64,000 nucleotides of DNA. Source: Pseudanabaena sp. FACHB-2040 (GTDB lineage Bacteria > Cyanobacteriota > Cyanobacteriia > Phormidesmidales > Phormidesmidaceae). Both the position numbers and the translations under genes were made by a program. Shown piece after piece: positions 1-64,000 of the stretch (the stretch's first letter is position 1; the number at the start of each line of letters is the position of its first letter). The stretch is from positions 124,001 through 188,000 of the forward strand of contig NZ_JACJQO010000001.1 in the NCBI RefSeq assembly GCF_014696715.1, written 5' to 3'. A model generated the notes under the pieces. It had not been told where the DNA came from and did not search any database. It saw nothing but the letters and a program-made list of their open reading frames with translations.

Positions 1-78
1 GACAATCTTTTCAAAGGGCGAGCATACCGATAAGATAAGTAACAGACCTTTACTAGCTTTAGTGGGAACACCAGAGTT

Positions 79-198
79 ATGACACCTTCGTTATCCAATT
101 TTCTCCTCAGCTTGGTTGCAGGCGCGTTCATCATTGTTGTTCCTGCTACTATTGTCCTTCTCTTTCTCAGCCAGCGGGACAAGATCCAGCGTGGTTAG
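79..198 (+). CDS. psbX: Photosystem II protein PsbX
   Basis: This 39-residue protein begins [17 protein letters not shown] and has one hydrophobic membrane segment (about residues 8-30) followed by a short polar tail ending SQRDKIQRG. Size, single helix and sequence match PsbX, a small thylakoid subunit of photosystem II located near cytochrome b559 and the quinone exchange region. It starts at ATG. A hairpin with a T-tract follows at 236-270, so it is probably transcribed on its own. The ycf66 gene lies downstream on the same strand, a neighbour arrangement I recall from other cyanobacteria. Confidence 0.9.
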
Positions 199-235
199 GC
201 TGGCTGCAGCTAACTAGACAGGTTCAAATCTTGTT

Positions 236-270
236 AAGGGTGCACTTCGGTGTGCCCTTGCTAGTTTTTT
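236..270 (+). terminator. Rho-independent terminator after psbX
   Basis: AAGGGTGCAC and GTGTGCCCTT pair around a TTCG tetraloop, with two G-U pairs, followed by a run of six T at about 265-270. It sits 38 bases after the psbX stop. Confidence 0.8.
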
Positions 271-609
271 CCATAGAAGTTTTTCTTGCTAAAGCAAAGT
301 CTGATTTCCTCTGCCGTCTGGTTCAAGGCACATCTACTCCCTGAGAGGCTTCCATCAAGGGCCCAAAAGAGCTAGTTCAGCAGCGCTAAAGGCTTGATTT
401 CATCGGGGACAAATCTGCCCAGGCTCGCTAGAATAGGCTTGGCGATCTAGCTAGGTCGCCGCAGCTTAGGCATATACCTCAGTGCTTAGTAACTAGTCTG
501 AGTGGCTCGGTAGATGTTCCAAGGCAGGCGTTTCCTATGACCTGCTGCTGTAACGGCTCTAGCAACTTGCGGCTCTTTAGTCGAGTCGCCATCCTGAGAG
601 GAATCCCCT
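271..609. other. Intergenic region without recognisable gene
   Basis: I see no convincing coding sequence on either strand between the psbX terminator and ycf66. It presumably carries the ycf66 promoter and leader. No clear -35/-10 pair was identified. Confidence 0.5.
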
Positions 610-1401
610 GTGAATTTCGGTACTCCTGTTCCCCTGCTCCTCGGCATATTTCTGATTATTGGCGCAATCGCCCTGTTCTTTTTAGACAAGCTGAAGCCGG
701 GCTACGAGCGTGACTACGACAAGGTCTACGCAGTTCTATTTCTGCTGTCTGGGATATTTCTGCTAGCGCACCTGACGATGGAGCTTTTGCCGTCGTTTCA
801 GCAGCTCATCATGGTCGGTACGATCACCAGCCTGATGATTCAAAATATTCGCCTTAGAACGCCGGTCACCAATCGATATGGGCAGCAGGCTGTTCCCGAT
901 GAGCCTTTAGGTAGAGATAGCTATCGGCCTAGCCGGTCTCGCCCTGTCTACGGAGCGGGGGCTCAAACCAGCGTTCGGGCAGAGCTAGATCGACGCGACA
1001 TTCCTCCGGATCGCCGCTACTCTCGGCCAATGCTAAACGGTTACGAAGATCAGGCCAGTCAGGCTAGACCTCGTTCTACCTATGACCAGGATGCCTACTA
1101 CGATAAGGGCATCCCAGACAAAGGGAGTTACGACAAAGGGGAATACGATCGAGGAAACTACCAGGCACCGTCGTCCTATCGTGAGCAGCCCTACCAGGAC
1201 CAGCCCTACCAGGATTCCTCCTACCGCAGTCAGCCTGTAGATGATCCGTCGACCGGGCAAAATTCTCAGGGCGATGCTTACTCAAGCGACTCCTACTACA
1301 GCAGCGGCCCTCGCTCCGATGTTCGGCTGCGTCGCCGCCGCCCTTCACGCCCTCGGGGAGACAGCGAGCGCTATCGTCTAAACCCAGGAGACCCGAGATA
1401 A
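610..1401 (+). CDS. ycf66: Ycf66 family membrane protein
   Basis: The 263-residue product starts at GTG. The first 85 residues contain membrane segments (about 8-25, 38-58 and 65-80) and match the conserved Ycf66 N-terminal domain found in cyanobacteria and some plastids; the function is unknown. From about residue 90 the protein is hydrophilic and rich in Tyr, Arg, Ser, Asp and Gln, with irregular repeats such as YDKG and PYQDQ, so the tail is probably disordered. It follows psbX on the same strand and is closed by a hairpin terminator at 1424-1448. Family assignment is good; the exact start is less sure because the start codon is GTG. Confidence 0.85.
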   Translation: MNFGTPVPLLLGIFLIIGAIALFFLDKLKPGYERDYDKVYAVLFLLSGIFLLAHLTMELLPSFQQLIMVGTITSLMIQNIRLRTPVTNRYGQQAVPDEPLGRDSYRPSRSRPVYGAGAQTSVRAELDRRDIPPDRRYSRPMLNGYEDQASQARPRSTYDQDAYYDKGIPDKGSYDKGEYDRGNYQAPSSYREQPYQDQPYQDSSYRSQPVDDPSTGQNSQGDAYSSDSYYSSGPRSDVRLRRRRPSRPRGDSERYRLNPGDPR

Positions 1402-1423
1402 AAGGTTTAACAACCTATTTAAG

Positions 1424-1448
1424 TCCTTCTTCGGAAGGATTTTTTTTG
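1424..1448 (+). terminator. Rho-independent terminator after ycf66
   Basis: TCCTTC and GAAGGA form a stem with a TTCG loop, followed by an eight-T run. Confidence 0.85.
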
Positions 1449-1472
1449 ACTAACTTTTCCTGACTTGCCTCC

Positions 1473-1859
1473 ATGTTGATTACCCTGGTGCCGTTTTTAA
1501 GCTCTGTAGATACTGCTGATATTGCAGGCATTGCCCTCTGGTCTTTGGCCCTTTACCTGGGTTTCTCTCCCCTAAGTAACCGGGTTGTTGACCAGATCTA
1601 CCAATGGCTAAACATTGCTGAAGAGGTTACGCGGAGCACTCAAACTGAGAAGAAGCGATCGCACCAGCAACGAGACGACCAGTATGCTCTGGTGGCTTCG
1701 CTGCTGAGCATATTGCCCTTTTTAGTGGTGGGCGGGCTGCTCAACTATGGTGTTGAAATAGGCTTGGGTCGCAGCTGGGCCGTTAGTGTTGGCGTGCTGG
1801 CCTGTGTGAGCTGTGGCGTTTACGAGTTGGGTCGCCGAGACGGTCAGGCACCGGATTGA
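1473..1859 (+). CDS. Conserved hypothetical membrane protein
   Basis: A 128-residue protein with hydrophobic stretches near residues 15-35, 72-92 and 97-115, and a basic hydrophilic loop (EKKRSHQQRDDQ) between them. No catalytic motif is visible and I do not recognise a named family. It lies between the ycf66 terminator and a convergent EF-G-like gene, and starts at ATG 25 bases after the terminator T-run. A strong hairpin (1877-1917) follows its stop codon. It is probably a small inner or thylakoid membrane protein; the function is unknown. Confidence 0.65.
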   Translation: MLITLVPFLSSVDTADIAGIALWSLALYLGFSPLSNRVVDQIYQWLNIAEEVTRSTQTEKKRSHQQRDDQYALVASLLSILPFLVVGGLLNYGVEIGLGRSWAVSVGVLACVSCGVYELGRRDGQAPD

Positions 1860-1876
1860 CTGAGCTTTTTATTGTT

Positions 1877-1917
1877 AGCGGAGCAATAGCCAGTGTTTTG
1901 CTAGCTATTACTCCGCT
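1877..1917. terminator. Hairpin in convergent intergenic region
   Basis: Arms at 1877-1890 and 1904-1917 pair over 14 bases with one mismatch around a 13-base loop. It lies just after the stop of the hypothetical membrane gene and may terminate or stabilise its transcript, though no clean T-tract follows. Confidence 0.5.
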
Positions 1918-2010
1918 AAGTCATGCTAATAAGTTGGTTTTGAGCTGGGAAACCGAGCTAACCCTTGAAGGTTTGGGCGGCGCTTTGCTTGACCCAACTA
2001 CAGGAGTTGC

Positions 2011-2033
2011 AGGGGCCAGGTTTCCTGGCCCCT
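2011..2033. terminator. GC-rich hairpin near the 3' end of the EF-G-like gene
   Basis: AGGGGCCAGG and CCTGGCCCCT form a perfect 10-bp stem with a TTT loop, 14 bases from the stop of the minus-strand EF-G-like gene. There is no strong T-tract on either strand, so termination efficiency is uncertain. Confidence 0.5.
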
Positions 2034-2047
2034 ACCTTCTTGGCTCA

Positions 2048-4084
2048 CTAACCTTGGCCAGTGGTCGCCAAGATTTGCTCAGTCAGCTTTTCGGGAACCG
2101 GCTGCAGGTGGTCGTAGTTCCACCGGAAAAAGCCAACGCCCATTGTGAGCGATCGCAACTCCAGAATCAGTGTCTGCATCTCAGCTTGGGGAATGTGCCC
2201 TGAAACCAAATCCCAGCCAGGCCAATCGGGTTTGCCCTCATAGCCCAGAATTTGACCGCGTCGCCCGGTAATCAGCTTCAAAACGTTGGACGTGAAGTGA
2301 GTAGGCACCGAGATTTCTACTGCCGTAATGGGCTCTAGCAGGGTCGGACTGCAGGCAGGCATGCCTGCCTGCATGGCAATTCGGGCAGCCTGCTTAAAGG
2401 CCTGGTCGGAGCTGTCAACGTTGTGGTACGACCCGTTGGTTAGGGTCACGGCAACATCTACCACCGGGAAACCGAGAGGACCGTGGCTCAGATACTCCCG
2501 CACGCCATGCTCAACGCTGGGAATATACTGTTTGGGCACCACGCCCCCCACAATCTTGTCGCTGAAGGTAAAGCCCGAGCCCGGTGGCAGTGGCTTGATC
2601 GTCAGAAACACATCGCCAAACTGACCGTGCCCGCCAGTCTGATGCTTGTAGCGGCCCCGAATCTCTTCTTTGGTCTGCCGGATGGTTTCCTTGTACTGCA
2701 CCTTGGGCAGGTGGGTGCTCATGGACAGGTTGTACTTGCGGGCCAGTCGCTCCATCGCCAGGCCCAGATGCACGTCGCCTTGCCCCCAGAGAATGACTTC
2801 ATGGGTATCGCCGTGCTGCTCCCACTGCAGCGAGGGGTCTTCCTCCAGCAGTTTGGTCAACGCGCCACTAAGCTTCACTTCATCGCTGCGTTTTTCGGGT
2901 GCGATCGCAAGGGCATACACCGGATCTAGCCGCTCAGCTTTGGGCAGCTCTATCGCGGGCGCTGCTCCCAGAGTAGAGAGGACGTCGCCAGTTTGGGCTT
3001 TTTCGAGACGTGCGATCGCAACAATGGATCCGGCCTCAGCCTGAGACAGGCTTATCTGCTGCTGACCCTTTAGCTCGTAAATGCCGCCCATTCGTTCGCC
3101 GTTGAGGGCTTCGCCATCGGTCAACAGACCCTGCCACACTCGCACCAGCGACAGCTTTCCCCCCTGCGGCGTAAAGAAGGTCTTCATCACCTGCACCAGA
3201 GTTTCTTGCGCACTCTCGCAGTCAAGGCCGCGCCGCTCGCAGGTAACCACAGGCTCAGGGGCTTCCCGCACCAGCGCCTCTAGCAAAGGCCGCACCCCGT
3301 AATCTTCTAGCGCATTGCCAAAAAAGACCGGCACGATCAGGTCAGCGCCCAACTCCAGCTTCAGGTCTTGAACGATCTCTTCCTGAGGCGGTTCAATCTC
3401 TTCTAGCAACTCTTCCAACAGGTGATCGTCGAAATCAGCTAGCGTTTCTAGCATCTCTACCCGAGCTGCCTGCTCTTCTGCCTGCAGCGACTCTGGCAAA
3501 GGCACAGGATCAGCAGGCGCACCCGGATGGTAGTGGTAAGCTTGCTCGCTCACCAAATCAATAAACCCAACCAGCTCATGGTTCTGCCGAATGGGGTATT
3601 GGTGGGGAATCACAGGCCGAGAAGATACATTCTTCAGCGCCTCAAGGACTTCTGAGAAGTTCCCAGTTGCCCGATCCATTTTGTTGAGCCAGACCAGGTG
3701 GGGAATCTCCCAGGTATCTAAAAACTGGAACAGCGGCGATAGGGTCAGCACCTTGCCGGGATCGGGTTCGCAAACCACAATGGCGGCATCTACTCCCACT
3801 AACGCATTAAACGTTTCCTGCTGTAGCTCTACCGAGCCAGGGCAGTCAACGAACGTAAAACGAATGCCGCCGTACTCAGTACTGGCGGCATTAACTTCCA
3901 CAGACATTTGGCGATTGCGGGCTTCCGGCGAGTCGTCTCCCACGGTGTTGCCATCGTTGACTTTGCCTTTTCGTGAGACCGCTCCCGTTACCGATAGCAA
4001 GCTCTCCAACAAGGAGGTCTTACCACTGGAATAGGGTCCCACAATCGCCACATTTCGTGAGCCCGACAAGACTTTTTGGCTCAT
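2048..4084 (-). CDS. EF-G-like translational GTPase (EF-G paralogue)
   Basis: This 678-residue protein has the full EF-G layout: G domain (1-260), domain II, then domains III-V containing a conserved GRYKHQTGGHGQFGDV stretch. The P-loop is GPYSSGKT (16-23), G3 is DCPGS (80-84) and G4 is NKMD (about 134). In canonical EF-G the G3 sequence is DTPGH, whose histidine activates water for GTP hydrolysis; here it is serine. The switch I stretch ARNRQMSV also differs from the usual ERGITI type. This places it with divergent EF-G-like paralogues rather than the housekeeping fusA. Its role on the ribosome is not established by sequence. It is monocistronic, with small genes upstream. Confidence 0.85.
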   Translation of the reverse strand: MSQKVLSGSRNVAIVGPYSSGKTSLLESLLSVTGAVSRKGKVNDGNTVGDDSPEARNRQMSVEVNAASTEYGGIRFTFVDCPGSVELQQETFNALVGVDAAIVVCEPDPGKVLTLSPLFQFLDTWEIPHLVWLNKMDRATGNFSEVLEALKNVSSRPVIPHQYPIRQNHELVGFIDLVSEQAYHYHPGAPADPVPLPESLQAEEQAARVEMLETLADFDDHLLEELLEEIEPPQEEIVQDLKLELGADLIVPVFFGNALEDYGVRPLLEALVREAPEPVVTCERRGLDCESAQETLVQVMKTFFTPQGGKLSLVRVWQGLLTDGEALNGERMGGIYELKGQQQISLSQAEAGSIVAIARLEKAQTGDVLSTLGAAPAIELPKAERLDPVYALAIAPEKRSDEVKLSGALTKLLEEDPSLQWEQHGDTHEVILWGQGDVHLGLAMERLARKYNLSMSTHLPKVQYKETIRQTKEEIRGRYKHQTGGHGQFGDVFLTIKPLPPGSGFTFSDKIVGGVVPKQYIPSVEHGVREYLSHGPLGFPVVDVAVTLTNGSYHNVDSSDQAFKQAARIAMQAGMPACSPTLLEPITAVEISVPTHFTSNVLKLITGRRGQILGYEGKPDWPGWDLVSGHIPQAEMQTLILELRSLTMGVGFFRWNYDHLQPVPEKLTEQILATTGQG

Positions 4085-4394
4085 AGGTCACTCCCAATTT
4101 TTCTGAATGACACTCAGCAGAAAGCCAGCCAAAACCATATCAAGTGGCGGCTTTCATCGGGTTAACTCCAACAATTAGGGCTAACTCAATTGCTCTAAAT
4201 TCAGATTAACGCGGAGATAAAAAACGAAGATCCCCAGTTAGAAAAAGTTCACCACATGAAGTTTCGTGTTTAGCCGTTGAGCCAAGTAAACAAAACCTCA
4301 ACAAATAGCAATTTATTTCCCCAAAAAATAGTGGCTGCCAAATTTAATGCTTGCTTGATAGAGAAGCCTCAATGGGAAATTTACCGATCAGCAC
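4085..4394. other. AT-rich intergenic region
   Basis: The region between the divergent ends of the EF-G-like gene and the small membrane gene is AT-rich. I see no gene in it. It must hold the promoter of the minus-strand EF-G-like gene. Confidence 0.5.
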
Positions 4395-4604
4395 TTATCT
4401 CGTGGGCCCTTTGATGTCCCATGTCTGCTCTGCCAGAATGCGATCGCGCCACTGTACATATAGGACATACCCTAGGGTTACTAACTGCAGCGGCAGCAGC
4501 GCAACTGACCCTTTAATAAAGATGCTCAGATCTAGCTGAGAAAAGGCTGCAAAATATCCGCCGCCAACGAGCATCAGCGTTAAAAATAGGGTTTTATTCT
4601 TCAT
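4395..4604 (-). CDS. Small two-helix membrane protein
   Basis: A 69-residue protein beginning MKNKTLFLTLMLVGGG with two hydrophobic segments (about 5-22 and 33-50) and a charged C-terminus. I do not recognise a family. It is the last gene of a same-strand run TM2 protein - DUF2752 protein - this gene, spaced 24 and 35 bases apart, so the three may be one transcript. The ATG start is consistent with a short leader. The function is unknown. Confidence 0.55.
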   Translation of the reverse strand: MKNKTLFLTLMLVGGGYFAAFSQLDLSIFIKGSVALLPLQLVTLGYVLYVQWRDRILAEQTWDIKGPTR

Positions 4605-4639
4605 CAGGGTGACGTGTTAGTGATGGAGTTAAAAGGGAG

Positions 4640-5254
4640 CTAGCTCGGCAGCAAAATTAGCAGAAACTGTCTGAATGAAGACAACAGCGGGGAAGTTGCT
4701 AACTCGCCAGAGTTCAGCAACCCCTGAAGACGAAGGCTGTAATACCCCAAGAAACTAGCAATAAACAGCAGCTGGAGTCGATGGTTCAGAAGCCCCTGAC
4801 TATAAAAAGTTTCGATCCGCCGATTGCTGGCAATCTCACAAGTAATGTGCAGTGCAGCAGCTAACAGCACGAGAAATAGAGCTGGGCCAAACAGGTGATA
4901 GCTGAGAGCTTGCACCAAATCCCCGCGCGCAACTGCCATAAATGAACGAGTCATGCCGCAGGTTGGGCAGGGAATGCCGGTCAGAGAGCGAAAGGGGCAG
5001 ACTAAAAGAGGAATGTGATACCCCTTGTTGTAAGCATAAGCCCCCAGCAGCGGCGCACTGGTAAAGCCCAAAATACCCCATCGAGCCAGTTTGGCTCTGC
5101 GGTTCAAGCCGTTGCGAGCGAGAGTTTGCAAAGGAGGATAAACCGCATTAGGCTGCTTATCCTCACATCTGCAAAGTGCTAAGAATTTATCATGACCTAG
5201 TTTTTGAAATTGTCTGAACACAGATATATCAGCGAGGTTTATCTCAACAGACAA
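4640..5254 (-). CDS. DUF2752 membrane protein
   Basis: The 204-residue product contains the DUF2752 hallmark CPxCGMTRSF (PCPTCGMTRSF, about residue 95-105) with hydrophobic helices on both sides (about 60-78, 115-135 and 155-175). DUF2752 proteins are small membrane proteins of unknown function, with paired cysteines that could bind a metal or be redox active. The first ~55 residues before the first helix are longer than usual, and the assigned start is TTG, so the true start may lie downstream. It follows the TM2 gene by 24 bases on the same strand, and DUF2752 and TM2 genes often neighbour each other. Confidence 0.75.
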   Translation of the reverse strand: MSVEINLADISVFRQFQKLGHDKFLALCRCEDKQPNAVYPPLQTLARNGLNRRAKLARWGILGFTSAPLLGAYAYNKGYHIPLLVCPFRSLTGIPCPTCGMTRSFMAVARGDLVQALSYHLFGPALFLVLLAAALHITCEIASNRRIETFYSQGLLNHRLQLLFIASFLGYYSLRLQGLLNSGELATSPLLSSFRQFLLILLPS

Positions 5255-5278
5255 TTGTTTTTAATCAACAGTAGGGCG

Positions 5279-5545
5279 TTAGAGCCATCCCTTCTTGCTG
5301 GTCACATAGGTGCTTATGAATAGTTCATCGCTTTTGGTCAGGTAAGTAATTCCTTCGATGAGGCCGACGATGCCCATGATCGGGGCAGCAATGCCGCAGG
5401 TGAGCAGCGATGCTAGCAGCATGATCACCCCTTCGGTGGTGTATCCGAGAATGAATTTATGGACGCCAAGGGCTCCTAACAGAATGCCGCAGATGCCGGC
5501 AGCTACCTTCTTTTCAGCACTTGGAGTAGAAGCGGGACTAGTCAT
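5279..5545 (-). CDS. TM2 domain protein
   Basis: An 88-residue protein with a short polar N-terminus, then the TM2 domain: two membrane helices (about 14-34 and 38-66) joined by a tight turn, with the typical GxxGxHKFxLG pattern (GALGVHKFILGY). TM2 proteins are widespread small membrane proteins without a defined biochemical role. It heads a probable three-gene operon with the DUF2752 gene. The start ATG is preceded by GGAG at a good distance (CAGGAGTTTTTCTAATG). Confidence 0.8.
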   Translation of the reverse strand: MTSPASTPSAEKKVAAGICGILLGALGVHKFILGYTTEGVIMLLASLLTCGIAAPIMGIVGLIEGITYLTKSDELFISTYVTSKKGWL

Positions 5546-5732
5546 TAGAAAAACTCCTGAGACGGATTGAGGCGTGTAGTCAAATTGCGTGGTGCGCGAC
5601 TATAGTACCCAGCAAGATTCCTGCCCTACCAAATGACGGAGATTCTAAATACTATGGCGCTTCTCTTTACGAAGGGAAAGAAAATGCGATGGTCAAAGAG
5701 GGGCCTTTGGGTCATCAACCCACTTCCTAACC

Positions 5733-6506
5733 CTAAAACCGCTCGGTGGTTACGATAGATGCGATCGCATCTGCCGTCATCGGCTCTGGCGTCATGGTAT
5801 AAAGAATGCCACCTGTAACCGAAACCAGATTGAGATAGTAGGCAGGGTTGCCGTCGCGCATCACGGCATAGATTCGCACGCCTGTATCCTCTCCCAAAAT
5901 TTCCTCAGTCTCATCGTCTAGCTCATAGCCCTGACTCTCTAACTGGGCCTGGAGAGTTCTAGCAGCTGCTCGCCAGCTATCAGCTTCGCTGCGCCAACAA
6001 TTAGACAAGTCCTGGCACCCAGCAGTGGCCCCAGCCAAGTGGGGAAAGCCAGCATAGGGGTCTGGTGGGGTATCTGCCGGAGACGGTGGAGGCGGGTCTG
6101 GGGGTGGCTCAGTCACAGCCTCGGCGGGTAAAGGCAGTTCAGGTTGGACTGGGGCGGGTGTAGCCGGGCGGGGCGATGGCGATGGGGGTGGGGGTGGGGC
6201 AGGCTGTGGAGAAGGGGCCTCCAATGCCGCTGGCAGCGGGTCTATCACTTCCACTTTAGAGGCAGGGGGCAACAGGGTTACCGCCACGGTCTCGGTCACC
6301 GTCTCTGGCTCAACGGGGTTCTCGGTTTCTGAGGAAGGGTGCAGCACGTCCAGCGGCAGCTTGAGCAGAAGACCGTGCAGGCCCAGCGAAGCGAGGATGC
6401 AGAGCACCCCTGCACTCAGGGTGGCCGGCCAGCGTTTCTGAAGGGGCGGCAGCGGTGGCCTGCGAGTCTTCTTTGTTGGGGTTTCTTCTGGCTTGGCAGT
6501 CAGCAT
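5733..6506 (-). CDS. TonB-like proline-rich membrane-anchored protein
   Basis: The 257-residue protein has a basic cytoplasmic N-terminus (KKTRRPPLPPLQKRW), one membrane helix (about 28-50), a long Pro/Glu/Ala-rich spacer (about 60-155) and a compact C-terminal domain (about 160-257). This is the architecture of TonB and similar energy-transducing or periplasm-spanning proteins, but the C-terminal domain does not show a clear TonB signature to me. It is divergent from the FutA iron-binding gene, so a link with iron transport is possible but is inference. No other gene accompanies it. Confidence 0.6.
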   Translation of the reverse strand: MLTAKPEETPTKKTRRPPLPPLQKRWPATLSAGVLCILASLGLHGLLLKLPLDVLHPSSETENPVEPETVTETVAVTLLPPASKVEVIDPLPAALEAPSPQPAPPPPPSPSPRPATPAPVQPELPLPAEAVTEPPPDPPPPSPADTPPDPYAGFPHLAGATAGCQDLSNCWRSEADSWRAAARTLQAQLESQGYELDDETEEILGEDTGVRIYAVMRDGNPAYYLNLVSVTGGILYTMTPEPMTADAIASIVTTERF

Positions 6507-6684
6507 TGTTGAGAAAGGCTATTCCCCTCAGGTGCCAATGATTCTTGTGAAAGATATCTACAGGAGTGCCGTAAAAGCTTACACCGTCTTAAACCTAAGC
6601 TCAAGTCGCTATAGATTGCTGCATTCTCTCCTGGAAGCTTAAAGCAGAAAATCCTCACTAGAGCTCAAAAAAATAAAATCTTGT

Positions 6685-6699
6685 TGAGAGTGTATCTCA
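6685..6699. promoter_or_regulatory. Candidate Fur box upstream of futA
   Basis: The 15-mer TGAGAGTGTATCTCA is a 7-1-7 inverted repeat close to the Fur consensus TGAGAATnATTCTCA, differing at three of the 14 arm positions. It lies about 90 bases before the futA start. Iron-responsive repression is expected for this family, but binding is inferred. Confidence 0.5.
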
Positions 6700-6787
6700 T
6701 TAGTAGTAGAATCGTTGCTGTCTTGAGCGTTGGGCTGCTGGCCCTGATGTAAACGCTTGTCGAAGCCCTTGTGAGGTGGAACTTTCC

Positions 6788-7849
6788 ATGAAATTAAGCA
6801 GACGCGTATTTTTGGGTGCTGGGACAGCCGCGACTGTGGTGGCGCTGAGTGAACTGAGCCGTCCCCGTCGAGCCTCGGCCCAGCTTTTCCGCAGAGGTCC
6901 TGTGGTCAACCTCTATTCAGCCCGTCACTATGACACTGACGAGAGCCTGTACGAGAGCTTCCAAGACGCTACCGGCATTCGGGTCAATGTGGTTGAGGCA
7001 GAAGCCGACCAGCTGATTGAACGGATTAAGGGCGAAGGCACCAACAGCCCAGCAGATCTGTTGGTAACAGTTGATGCGGGTCGGCTCTGGAGAGCTGAGC
7101 AGGAGAACCTGCTTGAGCCTGTCTCATCGTCGATTCTTAACCAGGCTGTGCCGGAGTACCTGCGCGATCCTGAGGGGCTGTGGTTTGGTCTGACCAAGCG
7201 GGCCAGAGTGATTGTGTATAACAAAGAGCGGGTTAGCCCTTCAGATTTATCGACCTACGAAGCCCTGACCGATGCTAAGTGGCGGGGGCAAATTCTAACC
7301 CGCTCTTCTACTAATATCTACAACCAGTCTTTGGTTGGCTCTATGATTGCCGCCAATGGAGCTGCCGATACTGAAGCGTGGGTGCGGGGCTTTGTCGAAA
7401 ATTTTGCCAGACCACCAGAGGGCAACGACACAGCTCAAATCAAGGCTGTAGCGGCCGGACAGGGCGACCTAGCCATTGCCAATACTTACTATCTGGCCCG
7501 CCTGGTTAAATCTGACAGCCGCGAAGATCAAGAAGTGGCCTCTAAAGTTGGCGTTTTCTTCCCTAACCAGAGCGATCGGGGTACTCACATCAACATTAGT
7601 GGGGCCGGGGTGCTCAAATCTTCCCCCAACAAAGCTGCCGCTATTCAATTTTTGGAGTATATGGTGAGTCCTGAAGCGCAACGCATTTTTGCTGAAGGTA
7701 ACAATGAATACCCAGTAGTGGAAGGGGTGGAAATTGACTCAGTCGTGGCTGACTTTGGCGAGTTTAAAGAAGATACGCTAAATGCTTCCGTCTATGGCGA
7801 AAACAACCCTGAGGCGCTACAGATTTGCGATCGCGCTGGTTGGAAGTAG
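6788..7849 (+). CDS. futA: Fe(III) ABC transporter substrate-binding protein FutA/IdiA
   Basis: The 353-residue product binds ferric iron in the periplasm and delivers it to a FutB/FutC-type ABC importer. A twin-arginine signal is visible (KLSRRVFLGAG, then a hydrophobic stretch and a processing site near ASA|Q at about 31). The mature protein starts with VVNLYSARHYDTDE, typical of FutA1/FutA2/IdiA, and has the paired tyrosines (ANTYYLARL) used for iron coordination in the family. I chose ATG 6788, preceded by GAGGTGG, over an in-frame GTG 12 bases upstream. No permease or ATPase gene is adjacent. A Fur-like palindrome lies upstream and a strong terminator follows. Confidence 0.92.
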   Translation: MKLSRRVFLGAGTAATVVALSELSRPRRASAQLFRRGPVVNLYSARHYDTDESLYESFQDATGIRVNVVEAEADQLIERIKGEGTNSPADLLVTVDAGRLWRAEQENLLEPVSSSILNQAVPEYLRDPEGLWFGLTKRARVIVYNKERVSPSDLSTYEALTDAKWRGQILTRSSTNIYNQSLVGSMIAANGAADTEAWVRGFVENFARPPEGNDTAQIKAVAAGQGDLAIANTYYLARLVKSDSREDQEVASKVGVFFPNQSDRGTHINISGAGVLKSSPNKAAAIQFLEYMVSPEAQRIFAEGNNEYPVVEGVEIDSVVADFGEFKEDTLNASVYGENNPEALQICDRAGWK

Positions 7850-7895
7850 CCGTGTAGCTACCTTGATTAGGGCGTTTTAGCTGGCTTTCGCCGTC

Positions 7896-7925
7896 AGGCA
7901 GGCAATCGTGCCTGCCTTTTCTCTT
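7896..7925 (+). terminator. Rho-independent terminator after futA
   Basis: AGGCAGGCA and TGCCTGCCT form a perfect 9-bp stem with an ATCG loop, followed by a T-rich tract. Confidence 0.9.
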
Positions 7926-8277
7926 TATTTGAGATCACTTATTCTTCTAGCGGCTCAGCCTGGGTGCTACACAAAAGGAGTAGAGGCGTTATCTCGTGTT
8001 TGTCTCCATTGAACTCGATGGAGCGACAAAAGGCATACCTGCAGCAATTTTGGCCAAAAGTAAGGGGTAGCTTTTCGATTAGTTAAAAATGCTCTAAAAA
8101 TCAATATTCTGCAGAAATGCGCTGCTTTTGCTGAAGCAGGCAGTTTTTTTTGGTTTAAACCTCACCATCTATTCAAAACAAATACCCATTCAATCCAACC
8201 TAAGATGGAAGAGGCTGTCAGATTGTTGCAACTAGCATATTCCCATCAATCTAGGACCGGAAACTGGGAGATGGATT
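7926..8277. other. Intergenic region upstream of the KGG protein
   Basis: No gene seen. The stretch at about 8080-8170 is AT-rich and probably contains the promoter of the downstream stress-protein gene. Confidence 0.45.
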
Positions 8278-8571
8278 ATGGCTAGTCAAGAAAAGCAAGA
8301 TCGGCGTGGTTTTGCCTCAATGGACCCGGAAAAGCAGCGGGAGATCGCCAGTAAGGGAGGACAGGCTGCCCATGAAAAAGGGACAGCTCATAAATTCTCT
8401 TCTGATGAGGCAAGGGAAGCCGGTCGCAAAGGCGGCCAAAGTGTAAGCCAAAACCGCGAGCACATGGCCGAGATTGGTCGCAAGGGCGGCAAGAGCGTCA
8501 GCAAAAACCGGGAGCACATGGCTAAGATTGGTCGCAAGGGCGGTGAAAAAAGCCGTAAGGGCGACCAGTAA
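8278..8571 (+). CDS. KGG-repeat general stress protein (GsiB/Con-10 type)
   Basis: A 97-residue, highly hydrophilic protein built from repeats of the stress-induced KGG motif: REIASKGG, EAGRKGGQSVSQNREHM, EIGRKGGKSVSKNREHM and KIGRKGGEKSRKG. Proteins of this type (Bacillus GsiB, fungal Con-10) accumulate under desiccation, osmotic or general stress and are thought to act as hydrophilin-like protectants. There is no signal or membrane segment. The ATG follows GGGAG at about 7 bases. A GC-rich hairpin lies immediately downstream (8587-8605). Confidence 0.88.
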   Translation: MASQEKQDRRGFASMDPEKQREIASKGGQAAHEKGTAHKFSSDEAREAGRKGGQSVSQNREHMAEIGRKGGKSVSKNREHMAKIGRKGGEKSRKGDQ

Positions 8572-8586
8572 GCCTTAACTCCCATC

Positions 8587-8605
8587 GGGTGCGCTACCCG
8601 CACCC
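8587..8605. terminator. Hairpin after the KGG gene
   Basis: GGGTGCG and CGCACCC pair with a 5-base loop 15 bases after the stop. It lacks a T-tract, so it may act in RNA stability rather than termination. Confidence 0.45.
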
Positions 8606-8615
8606 CTGATGCTGC

Positions 8616-8685
8616 TAGGGGCGAAGCATTCGCAAACAGTTTTTGGAGACCTGCTCCAAAAGGCTATGTGAATGCTTCGCCTCTA
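8616..8685. repeat. Nested long palindrome (MITE/REP-like)
   Basis: Outer 19-base arms at 8616-8634 and 8667-8685 pair with two mismatches. Within them TTTTGGAG (8641-8648) and CTCCAAAA (8654-8661) pair perfectly. The whole 70-bp unit can fold into one long hairpin. The arm core GCGAAGCATTC resembles repeats common in cyanobacterial intergenic DNA. Confidence 0.7.
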
Positions 8686-8777
8686 GTTTATCAACGAAGA
8701 TTCAGGAGTTTCTCAGATTGGGGCCTTGTTTTCTCAGACTGCTGTCAGCCTGTTTGCTTAAAGTAGGAGCACCCTCA

Positions 8778-9308
8778 ATGAGAAGAACTCTAATGAAAAT
8801 GAATTTTTGGAAAGGAATCGGCGTTGCGATCGCACTATCAACCTTAGTTGCAACCACTGCCTGTGCCGGACAACAAGCGTCAACGGAGACCGCCCCCACA
8901 GCCCCCTCTGCGACTGCCCCTGCTGCCTCAGAAGCTCCCCTCACTACAACAGCCGCCCCAGGCCTCTCAGGCACCTTTGTTGCCGCTGAGCACCCTACTA
9001 CAGGAACTGTTCGCATTATTGAAGAAGATGGCATGCGTTATCTGGAATTTGATGCCGCCTTTAAAACCGATCCCGGCCCTGATTTAACTGTGGTGCTACA
9101 CCAGGCAGAGGATATTCTAGCCGTCACCCAGAGCCCCGCCTATCCCTTGCAGGAAGGCGAGTACGTCGTAATTGAGGAACTGCAAAGCACGGAGGGCACC
9201 CAGCGCTACGCCATTCCGCCAGAGCTAAACCTAGCAGACTACAGTTCCGTGGGGATCTGGTGCCGTCAGTTCAATGCCACCTTTGGGGCTGCTTCGCTGC
9301 AATCGTAA
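8778..9308 (+). CDS. DM13-domain secreted lipoprotein
   Basis: The 176-residue product has a signal peptide ending in a possible lipobox (VATTAC|AGQQ), a Thr/Ala/Pro-rich linker (about 35-65) and a DM13 domain (about 68-172) with SGTFVAAEHPTTGTVRI and the conserved cysteine in VGIWCRQFN. DM13 domains are proposed to take part in redox or electron transfer at the cell surface. The start is placed at ATG 8778, preceded by AGGAG. An in-frame upstream extension would run through the palindromic element at 8616-8685 and is unlikely. It stands alone. Confidence 0.8.
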   Translation: MRRTLMKMNFWKGIGVAIALSTLVATTACAGQQASTETAPTAPSATAPAASEAPLTTTAAPGLSGTFVAAEHPTTGTVRIIEEDGMRYLEFDAAFKTDPGPDLTVVLHQAEDILAVTQSPAYPLQEGEYVVIEELQSTEGTQRYAIPPELNLADYSSVGIWCRQFNATFGAASLQS

Positions 9309-9712
9309 TGTAGTCTCTTCACGCAGGCGGGCTGAGTTCCCATCTTAAGAGACAGGCCCGAAGCGCCAGAGCCTAGTTTTAATGCAGATACGTCTAGGCC
9401 CTGGCTGATAGAAAATGCTCTGTTTGATAAACCTTTTGAGACGGCGACGGCAATATTGCGATCGCACAAAACCAAATCTGCCAATTCTGGTTTGACTAGG
9501 CGCAACTCTGCTTAAGTTTCTACCCACCAGCAGTAATCTCCATGCGGGTGTAGACGCGTTGGCGTATGGCGCGTTGTTTACTTGGACTTGGCTAGAGCTT
9601 TTTAAGGAGTCAACTACTTACGGCACTGCCTTGGACTGGTAGTGCTGCTGGGGGCAATTGCTTCCAGGCTTAGGTGGTGATATTTAACGCATAGCCTTTT
9701 GGTAATCGAAAA
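9309..9712. other. Intergenic region, no gene seen
   Basis: No coding sequence is supported on either strand. It lies between the convergent DM13 and adenylate cyclase genes. Confidence 0.5.
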
Positions 9713-9795
9713 GTGCAGCATGCTCGCAGTGCTTTAACAGCCTTTGGAGAAACATTTCTCAGCAAGCACTGCTATAGCCTTCTAGTATGCTGCAC
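9713..9795. repeat. Large interrupted hairpin at the 3' end of the cyclase gene
   Basis: Paired arms are GTGCAGCAT (9713-9721) with ATGCTGCAC (9787-9795), GCAGTGCTT (9726-9734) with AAGCACTGC (9764-9772), and an inner GAGAAA/TTTCTC (9747-9760). The 83-bp unit folds into a single long stem with internal loops, directly after the minus-strand cyclase stop. It may be an extragenic palindrome or a transcript-end structure. Confidence 0.65.
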
Positions 9796-9803
9796 CATAA
9801 GCA

Positions 9804-11126
9804 TTAAAAAGCTAGAGAAATCCATTTCTGGGTCTCAATTACAGGAGCCTCCGGGTGCCTTGCCAAATACAGATTGACAAAATCGTGATTGGGCAAAACC
9901 CCTCCCGGATAAAGAGAAAGCTGATCTTGAATTCCCGTTACCAAAAACATATCCAGGCTGCCTTTGTTTTTGGCCACAATTTTGCCTCGATACTTAATCT
10001 CAAAGAAATCCTTAGCTAGCTCAAAGGTCGCGCTAGAGATATTAATTTTCCCCGGAACACCCGAAGATTCCATCCGAGAGGCGATATTGACCGTATCACC
10101 CCAAACATCATAGGCAAACTTTTTCCGCCCAATTACCCCAGCCATGATTGGCCCGGAATGAATGCCAATGCGAACATCCCAGTAAGGCTGGTTGAGCTTT
10201 TTCTTTTGAGCCTTGCGGATTTGTATATACAGCTGCATTTCCATTGCAGCTAGAACGGCATCTACCGCATGAGTAGCGCTAGGGATAGGAATGCCCCCCA
10301 CACACATGTAGCTGTCGCCAATCGTTTTTAGCTTTTCTAAGCCATACTTATCGATCACTTGATCGAAGTAGGAGAAGCAGGTATCCAGTTCATCAACCAG
10401 TTCTTCTGGAGTAAAAGATTCTGAAAGCTGAGTGAATCCATTGAAGTCAGCAAACAGAACTGAGACGGATTTGTAGTAAACAGGTTTTACTTTCCCTGTA
10501 CTTTTTAGTTCTTTAGCAATTTCATCGGGCAAAATATTGAGCAACAGCTCCTCTGAACGTCTCTGCTCATCCGCAATAACCGCATATAGACGATTTATCT
10601 CCTCAAACCGTTCGGCGTTTTGAATCGCAGATGAAAGTTGCAAAGCCAGCAAATAACCAATGCGGACATCATCTAAGGTATAGGCCGCAGGCTGAATGCT
10701 TGAAAAAACAAGGGCTCCGAACCGCCCTCGCTGATTTTCCAATGGAACAATCATCGCTGCCTTGTGCTCTGGCCAAAACATATCAGATGGCTGGCGCACA
10801 ACTTGAGGCTGACCTGATCTCAAAGCCCGATGAATTGAATCAAACTTAGAATTTTTGACTTGGTCTAGCTCTAGATTAGAGCCAAACAGATTCACCAGAG
10901 AATCTGATTCTTGAGAAATCAAATAAACGCTAAGGTGATCGATTTCGATCAGCCATTTTGATTTCTTGCCAACAATCTTTAAAATCTCATTTACATTAAG
11001 AGATCGATTAACTGCAACTGCTATTTCGTTAATTGCAGCAATTCGGCTTGAAAGGGCTTGGGCTGAGGCTAATTGGTTAGTCGATTTTGAGCTCTCCACG
11101 GCATTGATCGCGGATAGTTGAGGCAT
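9804..11126 (-). CDS. GAF-domain class III adenylate cyclase
   Basis: The 440-residue soluble protein has a GAF domain (about 35-170), a helical linker (about 172-205) and a class III nucleotide cyclase domain (about 215-400). Metal-binding aspartates lie in LFADFNGF and IGDSYMCVGG. The substrate pair is Lys in EKLKTIGD and Asp in YDVWGDTVN, which indicates ATP rather than GTP. The transition-state Asn and Arg are in TVNIASRM. All catalytic residues are present, so it should make cAMP under control of the GAF ligand. It is monocistronic, with a carboxymuconolactone decarboxylase-like gene upstream on the same strand. Confidence 0.9.
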   Translation of the reverse strand: MPQLSAINAVESSKSTNQLASAQALSSRIAAINEIAVAVNRSLNVNEILKIVGKKSKWLIEIDHLSVYLISQESDSLVNLFGSNLELDQVKNSKFDSIHRALRSGQPQVVRQPSDMFWPEHKAAMIVPLENQRGRFGALVFSSIQPAAYTLDDVRIGYLLALQLSSAIQNAERFEEINRLYAVIADEQRRSEELLLNILPDEIAKELKSTGKVKPVYYKSVSVLFADFNGFTQLSESFTPEELVDELDTCFSYFDQVIDKYGLEKLKTIGDSYMCVGGIPIPSATHAVDAVLAAMEMQLYIQIRKAQKKKLNQPYWDVRIGIHSGPIMAGVIGRKKFAYDVWGDTVNIASRMESSGVPGKINISSATFELAKDFFEIKYRGKIVAKNKGSLDMFLVTGIQDQLSLYPGGVLPNHDFVNLYLARHPEAPVIETQKWISLAF

Positions 11127-11190
11127 TGATGACGGCCTAAACGTTGTCCCGTTCTAAAGCTATTCTACTAGCCTAACGCACCTCAATAAA

Positions 11191-11733
11191 TTAGAGAGCG
11201 TCGATCTCCAAGCCAATGGCGTCAGTATATTGATTTATCTGGGTAAACAGGTTTGCCGTTGCAATAATTTCAAATATTTCTGTGCTATCTAAACCACAGG
11301 ACTGCAGATTCTGATAATCCTGAGTGCTCAGGTCACGAGGGTTGGTAGCTGCCTGTAGGCCAAAGCGAATAACGGCCTTCTCCCGGCTTGGGAGTGGACA
11401 GTTTTCAAAGTCTGTAGCCAGAGTTCGAAGAACCTCTTCGCTAATACCAAGTACAGACAGTCCGTGCAGGTGTACTTTTAGCGCATACTCACTCTGGTTT
11501 GCTTGAGAGATGGCAACACCAATCATCTCTTTTAAGGTGCGAGGTACTTCGCCCTCTAGAATGACTGAACGAAACTTGTGCCAGTTCGCCTCAAGAAAAT
11601 CAGGGCGAACGGCCATTGATTTGAATAGATTGGGAACAATACCAAAGCCTAATTCGGCTGAAATTTCTTCATAAATTACTTTAGATTTTTCATCATTCAA
11701 ATTGTCGTACTCTAGAATTTCAAAGTATGACAT
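11191..11733 (-). CDS. Carboxymuconolactone decarboxylase/AhpD-like protein lacking the CxxC cysteines
   Basis: The 180-residue all-helical protein aligns with the CMD/AhpD family. The core helix that normally reads NxCxYCxxxH is NQSEYALKVH here (about residues 78-87), so both redox cysteines are replaced (Ser and Ala) while the Asn, Tyr and His remain. AhpD members use those cysteines as an alkylhydroperoxidase couple, so this protein is unlikely to be a classical peroxidase. A cysteine occurs further on (ENCPLP), but not in the active-site position. It lies 65 bases upstream of the cyclase gene on the same strand. Function unknown. Confidence 0.75.
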   Translation of the reverse strand: MSYFEILEYDNLNDEKSKVIYEEISAELGFGIVPNLFKSMAVRPDFLEANWHKFRSVILEGEVPRTLKEMIGVAISQANQSEYALKVHLHGLSVLGISEEVLRTLATDFENCPLPSREKAVIRFGLQAATNPRDLSTQDYQNLQSCGLDSTEIFEIIATANLFTQINQYTDAIGLEIDAL

Positions 11734-11872
11734 AGGGTTAAAGCTTTATTTGAGAAGCTAGCAAATTCTTACCCTATTAGCTTTACAAACCTAATTTCCC
11801 TTAGCCTGAGCTTATTTACACAATTTAATGTAAATTCTAGCTGTGTATTATGTACTCAATGTTGATTAATAC

Positions 11873-12139
11873 CTATTGACTCCACTCATCCCACACAGCT
11901 CGAGCTACCTTTGCGATCACTGCTTCACGAGCCACATCATCAGCTCTAGAATCTGAAACAAAAACTGCGATCGCTAAGTGCTGCCCATTTGATAGGTGTT
12001 CATTGTTAGCGCTGTGGGTTGTTGATTCTTTAGGTATATTTACTTAGTTAGGTTGTCTCTGCTGACTACTGAGGTCGCTGCTTGTACAGCCAGAGGCTAA
12101 TAGGTAAAAGCAAAAGCTATAAAACCAAACTTTTTTCAT
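11873..12139 (-). pseudogene. Internally deleted class A beta-lactamase relic
   Basis: Reading in one frame, an ATG at 12139 opens a lipoprotein signal (MKKVWFYSFCFYLLASGC) and reaches a TAA at 12044-12046. The same frame continues after that stop with a stretch ending NGQHLAIAVFVSDSRADD...VARAVWDEWSQ and a TAG at 11873-11875. The second half resembles the C-terminal strand and helix of class A beta-lactamases. The middle of the enzyme, with the SxxK, SDN and KTG motifs, is missing. The simplest reading is a lipoprotein beta-lactamase gene that lost about 200 codons. The signal-peptide part alone (12044-12139) might still be translated as a 31-residue lipoprotein. Confidence 0.6.
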
Positions 12140-12147
12140 TTCTAAAT

Positions 12148-12384
12148 CTAGAGCCAGGGTGCATTGTTCATCAGAGCACTTAACATCCGAACGAAGTTTT
12201 GGCGCAGCAGCACGGCTAATACACCGCAAGCAAGGGTTGTGCCTCCCATAACCCACCTAAAGTGGTCGACTTGCCAGATACCGCTAAACAGGGCAAACGC
12301 AATTAGTCCAGCGCCAGCGCCCCCTGAAAACAGTAAGGACGTTTCTTTGACAGTTTCTTTAAAGGTGTGGGGTTTCGATTCCAT
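12148..12384 (-). CDS. Small membrane protein, hypothetical
   Basis: A 78-residue protein with a polar N-terminus (MESKPHTFKETVKE) and two hydrophobic helices (about 17-37 and 44-62). No family is recognised. It lies directly upstream of the beta-lactamase relic on the same strand, 8 bases away. Function unknown. Confidence 0.5.
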   Translation of the reverse strand: MESKPHTFKETVKETSLLFSGGAGAGLIAFALFSGIWQVDHFRWVMGGTTLACGVLAVLLRQNFVRMLSALMNNAPWL

Positions 12385-12487
12385 TGTGTAAAAATTCCTG
12401 TGAAAACATATTGTTGTATTTGATCAGCGGAAGCAATCATATAGGCAAAGACAATTGCAGAAGTAAGGGAGAGATTTCTGCCTAATC

Positions 12488-12850
12488 TTATTGAATCTCC
12501 TCAAAGAAAGTAATTAAATTGCCGTCTTCATCTGTAGCACCGAATTCACGGGTTCCCCAAGGCTTGTCTTGCAAGGATGCATTGGGATGAACGATGCCCT
12601 TAGATTGGCATTCAGCATATAACGCGCTAATTCCGTGAACATTGATACGACATGCGGTGTTTTCAGCAATGTGTTTTTCAGTACAAGCCCAGAAATGAAT
12701 CTGTACTGCATCACGCTGAATAATCCCATAAACCATTGGCTCCTCATGAATTTTGGTAAATCCGAGCACTGAGCAATAGAAATGAATAGTCTTGGTAATA
12801 TCTAACGAAGCCAAGACTGGAACAGCCGAATTGAACATTGGGTTACTCAT
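12488..12850 (-). CDS. VOC superfamily (glyoxalase/bleomycin resistance-like) protein
   Basis: The 120-residue product has the two beta-alpha-beta-beta-beta modules of the vicinal oxygen chelate fold. Its layout (FNSAVPVLASLDITKTI, FYCSVLGF, then a C-terminal DEDGNLITFFE) resembles bleomycin-resistance-type and lactoylglutathione lyase-like proteins, which bind small ligands or metals. I chose ATG 12850, preceded by AAGGAAG, over an upstream start that would overlap the GNAT gene. It follows that GNAT gene on the same strand 64 bases away and may be cotranscribed. The substrate is unknown. Confidence 0.75.
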   Translation of the reverse strand: MSNPMFNSAVPVLASLDITKTIHFYCSVLGFTKIHEEPMVYGIIQRDAVQIHFWACTEKHIAENTACRINVHGISALYAECQSKGIVHPNASLQDKPWGTREFGATDEDGNLITFFEEIQ

Positions 12851-12914
12851 GATCTTCCTTACCTGCGCTTGCAGATGTTGAGTGCTTATGAAGGAGCGAC
12901 CAACAGCAGCTAGC

Positions 12915-13466
12915 TTAAATAGGGCGCTCCCAAGGTTTACCATATTGTCGATAGCCAACTCGCTTGAATGTAGAAATCATTCGCACATTCTCTACACCCG
13001 TATCACAAAATACTTGCCAAACTCCCACCTCTTGTAAGGTCTGTGTCCCCTTTGACAAGAGATCGTTTGCAAAACCAAAACCCCGGTACTCTGGCAAAAC
13101 CCCTATCCCGTAGATAGTTCCTTCTTCTAATCCCGCTTTGGCACACCCTTCAAAAATTACCGGAAGTACAAACCCTACAATGTCACCATTCTCATTGATT
13201 CCAAACTGCCACCACTCATCTTGACACGAGAAGCCATCTCTGGCTGCACTCAAGAAAATCTCAGCGGCTTCCTCAGGGCCATGTCTGGACACTTGTTTCT
13301 GATAGCTTGGATCTGTTGACGAAGCCATCACCCGCCCAACAACTGAAATGAGCAGATTGTTGGGTACTGCTATGGCCGGTTCGTAGGTCAACCGAGGCGG
13401 AACCTCAATCAGTGGTTTGGGTTCTTCCCACGCAAAGGGCACTTTTAAGTAAGTTTGTTGGCTCAT
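12915..13466 (-). CDS. GNAT family N-acetyltransferase
   Basis: The 183-residue protein has a GNAT fold in its C-terminal two thirds. The acetyl-CoA binding motif A is visible as IGVLPEYRGFGFANDLL (about 120-136), followed by the motif B region (NVRMISTFKRVGYRQYG). The substrate cannot be told. The start at ATG 13466 gives MSQQTYLKVPFAWEEPKP; a GTG three codons upstream is also possible. A decayed copy of this N-terminal region is found at about 15965-16053. The gene lies divergent to the XRE-ClpN regulator, with the palindromic operators between them. Confidence 0.8.
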   Translation of the reverse strand: MSQQTYLKVPFAWEEPKPLIEVPPRLTYEPAIAVPNNLLISVVGRVMASSTDPSYQKQVSRHGPEEAAEIFLSAARDGFSCQDEWWQFGINENGDIVGFVLPVIFEGCAKAGLEEGTIYGIGVLPEYRGFGFANDLLSKGTQTLQEVGVWQVFCDTGVENVRMISTFKRVGYRQYGKPWERPI

Positions 13467-13625
13467 AAAAGTCACAAATAACCTGGTCAGTTAATACTAC
13501 GGCTCAGCTGAGTTGCTGTATGACAGCTAAAAGCTTCTACAACACCAATTAACTTTTCTACTCCGTTCTAACAGAATGATGCTGCCGTGTCTGAAAGGAG
13601 ATTCTGAGTTGCTTCAAACGATAGC

Positions 13626-13668
13626 CTAGGCATAGAGTGTCAAGTAACACTTGACACTCTATGCCTAG
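13626..13668. repeat. Perfect 19-bp inverted repeat upstream of the XRE-ClpN gene
   Basis: Arms 13626-13644 and 13650-13668 are exact reverse complements around a 5-base centre (TAACA). The arms contain TTGACA on both strands, so it could also provide -35 elements for divergent promoters. Confidence 0.8.
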
Positions 13669-13690
13669 AATGTGTAAAGTGTTACTTGAC
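13639..13690. promoter_or_regulatory. Twin operators upstream of the XRE-ClpN regulator
   Basis: Site 1 (13639-13655) is GTCAAGTAACACTTGAC, a 7-3-7 palindrome. Site 2 (13674-13690) reads GTCAAGTAACACTTTAC on the minus strand, one base different. Their centres are 35 bp apart, so they are on nearly the same DNA face after about three turns. A TTGACA (13651-13656) with TGTAAA 16 bases later is a plausible promoter overlapped by both sites. The position, 18 bases before the ATG of an HTH regulator, suggests autoregulation. Confidence 0.65.
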
Positions 13691-13707
13691 GGCACACAGA
13701 CTAATCC

Positions 13708-14373
13708 ATGAAAAACCGACTTAAAGACCTTCGGCAGCTGCATCGATGGTCACAAGCTGACCTCGCCAGAGAGCTAGGGGTCAGTCGTCAGGCGGTCAAT
13801 GGTTTTGAATCTGGCAAGTTTGATCCCAGCTTAGAAATGGCTTTCAAAATTGCCGATCTGTTTAATGTCGCGATCGAGGACGTTTTTATCTACGAGGCAA
13901 GGAACTCCATGCAAACACTGGTTGAGCGAGTCAAAAATTTCTTTGGTTTCGACTTTGGTTTTGAGCGGTTTACAGAAAAGGCAATTAATGCGATCGCATT
14001 TGCTCAAAATGAAGCGGCCCGCTTGCAGAGCTTACAAGTTGAGCCAGAACACCTATTAGCTGGGCTATTGGCTGATCCAGCGACAACTTCGGCCCAACTG
14101 CTGCGGGCTAATGGCGCAACAGTGGAAGTCATAACCGATGAACATTCTTTTGAATCTCGCGAGCATCTAAAATTTAGCCCCCAAGGTAAGTTTGTTCTAG
14201 AACTTGCTTTGCAGATCGTTCGGCTTCAGGGCAAAAGAACAATTGGGACTGAGCATCTTCTGTGGGCTTTGATACGGTTGTCTGAAACAGACAAGACAAC
14301 CCTAAATGAACTATTTCAGCAATATACAGTTGATCTAAAAGCCCTGAGTAGTCAACTGATAGAAACAGTTTAA
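13708..14373 (+). CDS. XRE-family HTH regulator fused to a Clp N-terminal (ClpC-type) domain
   Basis: The 221-residue product has a compact XRE helix-turn-helix (about 1-65, with WSQADLARELGVSRQAVNGFE) like stand-alone Bacillus YozG-type regulators. After a short linker comes a Clp N repeat domain (about 85-218, starting FERFTEKAINAIAFAQNEAARL and containing VEPEHLLAGLLAD and IGTEHLLWALIRL). In ClpC/ClpA this double repeat binds adaptors and substrates, but no AAA+ ATPase follows here. The protein is therefore probably a DNA-binding regulator that borrows the Clp adaptor-binding module as a sensor. Palindromic operators lie immediately upstream. Confidence 0.85.
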   Translation: MKNRLKDLRQLHRWSQADLARELGVSRQAVNGFESGKFDPSLEMAFKIADLFNVAIEDVFIYEARNSMQTLVERVKNFFGFDFGFERFTEKAINAIAFAQNEAARLQSLQVEPEHLLAGLLADPATTSAQLLRANGATVEVITDEHSFESREHLKFSPQGKFVLELALQIVRLQGKRTIGTEHLLWALIRLSETDKTTLNELFQQYTVDLKALSSQLIETV

Positions 14374-14443
14374 TTTAGCTCCAACAATGTCTAAAGCTTT
14401 CGCTAGCGTCTGTTGGCTTATTCGATGCCCACCTCTTTGCGGC

Positions 14444-15430
14444 TCACTTTAGAAATAGGAAGGTCTCGCCATGTAGATATGCCTGCAAGTGGTTTTTGGC
14501 GACGTAGGGCACAGCCCGAGAAAGCCACTCGTGTTCCTGGGGATTGGCACTGAGAAAAGCGAAGTTTTCCACTGTTGCTCCTACGAAGAATGCTTCAACG
14601 ATGCCTTGGTAGTCTGCTGGCAACGCCCGGACGCTTGTATAACCCTCAAAAAAGGGTGAACGCAAGGACGCATCCAGGTCTCCAAGCGATTGACCAATAT
14701 CGTAGAGATAAAAGCCAAAGCCGCAACGTGAAAAATCAATAGGGCGCACTTCCTCGTTGTTATAGAGAACGTAGTTGCCTTGGTGAAGATCAGCGTGAAT
14801 TAAGCCCCAAGTATCGTGCGCATGTTGCAGTCCAGTCATAAACTCTTGGACTTGCGCGGCAGCCTTTTGAAACACCTGATAATCATCTATCGAAATCGTT
14901 CCATTCTGAACTAACACGTCAAGCTGAGACGTTGCAGCCTTAAGCTGTTCCACGCTGTGGGTGGGGCGAGAAAAGCCAGGTGGTAACGACCAATTGCTTG
15001 AATGTTGGTGCAGTTGGGCCATCACCATACCCAATCGGCGGACCTGCTGTACTGTAGGTTCACCATCAACATGTTCGCCTTCTACCCACCGCAGCAATGA
15101 ACAAAATATCGAAGACCCAAATTCCGTGCTGGCAATGTTGGTAACCCATTCACCCGAGCGATTCCGCACAGGCTGAGGCACAGTTATTTCAGTTTTATGT
15201 GCGATCGCATTTAGCCACAGCAACTCAGACTGAATGACATGCGGCTCTCTCCAAAAGCTACGCAAACTATCGCCGGCAACCTCGATTCCACTATGGAAAC
15301 GGAGTAGAAACTTATCGCCTGTGGGTATCTCAACTCGAAAGGTCGTGTTCTGGCTTCGTCCTAAAAATGTCACTTGAGCATCGGGTAACCCATAGTGCGT
15401 CAAGGCGGTCCGAGCAATTTCTGCATTCAT
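14444..15430 (-). CDS. Aminoglycoside phosphotransferase-like kinase (APH family)
   Basis: The 328-residue protein has the protein-kinase-like APH fold. The catalytic loop is IHADLHQGNYVL (Brenner-type HxDxxxxN, about residues 215-226) and the metal-binding aspartate is in RPIDFSRCG (about 236-243). The N-lobe FLLRFHS supplies the ATP-binding lysine-equivalent position. The family includes antibiotic kinases, homoserine and choline kinases and many uncharacterised members, and the substrate is not evident. The GNAT gene upstream ends 15 bases before its start, so they probably form a two-gene unit. Confidence 0.8.
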   Translation of the reverse strand: MNAEIARTALTHYGLPDAQVTFLGRSQNTTFRVEIPTGDKFLLRFHSGIEVAGDSLRSFWREPHVIQSELLWLNAIAHKTEITVPQPVRNRSGEWVTNIASTEFGSSIFCSLLRWVEGEHVDGEPTVQQVRRLGMVMAQLHQHSSNWSLPPGFSRPTHSVEQLKAATSQLDVLVQNGTISIDDYQVFQKAAAQVQEFMTGLQHAHDTWGLIHADLHQGNYVLYNNEEVRPIDFSRCGFGFYLYDIGQSLGDLDASLRSPFFEGYTSVRALPADYQGIVEAFFVGATVENFAFLSANPQEHEWLSRAVPYVAKNHLQAYLHGETFLFLK

Positions 15431-15445
15431 ACTGCTTCAATAGGT

Positions 15446-15916
15446 CTAGCCTGCGTTCAGCACTTTGCGGAACACGACCTTATCATCGCCCGCCGCGTAG
15501 AAGTCGCGAATGCGCGCCTCCTCCTCATAGCCACACTTCGCGTAGAATGTCCGCGTGCGCTCGAAGCCCGGTAGCCCTGATGTTTCTACTAGCAGCACGC
15601 GCCCACCGCGCGCCGTCAGTGTTTGCTCAACGTAGCGCAATAGTGCCGCACCGCGTCCTTGCCCCTGACGGTCAGGCCGGATGGCGATCAACTGCAGGTT
15701 CCACGTCCGATCAGTCATCCGTTCCGGCTCACAATAGGCGACCCCAATTGGCCCATTGTCATCGTCAGTGATCCAAAAAGGAGCACTGTCGCTGCCGCCA
15801 CTGAAGTAATCGGTCAGCATCGCGCTCAACTCCTCACGCTCGTTCGGCTGAAAGCCGATTGCATCGGCTATAGCGATTAACGCGGTTGTGTCATCAGGTG
15901 TAGCGGGTCGAATCAT
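15446..15916 (-). CDS. GNAT family N-acetyltransferase
   Basis: The 156-residue protein is a full GNAT domain. It starts MIRPATPDDTTAL; motif A is IAIRPDRQGQGRGAALLRY (about 90-108, with the QGxGxG/A acetyl-CoA loop), and the motif B region is RTRTFYAKCGYEEEARIRDFY. Its base composition is more GC-rich than its neighbours, hinting at recent acquisition. It is followed at 15 bases by the APH-like kinase gene. The substrate is unknown. Confidence 0.85.
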   Translation of the reverse strand: MIRPATPDDTTALIAIADAIGFQPNEREELSAMLTDYFSGGSDSAPFWITDDDNGPIGVAYCEPERMTDRTWNLQLIAIRPDRQGQGRGAALLRYVEQTLTARGGRVLLVETSGLPGFERTRTFYAKCGYEEEARIRDFYAAGDDKVVFRKVLNAG

Positions 15917-15964
15917 AGTGAGCTTCAGTGTCTTGAGATCAGTGAGTTGTCATGCACATATCGG

Positions 15965-16053
15965 CAGGCTGAAGGGTAAAAACCGTGGAGCTTCAATCGG
16001 CGGTTTAAGCACCTCCCACACAAAAAACACTTTAGGTAGAGTTGCTGAATCAC
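15965..16053 (-). pseudogene. Decayed copy of a GNAT gene N-terminus
   Basis: The minus strand encodes, across a frameshift, VIQQLYLK and then VFFVWEVLKPPIEAPRF. This matches the start of the GNAT gene at 12915-13466 (QQTYLKVPFAWEEPKPLIEVPPR). DNA similarity is visible over about 70 bases. No acetyltransferase body follows, so it is a relic of a duplicate or of a related gene. Confidence 0.6.
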
Positions 16054-16135
16054 AGGCAATCTGAATCACAGGCAATATTGACAAGACTTTGTAAACCATA
16101 TCAGTATACTACAGTATACTACAACTGTAGTCAAT
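16045..16135. repeat. Short tandem repeats in intergenic region
   Basis: CTGAATCACAGGCAAT occurs twice in direct tandem (about 16046-16077). Further on, CAGTATACTA is repeated twice head to tail (about 16102-16122), next to CTGTAG. The second block is palindromic and operator-like. No adjacent regulator gene is evident. Confidence 0.5.
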
Positions 16136-16377
16136 TTGGCTCTGAATGATTACAAACAACTTTTAGGCTGTTGTCCTCGCGGCCAGCTAGCAGAATGACA
16201 ATCTCAATAGAAAGAAAATTCTGCTTGCACTCAATCTTCTCTCTAGCTCCATATTTGCCTCGACTTGATAGGCAGCTGATCAAACGTGACAGATCTATGA
16301 TGCTTAGCAAGTTTATAGAATCGCTTTGTTTTTCTCACGGTTACTAACCAATACTTGCCGAGTATTTCTCTAAACCC
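16136..16377. other. Intergenic region, no gene seen
   Basis: AT-rich DNA downstream of the SDR gene end. No coding sequence supported. Confidence 0.4.
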
Positions 16378-17118
16378 TCAAGTGAGATTTAAGCCACCAT
16401 CAGAAACTAAGATCTCGCCAGTAAGATAGTTACTCGCAATCAGCATAGAAGCCAATTGCGCAATCTCCGCAGGTTGCGCTCCTCGCCCCATCGGTGAACG
16501 CTCTTTCCAAAGTTTTCGCGCCTCTGTCCAATTCTCGGTCATCGGAGTTTCGACCAATCCTGGTGCGACTGAATTTACTCGAATCTGTGGTGCGAGACTC
16601 ACCGCTAAGAGCCGTGTCATATGGTTCAGAGCTGCCTTGCTGGCAGCATAGGGAATTGAAGCCCCTTTAGGACGAACACCTGCGTGGGAACTGATATTCA
16701 GAATGCAGCTGGGGCGATCACTACTCGACGACTTGCGTAGCGCACTTTCCGCCTCTGCAATGAGAGTCCAAGGTGCAATGACGTTGACCTCATACAGATT
16801 TCGCCAGATTTCCGCTGAGGCTTCCTTAAGAGAGTTATGAGGAATAACTGCATTAATACCTGCATTATTCACCAAAACATCTAGGCGACCGTGGTGCGAT
16901 ACAACTTCGGTTATCAAATAGCAAACCTGCTTTTGGTCAGCTAAATCCGCCTGTGTATAGGATGAACCGGGGTGACTTTGCGCCAATGCTTGCCCAGTTT
17001 CTAGTGAAGATTTGGAATGAAAGGCAATGACAAAGCCATCTTCGGAAAGCTGTTTTGCAATTGCCATCCCGATACCGGAGGTCGAACCCGTGACGAGCGC
17101 AACTCTTTTTTCACTCAT
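16378..17118 (-). CDS. Short-chain dehydrogenase/reductase (SDR), classical
   Basis: The 246-residue enzyme has the NAD(P)-binding TGSTSGIG motif (10-17), NNAG (about 87-90), a catalytic serine in ISSHAG, the YAASK catalytic pair (about 160) and the PGLVETPMT segment after it. These are complete classical SDR active-site residues. It resembles 3-oxoacyl-ACP reductase-like or sugar dehydrogenase-like SDRs, but the substrate cannot be assigned. The serine in HSKSS after the second strand would fit NADPH preference, as inference. It lies 113 bases downstream of the DUF4336 gene, on the same strand. Confidence 0.85.
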   Translation of the reverse strand: MSEKRVALVTGSTSGIGMAIAKQLSEDGFVIAFHSKSSLETGQALAQSHPGSSYTQADLADQKQVCYLITEVVSHHGRLDVLVNNAGINAVIPHNSLKEASAEIWRNLYEVNVIAPWTLIAEAESALRKSSSSDRPSCILNISSHAGVRPKGASIPYAASKAALNHMTRLLAVSLAPQIRVNSVAPGLVETPMTENWTEARKLWKERSPMGRGAQPAEIAQLASMLIASNYLTGEILVSDGGLNLT

Positions 17119-17231
17119 ACTTTAGACAATATCCATGTAACACTTACCGTTCACGCCAGTGACGGTGGCAAGTTTAGCAGCTCTGCTAGGGATGCGGAAA
17201 ATTCCACCACGCCAGAATCGTTGTGTAATCG

Positions 17232-17954
17232 TTATGTAGCAGCATTCACTGCTTGCCCCAGAAATTGCTCATATCCCTGCTTGAATTTCTCCTTTCCAAC
17301 CTCCTCTATGATGCTGCCGTGAGCCATAATCACTCGGTTAAAATCCCAACTTAGAACTTTCTCGACGGCCCCTCTTACCTTTCCCTTTTCTAGGGTCGCA
17401 ACTCGCTCCAGTAATGATGGGCTCAAGCTTTTATATCCTCCAATCACTCTGGTCGCTAACTGCGTAATCACTGGAAAGCTCTCATCAAAGTGAAAGGCCG
17501 TATCAGTCAAGATCAGGGTGCGGCTCATTGGATGAAAAAATACGCATTCATTCAGTGAATCAAAACCCGTTAAACCAATTGTCTTGAACCCTTCGAAGAA
17601 CACGTGTTCAATCCCATCCCATGGATTATTTATGTCGCTCTCAATTACTTGGTCGATTGGCAAATCTGGTTTTTTGTCTGCCAGACCTGGCACGGCCCAT
17701 AATGTTGCGTCTGGGTAGGACTCTTTAAATCTAGCTGTAAATAGATAGTGATAAAGATTAGGAGCAATAATATGCTTAACGGTTCCAAGTTCTCTAAGTT
17801 GGCTTACGATTGTCTCGCTGGCTTGAATTGGAGAAATAACGACCAGTTCACGGTTTGCTAGCCGAACTACCGTCATCCTTGTGCCAATACCGAATCCTAA
17901 GTATCGAAACGGCTGTTCGGCAACCCAAATATCTCTATCAATTTCTTTAAGCAT
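17232..17954 (-). CDS. DUF4336 (metallo-beta-lactamase-like) protein
   Basis: The 240-residue product begins MLKEIDRDIWVAEQPFRYLGF, typical of DUF4336 proteins common in cyanobacteria and plants. The family is related to the metallo-beta-lactamase fold, with histidines such as IIAPNLYHYLF, HPMSRTLILTDTAFHFD and IMAHGS at positions corresponding to metal ligands. No substrate is known. It sits between two SDR genes on the same strand. The spacings (52 and 113 bases) allow cotranscription. Confidence 0.8.
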   Translation of the reverse strand: MLKEIDRDIWVAEQPFRYLGFGIGTRMTVVRLANRELVVISPIQASETIVSQLRELGTVKHIIAPNLYHYLFTARFKESYPDATLWAVPGLADKKPDLPIDQVIESDINNPWDGIEHVFFEGFKTIGLTGFDSLNECVFFHPMSRTLILTDTAFHFDESFPVITQLATRVIGGYKSLSPSLLERVATLEKGKVRGAVEKVLSWDFNRVIMAHGSIIEEVGKEKFKQGYEQFLGQAVNAAT

Positions 17955-18006
17955 GACAATCTCTCAAACGATGGGCTTAAAAAGATTGTAAATATTATGC
18001 CGCTTC

Positions 18007-18759
18007 CTATTGAACAGTGAATCCACCATCAATGACTAGATTGTGTCCTGTAATGTATGATGCTGCATCAGAGCATAACCACACAACTGCAGTTGCGATG
18101 TCTTCTGCTTGCCCCGCCCGCTGCATTGGAATTGTATCAATCATCTGTTGAAGCGCTTCCTGAGGCACATTGGCAAGAATATCTGTCGCAATCAGTCCTG
18201 GGCTAATGGCGTTGATCCGAATTTGCTGTCCAGCAAACTCCATTGCTGCTGATCGAGTGAGTCCGACGACCCCTCCTTTGGCTGCGTTGTAGCTAGAAAG
18301 ACCAGGAACACCAATTACTCCGCCGCCCATTGATGCCATATTGACAATGGCTCCCGATCCGGTTTTAAGCAGCGCTGGGATCTGATATTTCAGACATAGC
18401 CAAACAGCTTTCAGATTGACATCTGTTTCTGCATCCCATTCTTCCTCTGAACGCTCAGTCAGCGGAACAGTTTTGCCAAAACCTGCATTATTACAGGCAC
18501 AGTTTAGCTGGCCAAAGGTTTCTAGCGTCGTGTTCACTAATGCTTCTACGTCGGCAGCTTTTGTTACGTCAGTTTGAATAAATAGAGCTTCAGCCCCTAC
18601 ATCTTTGGCAAGGCGAACGGTTTCTTCGCCTTCTTGAGTGCGTCGCGCTGCTACAACGATCTTTGCCCCAGCTTGAGCAAAGGCAACTGCAGTTGCCCGA
18701 CCAATCCCAGAACTACCGCCCGTGACAATTGCAACTTTCCCATCTAGCCCAAGTTTCAT
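18007..18759 (-). CDS. Short-chain dehydrogenase/reductase (glucose 1-dehydrogenase-like)
   Basis: The 250-residue SDR has TGGSSGIG (13-20), an AARR motif after strand 2 consistent with NADP(H) use, NNAGFG (about 90), the catalytic serine in MASMGG and the catalytic YNAAK (about 157). The C-terminus ends with the usual IDGGFTVQ. It belongs to the large glucose 1-dehydrogenase/FabG-like group, and the substrate is unknown. It is the first of three same-strand genes (SDR - DUF4336 - SDR). Confidence 0.87.
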   Translation of the reverse strand: MKLGLDGKVAIVTGGSSGIGRATAVAFAQAGAKIVVAARRTQEGEETVRLAKDVGAEALFIQTDVTKAADVEALVNTTLETFGQLNCACNNAGFGKTVPLTERSEEEWDAETDVNLKAVWLCLKYQIPALLKTGSGAIVNMASMGGGVIGVPGLSSYNAAKGGVVGLTRSAAMEFAGQQIRINAISPGLIATDILANVPQEALQQMIDTIPMQRAGQAEDIATAVVWLCSDAASYITGHNLVIDGGFTVQ

Positions 18760-19007
18760 GCTGCCAACTCCTATCAGCGGTGTTTTCAGGCAATTTTGGA
18801 GGGAATTTCTATAGCTGTCTATGCAGTTCTTGCGATCGCATCACAAGCCGTCTTCAAACGCTCGTCGTCACCGGTGATTCAGATAAGTCTCTACAGGCAA
18901 TTGGACAGGGTAAGAGCACTCGTAGGCTGGGCAAAGGGCGCTAGCGCGTCTGTCGAGCTGTCTCTGATTTGATCTAGGCCAGCAGCAGAAAACCGGTCTC
19001 TCGGCGG

Positions 19008-19298
19008 TCAATAGATCAGCTTGCGCAGGTGGCGCGTCTTGATCCACCTGCGTAGCTCCTCCTCAGTCGCCGCATAAAACTGCTCGCCCGTCTGCGGATC
19101 GTAGACGTACCACCAGGCTTCGCTGTCATTGGAAAACTTGATGACCTGCAGATCAGAATGGCTAAACAGTCCTCTCACCAGCTTCCGCCTGACTGCCCTC
19201 AAAACCTTCAGCAGGGGATGGCATGGGGTAAAAACTCCTTTGCCTGGGGGGATAGACTGGGGCGGAATGGCGCACATGGAAAGATTACTATTGAGCAC
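19008..19298 (-). CDS. Conserved hypothetical protein
   Basis: This 96-residue reading frame has a basic middle part and a conserved-looking C-terminal half: EAWWYVYDPQTGEQFYAATEEELRRWIK. Small cyanobacterial proteins with a WWYVYDPQTG-like motif are familiar as hypotheticals. The N-terminal ~20 residues are Pro-rich and may not be translated; the start is uncertain (a second Met is at residue 8). No function can be given. Confidence 0.5.
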   Translation of the reverse strand: MLNSNLSMCAIPPQSIPPGKGVFTPCHPLLKVLRAVRRKLVRGLFSHSDLQVIKFSNDSEAWWYVYDPQTGEQFYAATEEELRRWIKTRHLRKLIY

Positions 19299-19439
19299 CT
19301 AAGTACTCAATAGTCGCCTGTTTGTCCTCTAAGCCGAGTGATAGACGCCGCCTAGCAGCGTGATCTTTTAGGCGGTTTCGGGTGATAAGAAGCGGCTCTC
19401 AGCGTGACGGGGCCGTCCTTACTGAGTGACAAAAATCAC

Positions 19440-19667
19440 TTAAGCGGCATGAGTAGAAGAGGCTTCGAGGTGGTCTGTCAGGGCTTCGGTGGTCAGCGCT
19501 GGGGCATCTTGCCACTGGCTTTGCAGGGCGCGCTTTACCTCGTTGGCTAGCTGGCTGGCTACAACTTCGTGGGTGTAGCGGCACTGGGGCAGCATGGTTT
19601 GGCGGAAGGAGCAGTAGTAGTCTTGCGACTCTTCGTAGAGAAAGCGCAGTTTGCAGTCGTGGTTCAC
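19440..19667 (-). CDS. Hypothetical protein, possibly degenerate
   Basis: A 75-residue frame starting at GTG (MNHDCKLRFLYEESQDYYCSF) with balanced composition and four cysteines. No ribosome binding site precedes it and a stop lies three codons upstream. I do not recognise the family. It could be a real small protein or the tail of a decayed gene together with the open stretch at 19735-19902. Confidence 0.35.
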   Translation of the reverse strand: MNHDCKLRFLYEESQDYYCSFRQTMLPQCRYTHEVVASQLANEVKRALQSQWQDAPALTTEALTDHLEASSTHAA

Positions 19668-19734
19668 AACTGGCAGTCAGGTGCCGGGGCTGCTGCTCCC
19701 GGATCAACGAGCCGCAGTGAAAGACTACTCACCA

Positions 19735-19902
19735 GCAGGTGCGATCGCACCTACCCTCGACCCGAGCAGCTTAAAGGTCGCCACGCCCTCGACAAAGTGC
19801 AGTACATCTAGGTTAAGACTCAATTTGAGTTGCAGATGCTCACCCACCAGCGGGCTTAGGATTAGGGCTGGCAGGTAAAGCAACCGACTGCTGCTTGACC
19901 CG
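19735..19902 (-). pseudogene. Open coding-like fragment without start
   Basis: The minus strand is open from within the end of the upstream lipoprotein gene to a TAG at 19735-19737. It encodes a protein-like stretch (LLYLPALILSPLVGEHL, then LNLDVLHFVEGVATFKLLG). No start codon with an RBS is seen. It may be a gene remnant; no family assigned. Confidence 0.3.
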
Positions 19903-20676
19903 CTATTGGATCTGCATAGAAAACGTATAGTCGTAGCCCTTGTAGTTGGAGTCCAGCGTTAACGTGTAGTCGCCTGTCAGCGGCAGCCGACCACTCCAGT
20001 CGGTTTGAGTCTCCCATCCGACAGTTTCGGTCAAGGGTTGACCATCGGGGTCGGCAATAAATGGCAGCGGCCCTTCTTGGCTCTGCAACGTTAGAGTTTG
20101 GCCCGCAGTTGCAGGGATCACATACTGGTGGCTGCCAGTTCCCACAAAGCGGTCAGATATGCCGAGGGGGTTTGCCCCCGCCGAAAATCGGATACGCTCT
20201 ACTTTTTGATTGCAGGAACTGTCTACCCGGTTTTGGGCTACCCAACCCGTCACCGGCTCGCTGATCTTGAACCAGCCGGACTGCTCTCCAGTCACCGTCA
20301 GATAGGTGCCGTTCTCTAGCTGATCTACCCTGTTACCGTCTGCGACGGCAGGACTTGAGCGCACATTGAGGGGTGGTTCTGGGTCGTCCACCACCGCCAT
20401 TGTGACAACGCAGGTGATCACTTCACTGGAGGTAGGGGCCTGGGCGGTAGGTTCTGCTGCGTCTATGCCACCGGTAGGATCCGGGGTGCTGACGGCAGGG
20501 TCTGGGGTGCTGATGGTAGGGTCTGGGGTGCTGACGGCAGAAGTTGGGCTGGTAGCAGGCGGCGCTGAAGTCGAGGTCTGGGGAGTGGACTGCGACGCGC
20601 AAGAGACTGCGGTAAGGGTAGCTAGGGTTGCGATCGCACCCGCTAGCAGATAGGGCTTGAATAGGTTAAGTTTCAT
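19903..20676 (-). CDS. SH3-domain lipoprotein
   Basis: The 257-residue product has a lipoprotein signal (MKLNLFKPYLLAG..., with LTAVSC as lipobox), a low-complexity Ser/Thr/Pro linker holding three copies of an STPDP-type heptapeptide (about 48-68), a bacterial SH3 domain (about 88-150; LNVRSSPAVADGNRVDQLENGTYL and GWVAQNRV) and a C-terminal beta-rich domain (about 160-257). SH3b domains usually bind cell-wall or other peptides. I chose ATG 20676 over an upstream start because the signal peptide begins there. It is anchored outside the cytoplasm. Function unknown. Confidence 0.75.
   Translation of the reverse strand: MKLNLFKPYLLAGAIATLATLTAVSCASQSTPQTSTSAPPATSPTSAVSTPDPTISTPDPAVSTPDPTGGIDAAEPTAQAPTSSEVITCVVTMAVVDDPEPPLNVRSSPAVADGNRVDQLENGTYLTVTGEQSGWFKISEPVTGWVAQNRVDSSCNQKVERIRFSAGANPLGISDRFVGTGSHQYVIPATAGQTLTLQSQEGPLPFIADPDGQPLTETVGWETQTDWSGRLPLTGDYTLTLDSNYKGYDYTFSMQIQ
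20486..20547. repeat. 21-bp in-frame minisatellite
   Basis: About three tandem copies of a 21-base unit (GTCTGGGGTGCTGACGGCAG and variants) lie inside the SH3 lipoprotein gene. They encode the repeated STPDP[TA][IV] linker. Copy number may vary between strains. Confidence 0.75.
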
Positions 20677-20818
20677 CGGTAACGTGGCTATTTTGGGGGG
20701 ATACCGCCTAGTCGAAGCGGGCAGTACTCTCTTTAAACACACGCTAGCAGTTGCCCGTTACGGATGACAAAAGGCAGATGACAAAGGACCGAGAACACAA
20801 GACTATAGCAGTTGCCCT

Positions 20819-21106
20819 TTAGCTGCGGCGATCTCGGCGGATATCGTAAATAGCTTTTTCCCAGTACCACTGCTCCGACTCGCCCGGATAGCGCTGCCGC
20901 AGTTGAGAGAGCAGCCGCTCGGCAGTAGAGCCACTGCCGCCCACCAGTCGCAGCAGCTGACGGCGGGTGCCCGACTGCACAGAGGCGTTGGCTTTGCCCG
21001 CAAACGTGGGTACTTTGCTCCGAATGCGCTTGCTTTGCTTGCGCTGCCGCCACCAGAAAAGGATAGCCAGCGCGATCGCAACTGCCAGCAAAACTGAAAG
21101 ATCCAT
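20819..21106 (-). CDS. Conserved hypothetical single-helix membrane protein
   Basis: A 95-residue protein with one N-terminal membrane helix (about 3-19), a strongly basic stretch (RQRKQSKRIRSK) that should face the cytoplasm, and a C-terminal helical part (RLLSQLRQRYPGES...WYWEKAIYDIRRDRRS). The last segment is typical of a small conserved cyanobacterial protein of unknown function. It is alone in its transcript as far as can be seen. Confidence 0.6.
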   Translation of the reverse strand: MDLSVLLAVAIALAILFWWRQRKQSKRIRSKVPTFAGKANASVQSGTRRQLLRLVGGSGSTAERLLSQLRQRYPGESEQWYWEKAIYDIRRDRRS

Positions 21107-21247
21107 GATTTTAGGTAGAAAGCCCGTAAAAACTGTCCGTTTCTCTTAGGATGCCCTAAAGAACCCTCAACCGTCATAACGTTAGCTTGAGGGAGATCTG
21201 GTCTACTCAGCAAACAAAACATCTTTTGTGATTAAGGAGCGCTTTTC

Positions 21248-21832
21248 ATGGATCGGGTAGAAGCCATCTTAAACTTTTGGTTTGGAGATCCGATGGTGCC
21301 GGACAGCGAATACGGCCAGCAGCGACAGGTCTGGTTTAAAAAAGACCCAGCCTTTGACGAAACCTTGCGCACTCACTTTCTAGAAGACTACGAGCAGGCA
21401 GCAGCAGGGCAGCTCAGCGACTGGCAGACCACCGCTCGCCCTTGTCTGGCTCTAATTTTGCTGCTCGATCAGCTGCCGCGCAATTTATTTCGCAACGCCC
21501 CCCGCAGCTTTGCGACCGATGGTCAAGCGCTAGCTGCCGCGCGCTATGCTGTGCAGCAGGGGTTTGACCAGCTGCTGACTGACCTAGAGCGCATTTTTGT
21601 TTACCTGCCCCTTGAGCACAGTGAAAACCTAGCCGACCAGCAAGAATCGGTGCGGCTGTTTCAGGCCTTAGCTCACGAAAACCCTGAGCTTGAAACCAAC
21701 CTCGACTACGCCCTGCGGCACCAAGAGGTGATTGAACGCTTTGGCCGCTTTCCTCACCGCAATGAGATTTTAGGCCGAGAGTCAACGCCCGCAGAAGCTG
21801 AATTTCTCACTCAGCCAGGTTCTCGTTTCTAA
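21248..21832 (+). CDS. DUF924 family protein
   Basis: The 194-residue all-helical protein begins VEAILNFWFGDP and carries the DUF924 signatures LLLDQLPRNLFR (about 77-88), YLPLEHSE (about 118) and a C-terminal RFPHRNEILGRESTPAE. DUF924 is a TPR-like family without an assigned biochemical activity. ATG 21248 follows AAGGAG. The gene is 77 bases ahead of the UbiB-family gene on the same strand. Confidence 0.88.
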   Translation: MDRVEAILNFWFGDPMVPDSEYGQQRQVWFKKDPAFDETLRTHFLEDYEQAAAGQLSDWQTTARPCLALILLLDQLPRNLFRNAPRSFATDGQALAAARYAVQQGFDQLLTDLERIFVYLPLEHSENLADQQESVRLFQALAHENPELETNLDYALRHQEVIERFGRFPHRNEILGRESTPAEAEFLTQPGSRF

Positions 21833-21909
21833 AGGCTGATTCTCAAGACCAGGCTACCCCAGGCTTAACCAAACTTCGTTAGCATCAAGCTAAGGCAAGG
21901 AGAAAACGC

Positions 21910-23553
21910 ATGACAGTCTCATCCCGAATATCCCGCCAAGGGGAAATTGTTGAAGTGGTATTGCGCCACGGCTGGGACTCCATGCGGCGGCTGCTTAGCG
22001 GCAGCCAAGCTGGCGAACCCGAACTACCCCCACCCGCCGTACTGCGCAATATCCTGACCGACTTGGGGCCAGTCTATGTCAAGCTTGGCCAGATCCTCAG
22101 CACCCGGCCCGACCTCATGCCTGCTGCCTACATCGAAGAGCTGAGCAGGCTCCAGACGACGGTGCCTGCTGCTCCGGCAAGTGAGGTAGAAGAAACGATT
22201 CGGCGGTATTTGCCCAAGCCACCAGAGCAGCTGTTTGAGACGCTGGACTACCATGCGATCGCAGCTGGATCGATCGCCCAAACCCACCATGCCGTGCTCA
22301 AAGATGGCCGCCAGGTGGCCCTAAAGGTGCAGCGTCCCGGCATCGACCGCCTAATTGCCCGCGATACGGCGCTGATTCGAGACATTGCTCGACTGCTGTC
22401 GGCCACCCAGTTTGGCCAGCGCTACAACGTCGTAGCCCTGGCCGAAGAGTTTAGTGAAGCCATTCACAATGAGCTGGACTTTACCACCGAGGCCACCTAT
22501 ACCGATCAGCTGCGCCGCAGCATGTCTCAAGCCAAGTGGTTCGACCCCAAGCAAATTGTCGTCCCCGAGATTTATTGGGAGCTGACCAATCCCAAGCTGC
22601 TGGTCATGGAGTGGCTAGACGGCCAGCCCATTCTCACTGCCGACATTGCCATCGACCCCAGCCCCGCCGCCGAAGTCGTGCGCGGCTCCATTACCACGCT
22701 GCTGTTTCGGTCATTTATCAAGCAATATTTTCTAGACGGCTTTTTCCACGCAGACCCTCACCCTGGCAACATCTTTTACCTCAGAGATGGTCGACTAGCG
22801 CTGCTAGACTGCGGCATGATGGGCCGCATGGACCCTCGCACCCGCTCCACCCTGACCGAAATGGTGCTGGCCATCGTCAACTGCGACGCCCAGCGCTGCA
22901 CCCAGCTCACCCTAGATATTGCCGAGCCGCTGCAGACAGTCAACCTGGCTAAGCTGGAGAGCGAGTACAGCCAGCTGCTGGGCCGCTACTACGGCCTTGA
23001 CCTAGAGCAGGTCAATACAGCCAAAGTCTTTGGCGAAGTGCTCGATGCAGGCACCCGTAACCACCTGCGCTGGCCTGCCAACGTCGGCCTCTTTGCCAAA
23101 TCTATGGCCAACTTAGAAGGGGCCGCCCGCCAGTTTAACCCCAAGGTCAATCTGCTGGATGAAATAAAGCCGCTGATGAGTGACCTATTCCGCCAGCAGT
23201 TGGTGGGAGAAGACCCGGTTCAGGCTCTTTTAAGGACGGGCCTGGAGTTTCGCAACCTGTCTTTGAGTTCGCCTCGGCAATTTAGCTTTTTGCTAGACCG
23301 GCTCAGCTCCGAGCAGCTTACCTGGAACCTCAACGTTCAAGGCCTCGATGACATTCGCCGCAGCGTCGAAAATGCTGCTAATCGGCGGGCCTTTAGTACG
23401 GTGGTAGCCGCACTGATTATTGGAGCTGCCATTGTCTCTACTAGCCAGCAGTCGTCGCAGGGGCAAATTCTCAGCAATATTTTGTTTGCCGCTGCTAGCC
23501 TCCTGGGTCTGTGGCTAGTGTTTAGCATTTTAAGAACAACCCGGTGGCGGTAA
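21910..23553 (+). CDS. UbiB/ABC1 family atypical kinase
   Basis: The 547-residue protein carries the UbiB-specific KxGQ motif (VKLGQ, 57-61) and the Ala-rich loop IAAGSIAQTH (about 117-126). It also has the catalytic lysine strand RQVALKVQRP, the catalytic loop FFHADPHPGN and the metal-binding LLDCGMMG. Two hydrophobic helices near the C-terminus (about 497-515 and 522-540) would anchor it to the membrane. Family members act in quinone (in cyanobacteria plastoquinone/prenyl lipid) metabolism as ATPases or kinases. All signature residues are intact. The start ATG follows AAGGAG. Confidence 0.9.
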   Translation: MTVSSRISRQGEIVEVVLRHGWDSMRRLLSGSQAGEPELPPPAVLRNILTDLGPVYVKLGQILSTRPDLMPAAYIEELSRLQTTVPAAPASEVEETIRRYLPKPPEQLFETLDYHAIAAGSIAQTHHAVLKDGRQVALKVQRPGIDRLIARDTALIRDIARLLSATQFGQRYNVVALAEEFSEAIHNELDFTTEATYTDQLRRSMSQAKWFDPKQIVVPEIYWELTNPKLLVMEWLDGQPILTADIAIDPSPAAEVVRGSITTLLFRSFIKQYFLDGFFHADPHPGNIFYLRDGRLALLDCGMMGRMDPRTRSTLTEMVLAIVNCDAQRCTQLTLDIAEPLQTVNLAKLESEYSQLLGRYYGLDLEQVNTAKVFGEVLDAGTRNHLRWPANVGLFAKSMANLEGAARQFNPKVNLLDEIKPLMSDLFRQQLVGEDPVQALLRTGLEFRNLSLSSPRQFSFLLDRLSSEQLTWNLNVQGLDDIRRSVENAANRRAFSTVVAALIIGAAIVSTSQQSSQGQILSNILFAAASLLGLWLVFSILRTTRWR

Positions 23554-23781
23554 AGTGAAGCCAAAACAAAGCTTCTGGCGGCCCAACCCAACCTTCTCAA
23601 CGGCTCTGAAGAAGCATAAATTTACCGGATCAAAGATGAAATAGACGGTCAAGACAGGCTCCTTTAGGATGCCTGAGAAGGTGAAAAATTGCTTCATTAT
23701 GACTGTTCTGCATCATCAGATTCTTTATATTCCTGGTTCTGACCTGCGGCATGAGGGCATCTGTTTCTTAGGTAGCTAAAG

Positions 23782-23803
23782 TTTGAGCAAAGGCTTGCTC
23801 AAA
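23782..23803. repeat. Short inverted repeat upstream of the DUF3891 gene
   Basis: TTTGAGCA and TGCTCAAA form an 8-bp perfect inverted repeat with a 6-base spacer, ending 11 bases before the DUF3891 start. It could be an operator or affect translation initiation. Confidence 0.45.
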
Positions 23804-23814
23804 TAGGAACAGCT

Positions 23815-24627
23815 ATGTTGTACCGAACCCTTGGCGAAAACAGAATTTGTATTACTCAACCCACCCATGCTTGGGTTTCTGGTCAACTGGCTCAAGCCTG
23901 GGGCAATGAATTATTTGGCAAGATCGCTCCTCGCCAAGAAGTCTGTTTAGGCGCAGAACAGCATGACGTTGGTTGGGTTTCTTGGGAGATGGCTCCGACG
24001 CTCAATCCTGACACAGGCTATCCGCATAGCTTCAATGAGGTTGCACCAGAAGTTCACACCCAACTTTGGGCGCGGGCAAAAAACTTGGCACTGCCCATGG
24101 GGCAGTATGCAGCACTGTTGGTTTCCCTGCACGGCACAGGGTTATATGAGCGTTTTACTCACTGGAAGCAATCGCCTCAATCAACACGAGTTGTCGAAGC
24201 TTTTTTGGAACAGGAGAAAGAGTTCCAGCAACAGTTAATTCGTCGTTTAGAACAAAATCCAGCCTATGCTTCGTATGTGACACCAAAAGCGATCACCCGC
24301 AACCAGCGCCTTGTCGCGACTCTAGACGCACTGTCTCTTACCATTTGTATGGGCTTAACCCAACAGCGACAGTTTGAACAAGTGCCGACCGCAACGGGCG
24401 AAACAACCTTAACGCTGATGCCTATCGATCATGATTTAACGCGAATATCAGTAGAGCCGTGGTGTTTTCAGCCGCGTGAAGTGACTGTTGTGTTTGAAGG
24501 ACGGATTTTGGAGGAGAAATTTACTGACGAGCTAACCATGCGCGATCGCCTTGGTCAGGCTCCCTGGGTGACCCTGACAGCGACTCTTTACCCGACAGAT
24601 AAAGAGGCAACCGTGAAACAAGGTTAG
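23815..24627 (+). CDS. DUF3891 family protein
   Basis: The 270-residue protein shows the DUF3891 features: THAWVSGQLAQAWGN, EQHDVGW (about residue 44-50), VSLHGTGLYERF (about 101-112) and later a beta-rich C-terminus with MPIDHDLTRISVEPWCF. The conserved His and Asp residues suggest a metal-dependent hydrolase-like fold (HD-like), but no activity is known. It is transcribed alone, with a palindrome just upstream of the start. Confidence 0.8.
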   Translation: MLYRTLGENRICITQPTHAWVSGQLAQAWGNELFGKIAPRQEVCLGAEQHDVGWVSWEMAPTLNPDTGYPHSFNEVAPEVHTQLWARAKNLALPMGQYAALLVSLHGTGLYERFTHWKQSPQSTRVVEAFLEQEKEFQQQLIRRLEQNPAYASYVTPKAITRNQRLVATLDALSLTICMGLTQQRQFEQVPTATGETTLTLMPIDHDLTRISVEPWCFQPREVTVVFEGRILEEKFTDELTMRDRLGQAPWVTLTATLYPTDKEATVKQG

Positions 24628-24760
24628 GAAAACAATCGTTTTGAATGTTAGTTGGGATCAAGCCTTTGCCATTTAGCTAAATAAGCTAGAGCAAAATCCG
24701 TCTTCTGGTCGCCATCCTGGCCATCTTCTAGTGTTAGGGTCGAACCAAGAGGAGGGCGTA

Positions 24761-25480
24761 ATGGCTCGGTTTCGACCTACGCGGCGACAGGTTATTCAAG
24801 CAGCGGGTGGAGCTAGTCTTCTGACGCTCTGGGGCTGCAATCGGCAGGAACAAGCAATGGTGACGCTATACACATTTGGCGACTCGATTTTAGACTGCGG
24901 ACGATACAACGAGTTTGGGGTGCACCCAGGACAGCTCCTGGTGCAGAACGATGATCGCCTGTTTCCTGAATTTCAAGGTCAAGACTTGGTCGCGCGCGGC
25001 CCTGCTCGCCTGGAACACCGAGCCCAAGATGGGGCCACGGTTGAAGATCTGCTGTTTCAGGGGCGGGGATTACGGGTCGAGGGAGATGCGATCGCACTCA
25101 TTACCATCGGCGGCAATGATCTGCTGCGCGGCCTAATTCAAGACACAGGCCCAGGAATTGCAGCCTTTGCCAATGCCCTCGATACGTTCATCCAGCAGTT
25201 ACCTATTCGTCCTGTTTTACTGGGCAATGTCTACGACCCCACTTTGGGAGACGACAGCCGCAACTTTTTAGGGATTGACGCAGGCACTGCCCGTAACAAT
25301 CTCCAGCGCATGAATGGGGCAATTCAAGACATTGCCAATCGCTATGGGCAATTCGTCGATCTCCAGGCTCACTTTTTGAAAGGCGACTCGTCCTGGTTTA
25401 CCGCCACCATTGAGCCCAGCTTGCGAGGAGCATCGGAAGTGCGGCGAGCTTTTCTCCCCTATGTCCTCGACAAAATCTAA
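24761..25480 (+). CDS. SGNH/GDSL-type hydrolase, exported lipoprotein
   Basis: The 239-residue product has a Tat-like N-terminus (RPTRRQVIQAAGGASLL) followed by a lipobox LWGC, so it is probably membrane-anchored outside the cytoplasm. The SGNH blocks are the nucleophile in FGDSIL (about 40), the block III IGGND and a C-terminal DLQAHF as the probable Asp/His block. It should hydrolyse esters, with the substrate unknown. ATG 24761 is preceded by GAGGAGG, which decides the start against an upstream in-frame GTG. Confidence 0.82.
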   Translation: MARFRPTRRQVIQAAGGASLLTLWGCNRQEQAMVTLYTFGDSILDCGRYNEFGVHPGQLLVQNDDRLFPEFQGQDLVARGPARLEHRAQDGATVEDLLFQGRGLRVEGDAIALITIGGNDLLRGLIQDTGPGIAAFANALDTFIQQLPIRPVLLGNVYDPTLGDDSRNFLGIDAGTARNNLQRMNGAIQDIANRYGQFVDLQAHFLKGDSSWFTATIEPSLRGASEVRRAFLPYVLDKI

Positions 25481-25488
25481 TAAGGTTA

Positions 25489-25654
25489 GGCCAGAAACCG
25501 GGTTTCTTCCTTGCAGCTTGAACTCATTTTGGGGCTGTAGAGGAGAAACTCAGTTTTTCTCTACAGCAATAAATAATTGGGCCAGAAACCGGGTTTCTAC
25601 TTTGCTAGCTTAAACTCAACTTGAGGCTGTAGAGGAGAAACCTGGTTTCTCTCC
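25489..25654. repeat. Tandem pair of a ~91-bp palindromic intergenic repeat
   Basis: Two copies (about 25489-25566 and 25580-25654) each contain CCAGAAACCGGGTTTCT followed by GGCTGTAGAGGAGAAAC and a T/C-rich end. The AGAAACC-GGGTTTCT core is self-complementary, and the downstream half pairs partly with it. Such gaaaccgggtttct elements are dispersed in many filamentous cyanobacterial genomes. Confidence 0.75.
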
Positions 25655-25686
25655 AGCGTGACTGCCATTCTTATTCTCAAATTATT

Positions 25687-26673
25687 ATGTTCGACACTCT
25701 ATTTATTAACAATCCGGTGCCTGACCTGAAGGTAGATCCGCTGCGCCCCCTCAAAGGGGTGATTGTTGGGGCGGGACAGGTGGGTATGGCCTGCGCCTAT
25801 TCCTTACTGATCCAAAACGTCTTTGATGAGATGGTCCTGGTAGACATCAACCGGGAAAAGCTGGAGGGAGAGGTGATGGACCTGGAGCAGGGCATGCCCT
25901 TTGTCGAGCCGACCACCATCAAAGCCGGCACGATGGCAGACGGAGCCGGAGCCGACATCGTAATTGTCACCGCAGGCGCAGCTCAAAAACCGGGAGAGAC
26001 CCGCCTAGACTTGGTGCAAAAAAACGTCGAAATCCTCAAAAAGCTGATCCCCGATATCGTTAGCCACGCCCCCGACGCCATTTTGCTGATGGTGAGCAAC
26101 CCGGTAGATGTGCTTACCTACGCGGCCTGGAAGCTGTCGGGCCTGCCCAGAGCGCGGGTACTAGGGTCGGGCACGGTGCTCGATACGGGCCGCTTTCGCT
26201 ACTTGCTGGCCCGCAAGCTGCAGATCGATTCTCGCAGCCTCCATGCCTATGTGATTGGCGAACACGGCGACAGCGAAGTGCCTTTTTGGAGCCAGACCAA
26301 TGTGGCTGGGGCGCGACTTTACTACGACGGCATGCCCGACGCCGACCGGCAGGCGATGGATGACGTGTTTAACCAAACCAAAAACGCTGCCTACGAAATT
26401 ATTCAGCGCAAGGGCTATACCAGCTACGCTATCGGCCTGGCCGTAACCCAAATTGTGCAGGCAATCGTGCGAGACCAAAATCGGGTGCTGACCGTGAGTT
26501 CTTTGCTAGATGATATTTCTGGCGTTAAAGATCTCTGTCTCAGCCTGCCTGCCGTCGTGAACCGCATGGGGGTAACGCGAGTGCTCAAGCTGCCTTTGAG
26601 CGAATCGGAGCAGACCCAGCTCTGTGCCTCTGCCCGAACCCTGCGGGACGTGATCGACCAGATTCGGTTCTAG
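25687..26673 (+). CDS. ldh: L-lactate dehydrogenase
   Basis: The 328-residue enzyme interconverts pyruvate and L-lactate with NAD(H). The Rossmann motif GAGQVG is at 28-33 and the NAD-binding aspartate is in LVDINREK. The substrate loop [12 protein letters not shown] carries Gln at the position that separates lactate (Gln) from malate (Arg) dehydrogenases, and the catalytic histidine is in [13 protein letters not shown]. Length is normal. The lactate permease gene follows 28 bases downstream, supporting lactate as substrate. L-LDH is less usual than D-LDH in cyanobacteria. Confidence 0.92.
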
Positions 26674-26701
26674 ACTGAAAACGTCGCCCGGTGACGACCT
26701 C

Positions 26702-28360
26702 ATGGCTCTGCTCTACTTCCTGATTGCCTTGTTACCGATTTTGACGGTGTTTTTGCTGTTGGTGGTAGCTCGTCGCCCTGCTAGTCAGGCAATGCCGGGG
26801 GCGCTGCTGGTAACGGTTGCGATCGCACTCCTAATCTGGCGTGTTCCCCCCATCCAGGTAGCAGCCTCGCTGATACAGGGCGCAGTGATTGCTGCTGAGA
26901 TTCTCTATATCGTGCTGGGAGCCATTCTGCTGCTGAACGTGCTGCGCGAGTCGGGGGCGATCAGCGTCATTCGCGAGAGCTTACTGGGGCTGTCGCGCGA
27001 TCGCAGAGTGCAGGTGATTATCATCGCCTGGCTATTTGGCAGCTTTATCGAAGGGGCCTCTGGCTTTGGCACGCCCGCCGTGATCTGCGTGCCGCTGCTA
27101 GTAGCCGTAGGCTTTCCGGCGATGGCTGCCGTCATGGTCGCCCTGATTATCCAGAGCACTCCCTCGACCTTTGGGGCTGTGGGCACCCCGATCCTCTTTG
27201 GCGTCGCCACTGGGCTAGAAGGAGCCGAAACCGTAGAGGCGACCCTGGCCAGTCAAGAGCTGCCCTTCCCAGCTTATCTAGATCAGGTCGCTGCCCAAGC
27301 CGGACTGCTGCACGGCCTGATCGGCACCCTCATTCCCCTGATTTTGGTGCTGACCCTGACCTACTTCTTTGGCCGCCCCTCTTCCCTCTCTGAGGGGCTA
27401 AAGCTCTGGAAGCTAGCCCTGCTAGCAGGCGTCGCCTTTACTTTACCCTACACCCTGACTGCCGTTTTTCTGGGGCCTGAGTTCCCCTCTCTAATTGGCG
27501 GCCTAGTTGGGCTAATGGTCATAGTTGGCGTACTGCGGCGAGGCTGGCTGCAGCCTCCGCAAATCTGGGACTTCCCCCCCGAGGAGCAGTGGCCCGACGA
27601 GTGGATAGGCAGCGTCATGCCCCAGCTGCGCACCCCGCCCCAATCGATGACCGTGCTTAAAGCCTGGCTGCCCTACCTGCTGCTGGGCCTGCTGCTGGTG
27701 CTGTCGCGGCTGCAGGCACTGCCCCTGCGTGGTTGGCTCCAGAGCCTGCGCTTGAGCTGGCCCAACGTGTTAGGCACCAACCTGGCCATCTCCTCCCAGC
27801 CCCTCTACCTACCCGCCACCCTGTTTTTGGTCGTGGTCGTAATCACCTACTTCCTCCACCAGATGAAGCCGCCGGAGATGAGGAATGCGATCGCACAAGC
27901 CCTACCCCTACTGCAAAAAACCGCCCTGGCCCTCGGCGCTGCCGTCCTCATGGCCCGTGTCTTCATCAACTCCGAAGTCAACACTGCCGGACTGGCCAGC
28001 ATGCCCCTCACCCTAGCCGCAGGCATATCTGCCCTAGCCGGCCAAACCTGGCCCTTCTTCGCCCCCATCGTCGGCCTGATCGGAGCCTTTGTCGCAGGCA
28101 GCGTCACCGTCAGCAACATGATGTTTTCCCTGTTCCAATTCGGCGTTGCCGAAGCCATCAACGCCCCCACCGCCGCCATTCTTGCCCTCCAAAGTGTAGG
28201 GGCCTCAGCCGGCAACGTCATCTGTGTCTCCAACATCGTCGCCGCCGCCGCTACCGTCGGCCTCCTGGGCCGAGAAGGTCTGCTAATTCGCCGCCTCATG
28301 ATCCCAGTGCTGTATTACCTGGGGTTTACGGGGCTGCTGGGCCTAGTGGTGGTGGGGTGA
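26702..28360 (+). CDS. lctP: L-lactate permease (LctP/LldP family)
   Basis: The 552-residue protein has about 12-14 membrane helices along its length. It contains the family signature [18 protein letters not shown] (about 112-130) and a C-terminal [14 protein letters not shown] and [13 protein letters not shown], typical of the lactate/glycolate permease family. It should exchange lactate with the outside by proton symport. It forms an operon with ldh (28-base gap), pointing to lactate export during fermentation or lactate uptake. Confidence 0.92.
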
Positions 28361-28458
28361 GAAGACACGGAGACACAGAAGAAGACAAGCAGCAAGATCT
28401 CCATCTCCCATCCTTCCCTTCTCCCTTTCCCCGCGTCTTCCCCTCTCCCTATTTCTAC
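28361..28458. repeat. Dispersed intergenic repeat, copy 1
   Basis: The sequence between lctP and gpmA opens GAAGACACGGAGACAC and ends with CCCCGCGTCTTCCCCTCTCC. It is related to the element at 29172-29252 after gpmA. The ends are partly complementary, so the transcript could fold. Confidence 0.6.
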
Positions 28459-28472
28459 AAAAGGATCCAACC

Positions 28473-29171
28473 ATGCCCCAACTCATCCTCATCCGCCACG
28501 GACAAAGCCTCTGGAATGCCGCGAACAAGTTCACTGGTTGGGTAGACGTGCCCCTGAGCGAGCGAGGTCGAGCTGAGGCCACCATTGCCTCAACCAAGCT
28601 ACGAGACTATCGGGTGCAGGTCTGCTATACCAGCAAGCTGATTCGGGCCATCGAAACGGCCATTGTTTGCCTGACTGAGTGCAGTGAAATCTGCGGCGGT
28701 CGCGTTCCCATCATCCAACACGATGCCAGCGATCCCGACTGGCATGGCTGGGACAGGTATGAAGGCGAACCCAGCGAGGAACTGCCCATCTTCACCTGTG
28801 CAGCCCTCGATGAACGCTACTACGGTGACCTACAGGGCCTAAACAAAGCCGAAACCGCTGCTAAATATGGCGCAGCCCAAGTTCACGAATGGCGACGCTC
28901 CTACACCACCCGCCCCCCCCGTGGCGAAAGCTTAGAAGACACCCAAAAACGAGTCATCCCCTACTTCAACCAGCGCATCCTGTGCCACCTCCGGGAAGGC
29001 AACAACGTTTTAGTTGCTGCCCACGGCAACTCGCTGCGGGCCATCATCATGGTGCTAGACAACCTCAAAGAAGAAGACGTGCCAACACTAGAGCTAGTCA
29101 CCGGAATTCCAATCATCTATGAGTTTGATGACGAAGGGAAAGTGACAGGCAAGGTGATTTTGAATAATTAA
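28473..29171 (+). CDS. gpmA: 2,3-bisphosphoglycerate-dependent phosphoglycerate mutase
   Basis: The 232-residue histidine phosphatase-fold enzyme interconverts 3- and 2-phosphoglycerate in glycolysis. The phospho-acceptor is His9 in LIRHGQSLWN. The catalytic acid is in LDERYYGDLQG, the second histidine in VAAHGNSLRA, and the GWVDVPLSERG loop is also present. Length and motifs agree with the cofactor-dependent class. It follows the ldh-lctP operon, separated by a repeat element, so it may be a separate transcript. AAAAGGA precedes the ATG. Confidence 0.9.
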   Translation: MPQLILIRHGQSLWNAANKFTGWVDVPLSERGRAEATIASTKLRDYRVQVCYTSKLIRAIETAIVCLTECSEICGGRVPIIQHDASDPDWHGWDRYEGEPSEELPIFTCAALDERYYGDLQGLNKAETAAKYGAAQVHEWRRSYTTRPPRGESLEDTQKRVIPYFNQRILCHLREGNNVLVAAHGNSLRAIIMVLDNLKEEDVPTLELVTGIPIIYEFDDEGKVTGKVILNN

Positions 29172-29252
29172 GACGCGGGGATAGGGGGACACGGAGACAA
29201 AGCTTATCTACTCCTTCCTTCCCCGCATTTCCCCTCTCTGCGTCCCCGCGTC
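29172..29252. repeat. Dispersed intergenic repeat, copy 2, with terminal inverted repeat
   Basis: GACGCGGGGA (29172-29181) and TCCCCGCGTC (29243-29252) form perfect 10-bp terminal arms around an 61-base centre that shares GGACACGGAGACA-like blocks with copy 1. It starts right after the gpmA stop and could act as its transcript end. The structure is MITE-like and has no coding capacity. Confidence 0.7.
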
Positions 29253-29266
29253 TTCTCCACTCCCGC

Positions 29267-30016
29267 CTAACTCACCTGCCGCGTCGGCCTCACCAGCAAA
29301 TCATGCACCTGCACATGCTCAGGCTGGCTCAGGATATACGCAACAGCATCGGCCACATCCTCGGGCTGGAGGACGGGGTATTTGCTATAGAGGTCTTGGG
29401 CTTTTTCGAGGCTGTTGTGATACTTTTCAGCAAATTCGGTTTCGACAAAGCCAGGGCTGACAGAGGACACGCGGATATCTAGCCCTTCGGATCTGAGTTC
29501 TTGGCGCAGTCCTTCGGTGAGCGATCGCACCGCAAATTTCGTAGCCGAATACAGGCCGCTGCCGCCCGGTACCCGGTGCCCCGACATAGAACTAATGTGC
29601 AGAATGTGGCCTTGGCCGCTCTTGTCCCGCATGTCGCGGGTGGCCTCGCGGGTACAGATACAGAGGGCTAGCACGTTGACCTCCAGCATTTCTCGCCAGG
29701 CTTCGGTGCCGCCCTCCATCAGGGACTGCTTGTGGCCCAGCCCGGCGTTGTTAATCAGTACATTCACGCCGCCCCAGCTATCGCGCACAGTCTGAAAGAA
29801 GGCCAAAATGTCTGCTTCTTGGCGCAGATCGACGGATTGAATCAGAACTTCAGTACCGTCAGCCTGAAGCTCTTGCTGCAGACTCAAGAGCCGCTCCTCC
29901 CGGCGGGCGCAGAGGGCAAGACGATAGCCCGACTGGGCTAGCCGCTGGGCAATTGCTCGACCAATACCGCTCGATGCCCCCGTGATCATAGCCACCTGGT
30001 TCGCTTGATCTGTCAT
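29267..30016 (-). CDS. Short-chain dehydrogenase/reductase (DHRS11/YdfG-like)
   Basis: The 249-residue SDR has TGASSGIG (about 13-20), ARREERL after strand 2 (NADP-type basic residues), NNAG (about 91), the active-site serine in ISSMSG and YSATK (about 157-161). The C-terminus with LQPEDVADAVAYILSQPEHVQVHDLLVRPT matches the NADP-dependent group containing YdfG and DHRS11. These act on 3-hydroxy acids or carbonyl compounds; the precise substrate is unknown. It is convergent with gpmA. Confidence 0.87.
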   Translation of the reverse strand: MTDQANQVAMITGASSGIGRAIAQRLAQSGYRLALCARREERLLSLQQELQADGTEVLIQSVDLRQEADILAFFQTVRDSWGGVNVLINNAGLGHKQSLMEGGTEAWREMLEVNVLALCICTREATRDMRDKSGQGHILHISSMSGHRVPGGSGLYSATKFAVRSLTEGLRQELRSEGLDIRVSSVSPGFVETEFAEKYHNSLEKAQDLYSKYPVLQPEDVADAVAYILSQPEHVQVHDLLVRPTRQVS

Positions 30017-30122
30017 ATCGTCCCCCTGTACTCAACCCGTAAACGGTTAAGATTTTAGGCGCTTGCAGGGCCGTTCGCCCATGCGCTTGAGATACACCCC
30101 CCCTTTTAGCTGAAGAAAAGTG

Positions 30123-30638
30123 ATGAAAAAGTGGTTTTTAGCAGTTTTGACGGTGGCTGCCCTAGCAGGCTGCAACGGTAACCAGGCTACAGTTTCTGTC
30201 CCTGAAGCAGCCTCAATCCCTGAAGTCACAGCCACAGCTCCTGAAGTTGACACCTTCACCTTTGATGAGATTGACCTGTCGGGCTGCGGGCTGATGCTTC
30301 TGGAGGAAGGAACTGATTTTAGGGCGGATGGGATCTACCTTTTTAGCGGTTATGTCGACCCTGCAGTTTCTCCTCAACCGGGCGGCAGTATGCGGATGAG
30401 GCTTGATAGTGAGCTCGTTCGCTTCACCCGCACCGAGATTGAGGGCGAGGGTATTCCAGGGGGGCAGTACTCCGTCCAACGCTTTGTCAGTGAGGACGGA
30501 GACACTACAGTAACTGTCGCAGTCGGCAACGTTGAGAGTGGTATCGAGGAAGCCAATGCTATAACCGATGCCACTATCACCGTCACCCGCGATGGTCAGG
30601 AAACTACCGTTGAAGCAGTCGGCGACACTGGCTGCTAG
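30123..30638 (+). CDS. Hypothetical lipoprotein
   Basis: The 171-residue product has a clean lipoprotein signal (MKKWFLAVLTVAALAGC, cysteine at 17), a short Thr/Val/Pro linker and a beta-rich globular part with two further cysteines (SGCGLM and the C-terminal DTGC) that could form a disulfide. No family is recognised. ATG 30123 directly follows an in-frame GTG. Its 3' end overlaps the convergent rsgA gene by four bases. Confidence 0.65.
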   Translation: MKKWFLAVLTVAALAGCNGNQATVSVPEAASIPEVTATAPEVDTFTFDEIDLSGCGLMLLEEGTDFRADGIYLFSGYVDPAVSPQPGGSMRMRLDSELVRFTRTEIEGEGIPGGQYSVQRFVSEDGDTTVTVAVGNVESGIEEANAITDATITVTRDGQETTVEAVGDTGC

Positions 30639-31702
30639 CGCCGCTTGGGATCGTGGCGCATGGCTTTGTGGATGGCTTTCCAGCGTCGCTTGGTGTTGAG
30701 GCTGGCTAAGCTGTCCTGCCGTTCGGCCAGATGGCGCTGCTCTCGCTGTAGCTTGTGGTAGCTGTGTAACCGGGCTGGATCGAGATCGCCGGTTGCGATC
30801 GCAGCCTGCACTGCACACCCCGGCTCTTGCTGATGCTGGCAATCGCGAAAGCGGCACTGCTGCGCCAGCGTTTCCACCTCAGAAAATGCTGTTTCCAGCC
30901 CCTCTGCTGTGGACCAGAGCTGCAGTTCCCGCATACCCGGAGTGTCGATCAGCAGCGCCCCAGAGGGCAGCCGCAGCAGATGGCGGTGGGTGGTAGTATG
31001 TCGCCCCCGCTGGTCGTTGGCCCTCACCGCCCGAGTCTCCTGCAAAGAGTCTCCCAGCAGTGAGTTGGTCAAAGTTGACTTACCCACGCCAGAGGAGCCG
31101 ATTAGAGCTACCGTTTGCCCCGGCTGTAGATAAGGCTCTAGCGCCTCTATCCCAGATCCCGTTAGAGCACTGATCGGCACGACCGGCACACCGAGGGCAA
31201 TTCCCTCTACTGCCTCCAACCGAGTCTCTAGGTCTTCGCAGTCATCGGCCTTGTTCAGCACAATCACCGGATTAGCTCCACTTTCCCAAGCCAGCACCAG
31301 CGATCGCTCAATCCGCCGCAGGTTAAAATCACCGTCCAATCCCGACACCAAAAAAACGGTATCTATATTGGCAGCAACCACCTGGGCCTCTGTCTTACCG
31401 CCAGCTGCCTTGCGCGCGAACTGGCTTTGCCGGGGCAGCACCTGGTGAATCGTGGCATGGGTGCCGTCGTCGTGCAGCTGCACTGCGACCCAGTCCCCCA
31501 CTGCCGGAAAGGCCGAGAGATCTGCTGCCTGGTGCCGAAATTGTCCGCTGAGCTGGGCTGGGAGCTCACCCTGCTCGGTATAAATCCGGTAGGTTCTGCG
31601 ATATTCCAGCGCTACCCGCGCGGCTACGTACTCTGAACCGTTGGTCAGCGTAGCAAAATGCTGGTTGGTGCGATCGCACCAACCCAATTCAGTTAAGTTC
31701 AA
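30635..31702 (-). CDS. rsgA: Ribosome small subunit-dependent GTPase A
   Basis: The 355-residue protein is a circularly permuted GTPase. An N-terminal OB fold (about 30-100) is followed by G4 NKAD (about 156), G5 ISALTG, then G1 GSSGVGKST (about 208-216) and G3 DTPGM. The C-terminal zinc site is CRFRDCQHQQEPGC. RsgA assists late maturation of the 30S subunit. The reading frame starts at TTG (31702) after GAGGAAAAAGACG, so initiation is probably at that TTG. All GTPase motifs are intact. A 23-codon ORF with a strong RBS lies upstream. Confidence 0.92.
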   Translation of the reverse strand: MNLTELGWCDRTNQHFATLTNGSEYVAARVALEYRRTYRIYTEQGELPAQLSGQFRHQAADLSAFPAVGDWVAVQLHDDGTHATIHQVLPRQSQFARKAAGGKTEAQVVAANIDTVFLVSGLDGDFNLRRIERSLVLAWESGANPVIVLNKADDCEDLETRLEAVEGIALGVPVVPISALTGSGIEALEPYLQPGQTVALIGSSGVGKSTLTNSLLGDSLQETRAVRANDQRGRHTTTHRHLLRLPSGALLIDTPGMRELQLWSTAEGLETAFSEVETLAQQCRFRDCQHQQEPGCAVQAAIATGDLDPARLHSYHKLQREQRHLAERQDSLASLNTKRRWKAIHKAMRHDPKRR

Positions 31703-31769
31703 CGTCTTTTTCCTCAGTGAAGCCTACGAAGGGCAAGGCTTCTAAGGGCTGAAGCTGGGCGTGAAATGC

Positions 31770-31841
31770 TTAAGCAGCCAGATCAGCCGCTGACCTTGCC
31801 AGAAGAGTATTGAAAATGCCGTGCGATACAGACTCAGCCAT
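31770..31841 (-). CDS. Possible 23-residue small protein or leader peptide upstream of rsgA
   Basis: A perfect Shine-Dalgarno AGGAGGT lies 8 bases before an ATG at 31841, opening MAESVSHGIFNTLLARSAADLAA and ending at TAA 31770-31772, 67 bases before the rsgA start. It is the best RBS in the region, yet the frame is very short. It may be a small protein or a leader peptide coupled to rsgA. Confidence 0.35.
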   Translation of the reverse strand: MAESVSHGIFNTLLARSAADLAA

Positions 31842-32020
31842 AATCTTTACCTCCTATAGCAAGCAGCCCGGTGAGGGCAATACTCCCAAAGTAGCCTGTG
31901 GTTCAAGATTTAGCAAACTCGCAAAGCGAGCCCTTTGGCAATATCCGTGAAAAGGGAGATGTGTAGCTACGGATACTTTTTGTAGGGTTTGCCCAAAGCT
32001 TAGGAGGGTTTAAGGATTTC

Positions 32021-32242
32021 ATGGACAGGCAAAACGACCACGCCCGAGACAGCTTGGCCCACCAACGTCTCCAGGCAGATCAGCGCCAAAATGCCATGCG
32101 CACTCGCACTGAGGCTGAAATGCACCAGGCTGACTCATCCAACCTAGAGGAGCAGTCTCGAGCAACGCTGGCTCGCCAGCGGCAGCACAGTGAGCACCTC
32201 CAAGATACGCTGCGGGAACGCACCGAAGAGGAAATTGAGTAG
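32021..32242 (+). CDS. Small hydrophilic helical protein, hypothetical
   Basis: A 73-residue protein rich in Gln, Arg, Glu, Ala and His, with no hydrophobic segment and two related halves (HARDSLAHQRLQADQRQ and EEQSRATLARQRQHSEHL). It should form long charged helices. The start ATG is 15 bases after AGGAGGG. A hairpin with a weak T-tract follows. No family recognised; it could be nucleic-acid binding or stress-related, which is speculation. Confidence 0.55.
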   Translation: MDRQNDHARDSLAHQRLQADQRQNAMRTRTEAEMHQADSSNLEEQSRATLARQRQHSEHLQDTLRERTEEEIE

Positions 32243-32270
32243 CAGCCAAAAGCGGCTGCAAAGCACCTTT
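32242..32270 (+). terminator. Hairpin terminator after the small helical protein
   Basis: GCAGCC and GGCTGC pair around a 6-base loop (32242-32259), followed shortly by CCTTTTCTT. Confidence 0.55.
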
Positions 32271-32402
32271 TCTTAACATTTTCTGGCGATTTACAGGAAA
32301 ACTCGCCTCGTCATTTCTACCCTAGGGGAGAATTCCTTGCTTTCTTAAGCCTATGCCTAGGAGGGGGATGCTAGGCTTATAGCGATGCCTGGACACTGAA
32401 GC

Positions 32403-33620
32403 ATGGTATTGACTCCCGAAACGCTACAACCCTCCTTCTCCTCTGATGCTCAAGCAGGCAACGACAGGGTCGCTGTTCTGCTGATGGGCTATGGCGAAGT
32501 TGAAAGCTACGAAGACTTTGCTAACTACAACGAGCAGGCGCTAAACCTGCTCACAGCCAAGTTCGCCCCCGTGCCGACCTGGGTGTATCCTCCCTTGGCT
32601 AAGCTGCTGGCCGCCTTTGACCTACACGAGTGGGATCACCAGCACGACCACTTCATTTCTCCCCACAACGCTATCTTCGAAAAACAGCGGGCTGGCGTTG
32701 AGCAAGCCCTGAAAGAGCGCTGGGGCGATCGCATTAAAGTTTTCAAAGCCTACAACTTCTGTAAGCCATTTCTGCCTGAGCAGGTGCTGGCCCAGATCAA
32801 GGAAGAAGGCTTTGACAAATTGCTGATCTATCCCCTACTGGTGGTCGATTCTATCTTCACCAGCGGCATTGCCGTAGAGCAAGTCAACAAAGCCCTGAGC
32901 GATCTTGCAGGCGGCACTGAACATTGGCTTAAAGGCACCCGCTACATTCCCTCCTTCTTCGACAAAGCTAGCTACATCGATCTGTTGGCTCGCCTAGTCG
33001 AAGAGAAGATCCAGAAGGAACTCGCCGTTGCCCACCTGCCCTCTCAAACGGGCATTGTGCTGATGAACCACGGCTGCCCCCATAAGGCCAAAGGCTTTAC
33101 CTCCGGCATCGACGAGAGCCAAAAGCTTTATGAACTGGTGCGGGAGAGGCTGATCTACCGCTATCCGCTGATTTCGGTTGGCTGGCTCAATCACGACACA
33201 CCCCTGATTGACTGGACTCAGCCCAACACCCATCTGGCCGCCCGCAATCTGATTGATCTGGGCGCGACATCTCTGGTGTTCATGCCTATCGGTTTTGCCA
33301 CCGAGAACCACGAAACCCTACTCGACGTCGAGCATATCATCGGCAGCCTGCGGCGCAAGCACCCCGAAGTGACCTATGTGCAGATGGACTGCGTCAACGA
33401 CCATCCCGAATTTCTCAAGATGGTAGCAGGCTGGGCTGATACTCACATCGCAGACTTGCTTTCGGCTCAGGCCCAGGTTGTTAACCCGGCGATGGCCGCA
33501 CTGCAAGCTCAGAGCTATCAAGGCCACAGCCACGATCATGATCACCCTCACGATCACGATCACCACGCTGGGCATGGGCATCACCACCCCAGCGAGCACG
33601 AGCATCATCACGCTCATTAA
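32403..33620 (+). CDS. Ferrochelatase-like metal chelatase with histidine-rich tail
   Basis: The 405-residue protein has two chelatase-type Rossmann-like halves: VAVLLMGYGEVESYEDF at the start and GIVLMNHGCPHKAKGF (about 218-233), with a family His-Gly motif and FMPIGFATENHETLLDV near the end. This resembles class II chelatases (ferrochelatase HemH and related CbiX). The last ~35 residues are strongly histidine-rich (for example HDHDHPHDHDHH), probably for metal binding or storage. The tail replaces the C-terminal CAB helix of the usual cyanobacterial HemH, so it may be a paralogue inserting another metal. A terminator follows. The metal and tetrapyrrole substrates are not determined. Confidence 0.75.
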   Translation: MVLTPETLQPSFSSDAQAGNDRVAVLLMGYGEVESYEDFANYNEQALNLLTAKFAPVPTWVYPPLAKLLAAFDLHEWDHQHDHFISPHNAIFEKQRAGVEQALKERWGDRIKVFKAYNFCKPFLPEQVLAQIKEEGFDKLLIYPLLVVDSIFTSGIAVEQVNKALSDLAGGTEHWLKGTRYIPSFFDKASYIDLLARLVEEKIQKELAVAHLPSQTGIVLMNHGCPHKAKGFTSGIDESQKLYELVRERLIYRYPLISVGWLNHDTPLIDWTQPNTHLAARNLIDLGATSLVFMPIGFATENHETLLDVEHIIGSLRRKHPEVTYVQMDCVNDHPEFLKMVAGWADTHIADLLSAQAQVVNPAMAALQAQSYQGHSHDHDHPHDHDHHAGHGHHHPSEHEHHHAH

Positions 33621-33642
33621 TGGTTTAATCTCCCAGTAACAC

Positions 33643-33684
33643 AAATGCGGTAGAGACAGTTTCCCTGTCCCTACCGCATTTCTC
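33643..33684 (+). terminator. Strong hairpin terminator after the chelatase gene
   Basis: AAATGCGGTAG (33643-33653) and CTACCGCATTT (33671-33681) pair perfectly, with an inner GACAG/CTGTC stem, followed by T-rich sequence. Confidence 0.85.
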
Positions 33685-33731
33685 TGTTTAGGTCCTGCTT
33701 AAGCCTTGCTCAGAGCTGTTGCCGTTTAATT

Positions 33732-34535
33732 TTACTGGCCCGTCTGAATGTAGGTATTGACGTTGCGTATGGCCTGCAGCGCATAGGGATTGTTAGGCCG
33801 GATTTGCAGCCCTGTATTGAAATATCGCAGTGCGGTCTCGTAGTCGCGGATCTCCGTAGCTGAATAACCTGCATTGATGTAGCGATCAAAGTCAGGGGCC
33901 GCATTAGCAGGGGCCGCATCGTTACTGACCCGGGCAACAGTTTGGGTAGCCTGGGCAGCCTGAGCCGTTTTTTGAATCGCGTTTTCCATATTCCAGGAGG
34001 CAATAGTGGCCATGCGATCGCCCGGATTGACCGCCAATGCCTGCTCAAAATACTGCTGCGCCACCCCATAGTTACCCACCCTTGACTCGGCATAGCCCAA
34101 CCGCATCAAACGATCATATTCAGATTTGCCTGGTAGGGCCGCCTCTGGAGCAGACACACTCGCTCCCTGGGCCTGTCTAGCCTGAGGCGTATCAGTCTGT
34201 CCGCTTTCAACAGACATAATGCGCTGAATGTAGATTTCAGGAGTTATCCCTAGGTTAGAGAAGTTGGGGCTTTCTCCTTGAGTTGAGAGCCTACGACCTG
34301 AAGTATCCTCAGCTTCGGCATCGGCTAGCGTAGTTTGATCGGCAGCCTGACCATTTTCCTGGCCGTTTGCAGGGCTGCTACGAGGCTGGGTTGAGAGACT
34401 GTGGCTCTGATTTTGCTAGGGGCTTTTGTATGCCTGCCCTCCCCTGCTGCTACGAGGCTGGGTTGAGAGACTGTGGCTCTGAGCACTCACTTGCCCAGCC
34501 GGCAGCCCACTCAGCAGCAATAAACCAGCTGACAT
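33732..34535 (-). pseudogene. Secreted TPR protein gene interrupted by a 72-bp duplication with an in-frame stop
   Basis: A single frame runs from a signal peptide (MSAGLLLLSGLPAG..SAQ, ATG 34535, start uncertain) to the TPR repeats (about YGVAQQYFEQALAVNPGD and YETALRYFNTGLQIRPNN) that end at 33732. It is broken by one TAG at 34416-34418. The stop lies in a 35-base spacer between two exact 37-base direct repeats (34374-34410 and 34446-34482; period 72 bases, 24 codons). Removing one repeat plus the spacer restores an open frame. The downstream part could still be translated from ATG 34217 as a 161-residue cytoplasmic TPR fragment. Confidence 0.7.
34374..34482. repeat. 37-bp direct repeat pair with 35-bp spacer inside the TPR gene
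   Basis: The exact copies 34374-34410 and 34446-34482 start GCTGCTACGAGGCTGGG and end GTGGCTCTGA. The spacer introduces the TAG stop on the minus strand. Confidence 0.9.
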
Positions 34536-34602
34536 CAAAGACGCATACTTAAAGACTTTCCTCGGGTTTCCTCCGCCAAGTTAAAAATTTAAATAGTAAA
34601 AG

Positions 34603-34647
34603 TGCCTGATCAAGGCTTCTCACTCACACTCCGCAGCAGATCAGGCA
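34603..34647. repeat. Inverted repeat upstream of the TPR gene
   Basis: TGCCTGATC (34603-34611) and GATCAGGCA (34639-34647) are perfect complements 27 bases apart. It lies in the probable leader of the minus-strand TPR gene. Confidence 0.5.
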
Positions 34648-35028
34648 ATAACGGAAAACAGTCTATTTTTCCGCTACCTATTACCTTTGCTTTTTCAAAT
34701 ATTAGGCAAATCGACGTCTGCCACAGGGCAAGACCTGACCCCGAAGATCTCGCCCAAGGGGGATAGCCCTAAGTCCTAGTGCCTCAACCTCTGGGGGCAG
34801 GTGAGGGCTGCTGGTCAGAAATGGGGAGAGTTAATTTCCTGGAGGTAGAGGGAAAGCTCTGCTGTAGAAGTTCCTGTGTAGAAGTTCCTGTAGGCATAGG
34901 TTTGGGGTTCACTTCAGCGAAAGCCAGAGGTCGCTCTGTTGTTTCACTGAAACTCCCTAGAGAAATGGGTGCCTACTTTAGTTTATACTTCTTTAGATAG
35001 ATGCGCGTTTCGTTGGTATGAATTCCCT
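34648..35028. other. Intergenic region, short tandem repeat only
   Basis: No supported gene. GTAGAAGTTCCTGT is repeated twice in tandem at about 34863-34890. The remainder is unremarkable. Confidence 0.45.
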
Positions 35029-35319
35029 ATGGAAAATTCCTGGCTGACCGACTACATCCTTTATTCTGAGCGGAATGGGCAAGCATTTGCTCGTCGGGCC
35101 TGTCGGCCGCTTGAGTCTTATATGAAGCGGCTGCAGGGGCTTGCCATTACCAAAGAAGGAATGGCAGCAGAAAGTAAGTACCTAAATATTGTGCCAGGTG
35201 GAGCGACCTGTGAGTGTCCTGCCTGCCAGCTTAGGGTACCGGGCAGCTCCGGCATTTTCTGGGCTTTCAAAGACGATGAAGCCACCTTCCCCGATGAATG
35301 GCTGCGACGATTCCGTTAA
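35029..35319 (+). CDS. Hypothetical protein with CxCPxC motif
   Basis: The 96-residue product starts at ATG 35029 (MENSWLTDYILYSERNGQAF). Its C-terminal half has a small cysteine cluster, CECPACQ, that could bind a metal or form a disulfide, followed by a conserved-looking FWAFKDDEATFPDEWLRRFR. No family is recognised. No neighbour suggests a role. An upstream in-frame start (34969) is possible but lacks an RBS. Confidence 0.5.
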   Translation: MENSWLTDYILYSERNGQAFARRACRPLESYMKRLQGLAITKEGMAAESKYLNIVPGGATCECPACQLRVPGSSGIFWAFKDDEATFPDEWLRRFR

Positions 35320-35397
35320 ATCTATTTTCACTAAAATTCGGAGCAAAATCAAAAAGGGAGGCCACTGCCTCCCAAGCTGAATCAGGGCTGCGTCACC

Positions 35398-36135
35398 TCA
35401 GTTCATTTCTGTTAAAGAAGCCGTTTCAGGATCTGGAATCATGGGCTCCTGAACCATTCGGTCTTCCCTAGATTTTGGCAGCACCAGATTGAGCACCAAA
35501 GCGCAAATGGAGCCGACAGAAATGCCAGACTCCAAGACGCTGCGCATCTGTTCTGGAAACCCGACCAGTGCCTCAGGAATGAAGGTCACGCTTAGCCCCG
35601 TGGCTAAAGAGGCCCCGACGATTACCAGAGATCGGTTCGTCATATTAATCTCGCGCAGAATATCAAAGCCGGCGACGACCACCGTACCGAACATCAACAT
35701 AATAGCCGCTCCAAAGACAGGGGCCGGAACCGCTGTTGAAACTGCACCAATAATAGGAAACAGCCCCAAGACTGCCAAAATACAGCCGACATAGAAACCG
35801 ATGTAGCGGCTGCCCACGCCCGTAAGCTGAATAATGCCGTTGTTTTGCGATAGGGTCACTGTCGGCAGCGTGCTACAGCAGGAGGCGATAAAGGAGTTAA
35901 AGCCATCTCCTAACAGGCCGCTCTTAAGGCGTCTGATACATTTAGGCCCTTGAATGGGTTCGCCAGTCACTATTGAGATGGCTGTGATATCGGCGGCTTC
36001 CGCATTTGTCATGAGTCTTCCTTTGTCACTACAAAGCTCTGGACAGATAGAAGTGGATAGCCAGAAGTAAACAGCGCTACCAAAACCTATTAAATGCCTG
36101 CTTGAGAAACCTAAGGCTATGGTTGTTAACGGCAA
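35398..36135 (-). pseudogene. 5'-truncated NCS2 nucleobase permease
   Basis: The frame encodes only the C-terminal half of a uracil/xanthine permease. The family core is visible: ITAISIVTGEPI, GLLGDGFNSFIAS, TVTLSQNNGIIQLTGVGSR and VPAPVFGAAIMLMFGTVV. Full NCS2 carriers have about 430-470 residues and 14 helices; here about 200 N-terminal residues (the first six to seven helices) are absent, and the sequence before residue ~40 does not look like the family. The first codon is TTG without an RBS. It is most likely a decayed transporter gene. Confidence 0.75.
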
Positions 36136-36247
36136 CCTACTTAAGCTTTTTGAATAAGCTCAGCTCATTCTGGTTGTTTGAATTGATTTTTATCTGCTTT
36201 GTTTGAAGTAATTTGTATATGTCAAAACATTTAGAAGATGATCTGGC

Positions 36248-36901
36248 CTAGCGCCGCCGCAATTGCCGTGCGATCGCATCTCCCACCCACTGCACCACCT
36301 GCACCAGCACAATCAGCAGCACTACCGTAATCAGCATAACCTGGGTGTTAAATCGCTGATAGCCGTAGCGAATAGCCAAATCTCCCAAACCCCCACCGCC
36401 AACTACTCCCGCCATTGCCGAGTAGCCAATCAGGCTGATCACCATAATTGTTAGCCCCAGCACCAGAGAGGGCAGCGCCTCCGGGATCAGCACTTTGGCG
36501 ATCACCTGCCAGTAGCTGCAGCCCATCGACTCCGCAGCTTCTACCAGGCCCCGATCCACCTCTAGCAAAGAAGTCTCGGCCACCCGAGCATAGAAAGGAA
36601 TGGCTGACAGCGTGAGGGGCACCAGCGCCGCTGTACTGCCGATGGTCGTACCTACAATCAGGCGCGTTAACGGAATGATGGCCACCAGCAGAATGATAAA
36701 AGGCACCGACCGCCCTGCATTAACCACAGACCCTAGGCTCTGATTCAGAGCAGGGTTGGGCAAGAATCCTTTGGGCGCAGTGATGACCAGCAACAGGCCT
36801 AGGGGCAGGCCAAACAGGGCTGCCAGCACAGCTGAAACGCTAACCATATAGAGCGTTTCAAGGGTTGCTGTCCACAAGCTGCTCAGAAGCTGTGGGTCCA
36901 T
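36248..36901 (-). CDS. metI: Methionine ABC transporter permease MetI
   Basis: The 217-residue membrane protein has five to six helices and the binding-protein-dependent permease EAA loop (EAAESMGCSYWQVIAKVLIPEA, here quoted in part: EAAESMGCSYWQ...PEALP). It belongs to the D-methionine/methionine importer MetNIQ. The order on the minus strand is metQ-metN-metI, and metI overlaps the end of metN by 44 bases, which suggests translational coupling. Length is normal. Confidence 0.9.
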   Translation of the reverse strand: MDPQLLSSLWTATLETLYMVSVSAVLAALFGLPLGLLLVITAPKGFLPNPALNQSLGSVVNAGRSVPFIILLVAIIPLTRLIVGTTIGSTAALVPLTLSAIPFYARVAETSLLEVDRGLVEAAESMGCSYWQVIAKVLIPEALPSLVLGLTIMVISLIGYSAMAGVVGGGGLGDLAIRYGYQRFNTQVMLITVVLLIVLVQVVQWVGDAIARQLRRR

Positions 36902-37865
36902 GATGCACCTCTACTTCGATGTTGAGTTGATACAGGTGTTGCAGAGCTGCCTGCACCTCTGCGCCAGAAAGCTCTAGCTGTAGCTGGCCCACTGATTGAC
37001 CGCCAATCGTTTCGATACTGCCGTTGAGAAGGTTGACCTCTACATCAAATTGCCGCACTAGGCTGCTGATAATGGGCTGATTCGCTGCTGCCCCGTTGAA
37101 GGAAACGGTGGCGAGCAGGCTGCCAGAGCGCAGCGGCCGCTCCCGACGACGAGGAAAAAAGTCTTGAGCCAGCCGAGAACTAGGCTGAGCGGCCAAATCA
37201 GCTACCCGCCCCCGCTCTACCACCTGCCCCTGCTCCAAAATGGCAACGCGATCGCAAATGTGTTTGACCACACCCATATCGTGGGTAATCAGCAAGATGG
37301 TCAGACCCATTTTCTGGTTCAAGTCCTTCAACAGCTCCAGAATCGAACGAGTTGTTTGGGGATCAAGGGCCGAGGTGGCCTCATCTGACAAGAGCACCTT
37401 GGGCTGGGCAGCCAGAGCGCGAGCAATGCCTACCCGCTGCTTCTGCCCACCTGAGAGCTGGGCTGGGTAATGATTTCCTTTTCCTGCCAGCCCCACCAGC
37501 GCCAGCAGCTCCTCAACCCGCGCCTTGCGCTGCAGGCGGCTATAGCCCATCACCTCCAGGGGAAAGGCAATATTTCCAGCTGCCGTGCGAGAGCTGAGCA
37601 GGTTAAAGTGCTGAAAAATCATGCCCATGCGCTGCCTCGCCCGCCGCAGATCGGCTCCCGACAGGGCAGTAATCTCCTGGCCATCGACCACAACTGTGCC
37701 AGAAGTCGGTGTTTCCAGACGATTGACGCAGCGGATCAAAGTACTCTTACCGGCCCCACTCTGGCCGATTACCCCAAAAATCTCGCCTGCCTGGATGTCT
37801 TCACTGAAGCCCTCCAAAGCAACAAAGGGCCCATACACCTTGCGTAGCTCCCGAATCGTAATCAT
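36858..37865 (-). CDS. metN: Methionine ABC transporter ATPase MetN
   Basis: The 335-residue ATPase has the Walker A GQSGAGKST (34-42), signature LSGGQKQR (about 138), Walker B VLLSDEATSALD and the H-loop THDMG. The C-terminal ~90 residues form the NIL (ACT-like) domain that senses methionine and inhibits transport in MetNI systems. It starts 9 bases after the metQ stop and overlaps metI. It couples ATP hydrolysis to methionine import. Confidence 0.93.
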   Translation of the reverse strand: MITIRELRKVYGPFVALEGFSEDIQAGEIFGVIGQSGAGKSTLIRCVNRLETPTSGTVVVDGQEITALSGADLRRARQRMGMIFQHFNLLSSRTAAGNIAFPLEVMGYSRLQRKARVEELLALVGLAGKGNHYPAQLSGGQKQRVGIARALAAQPKVLLSDEATSALDPQTTRSILELLKDLNQKMGLTILLITHDMGVVKHICDRVAILEQGQVVERGRVADLAAQPSSRLAQDFFPRRRERPLRSGSLLATVSFNGAAANQPIISSLVRQFDVEVNLLNGSIETIGGQSVGQLQLELSGAEVQAALQHLYQLNIEVEVHHGPTASEQLVDSNP

Positions 37866-37873
37866 AAAGCCGC

Positions 37874-38770
37874 CTAAAATGCTGGGATCACAGCTCCCTG
37901 GTACTGGTCATTGATAAACTGCTTGACTTGGGGGGAGGTCAGCAGGGTAGCTAGCTGCTGAATCTGAGGATTGTCTTCCTGTCCCTGCACAACTGCCAGC
38001 ACGTTAGCGTAGGGATTGTCTTGGGCTGCTTCTAAGGCCAGCGCATCTTGCGAAGGATTCAATCCACTTTCAATGGCGTAGTTGCCGTTGATTACTGCCA
38101 GGTCAACATCATCTAGAGCACGTGGCAGCTGAGCCGCTTCTAACTCTACCAGCCGAATGTTTCTGGGGTTGCTCTCAATATCGGCAGGGGTTGCCCCAAC
38201 CCCTGCATCTGCAGTGAGCTGCAGCAGCTGATTACTCTGCAGCAGTATCAGCGCTCTCCCTAAATTAGTGGCGTCATTAGGAACAGCAAGCTGAGCGCCA
38301 TCTGCAACTTCACTCAAAGCAGAGATTCTTCTGGAATAAAGCCCTAGCGGTTCAAGGTGGACTGCCGTAACGGCTACCAAGTTGAGGCCGCGCTCCTGGC
38401 TAAAGTCTTCCATATAGGGCACGTGCTGAAAGAAGTTGGCATTTAGCTGGCCATCATTCAGGGCAAGGTTGGGCTGTACGTAGTCTGTAAACTCAACAAT
38501 CTCAAGAGACAGTCCGGCGTCAGCGGCCAGATTCTCCTGCACGTACCTGAGAATCTCGGCATGGGGCACTGGAGAGGCCCCCACCCTCAACGGAGAGCCT
38601 CCGGCCGGAGCATCGGCACCAGCGCCTTCCGTTGTAGTCTGCGGCTGGGAAGGTTCGCAGCCCGCAAATAGAGCTGTGGCTGTAAAAGAGCCGGCCGTAA
38701 TAAGGAAAAAGCGCCGATTGAATCGGGGCGAAATGTGAAGACTGCGAGGGTTTTTCCGGGGTATTTTCAT
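37874..38770 (-). CDS. metQ: Methionine-binding lipoprotein MetQ
   Basis: The 298-residue product has a Tat-like signal (FNRRFFLITAGSFTAT) ending in the lipobox LFAGC, then an NlpA/MetQ binding fold: LRVGASPVPHAEILRYVQ, FTDYVQPNLALNDGQLNANFFQH and ISALSEVADGAQLAVPNDATN. It binds methionine outside the membrane for MetNI. ATG 38770 is chosen over an upstream start because the signal begins there. It heads the metQNI operon. No SAM riboswitch was recognised upstream. Confidence 0.9.
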   Translation of the reverse strand: MKIPRKNPRSLHISPRFNRRFFLITAGSFTATALFAGCEPSQPQTTTEGAGADAPAGGSPLRVGASPVPHAEILRYVQENLAADAGLSLEIVEFTDYVQPNLALNDGQLNANFFQHVPYMEDFSQERGLNLVAVTAVHLEPLGLYSRRISALSEVADGAQLAVPNDATNLGRALILLQSNQLLQLTADAGVGATPADIESNPRNIRLVELEAAQLPRALDDVDLAVINGNYAIESGLNPSQDALALEAAQDNPYANVLAVVQGQEDNPQIQQLATLLTSPQVKQFINDQYQGAVIPAF

Positions 38771-39123
38771 AGATCTCTCGAAATTTTGGGCTCCAAACGG
38801 GCTGAGGCGCAATAGTCAGCGGTTAACAGCAGCAAGCAGGCGACATACAGCCGTAACGAGCAACCAGAATCTGTTGGCCTGCCAGCTTGCTGCCTGATTT
38901 TCTACATCCCGTTCGACATATCGCAGTCTACGAGCTAGAGCGGGGAAAGTCAGTCGTCGCAATGACAATGCCCCGCGAAGCAGAATAAATGCCTGTCATC
39001 CAACATAGAGGCTAGATTTAAAGGCTGGGAATCTGCCAATAGAAAGATTCTCAGTCTTTAGACACCTGGCCCTATCTGCTAGAATAATCTCGCATTGCGC
39101 CATAAATAGCAGCCCAAAAACCT
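38771..39123. other. Intergenic region between metQ and tRNA-Ala
   Basis: Divergent region carrying the metQNI promoter and the tRNA promoter. GCAAGCAGGC and GCCTGCCAGCTTGC blocks at about 38834-38888 could pair. I see no gene and no clear methionine riboswitch. Confidence 0.45.
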
Positions 39124-39196
39124 GGGGAATTAGCTCAGCTGGTAGAGCGCTGCGATCGCACCGCAGAGGTCAGGAGTTCGAATCTCCTATTCTCCA
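39124..39196 (+). tRNA. tRNA-Ala (anticodon CGC)
   Basis: All arms are present: a 7-bp acceptor with the G3-U70 pair that defines alanine tRNAs, a D arm (GCTC/GAGC), an anticodon arm CTGCG-ATCGCAC-CGCAG with anticodon CGC at 39157-39159, a 5-base variable loop, and a T arm AGGAG-TTCGAAT-CTCCT. The discriminator is A and CCA is not encoded. A HIP1 octamer GCGATCGC (39152-39159) spans the anticodon arm. Confidence 0.95.
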
Positions 39197-39200
39197 TTCC

Positions 39201-39290
39201 TGTACATTCGCACATTAAATGTCGCATTTCGCCAATTGATGTCGTTTTTCGCAAGATAGCATCGTTTTTCGAAGATCAATGCTGCAATAA
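39201..39290 (+). mobile_element. Candidate Tn7-like/CAST transposon end next to tRNA-Ala
   Basis: Four bases after the tRNA the sequence opens TGTACA, the terminal motif of many cyanobacterial Tn7-like elements including type V-K CASTs. It continues with four TTCG-led repeats starting at 39207, 39228, 39248 and 39268 (about 20-bp spacing): TTCGCACATTAAATGTCG, TTCGCCAATTGATGTCG, TTCGCAAGATAGCATCG, TTCGAAGATCAATGCTG. Such arrays are TnsB binding sites in transposon ends. No tnsB/C, tniQ or cas12k gene and no matching distal end is seen in the window, so it is probably an orphan end. Confidence 0.6.
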
Positions 39291-39621
39291 TTTTTTGGAG
39301 AACGTTGGATGCTATTCGCAACTAGAAGAACCGCATCGACGCCACAGCCGACTAAGACTCCAAAGCCCTTTTCTCCCTCGACAAAAATGCAGTCGATTGC
39401 ACCTCTAGCGAGTCATGACCAATGCGCCCGCCGAGAAGGCGTGTAGTTCGAGCAGAAGGTTGATTAAAGAAACTTTTTACGAGACGGGTGGATATTGGGA
39501 TAACTGCAGGAACTTCGATGAGTAGCGAATTGAAGTTGAACGACCTGGATTTAGCCAAGGATCCGGAGAACACACAACCGAGGTATCTATTTCTGAAGCG
39601 AATTGCAAAGACACAGTTTTG
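39291..39621. other. Non-core DNA between the transposon end and the GTPase gene
   Basis: Short frames are present: ATG 39309-39446 after GGAG (45 residues, starting MLFATRRTASTPQP) and ATG 39518-39625 (35 residues, MSSELKLNDLDLAKDPENT). Neither has a recognised family. They may be decayed transposon genes or cargo, or chance frames. Confidence 0.4.
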
Positions 39622-40173
39622 TTAGTGCTGTTGCAGAACAGGCGTTGTCAACATTTCCTGAATGAGGGCAATTAAAGCATGAGAGACAGATTCTTGATTG
39701 GTAGCATCTAAGCAAACTAGAGGAGGTCGCTTTTTCTCATCTAATAAACCTAAAGCCAGTGCGATATTGTCAGGTGCCCAGGCATTAGGGAAATCCATGT
39801 GAGAAAGACCAATAATCATGGGAATTTGAGCTCGTTGGCTCATGAAGCTGAGAATACGACGGCCGTTACGAAGATCTTGAGGCCGATGGGCATTGACTAG
39901 AAGAACGTAAGCGTGAGCTTTTCGGATGAGTATGTCCCACATGAAATCAAATCGAGATTGTCCAGGCGTGCCGTATAGATGCATTGCCTGCTCAGGCCCA
40001 ATAGTAAGACGACCAAAATCAAAAGCAACTGTAGTGTCTCGTTTGAGCAAAGCAATTTCATCAGTGGCTCGTCGGTCAGTATCTACTACTTCAATTTCGC
40101 TGATAGTGCGAATAAAGCTTGTCTTACCTGCCCCGACTGTGCCTGTAACCACAACCCGTAAAATTTCCATCAA
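39622..40173 (-). CDS. Small Ras-like GTPase, PATAN-associated
   Basis: The 183-residue GTPase has G1 GTVGAGKTS (10-18), a switch region with DTTVAFDFGR, and G3 YGTPGQSRFDFMW. The usual G4 NKxD is degenerate: LSHMD (about 123-127). It belongs to the bacterial small GTPases found beside roadblock or PATAN/DUF4388 proteins and used in polarity and motility signalling. It overlaps the upstream PATAN gene by four bases (ATGA-type coupling), so the two are cotranslated and probably interact. Nucleotide specificity may be relaxed. Confidence 0.82.
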   Translation of the reverse strand: MMEILRVVVTGTVGAGKTSFIRTISEIEVVDTDRRATDEIALLKRDTTVAFDFGRLTIGPEQAMHLYGTPGQSRFDFMWDILIRKAHAYVLLVNAHRPQDLRNGRRILSFMSQRAQIPMIIGLSHMDFPNAWAPDNIALALGLLDEKKRPPLVCLDATNQESVSHALIALIQEMLTTPVLQQH

Positions 40174-41069
40174 ACCCTACTCCGTAGAAAGCCAACTAAA
40201 TTTTGAAGCAGTGAAGTACTTACCGTTGGTTTCTCTACTTCTTCTATTCTTTCTTCATGAACAGGGTGAGAAAGCTTAGTAGCGTTACCGAGAACGTTTA
40301 GTTCACTGTTTGCAGTAAGTAAAGGAAATGTGGAAGTCACCAAAGGAACTTCTTCCACTAATCCAATCAACATCAGGCGGAAAGCAGCTTGTTGAATTAT
40401 GGCAATTGGTTGGTTAAGCTGCTTGGCAGTATCTCGTAGGGAAACTGTGCCCCTAGCAAATTCCCATACCTGCCATTCAAGAGCATTCAGACGAGCTTGA
40501 GGTTTGCCTGGCATGATGCTTTGAATAGCTGATTCAGCATCTGGGAGAGCATCTGCCAAAGCTTGCCAGTGCTTCAAAGTTCTCAATCCCACCAGTGCAA
40601 CTTCTATTGCAGGCGTGCTTAATCCAGTCATTTCTGTAGTAGGCAGAGGCGCTTTGCCATCCAAATCAAACTGACCAATGCCAAATTCAAAAAGCGTCCA
40701 AATTTTTTGCATTTGAGCCATAAACAGTAAGTTTAATTGCTCAGACTGAAGAGCCCCTTGCATTTTAAGAGCCAATCCTAAGGGGGTTTCAGGCCTGCAA
40801 AGGCCTTCAAGTCTCTCCATTACACGATGACTTAACCAGCCTTTTTCTGTAATCTTGGAGGCTAAACCTTGTCCATCAAGCCGTTCTGAAGCAGCAACTA
40901 CCCGCCCTTGACGGAACCAAACATAATAAGGGTTTTTCTTGGATTCTTGAGAATTAGCTGAAATATAAAGGGTGAGGCGACCAGTTTTACGTCCTTGATC
41001 AACCATTCTGAAGAGTTCAGCCAGGGAAAAGCCTTCGAGGGAACTAGATAAAGTCATCATCAGGGCCAA
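40170..41069 (-). CDS. PATAN (DUF4388) domain protein
   Basis: The 299-residue protein opens with a PATAN/DUF4388 domain (about 5-125; SLEGFSLAELFRMVDQGRKTGRLTLY, quoted here as SLEGFSLAELFRM...KTGRLTL). A middle helical region (about 190-245) resembles a winged-helix pair (LNALEWQVWEFARGT, SLRDTAKQLNQ). A polar C-terminus follows. PATAN proteins in cyanobacteria act in phototaxis and type IV pilus control, often as response-regulator outputs. It forms an operon with the small GTPase. An upstream element shared with two other transcription units lies at 41137-41173. Confidence 0.8.
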   Translation of the reverse strand: MALMMTLSSSLEGFSLAELFRMVDQGRKTGRLTLYISANSQESKKNPYYVWFRQGRVVAASERLDGQGLASKITEKGWLSHRVMERLEGLCRPETPLGLALKMQGALQSEQLNLLFMAQMQKIWTLFEFGIGQFDLDGKAPLPTTEMTGLSTPAIEVALVGLRTLKHWQALADALPDAESAIQSIMPGKPQARLNALEWQVWEFARGTVSLRDTAKQLNQPIAIIQQAAFRLMLIGLVEEVPLVTSTFPLLTANSELNVLGNATKLSHPVHEERIEEVEKPTVSTSLLQNLVGFLRSRV

Positions 41070-41136
41070 GTTGTGGAGGGGGTAGAGAGGCTGTATCCCG
41101 TTAGTGGCGCTTTGCCCTCAGCGATTTGCTTCTCTA

Positions 41137-41173
41137 GATTCTTAACTTAGAGTTTAAAGGTGGAGAACTTGGG
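41137..41173 (-). promoter_or_regulatory. Shared upstream element, copy A
   Basis: On the minus strand this reads CCCAAGTTCTCCACCTTTAA followed by a TCTAAGTTAAGAATC-type segment, about 70 bases before the PATAN start. Near-identical copies lie at 52406-52444 and, in part, at 49353-49366. Confidence 0.55.
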
Positions 41174-41417
41174 GAGAAAGGAAGGAGTTTTGATTCAAGC
41201 CCTCAATGGTGTTCCCCACGACTGCAATCAGATTGAGAAGCTGTAGTCATTGCACAGAGCACTCACAAATCGATTAGGTGACCCGAGACCGTTTTTAGCA
41301 CTTGATGCGGTGCTGTCCCAGCGTTTCAGTTGCTAGTACAGCACAGAGTCTAGATGCGCTTGGCGTTCCCCGCCCTGGGCGCATCTGCAAATTCTGTTGA
41401 TCAAGCAGCCAGTACTA

Positions 41418-41450
41418 ACAAAACCTCTGGGCAATGCCTAGAGGTTTTGT
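41418..41450. terminator. Bidirectional hairpin terminator
   Basis: ACAAAACCTCT and AGAGGTTTTGT form an 11-bp perfect stem with an inner GGC/GCC, A-rich on one side and T-rich on the other. It lies about 50 bases beyond the stop of the minus-strand response regulator gene. Confidence 0.8.
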
Positions 41451-41501
41451 CTAACGAGATTTACAGCTTCAGCTAAGTATTCGTTGTGAATATTCGGGTT
41501 G

Positions 41502-41891
41502 TTACAGACTCCAACCAAGCGTCGCTGCTACCTGGCTAGCTAACTCTACCGGATCAAAAGGTTTAGTTAGCACGGCCATCACACCTAAAGCAGCAAACTG
41601 GCGTTTGTCAGCAGCTTGAGCTTTAGCCGTTAACAGAATAACGGGGATCTGGCTAGTGCGTGGATTTTCCTGAAGTTTCTGAAAGGTAGTTGGCCCGTCC
41701 ATATCTGGTAGCATCACATCTAGCAAAATCGCATCAGGTTGTTCAGACTCAGCTTTGGATAATCCCTCACTGCTAGAACTTGCGGTCAAAACCTCCCAAC
41801 CTCCCATCATTTCTAGGCTGGCTTGGGCGACTTCTCGAATGTCATCTTCATCATCAATGAGTAAGATACGTTTGGCTGTCACGGCTTGCAC
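41502..41891 (-). CDS. Single-domain response regulator (CheY-like)
   Basis: The 129-residue receiver domain has the acidic pair IDDEDDIREV (12-21), phospho-acceptor Asp in ILLDVMLPD (about 57), Thr in VILLTAKAQ and Lys in AVLTKPFDP. All phosphorelay residues are present and there is no output domain. It lies 21 bases after the 1275-residue hybrid kinase gene on the same strand, so it is probably the last gene of that operon and a phosphorylation partner of it. Confidence 0.92.
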   Translation of the reverse strand: MQAVTAKRILLIDDEDDIREVAQASLEMMGGWEVLTASSSSEGLSKAESEQPDAILLDVMLPDMDGPTTFQKLQENPRTSQIPVILLTAKAQAADKRQFAALGVMAVLTKPFDPVELASQVAATLGWSL

Positions 41892-41912
41892 CTCAATTCG
41901 GGTATCAATGAG

Positions 41913-44900
41913 CTAATGTTCTGATACTTGGTTTAGTAGAGCAATGATGTGATCCGCCAGTGCTTCTGGAGAAATTCGACTTTTGGTAATAAACTCAGTT
42001 TGTCGCGACTGTAGACGAGCCCGCTCGGTGTTGTCGAGTTCCCTAGCAGTGTAAACAACTACAGGTACTTGAAACAAATGCTCCTGTTGACGAAGCCAAT
42101 CGACTACCGCGAAGCCATCTCCTTTAGATAAGGCAAGATCGAGTACTAATAGATCAGGAATGAGTTGTTGACAAAGCTCAATCGCTGCAGGCTCGGTTTT
42201 AGCATGGGCAGTCTGAATGCCGTGGTGGTTGAACATTGCAGTGAGGACACTAGCTAAATCCAAATCATCTTCTACAATCAAGACTCGGCCATCTTGCCTC
42301 CGTCGTTTTGCAGCTTGCTCTAATGCTTGGAATAGGGAGGCTTGATCAACGAATTGGCAAAACCAAGCTGCAGTGTCTTGCAGCTTAGCTTGACTTTCAG
42401 AAGATAGATTACTGAAGCCTAACAAAAGAATGTCTTGGGTATTTAAGTTGTCCTTTAAGGTTGCTAGGCTGCTCCAGCTATTTGTTGTAGAGGCGTCTAA
42501 GTCAATCAGAACCGCTAGAGGTCGCATGGCTGAGGCCTGGCCGATTACTTCCTCGCTTGAAGTAACCGTTAGCACTTGATATCCGTGCTCTTCTAACAAA
42601 GCTTGCAGTGCGGGAGATCTAACTGAAACAGCTTGGTAGAGCAATATCAGGCGATCGTTACCGGAAACGAGGGGAAACTCTGGTTCTTTGTTGACCAGGA
42701 CAGGTAGGCTTAAATAAAAGGTGCTGCCCTCACCTGGCGTGCTTTCTACCCAAATCTTGCCATCGTGTTGCTCCATAATGACGCGGCAGATCGCTAAGCC
42801 CAGACCTGTTCCTCCTTTCTGCCGAGTATCGGATGCATCAACTTGTTGAAATCGCTCAAAAATGGACTCTAGCTTATCTGCTGGAATGCCTCGACCTTGG
42901 TCTTGAATCGTAACCAAAAGAGTAGGGTGACCGAAAGCCGGAGAAGATGGGAATGCCGGCTCGCGACTGGAGCTATATCGCTCTTGAGTATTGTCTTTTG
43001 CTTTTGAAGGGTTGGTAATTTCTGCACTCAGCAATACTGTTGTACCAGGAGGCGAGAACTTGATAGCGTTGCTGAGCAAGTTTGTTAGAACCTGGATTAG
43101 GCGATCGGGATCAACATGGCATTGAGTAGATAGGCTAGAGACAGATAGTGTAATGGCCGCTTTATCAGCCATCGTTTGCATTGTCTCCACAGCTTGATGC
43201 ATTAAATCTGCAATGTTACAAGGTTGCCTAGAAAAAACGATTTTGCCAGATTCTAAAGCTTCTAAGTCGAGAATATCATTAATAAGTCGCACTAAGCGAT
43301 CGGTGTTATTAACCGCGATTTCAAGCATTCGATGCCCCTTTTCAGAGAGTGTTCCCATCTTTCCCGTGAGCAGCAGGCCAAGGGATCCGCGCAATGAAGT
43401 TAAAGGAGTCCGAAGCTCATGGCTGACAATAGAGACAAATTCATTCTTCATTCGTTCAATTGCCCGGCGATCGCTAACATCGCGGGCAATGATTGAAGTT
43501 CCTACAATTCTTCCAGCCACGTCTTTTACAGGAGACATCGTGAAAAACACATCGATTAATGTGCCGTCCTTGCGCTGGTGTTGAACCTCGGAATGGTTAA
43601 AATAAATTTGCGAGAGATCCTGAGACGTCTGCAATAGCGAATCTGTGTTTAGGGAGGGGATTAGGAGAGACATGACTGGTTGACCAATTGCCTCTTGAGC
43701 AGAATATCCATAGGTTCTCTCAGCTCCTGAATTCCAGCTCAAAATTTTGCTGTCTAAGGCGGTGCCAATGATGGCATCATCGGAAGACTCCACAATGGCC
43801 GCTAATCGAGCAAGCGCTTCCTCGGCCTGTTTGCGATCGCTAATGTCGCGTATGATGACCAAGACCTCATCTTCACCACTGACGACAATCCGGGCCTCCT
43901 CAGTGCTAATTTCGTCGTCAACTTGAAGCTGAAACTCATAGATTTGAGTTTTACCTGTTTGAAGTGCTTGCTCTGCATAATAGATTCTTTGTTGAGCAGT
44001 CTCCAGTGGCATTACCTCAAACAAATTCCTGCCGCGCATATTCTCATAAGGTATGATGGCGTGAAAGTCTTTGGGGGGAATAAAGTCTAGATAAGTGCCA
44101 TCCCTCCGCATACGAATCATTAAATCTGGAATAGCTTCTAGAAGGGCGCGGTTAGTTATTTCACTCTTATGGAGTGCATCTTTTACTTGCCTTTCGTCCG
44201 TAACATCAATTCCAGTGCCGATGACGTACTCTACTGAACCTTCACTATCTAGTAAAGCCGTATTTGACCAGACAATGAGCCGGCTTTTGCCTTCTTTAGT
44301 AGTCCAATAGTTTTCATGAGTATTAGGAAATTGCCCTGCCTTTAAATTAGCGAAGACCTCTCTTACTGGCTCTATTTCTTGAGGGAGCAGAAATACACTC
44401 CAGAAAGGTTTATGCCTAACCTCATCAAATGAATAGCCTGTTGTTTGCTGACAGTTGCGATTAAAGCGAACAATTCTTCCTTGGCAGTCAAGAACAATGA
44501 CTAGAGCATCAATGGTGTCAAGGACAGCGGAGATAAAGTCGCGCTCCTGCTCCAAAGTTATCTCAACTTGATGGCGTTTAATAATTTCTAGATAAATCCA
44601 GTAAAAGATCAGGAAGAAAAGCGTAAAAACAATAAGAACGCCGCCTATCGAGTGAGAAAGTGTGCTTCGAACATTCGTCTGCACATGCCGCAGTTGAGCT
44701 TGTATAAGAGCTGAATTTTCCTTTGTTAGAAGGTCCATCTCTTCATGACTTCCGCTGAGCGGCTCTTGAATCTGGTTTGACAGAAGTATTTGAGCAGCTT
44801 CTAAACCCTCCTCTTGCCGAACCACGATCAACGTCTGGGTTTCAGCGATTTCATTGGCTAAGATTGCATTGATGTAGTCAATTCTGTCTTGATAGCTGCG

Positions 44901-45740
44901 ATTAGCTCCAACAGCCTGCTGAATCTCTTTGATTTCCTTCTGAACTATCTCGACAGTTGAATTATGCAACTCTAGGTGTTTCTGGTTTCCAGAAAGAACA
45001 TAGCGGTGTTGACTCATCTCGATGTCTTTCAACCGAAGATGCACATGATCCAGTCTCTCAACGACTGCTTGTTCTGCAATGGTTGAATTTGCCGTCCGTG
45101 CTAGCTCAGTAATACTGCGGTAAGAGGCTGTGCCAATAATGGCTAATACTGCAGAGGCGGCTCCAAAACCGAGTCCGATCCTTTTTAGAAAGAGACCAGA
45201 TTTTGTTTGCCGTTGTTTACGGCGAATAACAGTACGCTCTAGATCCGCCAAGTTTTGCCTTAACTGGATCTGTTTGGTCACCTGACGGCTTAGAGTTTGA
45301 AGTGCCTCTATTTGCTCTTTGCTCAGTTCGCGTGGTACCTGATCAATTACGCAAAGCGAACCTAAAATGAAGCCTTCAGGGGTAATGAGGGGAGCACCGG
45401 CATAAAACCGAATATGGGGAGAACCCGTTACCAAAGCGTTATTAACGAATCGTTCATCGGCGAGCGCATCAGGAATGATAAGAACGTCGCGTTGCAGAAT
45501 GGCATGAGCACAGAAGGCTAGATTACGAGGAGTTTCTGTAGCCTCTAACCCAATTCTGGATTTAAACCACTGACGCTCTGCATCGATCAAGCTAACCAGA
45601 GCGATTGGCGTTTGGCAGATATGAGCGGCTAGACGAGTAATATCATCGAACGCTTCTTCAGGAGCAGTATTTAAGATATTACATTGAAGAAGGGCTGCCA
45701 GCCTGGATGATTCGTTATCGGGGAAGGGGGCACTGAACAT
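41913..45740 (-). CDS. Hybrid sensor histidine kinase GAF-CHASE3-PASx3-HisKA-HATPase-RECx2
   Basis: The 1275-residue protein begins with a cytoplasmic GAF domain (about 10-165). Next come a membrane helix (about 187-207), a CHASE3-like extracytoplasmic region (about 215-355) and a second helix (about 362-384). Then follow three PAS domains (about 395-760), HisKA with [13 protein letters not shown], HATPase with a [20 protein letters not shown]2 box, and two receivers. The last receiver is canonical ([19 protein letters not shown]); the penultimate is divergent. It sits 25 bases after the 933-residue regulator, in one operon with the CheY-like gene. The signal is unknown. Its GAF and HisKA are close paralogues of those in neighbouring genes. 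Confidence 0.88.
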
Positions 45741-45765
45741 AAAGTCTTTAGGAATGCTGGAGCCG

Positions 45766-48567
45766 TTAAAGTTTTGAGGCGCGGCGAAGCTGTTGCATTA
45801 ATACGGAGAAGCTGAATGGAGCGACAGTATAGTCAAAGGCTCCTATCTCTAGAGCTTTTTCTGCTTCATTGGATTGAACCTCTAGTAGGATTACCCGTGA
45901 GCTGCGCGTCACTTTATTTCGTTTCAAACGTTTAACGAGTTCTAACCTATTCAAGCCAGGAAACGCCCCTAATAAGATGACATGACTAGAAAGGGAAGGG
46001 GCTGCTCCTCCTAATGTCTCGATCATCGTCTTGCCATCTTGCAGCCAATGGCAATGATAGCCGCGTGTTTCTAGTGCCCGTAGAGTTGCCTTGGCAAACG
46101 TGGAATCAGGATGCACCAACACAACATCAATATTTAATAGGGACTGGGGCTGAATTGGTTGCCAGCCGAAGGGTAAAACCCGATCGCCTCCTGCCTTTTT
46201 AGCATCAGCTAATGCCGCCATTGCTGCCTGATAGAGCAAGTTTAACCCTGTTCCATCCTCCGGGTATTGAGTAACTCCAGCACTGAAAGTTACCTGAAAT
46301 CGCTTGCCGCTCGAGGCAGTAAACTCCTTCAAGCGTAGGGTTTCTAAAACGTCTGCTAACCCTTCCACTCCTTCGCTGCGGGTCATACCATAGAGCCCGA
46401 TCGCAAACTCTACCCCGCTCCAGCGAGCGACTACATCCTCACTCCGAAACTTTTGTCGCAGGAGCTGCCCGATCTGGTACAGCACCTGATCGCCAATCAC
46501 CTGTCCGTACTGGTGATTGATCTGCTTTAGGTCATCTGGCTTCAGCATTGCTAAGCAGACGGGTTGTTGCGATCGCTTTGCTAGCAGCAAAAGTCGATTG
46601 AGGTCTTCAGTTGACTGCTGCCGATTGGTAATGCCGGTTAAGGGATCTGTTTTGCTAAGGCGGCGAAGCATCCGGGTTCGCTCTAACCGATTGAGAATGC
46701 GCGTGACTAACTCTGTAGCCACAATGGGTTTGCTGATATAGTCGTCAGCTCCGGCAGCAAAGACCTGATGAACGGTGTCGGGGTCTGTCTTGCTGGTGAG
46801 AAATAAAATCGGAAGCCACCCCCAACGAGAATCATTGCGAAGGGTCTGACAAAGCTCAATTCCGCTAACCTCTGGCATCTCGATATCTAATACCAATAAA
46901 TCGGGAGGTACAGTCTCTAAGCAGTCCCATAACTGCAAAGGATGATCCAGGGTAATCACCTCAAAGCCCCAAGGTTCCAAAGTGACTCGCAGCATTTCCA
47001 AAATTGAGGGATCGTCATCTACGATCAAAACCCTGCCCTTACTAGCTTCAGTCTGCTGGAGAATATGGTCAATTGCGTCTAGAACCTGAGTTGCGGTGGC
47101 TGGTTTTTGCAGAAAGCCTCTTCCCCTCAACCGAGAAATGCTAATGCGATCGCTAAATTGGTCCTGTTCTGAGCAGACCAAGACAGGGAGAGGCGGTGTA
47201 TAACTAGCAAGTTCGTTAAGCAGAGATTGTTCGCTCTCAGAGACATTGGCTAAGGGCAAGTCGAGCAGAACAATATCAGGGCGATCGCATCGGATTGCGA
47301 CTCTGGCTGCAGCTACGTCAGCAGCAGTAGAGATCCGTATTTCACCCGCTGCGACGTCTGGCTGCAACAAATCAGCCCACTCCCGGCTAGCACCGACTAT
47401 TAATACTGAGGGCTGGCGACCGGCTTTTTTCTCTCCTTGATGCTTTGCTTCTAGCTCTGCATTAGAGGAGTCAGGCTGTTCCAGCGGTTGCTGAGTCGCT
47501 CCTTCCACCAACTGCCGTAGAGCTTTTATCAGTCTTTGCAAGGACTTTAGTTGTGGTTGTTTGAGCTGAACTTCAGGCTGGCAGAGGGATTCAATTTTTC
47601 GAGCTAGCTGAGATCCTTCAGCAATGCCAAATGTGCCTAGAGAACCTACTAGCTTGTGAGCTTCCTGTCGGGCTTCCTGCCGTGTGTCTTTTTCCAGAGG
47701 ATTTGTTTGTAGGATGGCAATCGCCTGATCCAAAAGCTCTACCCGATCTAGGATCTTTCCTTGAGCTCGCTGCCAAATTTTGGCGACAGTTTCTCTTGTC
47801 TGCTGCATCTGGCTAACATTTGCCAGCAACGTACTAGATGCCTGAGGTTTGATCTCATCTTTCAAGTAAGTCTGATTCAGGCGATAGCCTAGACCGTATA
47901 CTGTTTCAATTAAATCAGGCGCGCCCACGGTCTTTAGCTTTTGCCGCAACCCCTTAATGTGAGACTTAATAGTGTCCTCTTCTGGAAACTCATCAAAAGA
48001 CCACAGCTGATCTAAAATGGCGCTGCGGCTATACACTCGATTACTGTTGCGCAGAAACAGCTCTAGCAAAGCATATTCTTTAGGAGTCAAGCGCAGCGGA
48101 ACGTCGCCATAGGTCACCCCACAATTGCTTGGGTCAAGTTTTAGATTCCCCCAAGTCAGCACTAAGGTAGAAGTAACCTGTCCTCGGCGCAACAAAGCTC
48201 GAATTCGTGCGGTTAACTCTGTCGGTTCAACGGGCTTGATTAGGTAGTCGTCTGCACCCGCATCCAAACCCATTACCTTATCAGTATTGGTGCTGCGAGC
48301 AGTCAGTAGCAGTATGGGGACCGGATTGCCTTTGGCCCGCAACTGACGGCAAAAGCTTACGCCATCTAGCTTTGGTAGCATGACATCTAGCAAAACCAGG
48401 TCGTAGGAAATCTCTTCAACTAGCTCCCAACCAGCCTGGCCGTCTGCTGCTGTATCTACAACATAGCGATGTTCTGTCAGAACCGTCTTGAGCAGTTCAG
48501 CAACGTGTTCATCGTCCTCCACCAGTAAAATTCTCATTGCTGATCGCTGCTTCTCGAAACTTGACAA
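45766..48567 (-). CDS. Multi-receiver response regulator REC-wHTH-HPt-REC-REC-GGDEF-REC-like
   Basis: The 933-residue protein begins with a canonical OmpR-type regulator: REC (about 10-125, [11 protein letters not shown]) and winged helix (about 145-230, [15 protein letters not shown]). Next come an HPt domain with [12 protein letters not shown] (about 290), a divergent receiver (about 385-490), a canonical receiver (about 512-625, [13 protein letters not shown]) and a GGDEF domain (about 640-795) whose active motif is SGVEF, so probably inactive. Last is a receiver-like domain (about 810-933) with LLGAFPG where the phospho-Asp should be. It combines DNA binding with phosphotransfer and heads the operon with the hybrid kinase and CheY. 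Confidence 0.88.
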
Positions 48568-48983
48568 TTGAAGTTTTTGCTCAAGAACCTGAACCGAACT
48601 GGCTAGGAGTGTGCAGTGGCGGCCTCATGGAAAGGTCAAATCGAAGGTAATGCGCTTAGAAAAAGGTTCTAAGCGTTAACACTTACTTAAAAGAACTCGT
48701 TAGTCAGCGGGATATCGGTTGGAGCCGAAGTTTGCAGTCCTAGAAACAAATCTGCTCCTTAAAGATTCCCTAATCACTGCCGTAAATTCCATCAGAGCCT
48801 AACTTTCAGTTCTAGCCCTTAGCCTTATAGCTAGAAAATAGGCTGCTAATTCACCTAATCCGCTTGAGTCAACGCAGCGGGCTCAACGTGAATGCATATC
48901 GTCACAAGTGCTGAGTGCCGACGAAACGGGATGAAGATAGCCCCGAATGTACTGCAAAGTTATACAGGTAAGGTGAAAGCTCA
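48568..48983. other. Intergenic region upstream of the 933-residue regulator
   Basis: No gene supported. The stretch GCTTAGAAAAAGGTTCTAAGC (about 48653-48673) is an imperfect palindrome that could be an operator or hairpin. It should hold the promoter of the minus-strand signalling operon. Confidence 0.4.
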
Positions 48984-49289
48984 TTAACAAGCCACACATA
49001 CAGAAGGATGAGTTGGAGCGGTTGGTTGCTCAAGCAATTTTGTAGACTGCTCAAGATAGCGCAGGTTGCTCCAAAGAGTGTATTTAGAGTCAGAAACAGT
49101 AATGACGACTTGAACACCTTCTTCAGCCAAAGCCCAGCCTAGGTCATAGATCTGCTGCCGCTTCCGGTGATCAGCAACCCGTAAACAGCTAAAGATCTCA
49201 TTCCGGCAGCCCATGCCATCATAAATTTGTCCATCAAACCAGAACTTGAATAGCGAAACCAACTTTTCATTGATGACTAAGGGTTCCAT
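48984..49289 (-). CDS. Hypothetical protein
   Basis: A 101-residue protein starting MEPLVINEKLVSLFKFWFDG, with balanced composition and a short Cys-containing end (SVCVAC). No membrane helix or known motif is seen. The start at ATG 49289 leaves a short leader in which the shared element (49353-49366) lies about 65 bases upstream. That suggests co-regulation with the signalling genes nearby. Function unknown. Confidence 0.5.
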   Translation of the reverse strand: MEPLVINEKLVSLFKFWFDGQIYDGMGCRNEIFSCLRVADHRKRQQIYDLGWALAEEGVQVVITVSDSKYTLWSNLRYLEQSTKLLEQPTAPTHPSVCVAC

Positions 49290-49352
49290 ATGAGATCTCC
49301 AAGGGAACAAAGTGGGGCTGGACTCAACCTGGCGTAATTTGAAGGTAAGGCC

Positions 49353-49366
49353 AAAAGGTGGAGAAC
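49353..49366 (-). promoter_or_regulatory. Shared upstream element, copy B (partial)
   Basis: The minus strand reads GTTCTCCACCTTTT, matching the core of copies A and C. The flanks are less conserved (GGGTTCTCC, then TGGCCTTACC). Confidence 0.45.
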
Positions 49367-49781
49367 CCGTGGAGAAATTCCTCTAATACGGTTGAAAGCC
49401 TGCTTTCTCGTGCCAAACGCATGAAGAGACAAGCTTTTTGCGGATCATGCGTTGCTTGGCCTTCTGTTGCTCTTGCTCCAAACCAGCAGCAAATTCCAAG
49501 GTTAGAGCCGAGAAGTTGTTTTGAGGCTGTTTTGGGTACCTTAAGCCCCCACCCAGCATAAAATAGCGTAACACAAGGCAGTATAAATACTTAATGGACT
49601 AGATCGTTTGCTTCAGAGGGTTTCTCTGAGGCTAGGAAGTTTATCGCTGTGTATGCAGATGTTTGTGTGCGATCGCAAAATGGTCAACACGGTAACAGAA
49701 TATATTGCTGATACTAATCACTAACCAACTTTGTATATAATCTTGAGCTGCTGTACACCGTTTTGAACGAAGGGACGAGCT

Positions 49782-50615
49782 TTGAAAAGCGTTTGGCTAT
49801 CTGCACCTCTTCTTCTGGCAGTATGTCTACTGCTATCGGAAGGCCTTGGAAGAGCACAATCTCTACAAGTTGGGGTCAATCGTTGGCTAGAAGTCCGTCA
49901 AATCGTGGGCAGCGTCACTTTCAATCAGGGGCAAACCTCTCAAGCCGCCCGAGTGGGTACTCGCCTCCAAGCAGTTGGAGACACTGTCAGAACAGGTTCA
50001 GGCTCTAGTACAGTTCTTGCTGTAGATACCGGCATCGGTTTCGTCAGCGTTGCAGAAAATACAGCAGTGAGGGTAGAACAGCTGCAAACGGCTCCTAACG
50101 GCGGCAAAATCACTCGGCTACGAGTCACCGGAGGACAAGCCCGTCTACAGGTACGTCCATTCACCAACGGTGACTCTAGACTAGAAATTGAGACGCCAGC
50201 AGGCGTTAGCGGGGTACGAGGTACAACTTTTGGGGTAAGTGTCCATCCAGATGGCAAAACAGGCGTTGCTACCTTAGAAGGAAGCGTAGTTACCGCAGCA
50301 GAAGGACAATCAGTCGCAGTTAACACTGGGTATCAAAGCCTCGTTATTCCGGGTGAACCTCCTTTACCCCCTACCCCCTTGACTGACAATACTCAGCTAG
50401 ACCTGAGGGTATTGGTAGCAGTGAACAACCAAACTGTGCGAGTTGCAGGACAGGTTGATCCAGTTAACTTACTGCTTATTGCTGATACCCCCCAGCTGGT
50501 AGAGCGTAACGGGCAATTTGACATTAGAGTGCCTCGTCCTCAGAATCAGCGGATCAAAGCCGTTGTCATTACTCCTCTAGGAGCTAAACAGACTTATGAA
50601 TTGGCAGTTCCATAA
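49782..50615 (+). CDS. FecR-domain secreted protein
   Basis: The 277-residue product starts at TTG after AGGGACGAGC. It has a signal peptide (VWLSAPLLLAVCLLLSEGLGRAQ), a FecR domain (about 35-170; TRLQAVGDTVRTGSGSSTVLA, here in part GDTVRTGSGS, and IETPAGVSGVRGTTFGV) and a beta-sandwich-like C-terminal part (about 205-275). In cyanobacteria stand-alone FecR proteins often neighbour CHASE2 sensors and are thought to act as extracytoplasmic signalling or structural modules. It overlaps the next gene by 20 bases. A CHASE2 kinase lies 4 kb downstream. Confidence 0.82.
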   Translation: MKSVWLSAPLLLAVCLLLSEGLGRAQSLQVGVNRWLEVRQIVGSVTFNQGQTSQAARVGTRLQAVGDTVRTGSGSSTVLAVDTGIGFVSVAENTAVRVEQLQTAPNGGKITRLRVTGGQARLQVRPFTNGDSRLEIETPAGVSGVRGTTFGVSVHPDGKTGVATLEGSVVTAAEGQSVAVNTGYQSLVIPGEPPLPPTPLTDNTQLDLRVLVAVNNQTVRVAGQVDPVNLLLIADTPQLVERNGQFDIRVPRPQNQRIKAVVITPLGAKQTYELAVP

Positions 50616-50988
50616 AAGCTCCTTAAGCGCTCCTACCAAGAAGCTCTTAGCAGGAGGTGTTGGAGCAGCTCTTGCATTAAGTTTGGTTGTGCCCTCTGCA
50701 CAAGCACAATCTAGCTATCCTGAGTTCTGCTCAACCCATAATGTCATTCAAGAAGATAGCGTCATTGTCTTAGGCAGAGTACCCAACAGGCCCTATGTTG
50801 TGGTGGTGCCTGCTCAGGGGCAATATACCCTCGAAAGGGTACGCAGATGTGTTCCAGATGCATTTCAATCGAGTTCTAGGCTAGGAGACTATATTAATGC
50901 TGGCGCTTTTTCAGACCGAGGCAGCGCGGAACGTCTATCTTCTTATCTTCGAAGTTTGAATTTAGATGCAAGAATTGTTCATTTTTAG
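50596..50988 (+). CDS. SPOR-like secreted protein
   Basis: The 130-residue product has a signal peptide (about 1-37, AALALSLVVPSAQAQ) and a C-terminal SPOR-like fold: YVVVVPAQGQYTLERVRR...YINAGAFSDRGSAERLSSYLRSL, with the last part (GAFSDRGSAERLSSYL) typical of SPOR repeats that bind peptidoglycan strands. It starts inside the 3' end of the FecR gene, so the two are translationally coupled and probably work together in the cell envelope. Confidence 0.75.
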   Translation: MNWQFHKSSLSAPTKKLLAGGVGAALALSLVVPSAQAQSSYPEFCSTHNVIQEDSVIVLGRVPNRPYVVVVPAQGQYTLERVRRCVPDAFQSSSRLGDYINAGAFSDRGSAERLSSYLRSLNLDARIVHF

Positions 50989-51021
50989 TAAGCATCCTAA
51001 ACGCAGCGAAACTTTTTCCTA

Positions 51022-52371
51022 TTATGCAGGTACTGCATGTATCCCCAATTGGCGGACAGGAATCTCGATCGCAAACTCTGTACCCTTAGCTGATTCTGAA
51101 AAGCATTTCAGGAATCCATTATGCTTCTGAGTTACAATCTGATGGCTAATCGACAACCCTAGGCCTGTTCCTTTACCAATCGGTTTAGTGGTGAAGAAAG
51201 GATCGAAAATGTGCTGCTGCTGCTCTAACGATATTCCTGGTCCGTTATCTCGAATCCTGATTATTACCTTATTTTGCTGAGCTAACTCTGTATAAATTTC
51301 AAGCTGGCACTCTTCTAAGCAACCGCTCTGTTTTGCCTCGTCCAGAGCATCAATTGCATTACTTAGAACATTCATGAATACCTGATTTAGTTGGCTAGGA
51401 TAGCACTCAATGAGGGGAAGACAGCCATAGTGTTTAAGAACTTTAATCTGAGAATTCTTGGGCTGGGAGCGCAGTCGATACTGCAAAATATCGAGCGTAC
51501 TATTTAGGCCTTCATGAATATCAACTGATTTGATAGCCGACTCATCGAGGCGAGCAAAGGTTCGCAAAGACTTTACAACCTCACGAATACGATCGGTCCC
51601 AGCTTTCATTGAATGAAGAATTTTGGGAAGATCTGCTGTTATAAAGTTCAAATCTTTTTCTTCAAAGGTCTGTTGTATGGCAGGTGTAGGATCTGGATAC
51701 TCTTTTTGATAGAGTTGCAATAAGTCTAAGAAGTCCTGAGCATGCTGCTGAACATACTTGAGATTACCGTGAATAAAATTAATAGGATTGTTAATTTCGT
51801 GAGCAACACCTGCTACCAGTTGCCCTAAGCTAGACATTTTTTCGCTGTGAACTAATTGCGCCTGGGCCTCAGCCAGCTTAGCTAGGTTATGGCGTAACTC
51901 CAATTGCGACATAACCTGCCGACTCAACACCTGCAAGGCTGACAGCTGCTCAGGACTCAATTGACGAGGTCGATTGTCAATTGCACAAAGTGTTCCTAAT
52001 GCGTAGCCTTCAGAATTAACCAGAGGAACTCCTGCATAAAAGCGGATAGGCACAGACGTGACTAAAGGATTGTTAGCGAAACGCTCATCTGCCAAAGTAT
52101 CTGGTACGATCAGCGGCTCCGGATGCAAAATAGCATGAGAGCAGAAGGCTAAATCACGAGACACTTCTGGAACCTCTAAACCCACCTTGGACTTAAACCA
52201 CTGGCGATCACTATCAGTCAAACTGATTAGAGAAATAGGGGTGCCGCAGATATAAGACGCCAAGCGGGTGATATCATCAAATGCTTCCTCAGGCAGCGTG
52301 TCGAGGATATTGTACTCTGACAGCGACTTGAGTCTTTGCATTTCATTATCAGGTAGAGGCGCTACTTGCAT
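51022..52371 (-). CDS. GAF-domain sensor histidine kinase
   Basis: The 449-residue soluble kinase has a GAF domain (about 8-165), a short coiled linker, a HisKA-type domain with VAGVAHEINNPINFIHGN (about 190) and a HATPase domain with the N box (LNQVFMNVLSNAIDAL), IRIRDNGPGIS and GKGTGLGLSISHQIV. All kinase boxes are intact. The GAF domain is a close paralogue of that in the 1275-residue kinase (both share [24 protein letters not shown]-like and DERFANN-like segments). A copy of the shared upstream element precedes it (52406-52444). Confidence 0.9.
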   Translation of the reverse strand: MQVAPLPDNEMQRLKSLSEYNILDTLPEEAFDDITRLASYICGTPISLISLTDSDRQWFKSKVGLEVPEVSRDLAFCSHAILHPEPLIVPDTLADERFANNPLVTSVPIRFYAGVPLVNSEGYALGTLCAIDNRPRQLSPEQLSALQVLSRQVMSQLELRHNLAKLAEAQAQLVHSEKMSSLGQLVAGVAHEINNPINFIHGNLKYVQQHAQDFLDLLQLYQKEYPDPTPAIQQTFEEKDLNFITADLPKILHSMKAGTDRIREVVKSLRTFARLDESAIKSVDIHEGLNSTLDILQYRLRSQPKNSQIKVLKHYGCLPLIECYPSQLNQVFMNVLSNAIDALDEAKQSGCLEECQLEIYTELAQQNKVIIRIRDNGPGISLEQQQHIFDPFFTTKPIGKGTGLGLSISHQIVTQKHNGFLKCFSESAKGTEFAIEIPVRQLGIHAVPA

Positions 52372-52405
52372 AAGGCATTCGGGATAAAAATGAATCCTTT
52401 TGGTT

Positions 52406-52444
52406 GATTCCCTGACTATAGATTTTAAAGGTGGAGAACTTGGG
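52406..52444 (-). promoter_or_regulatory. Shared upstream element, copy C
   Basis: The minus strand reads CCCAAGTTCTCCACCTTTAA then AATCTATAGTCAGGGAATC, 35-73 bases before the GAF kinase start. It matches copy A over its core of about 20 bases and again at the GAATC end. Confidence 0.6.
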
Positions 52445-52752
52445 CAGATTTTACCCAGCTGAGGGAGGGAAGACTAACTATGGCAAAGTTGCCTGGCTTG
52501 ACTACACTGCGAGTTCACAGTGGATCTGCTAGGGGTGAAATGCTGAAACTTCAGGCAAGAAGAAGTAACACTTCCTCCCCTAATTTTCCACTTTCCGGCT
52601 TTACACTTGATTTCTATAAGGACTGATTCGATTTAGCGGCAGTCCTCCTTTGGGACCATGACCTTTGAATATGAGGCTACGATCTCCAAACCTTCGAAAT
52701 TTTGAAAGCATTAGCCCTCTTCGGTGTGCTAGTTTTTTAACCTGAGCTGCCA
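52445..52752. other. Divergent intergenic region
   Basis: No gene seen. It separates the GAF kinase and the GGDEF-EAL gene and presumably holds the promoter of the latter. Confidence 0.4.
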
Positions 52753-54417
52753 ATGCAGAAACAAACAGTCGATCGTCACAGCCACCTCCAAAATGAGAAC
52801 CGTACCAGCTCCGTAGATGAGTCGCTCTACAATCTAGATGAGATTGCCTCACTCGTGAGCTACGAGCTAAGAACACCGCTGACTTCGATTCGAGCCGCCC
52901 TTGGACTGTTGCTTACAGGTATGTTTGGTACTTTACCTAAGAAGGGGCAGCGAATGCTGGAGATTGCTTTAAACAATACCGATCGATTGCTGCGCTTAGC
53001 CGAAGAGTTAGAGCATGACCCAAAGCTATCCAGAAAAAATGTAGTTCCAGAGCCCTCATCTTTCAATAGCGCTGCAGATCCGGCAACCCAACGCTTAGCT
53101 CTTCTTAGCCTTTGGCGGCAGCGAACTTACTACGATCGCCTCACGGGTTTGCCTAACCAAACGCTTTGGATAGAACACTTGGAACAGGCACTCGTTCATG
53201 CTCAGCAAAAGTCCGATCAAGCAGTTGCAGTCCTCTTGATTGGACTAGACCGGTTTCAAATAATCAACGATAGCTTAGGTCGTGCGGCTGGAGATCGGCT
53301 GCTCATTGCAGTTGCTCAACGGTTAGAGGCCTATATTCAACCTATTGGAATAATTGCTCGGCTACAAGAAGATGAGTTCGCTGTTCTGTTAGAGGATGTT
53401 AAAAGTATTGATGATTTAGTTTCAATAGCACAAGGAATTCAACAGCTGCTTTCTGACTCTTTCAATTTTGAAAACCAAGGTGTATTTGTTACTGCCAGCA
53501 TTGGTATTGCCTGGAGCCAAGAGGGCCACGCTTGCCCCGAAGATCTTTTATATGATGCAGATACAGCTATGCATCAGGCCAAAAACCAAGGGAAAGATCG
53601 CTACGAAATATTTGATATTGGGGTGAGAGTTGAAGCTATCTCTCGCTTACGCTTAGAAACCGATTTGCGCCTTGCATTAGAGCGGCAGGAATTTCAGATT
53701 TACTATCAGCCAATCGTATCTTTAAAGACATCAAAACTTACGGGATTTGAGGCACTATTGCGCTGGCAGCATCCTGAGCAGGGAATGATTTTTCCTACAC
53801 AGTTTATTCCATTGGCGGAAGAAACTGGACTGATTAACCCTATCGGAGAGTGGGTATTGCGGCAGGCTTGCCAGCAGCTCCAAATTTGGCAACAGAGATT
53901 TCCGGTCAGCCCACCCTTGACCATCAGTGTTAACCTCTCAACTCAGCAAATCACTCAGCCTGATTTAGTAGAGCAAGTTCGGCAAATACTTGATGAAACG
54001 GGGGTTAATCCAAACAGCGTGAAGCTAGAAATCACGGAGTCTATTATTATGGAGAATCCTGAAACAGCAATTGCTGTGCTCAAGCAACTCAAGCAGCTTG
54101 GCCTTGAACTTTGTGTGGATGACTTTGGAACAGGCTATTCTTCCTTAGCATATTTGCATTACTTTCCAGTTGATACGCTAAAAATTGACCGCTCTTTTAT
54201 TAGTCAAATTGATTCCGAAGGTGAGCAATTAGAAATTGTACAAACAATCATTCGACTTGCCTGGAACTTAGGCATGAACGTGGTTACCGAAGGAGTAGAA
54301 ACCCCGAACCAATTGGCTCAACTTAAGTCCCTTAGATGTGAGTATGGGCAGGGGTATCTTTTCTCTCAACCAGTGGATATGCAAGCTGCACAGCAGCTAA
54401 TTGGACAAAAGCTATAG
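52753..54417 (+). CDS. c-di-GMP phosphodiesterase: pseudo-HisKA-GGDEF-EAL
   Basis: The 554-residue protein begins with a HisKA-like dimerisation domain (about 28-100) in which the H box reads [11 protein letters not shown] instead of SHELRTP, so the phospho-accepting histidine is Tyr. It continues with GGDEF (about 120-285), whose active motif is QEDEF, probably inactive for synthesis. The EAL domain (about 300-550) is intact: FEALLRW, NLSTQQI, ITESIIME, VDDFGTGYSSL and KIDRSFI. It should degrade c-di-GMP. The HisKA part is paralogous to those of the neighbouring kinases, which suggests a kinase-derived fusion. The CHASE2 kinase follows 92 bases downstream. Confidence 0.88.
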   Translation: MQKQTVDRHSHLQNENRTSSVDESLYNLDEIASLVSYELRTPLTSIRAALGLLLTGMFGTLPKKGQRMLEIALNNTDRLLRLAEELEHDPKLSRKNVVPEPSSFNSAADPATQRLALLSLWRQRTYYDRLTGLPNQTLWIEHLEQALVHAQQKSDQAVAVLLIGLDRFQIINDSLGRAAGDRLLIAVAQRLEAYIQPIGIIARLQEDEFAVLLEDVKSIDDLVSIAQGIQQLLSDSFNFENQGVFVTASIGIAWSQEGHACPEDLLYDADTAMHQAKNQGKDRYEIFDIGVRVEAISRLRLETDLRLALERQEFQIYYQPIVSLKTSKLTGFEALLRWQHPEQGMIFPTQFIPLAEETGLINPIGEWVLRQACQQLQIWQQRFPVSPPLTISVNLSTQQITQPDLVEQVRQILDETGVNPNSVKLEITESIIMENPETAIAVLKQLKQLGLELCVDDFGTGYSSLAYLHYFPVDTLKIDRSFISQIDSEGEQLEIVQTIIRLAWNLGMNVVTEGVETPNQLAQLKSLRCEYGQGYLFSQPVDMQAAQQLIGQKL

Positions 54418-54509
54418 GTAAGTATTTAGAATTATTCTCTCGACAGAGGCTGAGCTGACAGCTCAGAATTAATGTAAACCGTATAGCACCACTCTCAAAA
54501 TAAGAGTTT

Positions 54510-56894
54510 ATGAGCTGGCGATTGAGCAAAGTCTGGTGGTGGCTACTTCCAGGTGGATTGGTTGCCCTAGTGGTGACGGTGTTGTTTGAGTTAGGAGTTT
54601 GGCAGCCACTAGAGCAGCTTGTCTATACCAGCTTGTTTCGCCTCCGAGGATCTGGTCCCTGGAGTGAACAGGTTGTGGTGGTGGCAATTGACGACGAGAG
54701 TTTAGAAAAACTCGGACAATTTCCTCTGCCTCGTCAGCGATATGCACAACTTCTTGATATTTTGTCAGAAGCGCAGCCTAATGTTGTTGCATTCGACATA
54801 CTTTGGTCTGAACCTAGCCAAGACGACTCACAATTAGCTGCAGCAATGGAGCGTCATGGTCTAGTTGTACTGCCTCGAGCTTTAAACGATGTAGGAGTAG
54901 CCCTACTGCCAACTTCAGAGTTGCAGAGCGGAGCAATCACTACCGGCCATATTAGTACTCATCAAGACATTGACGGCATTGTGCGTAGGATTGAGCCTCA
55001 GCTGCAAGGGGAGTTAGCCCTAGGGCTTGCTGCGACTCAAGCTTATGCTCTGGTGGCAGCACCAACTCTTGAATTCCCAAGCTTGAATCGGCCTTTGTGG
55101 ATTAACTGGGCGGGAGTAGTACAGCATACTCCCCACTATTCTTTAGCCCGAGTCCTTGAAGGAGAAGTCTCTCCCGAAGCATTTCAAAACCGAATTGTAG
55201 TAGTGGGAGTGACGGCAACAGGACTTGATTCGCTGTCCACTCCTTTCAACCGTAATCCACCCGCGAGCGGAGTTTATCTCCATGCAACAGTTATCAATAA
55301 CGTGCTTCAACACAACTTCCTGCATGTTCCCTCACAGAGTTGGATCCGGCTAGGGCTACTATTGGCAGGCCCAAGCTTGAGTTTGCTGCTTGTTTTTTGC
55401 CCTAAAGAGCTACGGTTGATTAGCTGGATAGGGTGTTGTTTGATTTGGGCGATACTCAGCTTAGTTTTGTTTCGGGCAGGTCATTGGCTACCTGTTGCCT
55501 CACCTCTGATACTTCTAAGTGGGACAACCGGAGCAGCTATGCTGAGCAATCGATTGCAGGAAGATGCGCTTTTGCGGCGACAGCTAGATCAGCTTTGGCA
55601 AGCTTATCACCAAGATTTGGTTGTCTACCAAGCCAAGCATACAGATCTGTCTAAAAAAGTACTGTCTCAAAGCAGCCGGGTAAATTCTCACACAGTTCAA
55701 CTAGCAGCCCTAGCCGATCAGTTTGGGCGATCGCAATCAGCTCAGGCGGCCATTGCTCGTAGCCTCTCTACTGGTTTACTGGCAGCGGATTTAGATGGGC
55801 TAGTTTGGTTCTGTAATCCGGTTGCTGCAAGTTGGCTGTCTGTGAAGGTAGGCGACCGCCTCGCCTCTTGTTTAGTTCCCCACTGGTTGAGTGAGGCAGA
55901 ATGGCAAGCCAACCTCCATAGGCTAAAGACTTCTGGCTTCACCAGTTCATGTGAGCTACACCGCAACGAGCGCTGGTTTGAAATCGGCTTAGAACCGCTG
56001 CTGTACCACTCTCAAACTCTGGAGGCCAAGAACCAACCCTGTGCCCCTGATGGTCTGCTGTTGGTTATCAAGGATATTACGGAGCGCCAAGAGATTGTGC
56101 GATTAAAAGATGAATTCGTTTCGATTGTCAGTCACGAACTTCGTACACCTATCACTTCTATCCGAGGCTCTTTAGGGCTTTTGCTGACTGGTAAGTTGGG
56201 AAACCTGACTGACAAAGGTCAGCACATGTTAAATATTGCTGTCAACAACACCGATCGCTTGATTCGTCTAATCAATGACATCCTTGATTTCGAGCGTATT
56301 GAGTCTGGCAAAGTTGCCCTGCTCAAAAAGTCTTGCGACGTTGCTGACTTAATAGTGCTGGCAAGCGAAACAATGCAGGCAATGGCAGACAAAGCCGAGG
56401 TGAACCTAAAAGTTACAACAAAATCCATCTATTGCTGCGCTGATCCTGACCGCTTAATTCAGGTCTTAACCAACTTACTCAGTAATGCAATTAAATTCTC
56501 GCCTCAAAACACTACAGTTTGTCTGAGTGCAGAAATCATCAATCCTTCAGAAATCGAAGGCATCCGATCAGAAGCATCTCGCTTCAATAGCAATCCGGCA
56601 TTTTTATCTTCTTTGACATGCATACCTCACCCTGCCCTCTTGATTACTGTCCAAGACCAAGGCCGGGGCATTCCAGCAGACAAGCTAGAGGCTATTTTTG
56701 GGCGATTTCAACAGGTTGATACCTCTGATGCGCGACAAAAAGGGGGAACCGGGCTGGGCTTAGCGATCTGCCGCGCCATTGTAGAGCAGCACGGCGGCAA
56801 AATATGGGTAGAAAGTACGCTGGGTGAAGGCAGCACTTTTTATCTGATATTGCCAGGGATAGAGGAGCTAGAGATCTGCCACAACGGCATCTAA
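54510..56894 (+). CDS. CHASE2-domain sensor histidine kinase
   Basis: The 794-residue protein has an N-terminal helix (about 13-32), a CHASE2 extracytoplasmic domain (about 35-285; VVVVAIDDESLEKLGQFPLPR, here in part IDDESLEKLG, and DILWSEP), two to three membrane helices (about 290-355), a PAS-like domain (about 415-520), HisKA with [13 protein letters not shown] and HATPase with [19 protein letters not shown]. There is no receiver. CHASE2 kinases often pair with FecR proteins, and one is encoded nearby. The HisKA/HATPase part is close to that of the 1275-residue kinase. The signal is unknown. Confidence 0.9.
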   Translation: MSWRLSKVWWWLLPGGLVALVVTVLFELGVWQPLEQLVYTSLFRLRGSGPWSEQVVVVAIDDESLEKLGQFPLPRQRYAQLLDILSEAQPNVVAFDILWSEPSQDDSQLAAAMERHGLVVLPRALNDVGVALLPTSELQSGAITTGHISTHQDIDGIVRRIEPQLQGELALGLAATQAYALVAAPTLEFPSLNRPLWINWAGVVQHTPHYSLARVLEGEVSPEAFQNRIVVVGVTATGLDSLSTPFNRNPPASGVYLHATVINNVLQHNFLHVPSQSWIRLGLLLAGPSLSLLLVFCPKELRLISWIGCCLIWAILSLVLFRAGHWLPVASPLILLSGTTGAAMLSNRLQEDALLRRQLDQLWQAYHQDLVVYQAKHTDLSKKVLSQSSRVNSHTVQLAALADQFGRSQSAQAAIARSLSTGLLAADLDGLVWFCNPVAASWLSVKVGDRLASCLVPHWLSEAEWQANLHRLKTSGFTSSCELHRNERWFEIGLEPLLYHSQTLEAKNQPCAPDGLLLVIKDITERQEIVRLKDEFVSIVSHELRTPITSIRGSLGLLLTGKLGNLTDKGQHMLNIAVNNTDRLIRLINDILDFERIESGKVALLKKSCDVADLIVLASETMQAMADKAEVNLKVTTKSIYCCADPDRLIQVLTNLLSNAIKFSPQNTTVCLSAEIINPSEIEGIRSEASRFNSNPAFLSSLTCIPHPALLITVQDQGRGIPADKLEAIFGRFQQVDTSDARQKGGTGLGLAICRAIVEQHGGKIWVESTLGEGSTFYLILPGIEELEICHNGI

Positions 56895-56975
56895 AGCAGC
56901 ATTGGCGTGAGTTCGCTACGGTCGGTGTGCGACGGGATTTTTAGCCTACATTACGTCAACGCAAATACAAGGTTC

Positions 56976-57836
56976 TCATTCACTTAGGAGCGCTTTGGCA
57001 ATCGCTTCAATCTGATTCACAACTACCGAGATATGTCCTTCATTTGGATACATCACCAGCTTAGTCGTGGGGAGAGTCGCAGCAATCCGCTTTACTAGAT
57101 CAAGCGGAACATTCCTATCCTCTTCACCATAGAACAATGTTAGCGGCATCCGAATTTCATCTAAACTAAAGTCCCACTTTTTGAAGTAAAGCTGAAGATC
57201 CCAGACAGTTCCTCGTGTTCCTGAACGAAGTCCCTCGTTTAAAGCCTCACAGCTTTTCTTGATCCGGCCTGACGATTTTAATACCGCGTAATCTGCTGCC
57301 GGAAGTCTTTTTTCTAAAGTTTCTAATAGTTTATCTGGAGGACCATTAAGAGATCGCTGCGTCAATTTCATTGAGGCTTGATACAGCCAGGAAAAATGCT
57401 TGATTAAAATCAAACCCCAACGATTGTATTTCAGCAAATCCGCAGTTGTAAATTCCCATGCTCCTGAAACGATCACGGCTGAATACAATCGATTAGGAAT
57501 CTTTGCAGCACAGGCAGCAGTATAGCCGCCTCCCGACGAAACACCCAACACTGAAAATTTGCCTAACCCCAAGGCATCGGCAAGAAATGTAACATCCTTC
57601 GTCCAATCAGAAAATCCGCGATTCGGTTGGAAGTCTGACTGTCCTATTCCCGGACGATCTGGCGCAATCAGTCGTAAGCCTAATCGGATAAATACTTCAT
57701 CGCCTAACAACAATGGCTCTAAACGAGAAGCTCCACCACCGTGAAAGTAGAAAACAGGATGCCCGTTGGGGTCGCCGTACTCTGCATAGGCTAACCGTCG
57801 ATTGTCGGGTAGGGTGAGAAGATTCGTACTTTCCAT
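56976..57836 (-). CDS. Alpha/beta hydrolase
   Basis: The 286-residue enzyme has the oxyanion-region YFHGGG (about 30-35), nucleophile elbow GVSSGGG (about 98-104), the acid in GEEDRNVP (about 232-239) and the catalytic histidine in NEGHISV (about 264-270). The APDRPGIGQSD stretch is typical of the fold. The triad is complete. The substrate is unknown. It stands alone on the minus strand after the CHASE2 kinase. Confidence 0.87.
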   Translation of the reverse strand: MESTNLLTLPDNRRLAYAEYGDPNGHPVFYFHGGGASRLEPLLLGDEVFIRLGLRLIAPDRPGIGQSDFQPNRGFSDWTKDVTFLADALGLGKFSVLGVSSGGGYTAACAAKIPNRLYSAVIVSGAWEFTTADLLKYNRWGLILIKHFSWLYQASMKLTQRSLNGPPDKLLETLEKRLPAADYAVLKSSGRIKKSCEALNEGLRSGTRGTVWDLQLYFKKWDFSLDEIRMPLTLFYGEEDRNVPLDLVKRIAATLPTTKLVMYPNEGHISVVVNQIEAIAKALLSE

Positions 57837-58368
57837 AGCAGCTTTCTTTAATCGTTGAGTCTAGCATCTCAAACTGGGTCTGACATCTCACTATCTCTCA
57901 ACTAATAACCTTGACAGACAACTTTGCAGGCTAACTAAGTATTAAGTCTCAGGTCTGCTGAATAAGACTCTCTATGATCGGTATTATCCCGGTAATCTGA
58001 TGGATAGCACTCAAATTCAGGGAGTTAAACACCTACAAAACTTTAGTAAGACGAGCTGTCATGGGTTAGGTAGGGTGCGAATCGCAACCCCAGTCTGCGC
58101 TAGACCAGTGCGATCGCCCTTTCAATTGCTGGATGGAAGTCTGAATAGATTTTAGTTCCGGCAGCACACAGACTCGACTTTATCAACAGCTTTCAGTTGA
58201 AGCAGAAGGCCAAGATAAAGGAGAACAGGTTGCGGATGCTGCGTGAGCGATGCTTTGCCAGGTTGTGTCGTCAACCAGTAGAAATATGTTACCTCTCACA
58301 ACATTGTCGTGCTAACGTTTCGGGTCAGCGGTTGCAGGGAACTTTGCATCTAAACTAAGTAGCTTCGG
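57837..58368. other. Long intergenic region, possible relic DNA
   Basis: No supported gene over 530 bases. A plus-strand open stretch at about 58140-58245 (encoding SSGSTQTRLYQQLSVEAEG) has no start and may be chance or a relic. Confidence 0.4.
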
Positions 58369-59217
58369 TTAATCCGCTGCACCCGAATTGTTAGAAGCTT
58401 CTGCAATCATCTCTACCAACTCCTTAAGTGAGAGGGTTTTCGCTTTCTTCCTATGGACGACGGAATGACAGTTTGCGCACAATGGCACTAAATCGGTCTC
58501 CGGATCAATAGACTTTGGAGCATCAAACTCCGACACCGGGTTTACATGATGGATGTGAATATATCCATCACCATATTCACCATAAAACTTTCTAAAGTTG
58601 AAGCCGCAAGCGGCACAAGTTGTTCCGTGTATAGCAATCGCCTGGCTTCGATATATTGGATCTCGTTCGTAAGTGGTTACGTATCTCTTGCTGGCCGTTC
58701 CCTCAGTACCTGATTCAAGTCCCCCGCTCCTATCGTTAGCTGACTCGTCCGCTTTAGCGGATGACGTCCGCTGCCAATCACTTCTCGGTTTATGAGCTGA
58801 AAGTATATTGTCATATACCTCTTGCTCAATTGGCCGAACACCATCTCGCCAATAGTTCGTCTTCCTGGTCGCCGGAATTGATTCCAAATATCCGTTATCC
58901 GACTTTGCAAGCACTGGCAACTCAAATGGCACGTAATCAACGAGAATTGCAAACAGATCTCCCTTTGAGCTCTGTTTGTCGGGATAGACCTTTCCTATAG
59001 CCGCTTTAGCAAAGTAGTGCGGTTCGTCGGCCAGTCGCTGAGATCTAAATTCAGAGTTCTTTAATTTTCCCTTGTAATAGATGACTTGCGTACCGGGGAG
59101 GAGGAACTTTTCATACCTTTTTGGGAAGTGATATAAAACCCCGGTTTGGTCTTCCCATTCCGACTCGTCATTTTCAGTGATAATCGTTCGCACGACACCC
59201 CCTAAAGCTTTTAACAA
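58369..59217 (-). CDS. HNH endonuclease with N-terminal PUA/EVE-like domain
   Basis: The 282-residue protein ends with a McrA-type HNH domain: CAACGFNF, then YIHIHHVNPVSEF and VPLCANCHSVVHR, with the two zinc-binding CxxC pairs and catalytic His. The N-terminal part (about 15-130; GVLYHFPKRYEKFLLPGTQVIYYKG) looks like a PUA/EVE-type nucleic-acid base-reading module, as in modification-dependent restriction enzymes. A low-complexity linker (SSAKADESANDRSGG, about 155-170) comes from a small palindromic insert. It is probably a DNA endonuclease of restriction/type IV character; this role is inferred. Three tandem hairpins lie just upstream. Confidence 0.75.
   Translation of the reverse strand: MLKALGGVVRTIITENDESEWEDQTGVLYHFPKRYEKFLLPGTQVIYYKGKLKNSEFRSQRLADEPHYFAKAAIGKVYPDKQSSKGDLFAILVDYVPFELPVLAKSDNGYLESIPATRKTNYWRDGVRPIEQEVYDNILSAHKPRSDWQRTSSAKADESANDRSGGLESGTEGTASKRYVTTYERDPIYRSQAIAIHGTTCAACGFNFRKFYGEYGDGYIHIHHVNPVSEFDAPKSIDPETDLVPLCANCHSVVHRKKAKTLSLKELVEMIAEASNNSGAAD
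58746..58780. repeat. Small palindromic insert within the HNH gene linker
   Basis: Overlapping palindromes (GCGGACGTCATCCGC and CCGCTAAAGCGG) lie in frame and encode the linker segment AKADES. Similar KADES linkers, as I recall, are a sign of a spreading palindrome within cyanobacterial genes. Confidence 0.45.
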
Positions 59218-59234
59218 TTATTTAGAGGGAAACT

Positions 59235-59353
59235 TTCCACCTAATCACCTGTATTGGGTGATTAGGTGGAATTCTGTCAGCCTAATACCCCTATAGAGGT
59301 GATTAGGTGGAAACACGTCAGCCTAATACGCCTGTGGGGGTGATTAGGTGGAA
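59235..59353. repeat. Three tandem 41-bp hairpin repeats upstream of the HNH gene
   Basis: GGTGATTAGGTGGAA recurs at 59257, 59298 and 59339 (41-bp period). Each is preceded by a complementary arm: TTCCACCTAATCACC for the first, and CCTAATACCCCT and CCTAATACGCCT for the next two. The first hairpin is a perfect 15-bp inverted repeat; the others carry compensatory or wobble changes. They begin 18 bases upstream of the HNH start codon. Confidence 0.85.
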
Positions 59354-59745
59354 AAATTCAGTATAACCACCCCTTTTCCTGGCAGGCTAGGTTGCTTAGG
59401 TCTTATTTGCTGTCCAATTAGCATCTAGCTACCCTATGGAGCCGAATCAACTCCTGCCTTCAAACAAAATTTCTCGATACGGTTGACGCCCGCCTAACAC
59501 ACACTGTATTCTCAGCCATTAAGCTGTCGCGACTGACAGCCGATACCCGGAACTCATCGACTTAGCGCCGCCTGCAAGTGTTGCAACCACAAACAGGCGA
59601 CTAGTCCCCCGAAGCTGATCATGGCAGTTCGGAGGCTTGGAGGTTAGTTTACCTCCCCAGCCGCCCCGACCGCACACACCGACGGGGCTGCTAGGAAAGT
59701 GAGTTCTGGTTTCCTAAACCACACCATATAGGAACCAGAACCACC
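59354..59745. other. Intergenic region, no gene seen
   Basis: No supported gene. Short palindromes occur (for example GCTGTCGCGACTGACAGC at about 59522-59539). A GTTAGGC heptamer on the minus strand was considered as an attC core and set aside. Confidence 0.4.
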
Positions 59746-59978
59746 ATGTTTCAATCAACCGCAACGGGCGCTCAGCCGCCCACAGTTCCGCCTGCCCAAT
59801 CGAGCAAGGCCAAACCCACACCAACGTACTTTACGGCAGCCTAGAAGCTCTTGATCGCATGACCAAGTACCTGCACACTCTCCACTATGCAGACCCCGAC
59901 GAGTGGAGCGACCCCATCCCTAGCGGCAAAGACTGTCAGTGGATGGTCGTGCATGTGAAGCACCTGCTGATTGAGTAG
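59746..59978 (+). pseudogene. Small gene with apparent frameshift
   Basis: ATG 59746 opens MFQSTATGAQPPTVPPAQSS and stops at about 59842. The next frame runs from QTHTNVLYGSLEALDR through ATG 59859 (MTKYLHTLHYADPDEWSD...) to TAG 59976-59978 with strongly coding-like codons. The two halves would join after a frameshift near 59820. If intact translation starts at 59859, the product is 39 residues. No family recognised. Confidence 0.4.
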
Positions 59979-60168
59979 GCCATTGTCTACTTCGCTGCTC
60001 TTTTGAGTTACGCAGAGGTTTAAAGCAGACATGCCAGAGGGTTACAAATCCTCTGGCACTGCGCGAGCGTTGGTTAGCCTCACTTATGGTCTGCGTAGAG
60101 CTAAAGGCCTAACCAACTGCCCCCTAGCAGGTCGTTACACTGAAGGTAGGTATCCGAGGCGCTATGCC

Positions 60169-60801
60169 ATGAAATTGAATCAGGTTCTATTGATATTGGG
60201 GGTTGTTGCTGTGGGAGCCGCTGCCCTGCTCTTTGGTGCCTATAGTGCTGCTTCAGCTCCCTTACCAGAAGGCTTTCCGCCCCCAAGCGCCGATGGAAGT
60301 ATCGAGATCAAGCAGTACCCAGAATATCGGGCAGCAACTGTCCAAGTGACAGGAGATTTGGAGTACGCCCCCTCACGAGGGTTCACGCCCCTATTTCGCC
60401 ACATCAGCAGCAACGACATTTCCATGACTGCCCCTGTGGAGACGCGCTATCCTACCGCTATGCTCCAGGCGGGTTCAGCTAGTGAGGGAGACGCTTCAGT
60501 GTCTTTCCTCTATCGCAGCCTCGATATTGTGCCTCAGGAAGTGGCTCAAAACATTCAGATTGAGGACATCCCGCCGATGACTGTAGTGAGCCTTGGGATG
60601 CGGGGCGGCTATGGGCTCGATACCTATACGAGCGGCATTCAGCGCTTACAAGACTGGCTGGTTGAGCATCCTAACTATGAGGTAGTTGGCCCACCCCGCC
60701 GATTTTTCTATGATGGCCCCTTCATCCCCGACACGCTAAAGCGCAGCGATCTACAGATTCCAGTGCAGCTAAACGAAAGTAGCTCCGCTCCAAGCTTCTA
60801 A
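60169..60801 (+). CDS. SOUL heme-binding family protein
   Basis: The 210-residue product has an N-terminal signal or anchor helix (about 5-25) and a SOUL/HBP domain (about 40-195). Features are IEIKQYPEYRAATVQVTGD (in part IEIKQYPEYRAA), RGFTPLFRHISSNDISMTAPV, and the C-terminal VVGPPRRFFYDGPFIPD. SOUL proteins bind heme or related tetrapyrroles; this one would act outside the cytoplasm or at the membrane. ATG 60169 is chosen because the hydrophobic segment begins there; the upstream extension looks non-coding. Confidence 0.85.
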   Translation: MKLNQVLLILGVVAVGAAALLFGAYSAASAPLPEGFPPPSADGSIEIKQYPEYRAATVQVTGDLEYAPSRGFTPLFRHISSNDISMTAPVETRYPTAMLQAGSASEGDASVSFLYRSLDIVPQEVAQNIQIEDIPPMTVVSLGMRGGYGLDTYTSGIQRLQDWLVEHPNYEVVGPPRRFFYDGPFIPDTLKRSDLQIPVQLNESSSAPSF

Positions 60802-60807
60802 TTTTGG

Positions 60808-61815
60808 CTAGTGGTAGTGGGGCAGTACCGCTTGCCCTATCTCTTCAAGCACTTCAGAAGCTGGGCGTTGCCCGTACTTGAGGTTGAAGACGACATGGTT
60901 AACTCCCATCACCTCTAGGGCCTGTAGCAGATCAATGAGCCGATTCCGGCCTAGTCGATAGCCCAGATGGATAGGCATTACTGGGCTGTCTGGATCTTCG
61001 GCCAGGTCAACATAGAGAGACTGAGCAAAAGGCTTAAAGACACCAGGAGCGTGCTCTGCCGTCAACTCCTGCCACTGCCTCACGTAATGCTGCTGCATCT
61101 GAGGATGTCGGGGGTAGTAGAGCCATCCATCGGCATGGGCCGCAATCCATTCTAGAGACTGCTGGCTGTGGCCTGTCACAAGAACCGGGATAGCGCCGTT
61201 GGTAGGCTTTGGAATCAGGTCGCCGCCTTCTAGCTTGCCCAAAGGCGAACGGATGACCGGGAACTCTTCAGCGAGGGCTTGCTGAAAGTAGGCTAGCGTC
61301 TCCCGGAACCGCTCTCCCCGCGTCTCAAAGTCCACTCCAAACGCTGGAAACTCAACTGGGCGATCTCCGGTTGCTATTCCCAGAACAAGCCGTCCACCTG
61401 AGAGCTGATCTACTGAAGCGGCTGCTTTGGCGATATGTAGCGGGTGGCGCAGCGGCAGGATGATGCTGCCAGTGGCAAGTGCGATCGCATTGGTCTGAGC
61501 AGCGATAAATCCCAGGTAAACCCAAGGATCGTAGATCTGCCCTACGTCTCCAAAGGAGGGATCGTAGAGCGGCACATCTCGAAACCAAAGGGCAGCGAAT
61601 CCTAGCTTTTCAGCCCGTTGTGCCAATTCGGTCTGTCTGGTCATGGAAGGGATACTGCCCTTGTATGCCTCAATGGGAAAGGTAACGCCGAGGGTAAGGC
61701 AATCAGGGGCAAACATTCGCTGAAAGCCCGAATTCTTAGGCATCTCACTAGTCGCCAAAAGCTTCTCTCGCAGTTTAGTATGGGTCTGAGATTTCTTGAG
61801 GAGAGCCGTCTTCAT
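60808..61815 (-). CDS. Luciferase-like monooxygenase (LLM class oxidoreductase)
   Basis: The 335-residue protein has the flavin-dependent TIM-barrel features of the LLM family: LGVTFPIEAYKG near the start, FAALWFRDVPLYDPSFGDVGQ, ATGSIILPLRHPLHIAKAAAS (in part LPLRHPLHIAK), GGRLVLGIATGDRP and RGERFRETL. These bind FMN or F420; in a cyanobacterium FMN or F420 is possible and the substrate is unknown. It starts at ATG 61815, ends 4 bases after the convergent SOUL gene and is probably monocistronic. Confidence 0.87.
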   Translation of the reverse strand: MKTALLKKSQTHTKLREKLLATSEMPKNSGFQRMFAPDCLTLGVTFPIEAYKGSIPSMTRQTELAQRAEKLGFAALWFRDVPLYDPSFGDVGQIYDPWVYLGFIAAQTNAIALATGSIILPLRHPLHIAKAAASVDQLSGGRLVLGIATGDRPVEFPAFGVDFETRGERFRETLAYFQQALAEEFPVIRSPLGKLEGGDLIPKPTNGAIPVLVTGHSQQSLEWIAAHADGWLYYPRHPQMQQHYVRQWQELTAEHAPGVFKPFAQSLYVDLAEDPDSPVMPIHLGYRLGRNRLIDLLQALEVMGVNHVVFNLKYGQRPASEVLEEIGQAVLPHYH

Positions 61816-62001
61816 GCTTCATCTTTTGCGGCCTCCCAGTCTGCCCGAATTAGAACTGACGGATTCCTCTCAGCACTTTAGCCCGCTTCAGCGTTTGGGC
61901 ACGAGCAATTTTCTTCGGGTGATTGAGTTGTCTGGAAACTTTTGTGCCTGAAAGTAGTGTTATAGCGTGGGCCAATAGCGATCAATTATCGAGCTGAGAC
62001 A

Positions 62002-62283
62002 ATGGACTTTGCCACGGAACTCAAAAACTATTTGGATGACCAAGGACGACTCAAGACATGGCCTTCTAAGAGCCGTAAAGGACGGCTTCAGCAGATAGCG
62101 CTAGAGTATCTAGCGGCTAAGTTTGAGCCAGACTTCTTATACAACGAACGTGAGGTCAATGCCCTCTTGAATCAGCACCACACGTTTGGCGATCCAGCCC
62201 TGCTACGCCGAGAACTCTTTGAGCGGGGAATGGTGGATCGGGTAAAAGATGGGTCTGCCTACTGGCTAAAACAGGCATTTTGA
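62002..62283 (+). CDS. DUF2087 domain protein
   Basis: The 93-residue protein matches DUF2087: LKTWPSKSRKGRLQQIALEYLAAKF, quoted in part as TWPSKSRKGRLQQIAL; then YNEREVNALLNQHHTFGDPALLRRELFERGMVDR, in part YNEREVNALLNQ and LLRRELFERGMVDR; and finally SAYWL. This is a small winged-helix-like domain often linked to transcription regulators. It could bind DNA, but no evidence is shown here. It is convergent with the topoisomerase gene, 5 bases away. Confidence 0.85.
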   Translation: MDFATELKNYLDDQGRLKTWPSKSRKGRLQQIALEYLAAKFEPDFLYNEREVNALLNQHHTFGDPALLRRELFERGMVDRVKDGSAYWLKQAF

Positions 62284-62288
62284 TTCAT

Positions 62289-64000
62289 TCAAGTTTGATA
62301 CTCTGGCAGCTTTAGAGTGCCAAAATTGGGTGACCAAAATTCGCCTCGGCTCTGAAAGAAAGCGACATCTTTGCACTTGCCCCGACGATTTTCTAGCAGC
62401 GAGCAGCGCAGCATCACCTTGTCTTGACCGTCTCGGGTGTAGGTGTAGCGCTCTAGCAGCGCACCGCAGACAGGGCAGGGATAATCGGTAAATTTTTCGG
62501 GGTCAGGCGTGGCCTGGTGCTGGCGGTAGGGTAGTTCATAGCGCTTGGCTTTGTCATTCCAAAACATGACGGTGCCGCAGCCTGTTGCTGAACACTTGAG
62601 AAAGTGCTTGGCTTTGAGCTTGGCAGAGCGGGAGGGAATCTTGGCCATAGCCTCACTGCAGGTGGGGCATTTGGTTTTGGTGAGTTTTGCGTTAGAGGGC
62701 TTTGAGACGGTTTTAGGGGGCTTTGAGGCAGTCTGGGGCTGGGGCTGGAGAGTTACTGCTGTCTCGGGGGAGGGGTTGCGGGCTGGGGTTGGAGTTGGGG
62801 CTGGGGTTGGGGGTTGCGATCGCAACTGCCGCTGCGCCTGACTCAAAGCTGGGGCAAAATAGCTCTGATACCAGCCATTGAGGTAAGCCTGCCACTCTTG
62901 CTCTCCGGTGGCTATAGCATCTAAAGCAGCCTCCATTTGAGCTGTAAATTCTGGCTGAATTAGATCTGGCAGCAGCGTTTCTAGAGCACCGTCTAGATCC
63001 AGTCCCAACGGAGTTGGCTTCAGTTTGCCCTGCAGCAGCTCAACGTATTCCCGCTGTCTCAGCGTTTTGATGGTGGGCGCGTAGGTGCTGGGGCGGCCAA
63101 TGCCCTTTTGCTCCATCAGCTTCACTAGGGCTGGTTCACTGTAGCGAGGCGGGGGCTGGGTTTGCTTTTGGTCAGCCTGAGCCCTTTGGAGTTCTAGGCT
63201 TTGCCCTACGGTGAGAGCCGGTAGCACCGAGTCTGAGCTGATGTTGTTCCAGTAGCGGGTGTAGCCTGCAAATTCCAGTACTTGGCCTCGCGCCTCCCAG
63301 TAGGCTTCACCAGACTGGGTCACAATGCGGGTTTTTCGCAGCTGGGCTGGCGCACATTGGGAGGCAACAGCGCGATTCCAAATCAGCTCATACAGGCGGG
63401 CTTCATCGGCTGAAAGCTCTCGCTGGAGCTGCTGAGGCAAGTGATTTACGTCTGTGGGCCGAATCGCTTCGTGGGCTTCTTGGGAGCCCTTGATCGCCCG
63501 GTGTTGGGTGGTTTTGCGCGGCAGGTTAGTGGGGTCGTGCTGCTGCAGGTATTGGCGCACCGATTCACAAAAAGGGGCAGAGAGAATGACCGAATCAGTC
63601 CGCATGTAGGTGATGTGGCCCTTTTCATAGAGCGACTGGGCCACCTTCATGGTCTGCTCGGGGCTAAAGTGCAGCTTGGAACCGGCAGACTGCTGCAGCG
63701 TGGAGGTAACAAAAGGGGCAGGCGGCGATTGCTTGGTCTGCTTACCCTCAATCTCAATAACTCGGTGAGGGTGGGACTGTGCGATCGCAACTAGCGCGTC
63801 GGCCCGCGCCTGAGAGGTCACCCGCTCCGACTCCTTCTCAGTACCTTGCTCTTGGGCAATATCTTTGGCTGCTTGCCTCTGGGGTTTGGGGCTGCTGCGG
63901 TAGAAGGCTTTGAAGCCCTCACGGTAGTCTACCCAAACGCTCCAGTAGTCCTGCGGGACAAATGCTTGAATGTCTCGCTCGCGCTTACACAGCAGATGCA
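62289..64000 (-). CDS. topA: Type IA DNA topoisomerase I, 3' part (runs off the window)
   Basis: The frame stays open to the window edge, so the gene starts outside; about 570 C-terminal residues are seen. The catalytic tyrosine lies in GHITYMRTDS. The conserved GSQEAHEAIRPTDV, KGIGRPSTYAPTI and the C-terminal zinc-finger-like repeats CPTCSEAMAK..CSATGC and CPVCGALLE..CSLLENRRGKC are present. A Pro/Thr-rich linker precedes the fingers. It relaxes negative supercoils by single-strand passage. A GTG at 63821 looks like an internal codon rather than the start. Several cyanobacteria encode more than one TopA, so paralogy is possible. Confidence 0.88.
   Translation of the reverse strand, partial: HLLCKRERDIQAFVPQDYWSVWVDYREGFKAFYRSSPKPQRQAAKDIAQEQGTEKESERVTSQARADALVAIAQSHPHRVIEIEGKQTKQSPPAPFVTSTLQQSAGSKLHFSPEQTMKVAQSLYEKGHITYMRTDSVILSAPFCESVRQYLQQHDPTNLPRKTTQHRAIKGSQEAHEAIRPTDVNHLPQQLQRELSADEARLYELIWNRAVASQCAPAQLRKTRIVTQSGEAYWEARGQVLEFAGYTRYWNNISSDSVLPALTVGQSLELQRAQADQKQTQPPPRYSEPALVKLMEQKGIGRPSTYAPTIKTLRQREYVELLQGKLKPTPLGLDLDGALETLLPDLIQPEFTAQMEAALDAIATGEQEWQAYLNGWYQSYFAPALSQAQRQLRSQPPTPAPTPTPARNPSPETAVTLQPQPQTASKPPKTVSKPSNAKLTKTKCPTCSEAMAKIPSRSAKLKAKHFLKCSATGCGTVMFWNDKAKRYELPYRQHQATPDPEKFTDYPCPVCGALLERYTYTRDGQDKVMLRCSLLENRRGKCKDVAFFQSRGEFWSPNFGTLKLPEYQT

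Follow-up and report, generated by a model that had tools for sequence, protein, structure and literature searches.

The 64,000-nucleotide stretch of Pseudanabaena sp. FACHB-2040 DNA analyzed here (the window) contains a solo left end (LE) from a type V-K (Cas12k) CAST at its tRNA target, a decayed remnant that adds one more example to a known kind. An earlier note, made from the sequence alone, had proposed an orphan Tn7-like or V-K CAST end beside a tRNA-Ala gene, which might stand alone or mark the border of an element that had decayed. This proposal was supported by comparison with related genomes, in which homologous ends are likewise placed at tRNA genes, several of them followed inward by an anchor spacer that matches the tRNA and by cas12k. 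The best explanation, and one we hold to be very probable, is that a V-K element inserted past tRNA-Ala and that a later deletion into a roadblock gene left only the left end in place. The locus cannot be counted as a functioning V-K CAST, because searches for cas12k, tniQ and a right end all came back empty. PMC9938897 speaks of degenerated cas12k genes; the literature searched, mainly at the level of abstracts, held no mention of solo V-K left ends, and absence from print is not claimed. Coordinates of the features are given in Table 1.

Table 1. Features of the left-end remnant, its target tRNA gene and the adjoining genes (window coordinates).
Feature	Position	Strand	Basis or remark
tRNA-Ala(CGC), attachment-site gene	39124..39196	+	Rfam RF00005, 66.2 bits; ARAGORN: 39123-39197
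GTA (from GGTA), fits Cas12k GTN PAM	39142..39144	+	Sequence; PAM rule from PMC9938897
17-nt equivalent of an anchor protospacer	39145..39161	+	One mismatch to anchor spacers of L028 and L033 (both at tRNA-Ala)
ATTCC adjoining the left end, candidate target-site duplication	39196..39200	+	Sequence only
Orphan left end (LE), type V-K (Cas12k) CAST; inner border approximate	39201..39322	+	Model R1, 39201-39269; matrix scan extends it to the fourth site
TnsB-site-like repeat 1	39207..39224	+	Offset +6 as in relatives; departs from their consensus at just two positions, both variable
TnsB-site-like repeat 2, slight erosion	39228..39244	+	Offset +27 as in relatives
TnsB-site-like repeat 3, eroded in its second half	39248..39264	+	Offset +47 as in relatives
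Likely fourth TnsB-site-like repeat with TGC leader, cut where roadblock-gene homology begins	39307..39325	+	Matrix rank 1
Roadblock/LC7 gene remnant, 3' end lost at left-end junction	39321..39436	-	95% identical to G000:C8:224909-225025
Leader of roadblock gene, running into 3' end of GTPase gene	39501..39638	-	77% identical to G000:C8:225272-225406
Small GTPase gene, convergent with the tRNA	39622..40173	-	Pfam ATP_bind_1 and Roc
DUF4388 protein gene, 4-bp overlap with GTPase gene on the same strand	40170..41069	-	Pfam PF14332

The element terminus, TGTACA, begins at 39201, with four bases between it and the tRNA-Ala gene, and this spacing confirms the earlier note. A sequence-only model of 75 positions (model R1), prepared from the ends of ten relatives with the window left out, matched 39201-39269 with 52.4 bits (E=4.4e-15) in a search that covered the window plus two other stretches from the same genome. 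The sole other match up to E=10 was the same place in a stretch that overlaps the window (L005), and in the whole genome 39201-39269 was the only match at E<=0.001. Inside the terminus, four TTCG-led motifs had been described. Three of these, all TTCGC-led and beginning at 39207, 39228 and 39248, occur at the offsets seen in relatives (+6, +27 and +47), whereas the fourth (TTCGAAG at 39268) has no counterpart among the aligned relatives. The likely fourth conserved site is instead TTCGCAACTAG at 39315, at an offset of +114 compared with +104 in relatives, i.e., 10 bp further in. Of 127,972 window positions (both strands), a 14-column matrix made from the fourth sites of 11 relatives ranked 39307 first, which is where this site begins when its leader is counted. 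The repeats resemble those of V-K ends.

According to PMC9938897, a V-K element has its left end downstream of a tRNA gene that points toward it, with a CRISPR array near, and a truncated repeat with a 17-nt anchor spacer is found close to that end. A GTN PAM lies in the tRNA, 46-82 nt from the left end. The window is like these elements in its position downstream of a tRNA directed toward the end and in its PAM spacing: 56 nt separate the GTA in the tRNA from the left end, inside the reported range, so the PAM-like distance pointed out in the earlier note stands. The corresponding distance in relatives was 56-69 nt, with 91 nt at one eroded locus (L099).

The 443 bp following the tRNA were searched against 63 genomes of the family, the window's own included, and matches were found in 12; some of these matches covered the roadblock part alone. 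Searching at order level brought up no genomes beyond these 63. End-type matches in relatives were 77-89% identical over 45-70 bp and mostly stood beside tRNA-Val, tRNA-Ala or tRNA-Thr genes. Eleven end-type loci (L027-L037) were analyzed. Directly before the end, 8 of the 11 have an intact tRNA-Val(TAC), tRNA-Ala(CGC) or tRNA-Thr(CGT) gene; L035 and L037 have broken tRNA copies, and L032 has no tRNA. Seven of the 11 (L027, L028, L029, L030, L031, L033 and L036) carry GGGTTGAAAG just inside the end, followed by a tRNA-matching spacer in which at least 17 bases match the adjoining tRNA directly after GGTA, with no more than one mismatch in the first 17. The same arrangement of repeat and spacer, for tRNA-Thr, was found at L035. 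A cas12k gene lies close inside the end and reads toward it on six contigs (G033:C1, G044:C33, G023:C149, G031:C6, G032:C11 and, as a partial gene, G045:C26). Two of the Cas12k proteins were tested and both were identified as V_Cas12k (736.6 and 734 bits); the first also matches solved Cas12k chains. With these left ends the window shares the TGTAC terminus and the tandem TTCGC-led repeats. Right-end-type ends of the same genomes have ~40 bp in common with left ends and then, as judged by eye, a different layout; since the layouts part beyond ~40 bp, the window holds a left end.

The nearest counterparts are in Phormidium tenue FACHB-1052 (L028/L078) and Leptolyngbya sp. FACHB-60 (L033/L076), which have the window's target, tRNA-Ala(CGC), and the same offsets of the first three repeats. 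The anchor spacers of these two elements have a single mismatch to the window's tRNA-Ala. Unlike the window, where the end begins 4 nt past the tRNA, their ends begin 13 nt past it, and the anchor repeat and a full-length cas12k are still there. When the tnsB-like protein of L032 was used as query against four elements that were followed for ~30 kb, a partial match (37%, 197 aa) was obtained only in L033/L081. Right-end candidates in the four elements were loose matches and were dropped.

In contrast to a V-K CAST, no anchor repeat or spacer was found at the window's end, and no cas12k, tniQ or right end was found; a CRISPR array and a tracrRNA were likewise not seen. The anchor repeat (R* pattern) is absent within 700 bp of the window's end, and no spacer matching the tRNA occurs within 2.5 kb of it. 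The earlier note saw no tniQ, cas12k or distal end in the window, and this now extends genome-wide: Cas12k and TniQ searches gave no match in the organism's own genome, while the same searches matched 21 of 63 genomes for Cas12k (20 over the cut-off) and 25 of 63 for TniQ (21 over the cut-off), and model R1 gave no further end, either in the window (up to E=10) or genome-wide (E<=0.001). With 39198-39290 as query, a DNA search for a partner end returned, elsewhere, only two 14-bp chance matches. The Mu-transpos_C search for TnsB and the search for TnsA each gave no match in the genome, with the respective control also without a match. For TnsC, a TniB search gave four matches (E 2e-5 to 9e-4) inside reading frames of 827-894 aa, which we infer to be other AAA proteins. 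The assembly consists of 44 contigs, and missing parts may thus lie in gaps. Among plasmid records, a 531-bp query matched 45, and in the 20 matches listed only the tRNA part was matched; Cas12k was found in one plasmid record, from Gloeothece, at 29.8% identity.

The ~330 bp beyond the end, which the earlier note had taken as non-core DNA, proved not to be transposon DNA. Judged by its letters, the segment 39321-39638 is a roadblock/LC7 pseudogene, its two parts being 95% and 77% identical to a locus on another contig of the same genome (C8) that encodes an intact roadblock/LC7 protein (Pfam Robl_LC7). The window retains 31 aa of this protein at 93.5% identity. In the window the two pieces stand ~180 bp closer together than in the C8 copy, a 1-base gap is present, and the reading frame is lost. 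Both copies adjoin the 3' end of a GTPase gene, of which C8 keeps 17 C-terminal residues (71% identity). The GTPase/DUF4388 pair in the window (39622-41069) is the second copy of a set on a further contig (G000:C17), in which the GTPase is 65% identical and which includes a roadblock-type gene and a gene that, from its protein, we take to be globin-like. With the pair present twice in the genome, and the C8 roadblock copy with its GTPase tail, this appears to be a duplicated and scattered gene set.

Since the flank consists of roadblock remains beside the GTPase/DUF4388 pair, insertion followed by a deletion from the fourth site is the likeliest history. Under this model, a type V-K CAST would have inserted 4 bp past tRNA-Ala(CGC) with its cas12k/CRISPR side, i.e., the left end, facing the tRNA. 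By analogy with the relatives, targeting would have been RNA-guided, and the guide a short anchor crRNA reading the tRNA just after the GGTA of the D-loop. A later deletion would then have begun near the fourth TnsB site, taken out the cas12k side, the cargo, the transposition genes and the right end, and ended inside the 3' part of the convergent roadblock gene, such that ~122 bp of left end stayed beside an intact tRNA. The junction of the fourth repeat with the roadblock gene was read from the sequence, and a single deletion may have made it. No tRNA-Ala locus searched in relatives holds the GTPase pair or the same neighbors, so the empty site and the deletion are not directly seen. The only other genome of the same genus, which is 78% complete, had no match to the stretch or to its tRNA.

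Sorted by layout, as judged by eye, the 28 matches that model R1 gave in 13 of the 63 genomes comprised 19 left-end-type ends and 7 right-end-type ends; the other 2 (G060:C471:1586 and G033:C1:851300) fell on inner parts of right ends. Eighteen of the 19 left ends were assessable for an anchor repeat; the other, on G040:C71, was left out, its contig stopping before a possible repeat. An anchor repeat was present within 700 bp in nine of the 18 (G044:C33, G031:C6, G031:C7, G023:C149, G032:C11, G020:C221, G020:C124, G033:C1 and G045:C26). None was found within 700 bp in the other nine, which are the window, G045:C37, G040:C166 (L064/L077, from the Nodosilinea sp. BSH.14 MAG), G024:C293, G024:C49, G049:C293, G034:C1 (L100, the same DNA as L075, Phormidium sp. 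FACHB-1136), G031:C78 and G031:C16. The first four of these and G034:C1 closely follow an intact tRNA, and G024:C49 and G049:C293 follow a broken tRNA copy; the G031:C78 end has no tRNA, and that of G031:C16 is eroded and faces a tRNA-Val the other way. These ends are like the window in missing the repeat, whereas the lengths kept and the DNA joined to them differ. An opposite-facing end occurs 54 kb from that of G045:C37, which may therefore not be solo. The counts suggest that in this family of cyanobacteria left ends commonly lack an anchor repeat. A further remnant, in G025 (L070), stands outside the R1 matches.

We also read by eye ~110 bp downstream of 30 tRNA-Ala loci, a subset of the tRNA-Ala places listed, two of which were cut by contig ends. 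Five of the 30 carry a left end, the window included; of the 28 with enough DNA, these five have a V-K end and 23 have other DNA. Over the loci read, the sequence past the window's tRNA does not behave as ordinary intergenic DNA conserved downstream of tRNA-Ala.

Several other arrangements were observed among these loci. Just past the tRNA-Ala of L070 (G025:C4) is a 33-bp miniature scar, TGTACGTTCGCACATTAAATGTGCGAAGGGACA. CATAC flanks it on either side, with an extra T on the left, and it looks as though the two ends of an element had been joined directly. L029 (G020:C221) has one anchor repeat and a tRNA-Val spacer, with no more repeat copies in 700 bp and no Cas12k match on the contig, and appears to be a half-way stage of decay; what we presume from its protein to be a hisC-like gene starts at +575. 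A left end at tRNA-Val together with an opposite-facing end 54-91 kb away was found in three genomes (G045:C37:135640-190094, G032:C11:760298-839853 and G033:C1:760439-851199), with no Cas12k match on the G045 contig. No matching 5-bp duplication was seen by eye in any of the three, and we therefore do not claim the opposite-facing ends as partners. At L032/L110 (G031:C78:5624-5718) a right-end-type end lies head to head with a left end that is without its first ~14 nt, and a TnsB-like gene (Mu-transpos_C) is ~160 bp from the right-end-type end; it looks as if one element had landed on what remained of another. Finally, eight partial copies of tRNA-Ala(CGC) with a 104-bp period lie upstream of the real gene at L049 (G058:C2:1054708-1055613). 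Partial copies beside the real gene were also found at L046, L048, L051, L060, L061 and L063, and the copies have a palindromic insert of ~25 bp in the anticodon region.

The remaining readings of the locus were weighed against these data. That it is ordinary intergenic sequence resembling an end by chance has next to no probability: TGTACANTCGC with up to two mismatches occurs no more often than expected in the window (39 matches against 40.6), as such a reading would have it, but the match of an independent model over 69 positions at the E value given above, directly after a tRNA, led us to reject it. Other Tn7-like types also use tRNA genes (PMC11406308) and the window itself is without cas12k, so the end might belong to a type I CAST or a CRISPR-less element. 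We consider this very unlikely, as several similar ends lead directly to a V-K anchor repeat and cas12k, in a comparison limited to ends found by similarity, and both the layout and the PAM distance fit V-K. Equally improbable in our view is a small non-autonomous element with a diverged second end downstream. The right ends of relatives do share ~40 bp with left ends; yet model R1, which does find right-end-type ends in relatives (G032, G033, G044, G045 and others), detected no second place in the window or genome at the thresholds given above, and the roadblock, GTPase and DUF4388 sequences follow directly.

A different possibility is that the solo left end has been kept, its TnsB sites marking the tRNA site as occupied and lowering the rate of V-K insertion, so that the scar acts as a passive guard through target immunity. 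V-K systems seem to show target immunity, as stated in PMC11406308; four site-like repeats are still recognizable in the window, and left ends without an anchor repeat recur at the frequency reported above. Nevertheless, we regard such a role as unlikely, if somewhat less so than the readings above. The window's end is eroding, with repeat 3 damaged and repeat 4 cut, other remnants (e.g., L100 and L070) keep fewer sites, and no Cas12k or TniQ was found in the genome. Moreover, at L032/L110 a right-end-type end abuts a left-end remnant, an arrangement implying that a remnant can fail to keep other elements out. The nine left ends with an anchor repeat have a mean mutual identity of 88.3%, compared with 77.1% identity of the window to them, and the window is off consensus at 5 of 48 invariant and 12 of 21 variable columns. 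Part of this divergence may predate the loss, since the window's genus (g1) differs from that of the nine (all g7). Five other ends, four without the repeat and the unassessable L105, ranged from 68.6% (L099) to 89.2% (L034). The erosion speaks for drift and against maintained function. Because no Cas12k or TniQ was found in the genome, we infer that the left-end remnant is probably inert and eroding.

The window clearly shows the scar that a CRISPR-guided insertion left beside a tRNA gene, in a genome where no Cas12k or TniQ was found; by itself it leaves the picture of V-K function unchanged. As left ends without an anchor repeat seem to be common, past V-K activity could be counted from left ends alone, with no need for cas12k. 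The remnant left ends also form a natural set of sites for testing target immunity conferred by a lone end, and should they indeed guard their targets, solo left ends at tRNA genes would be more than debris.
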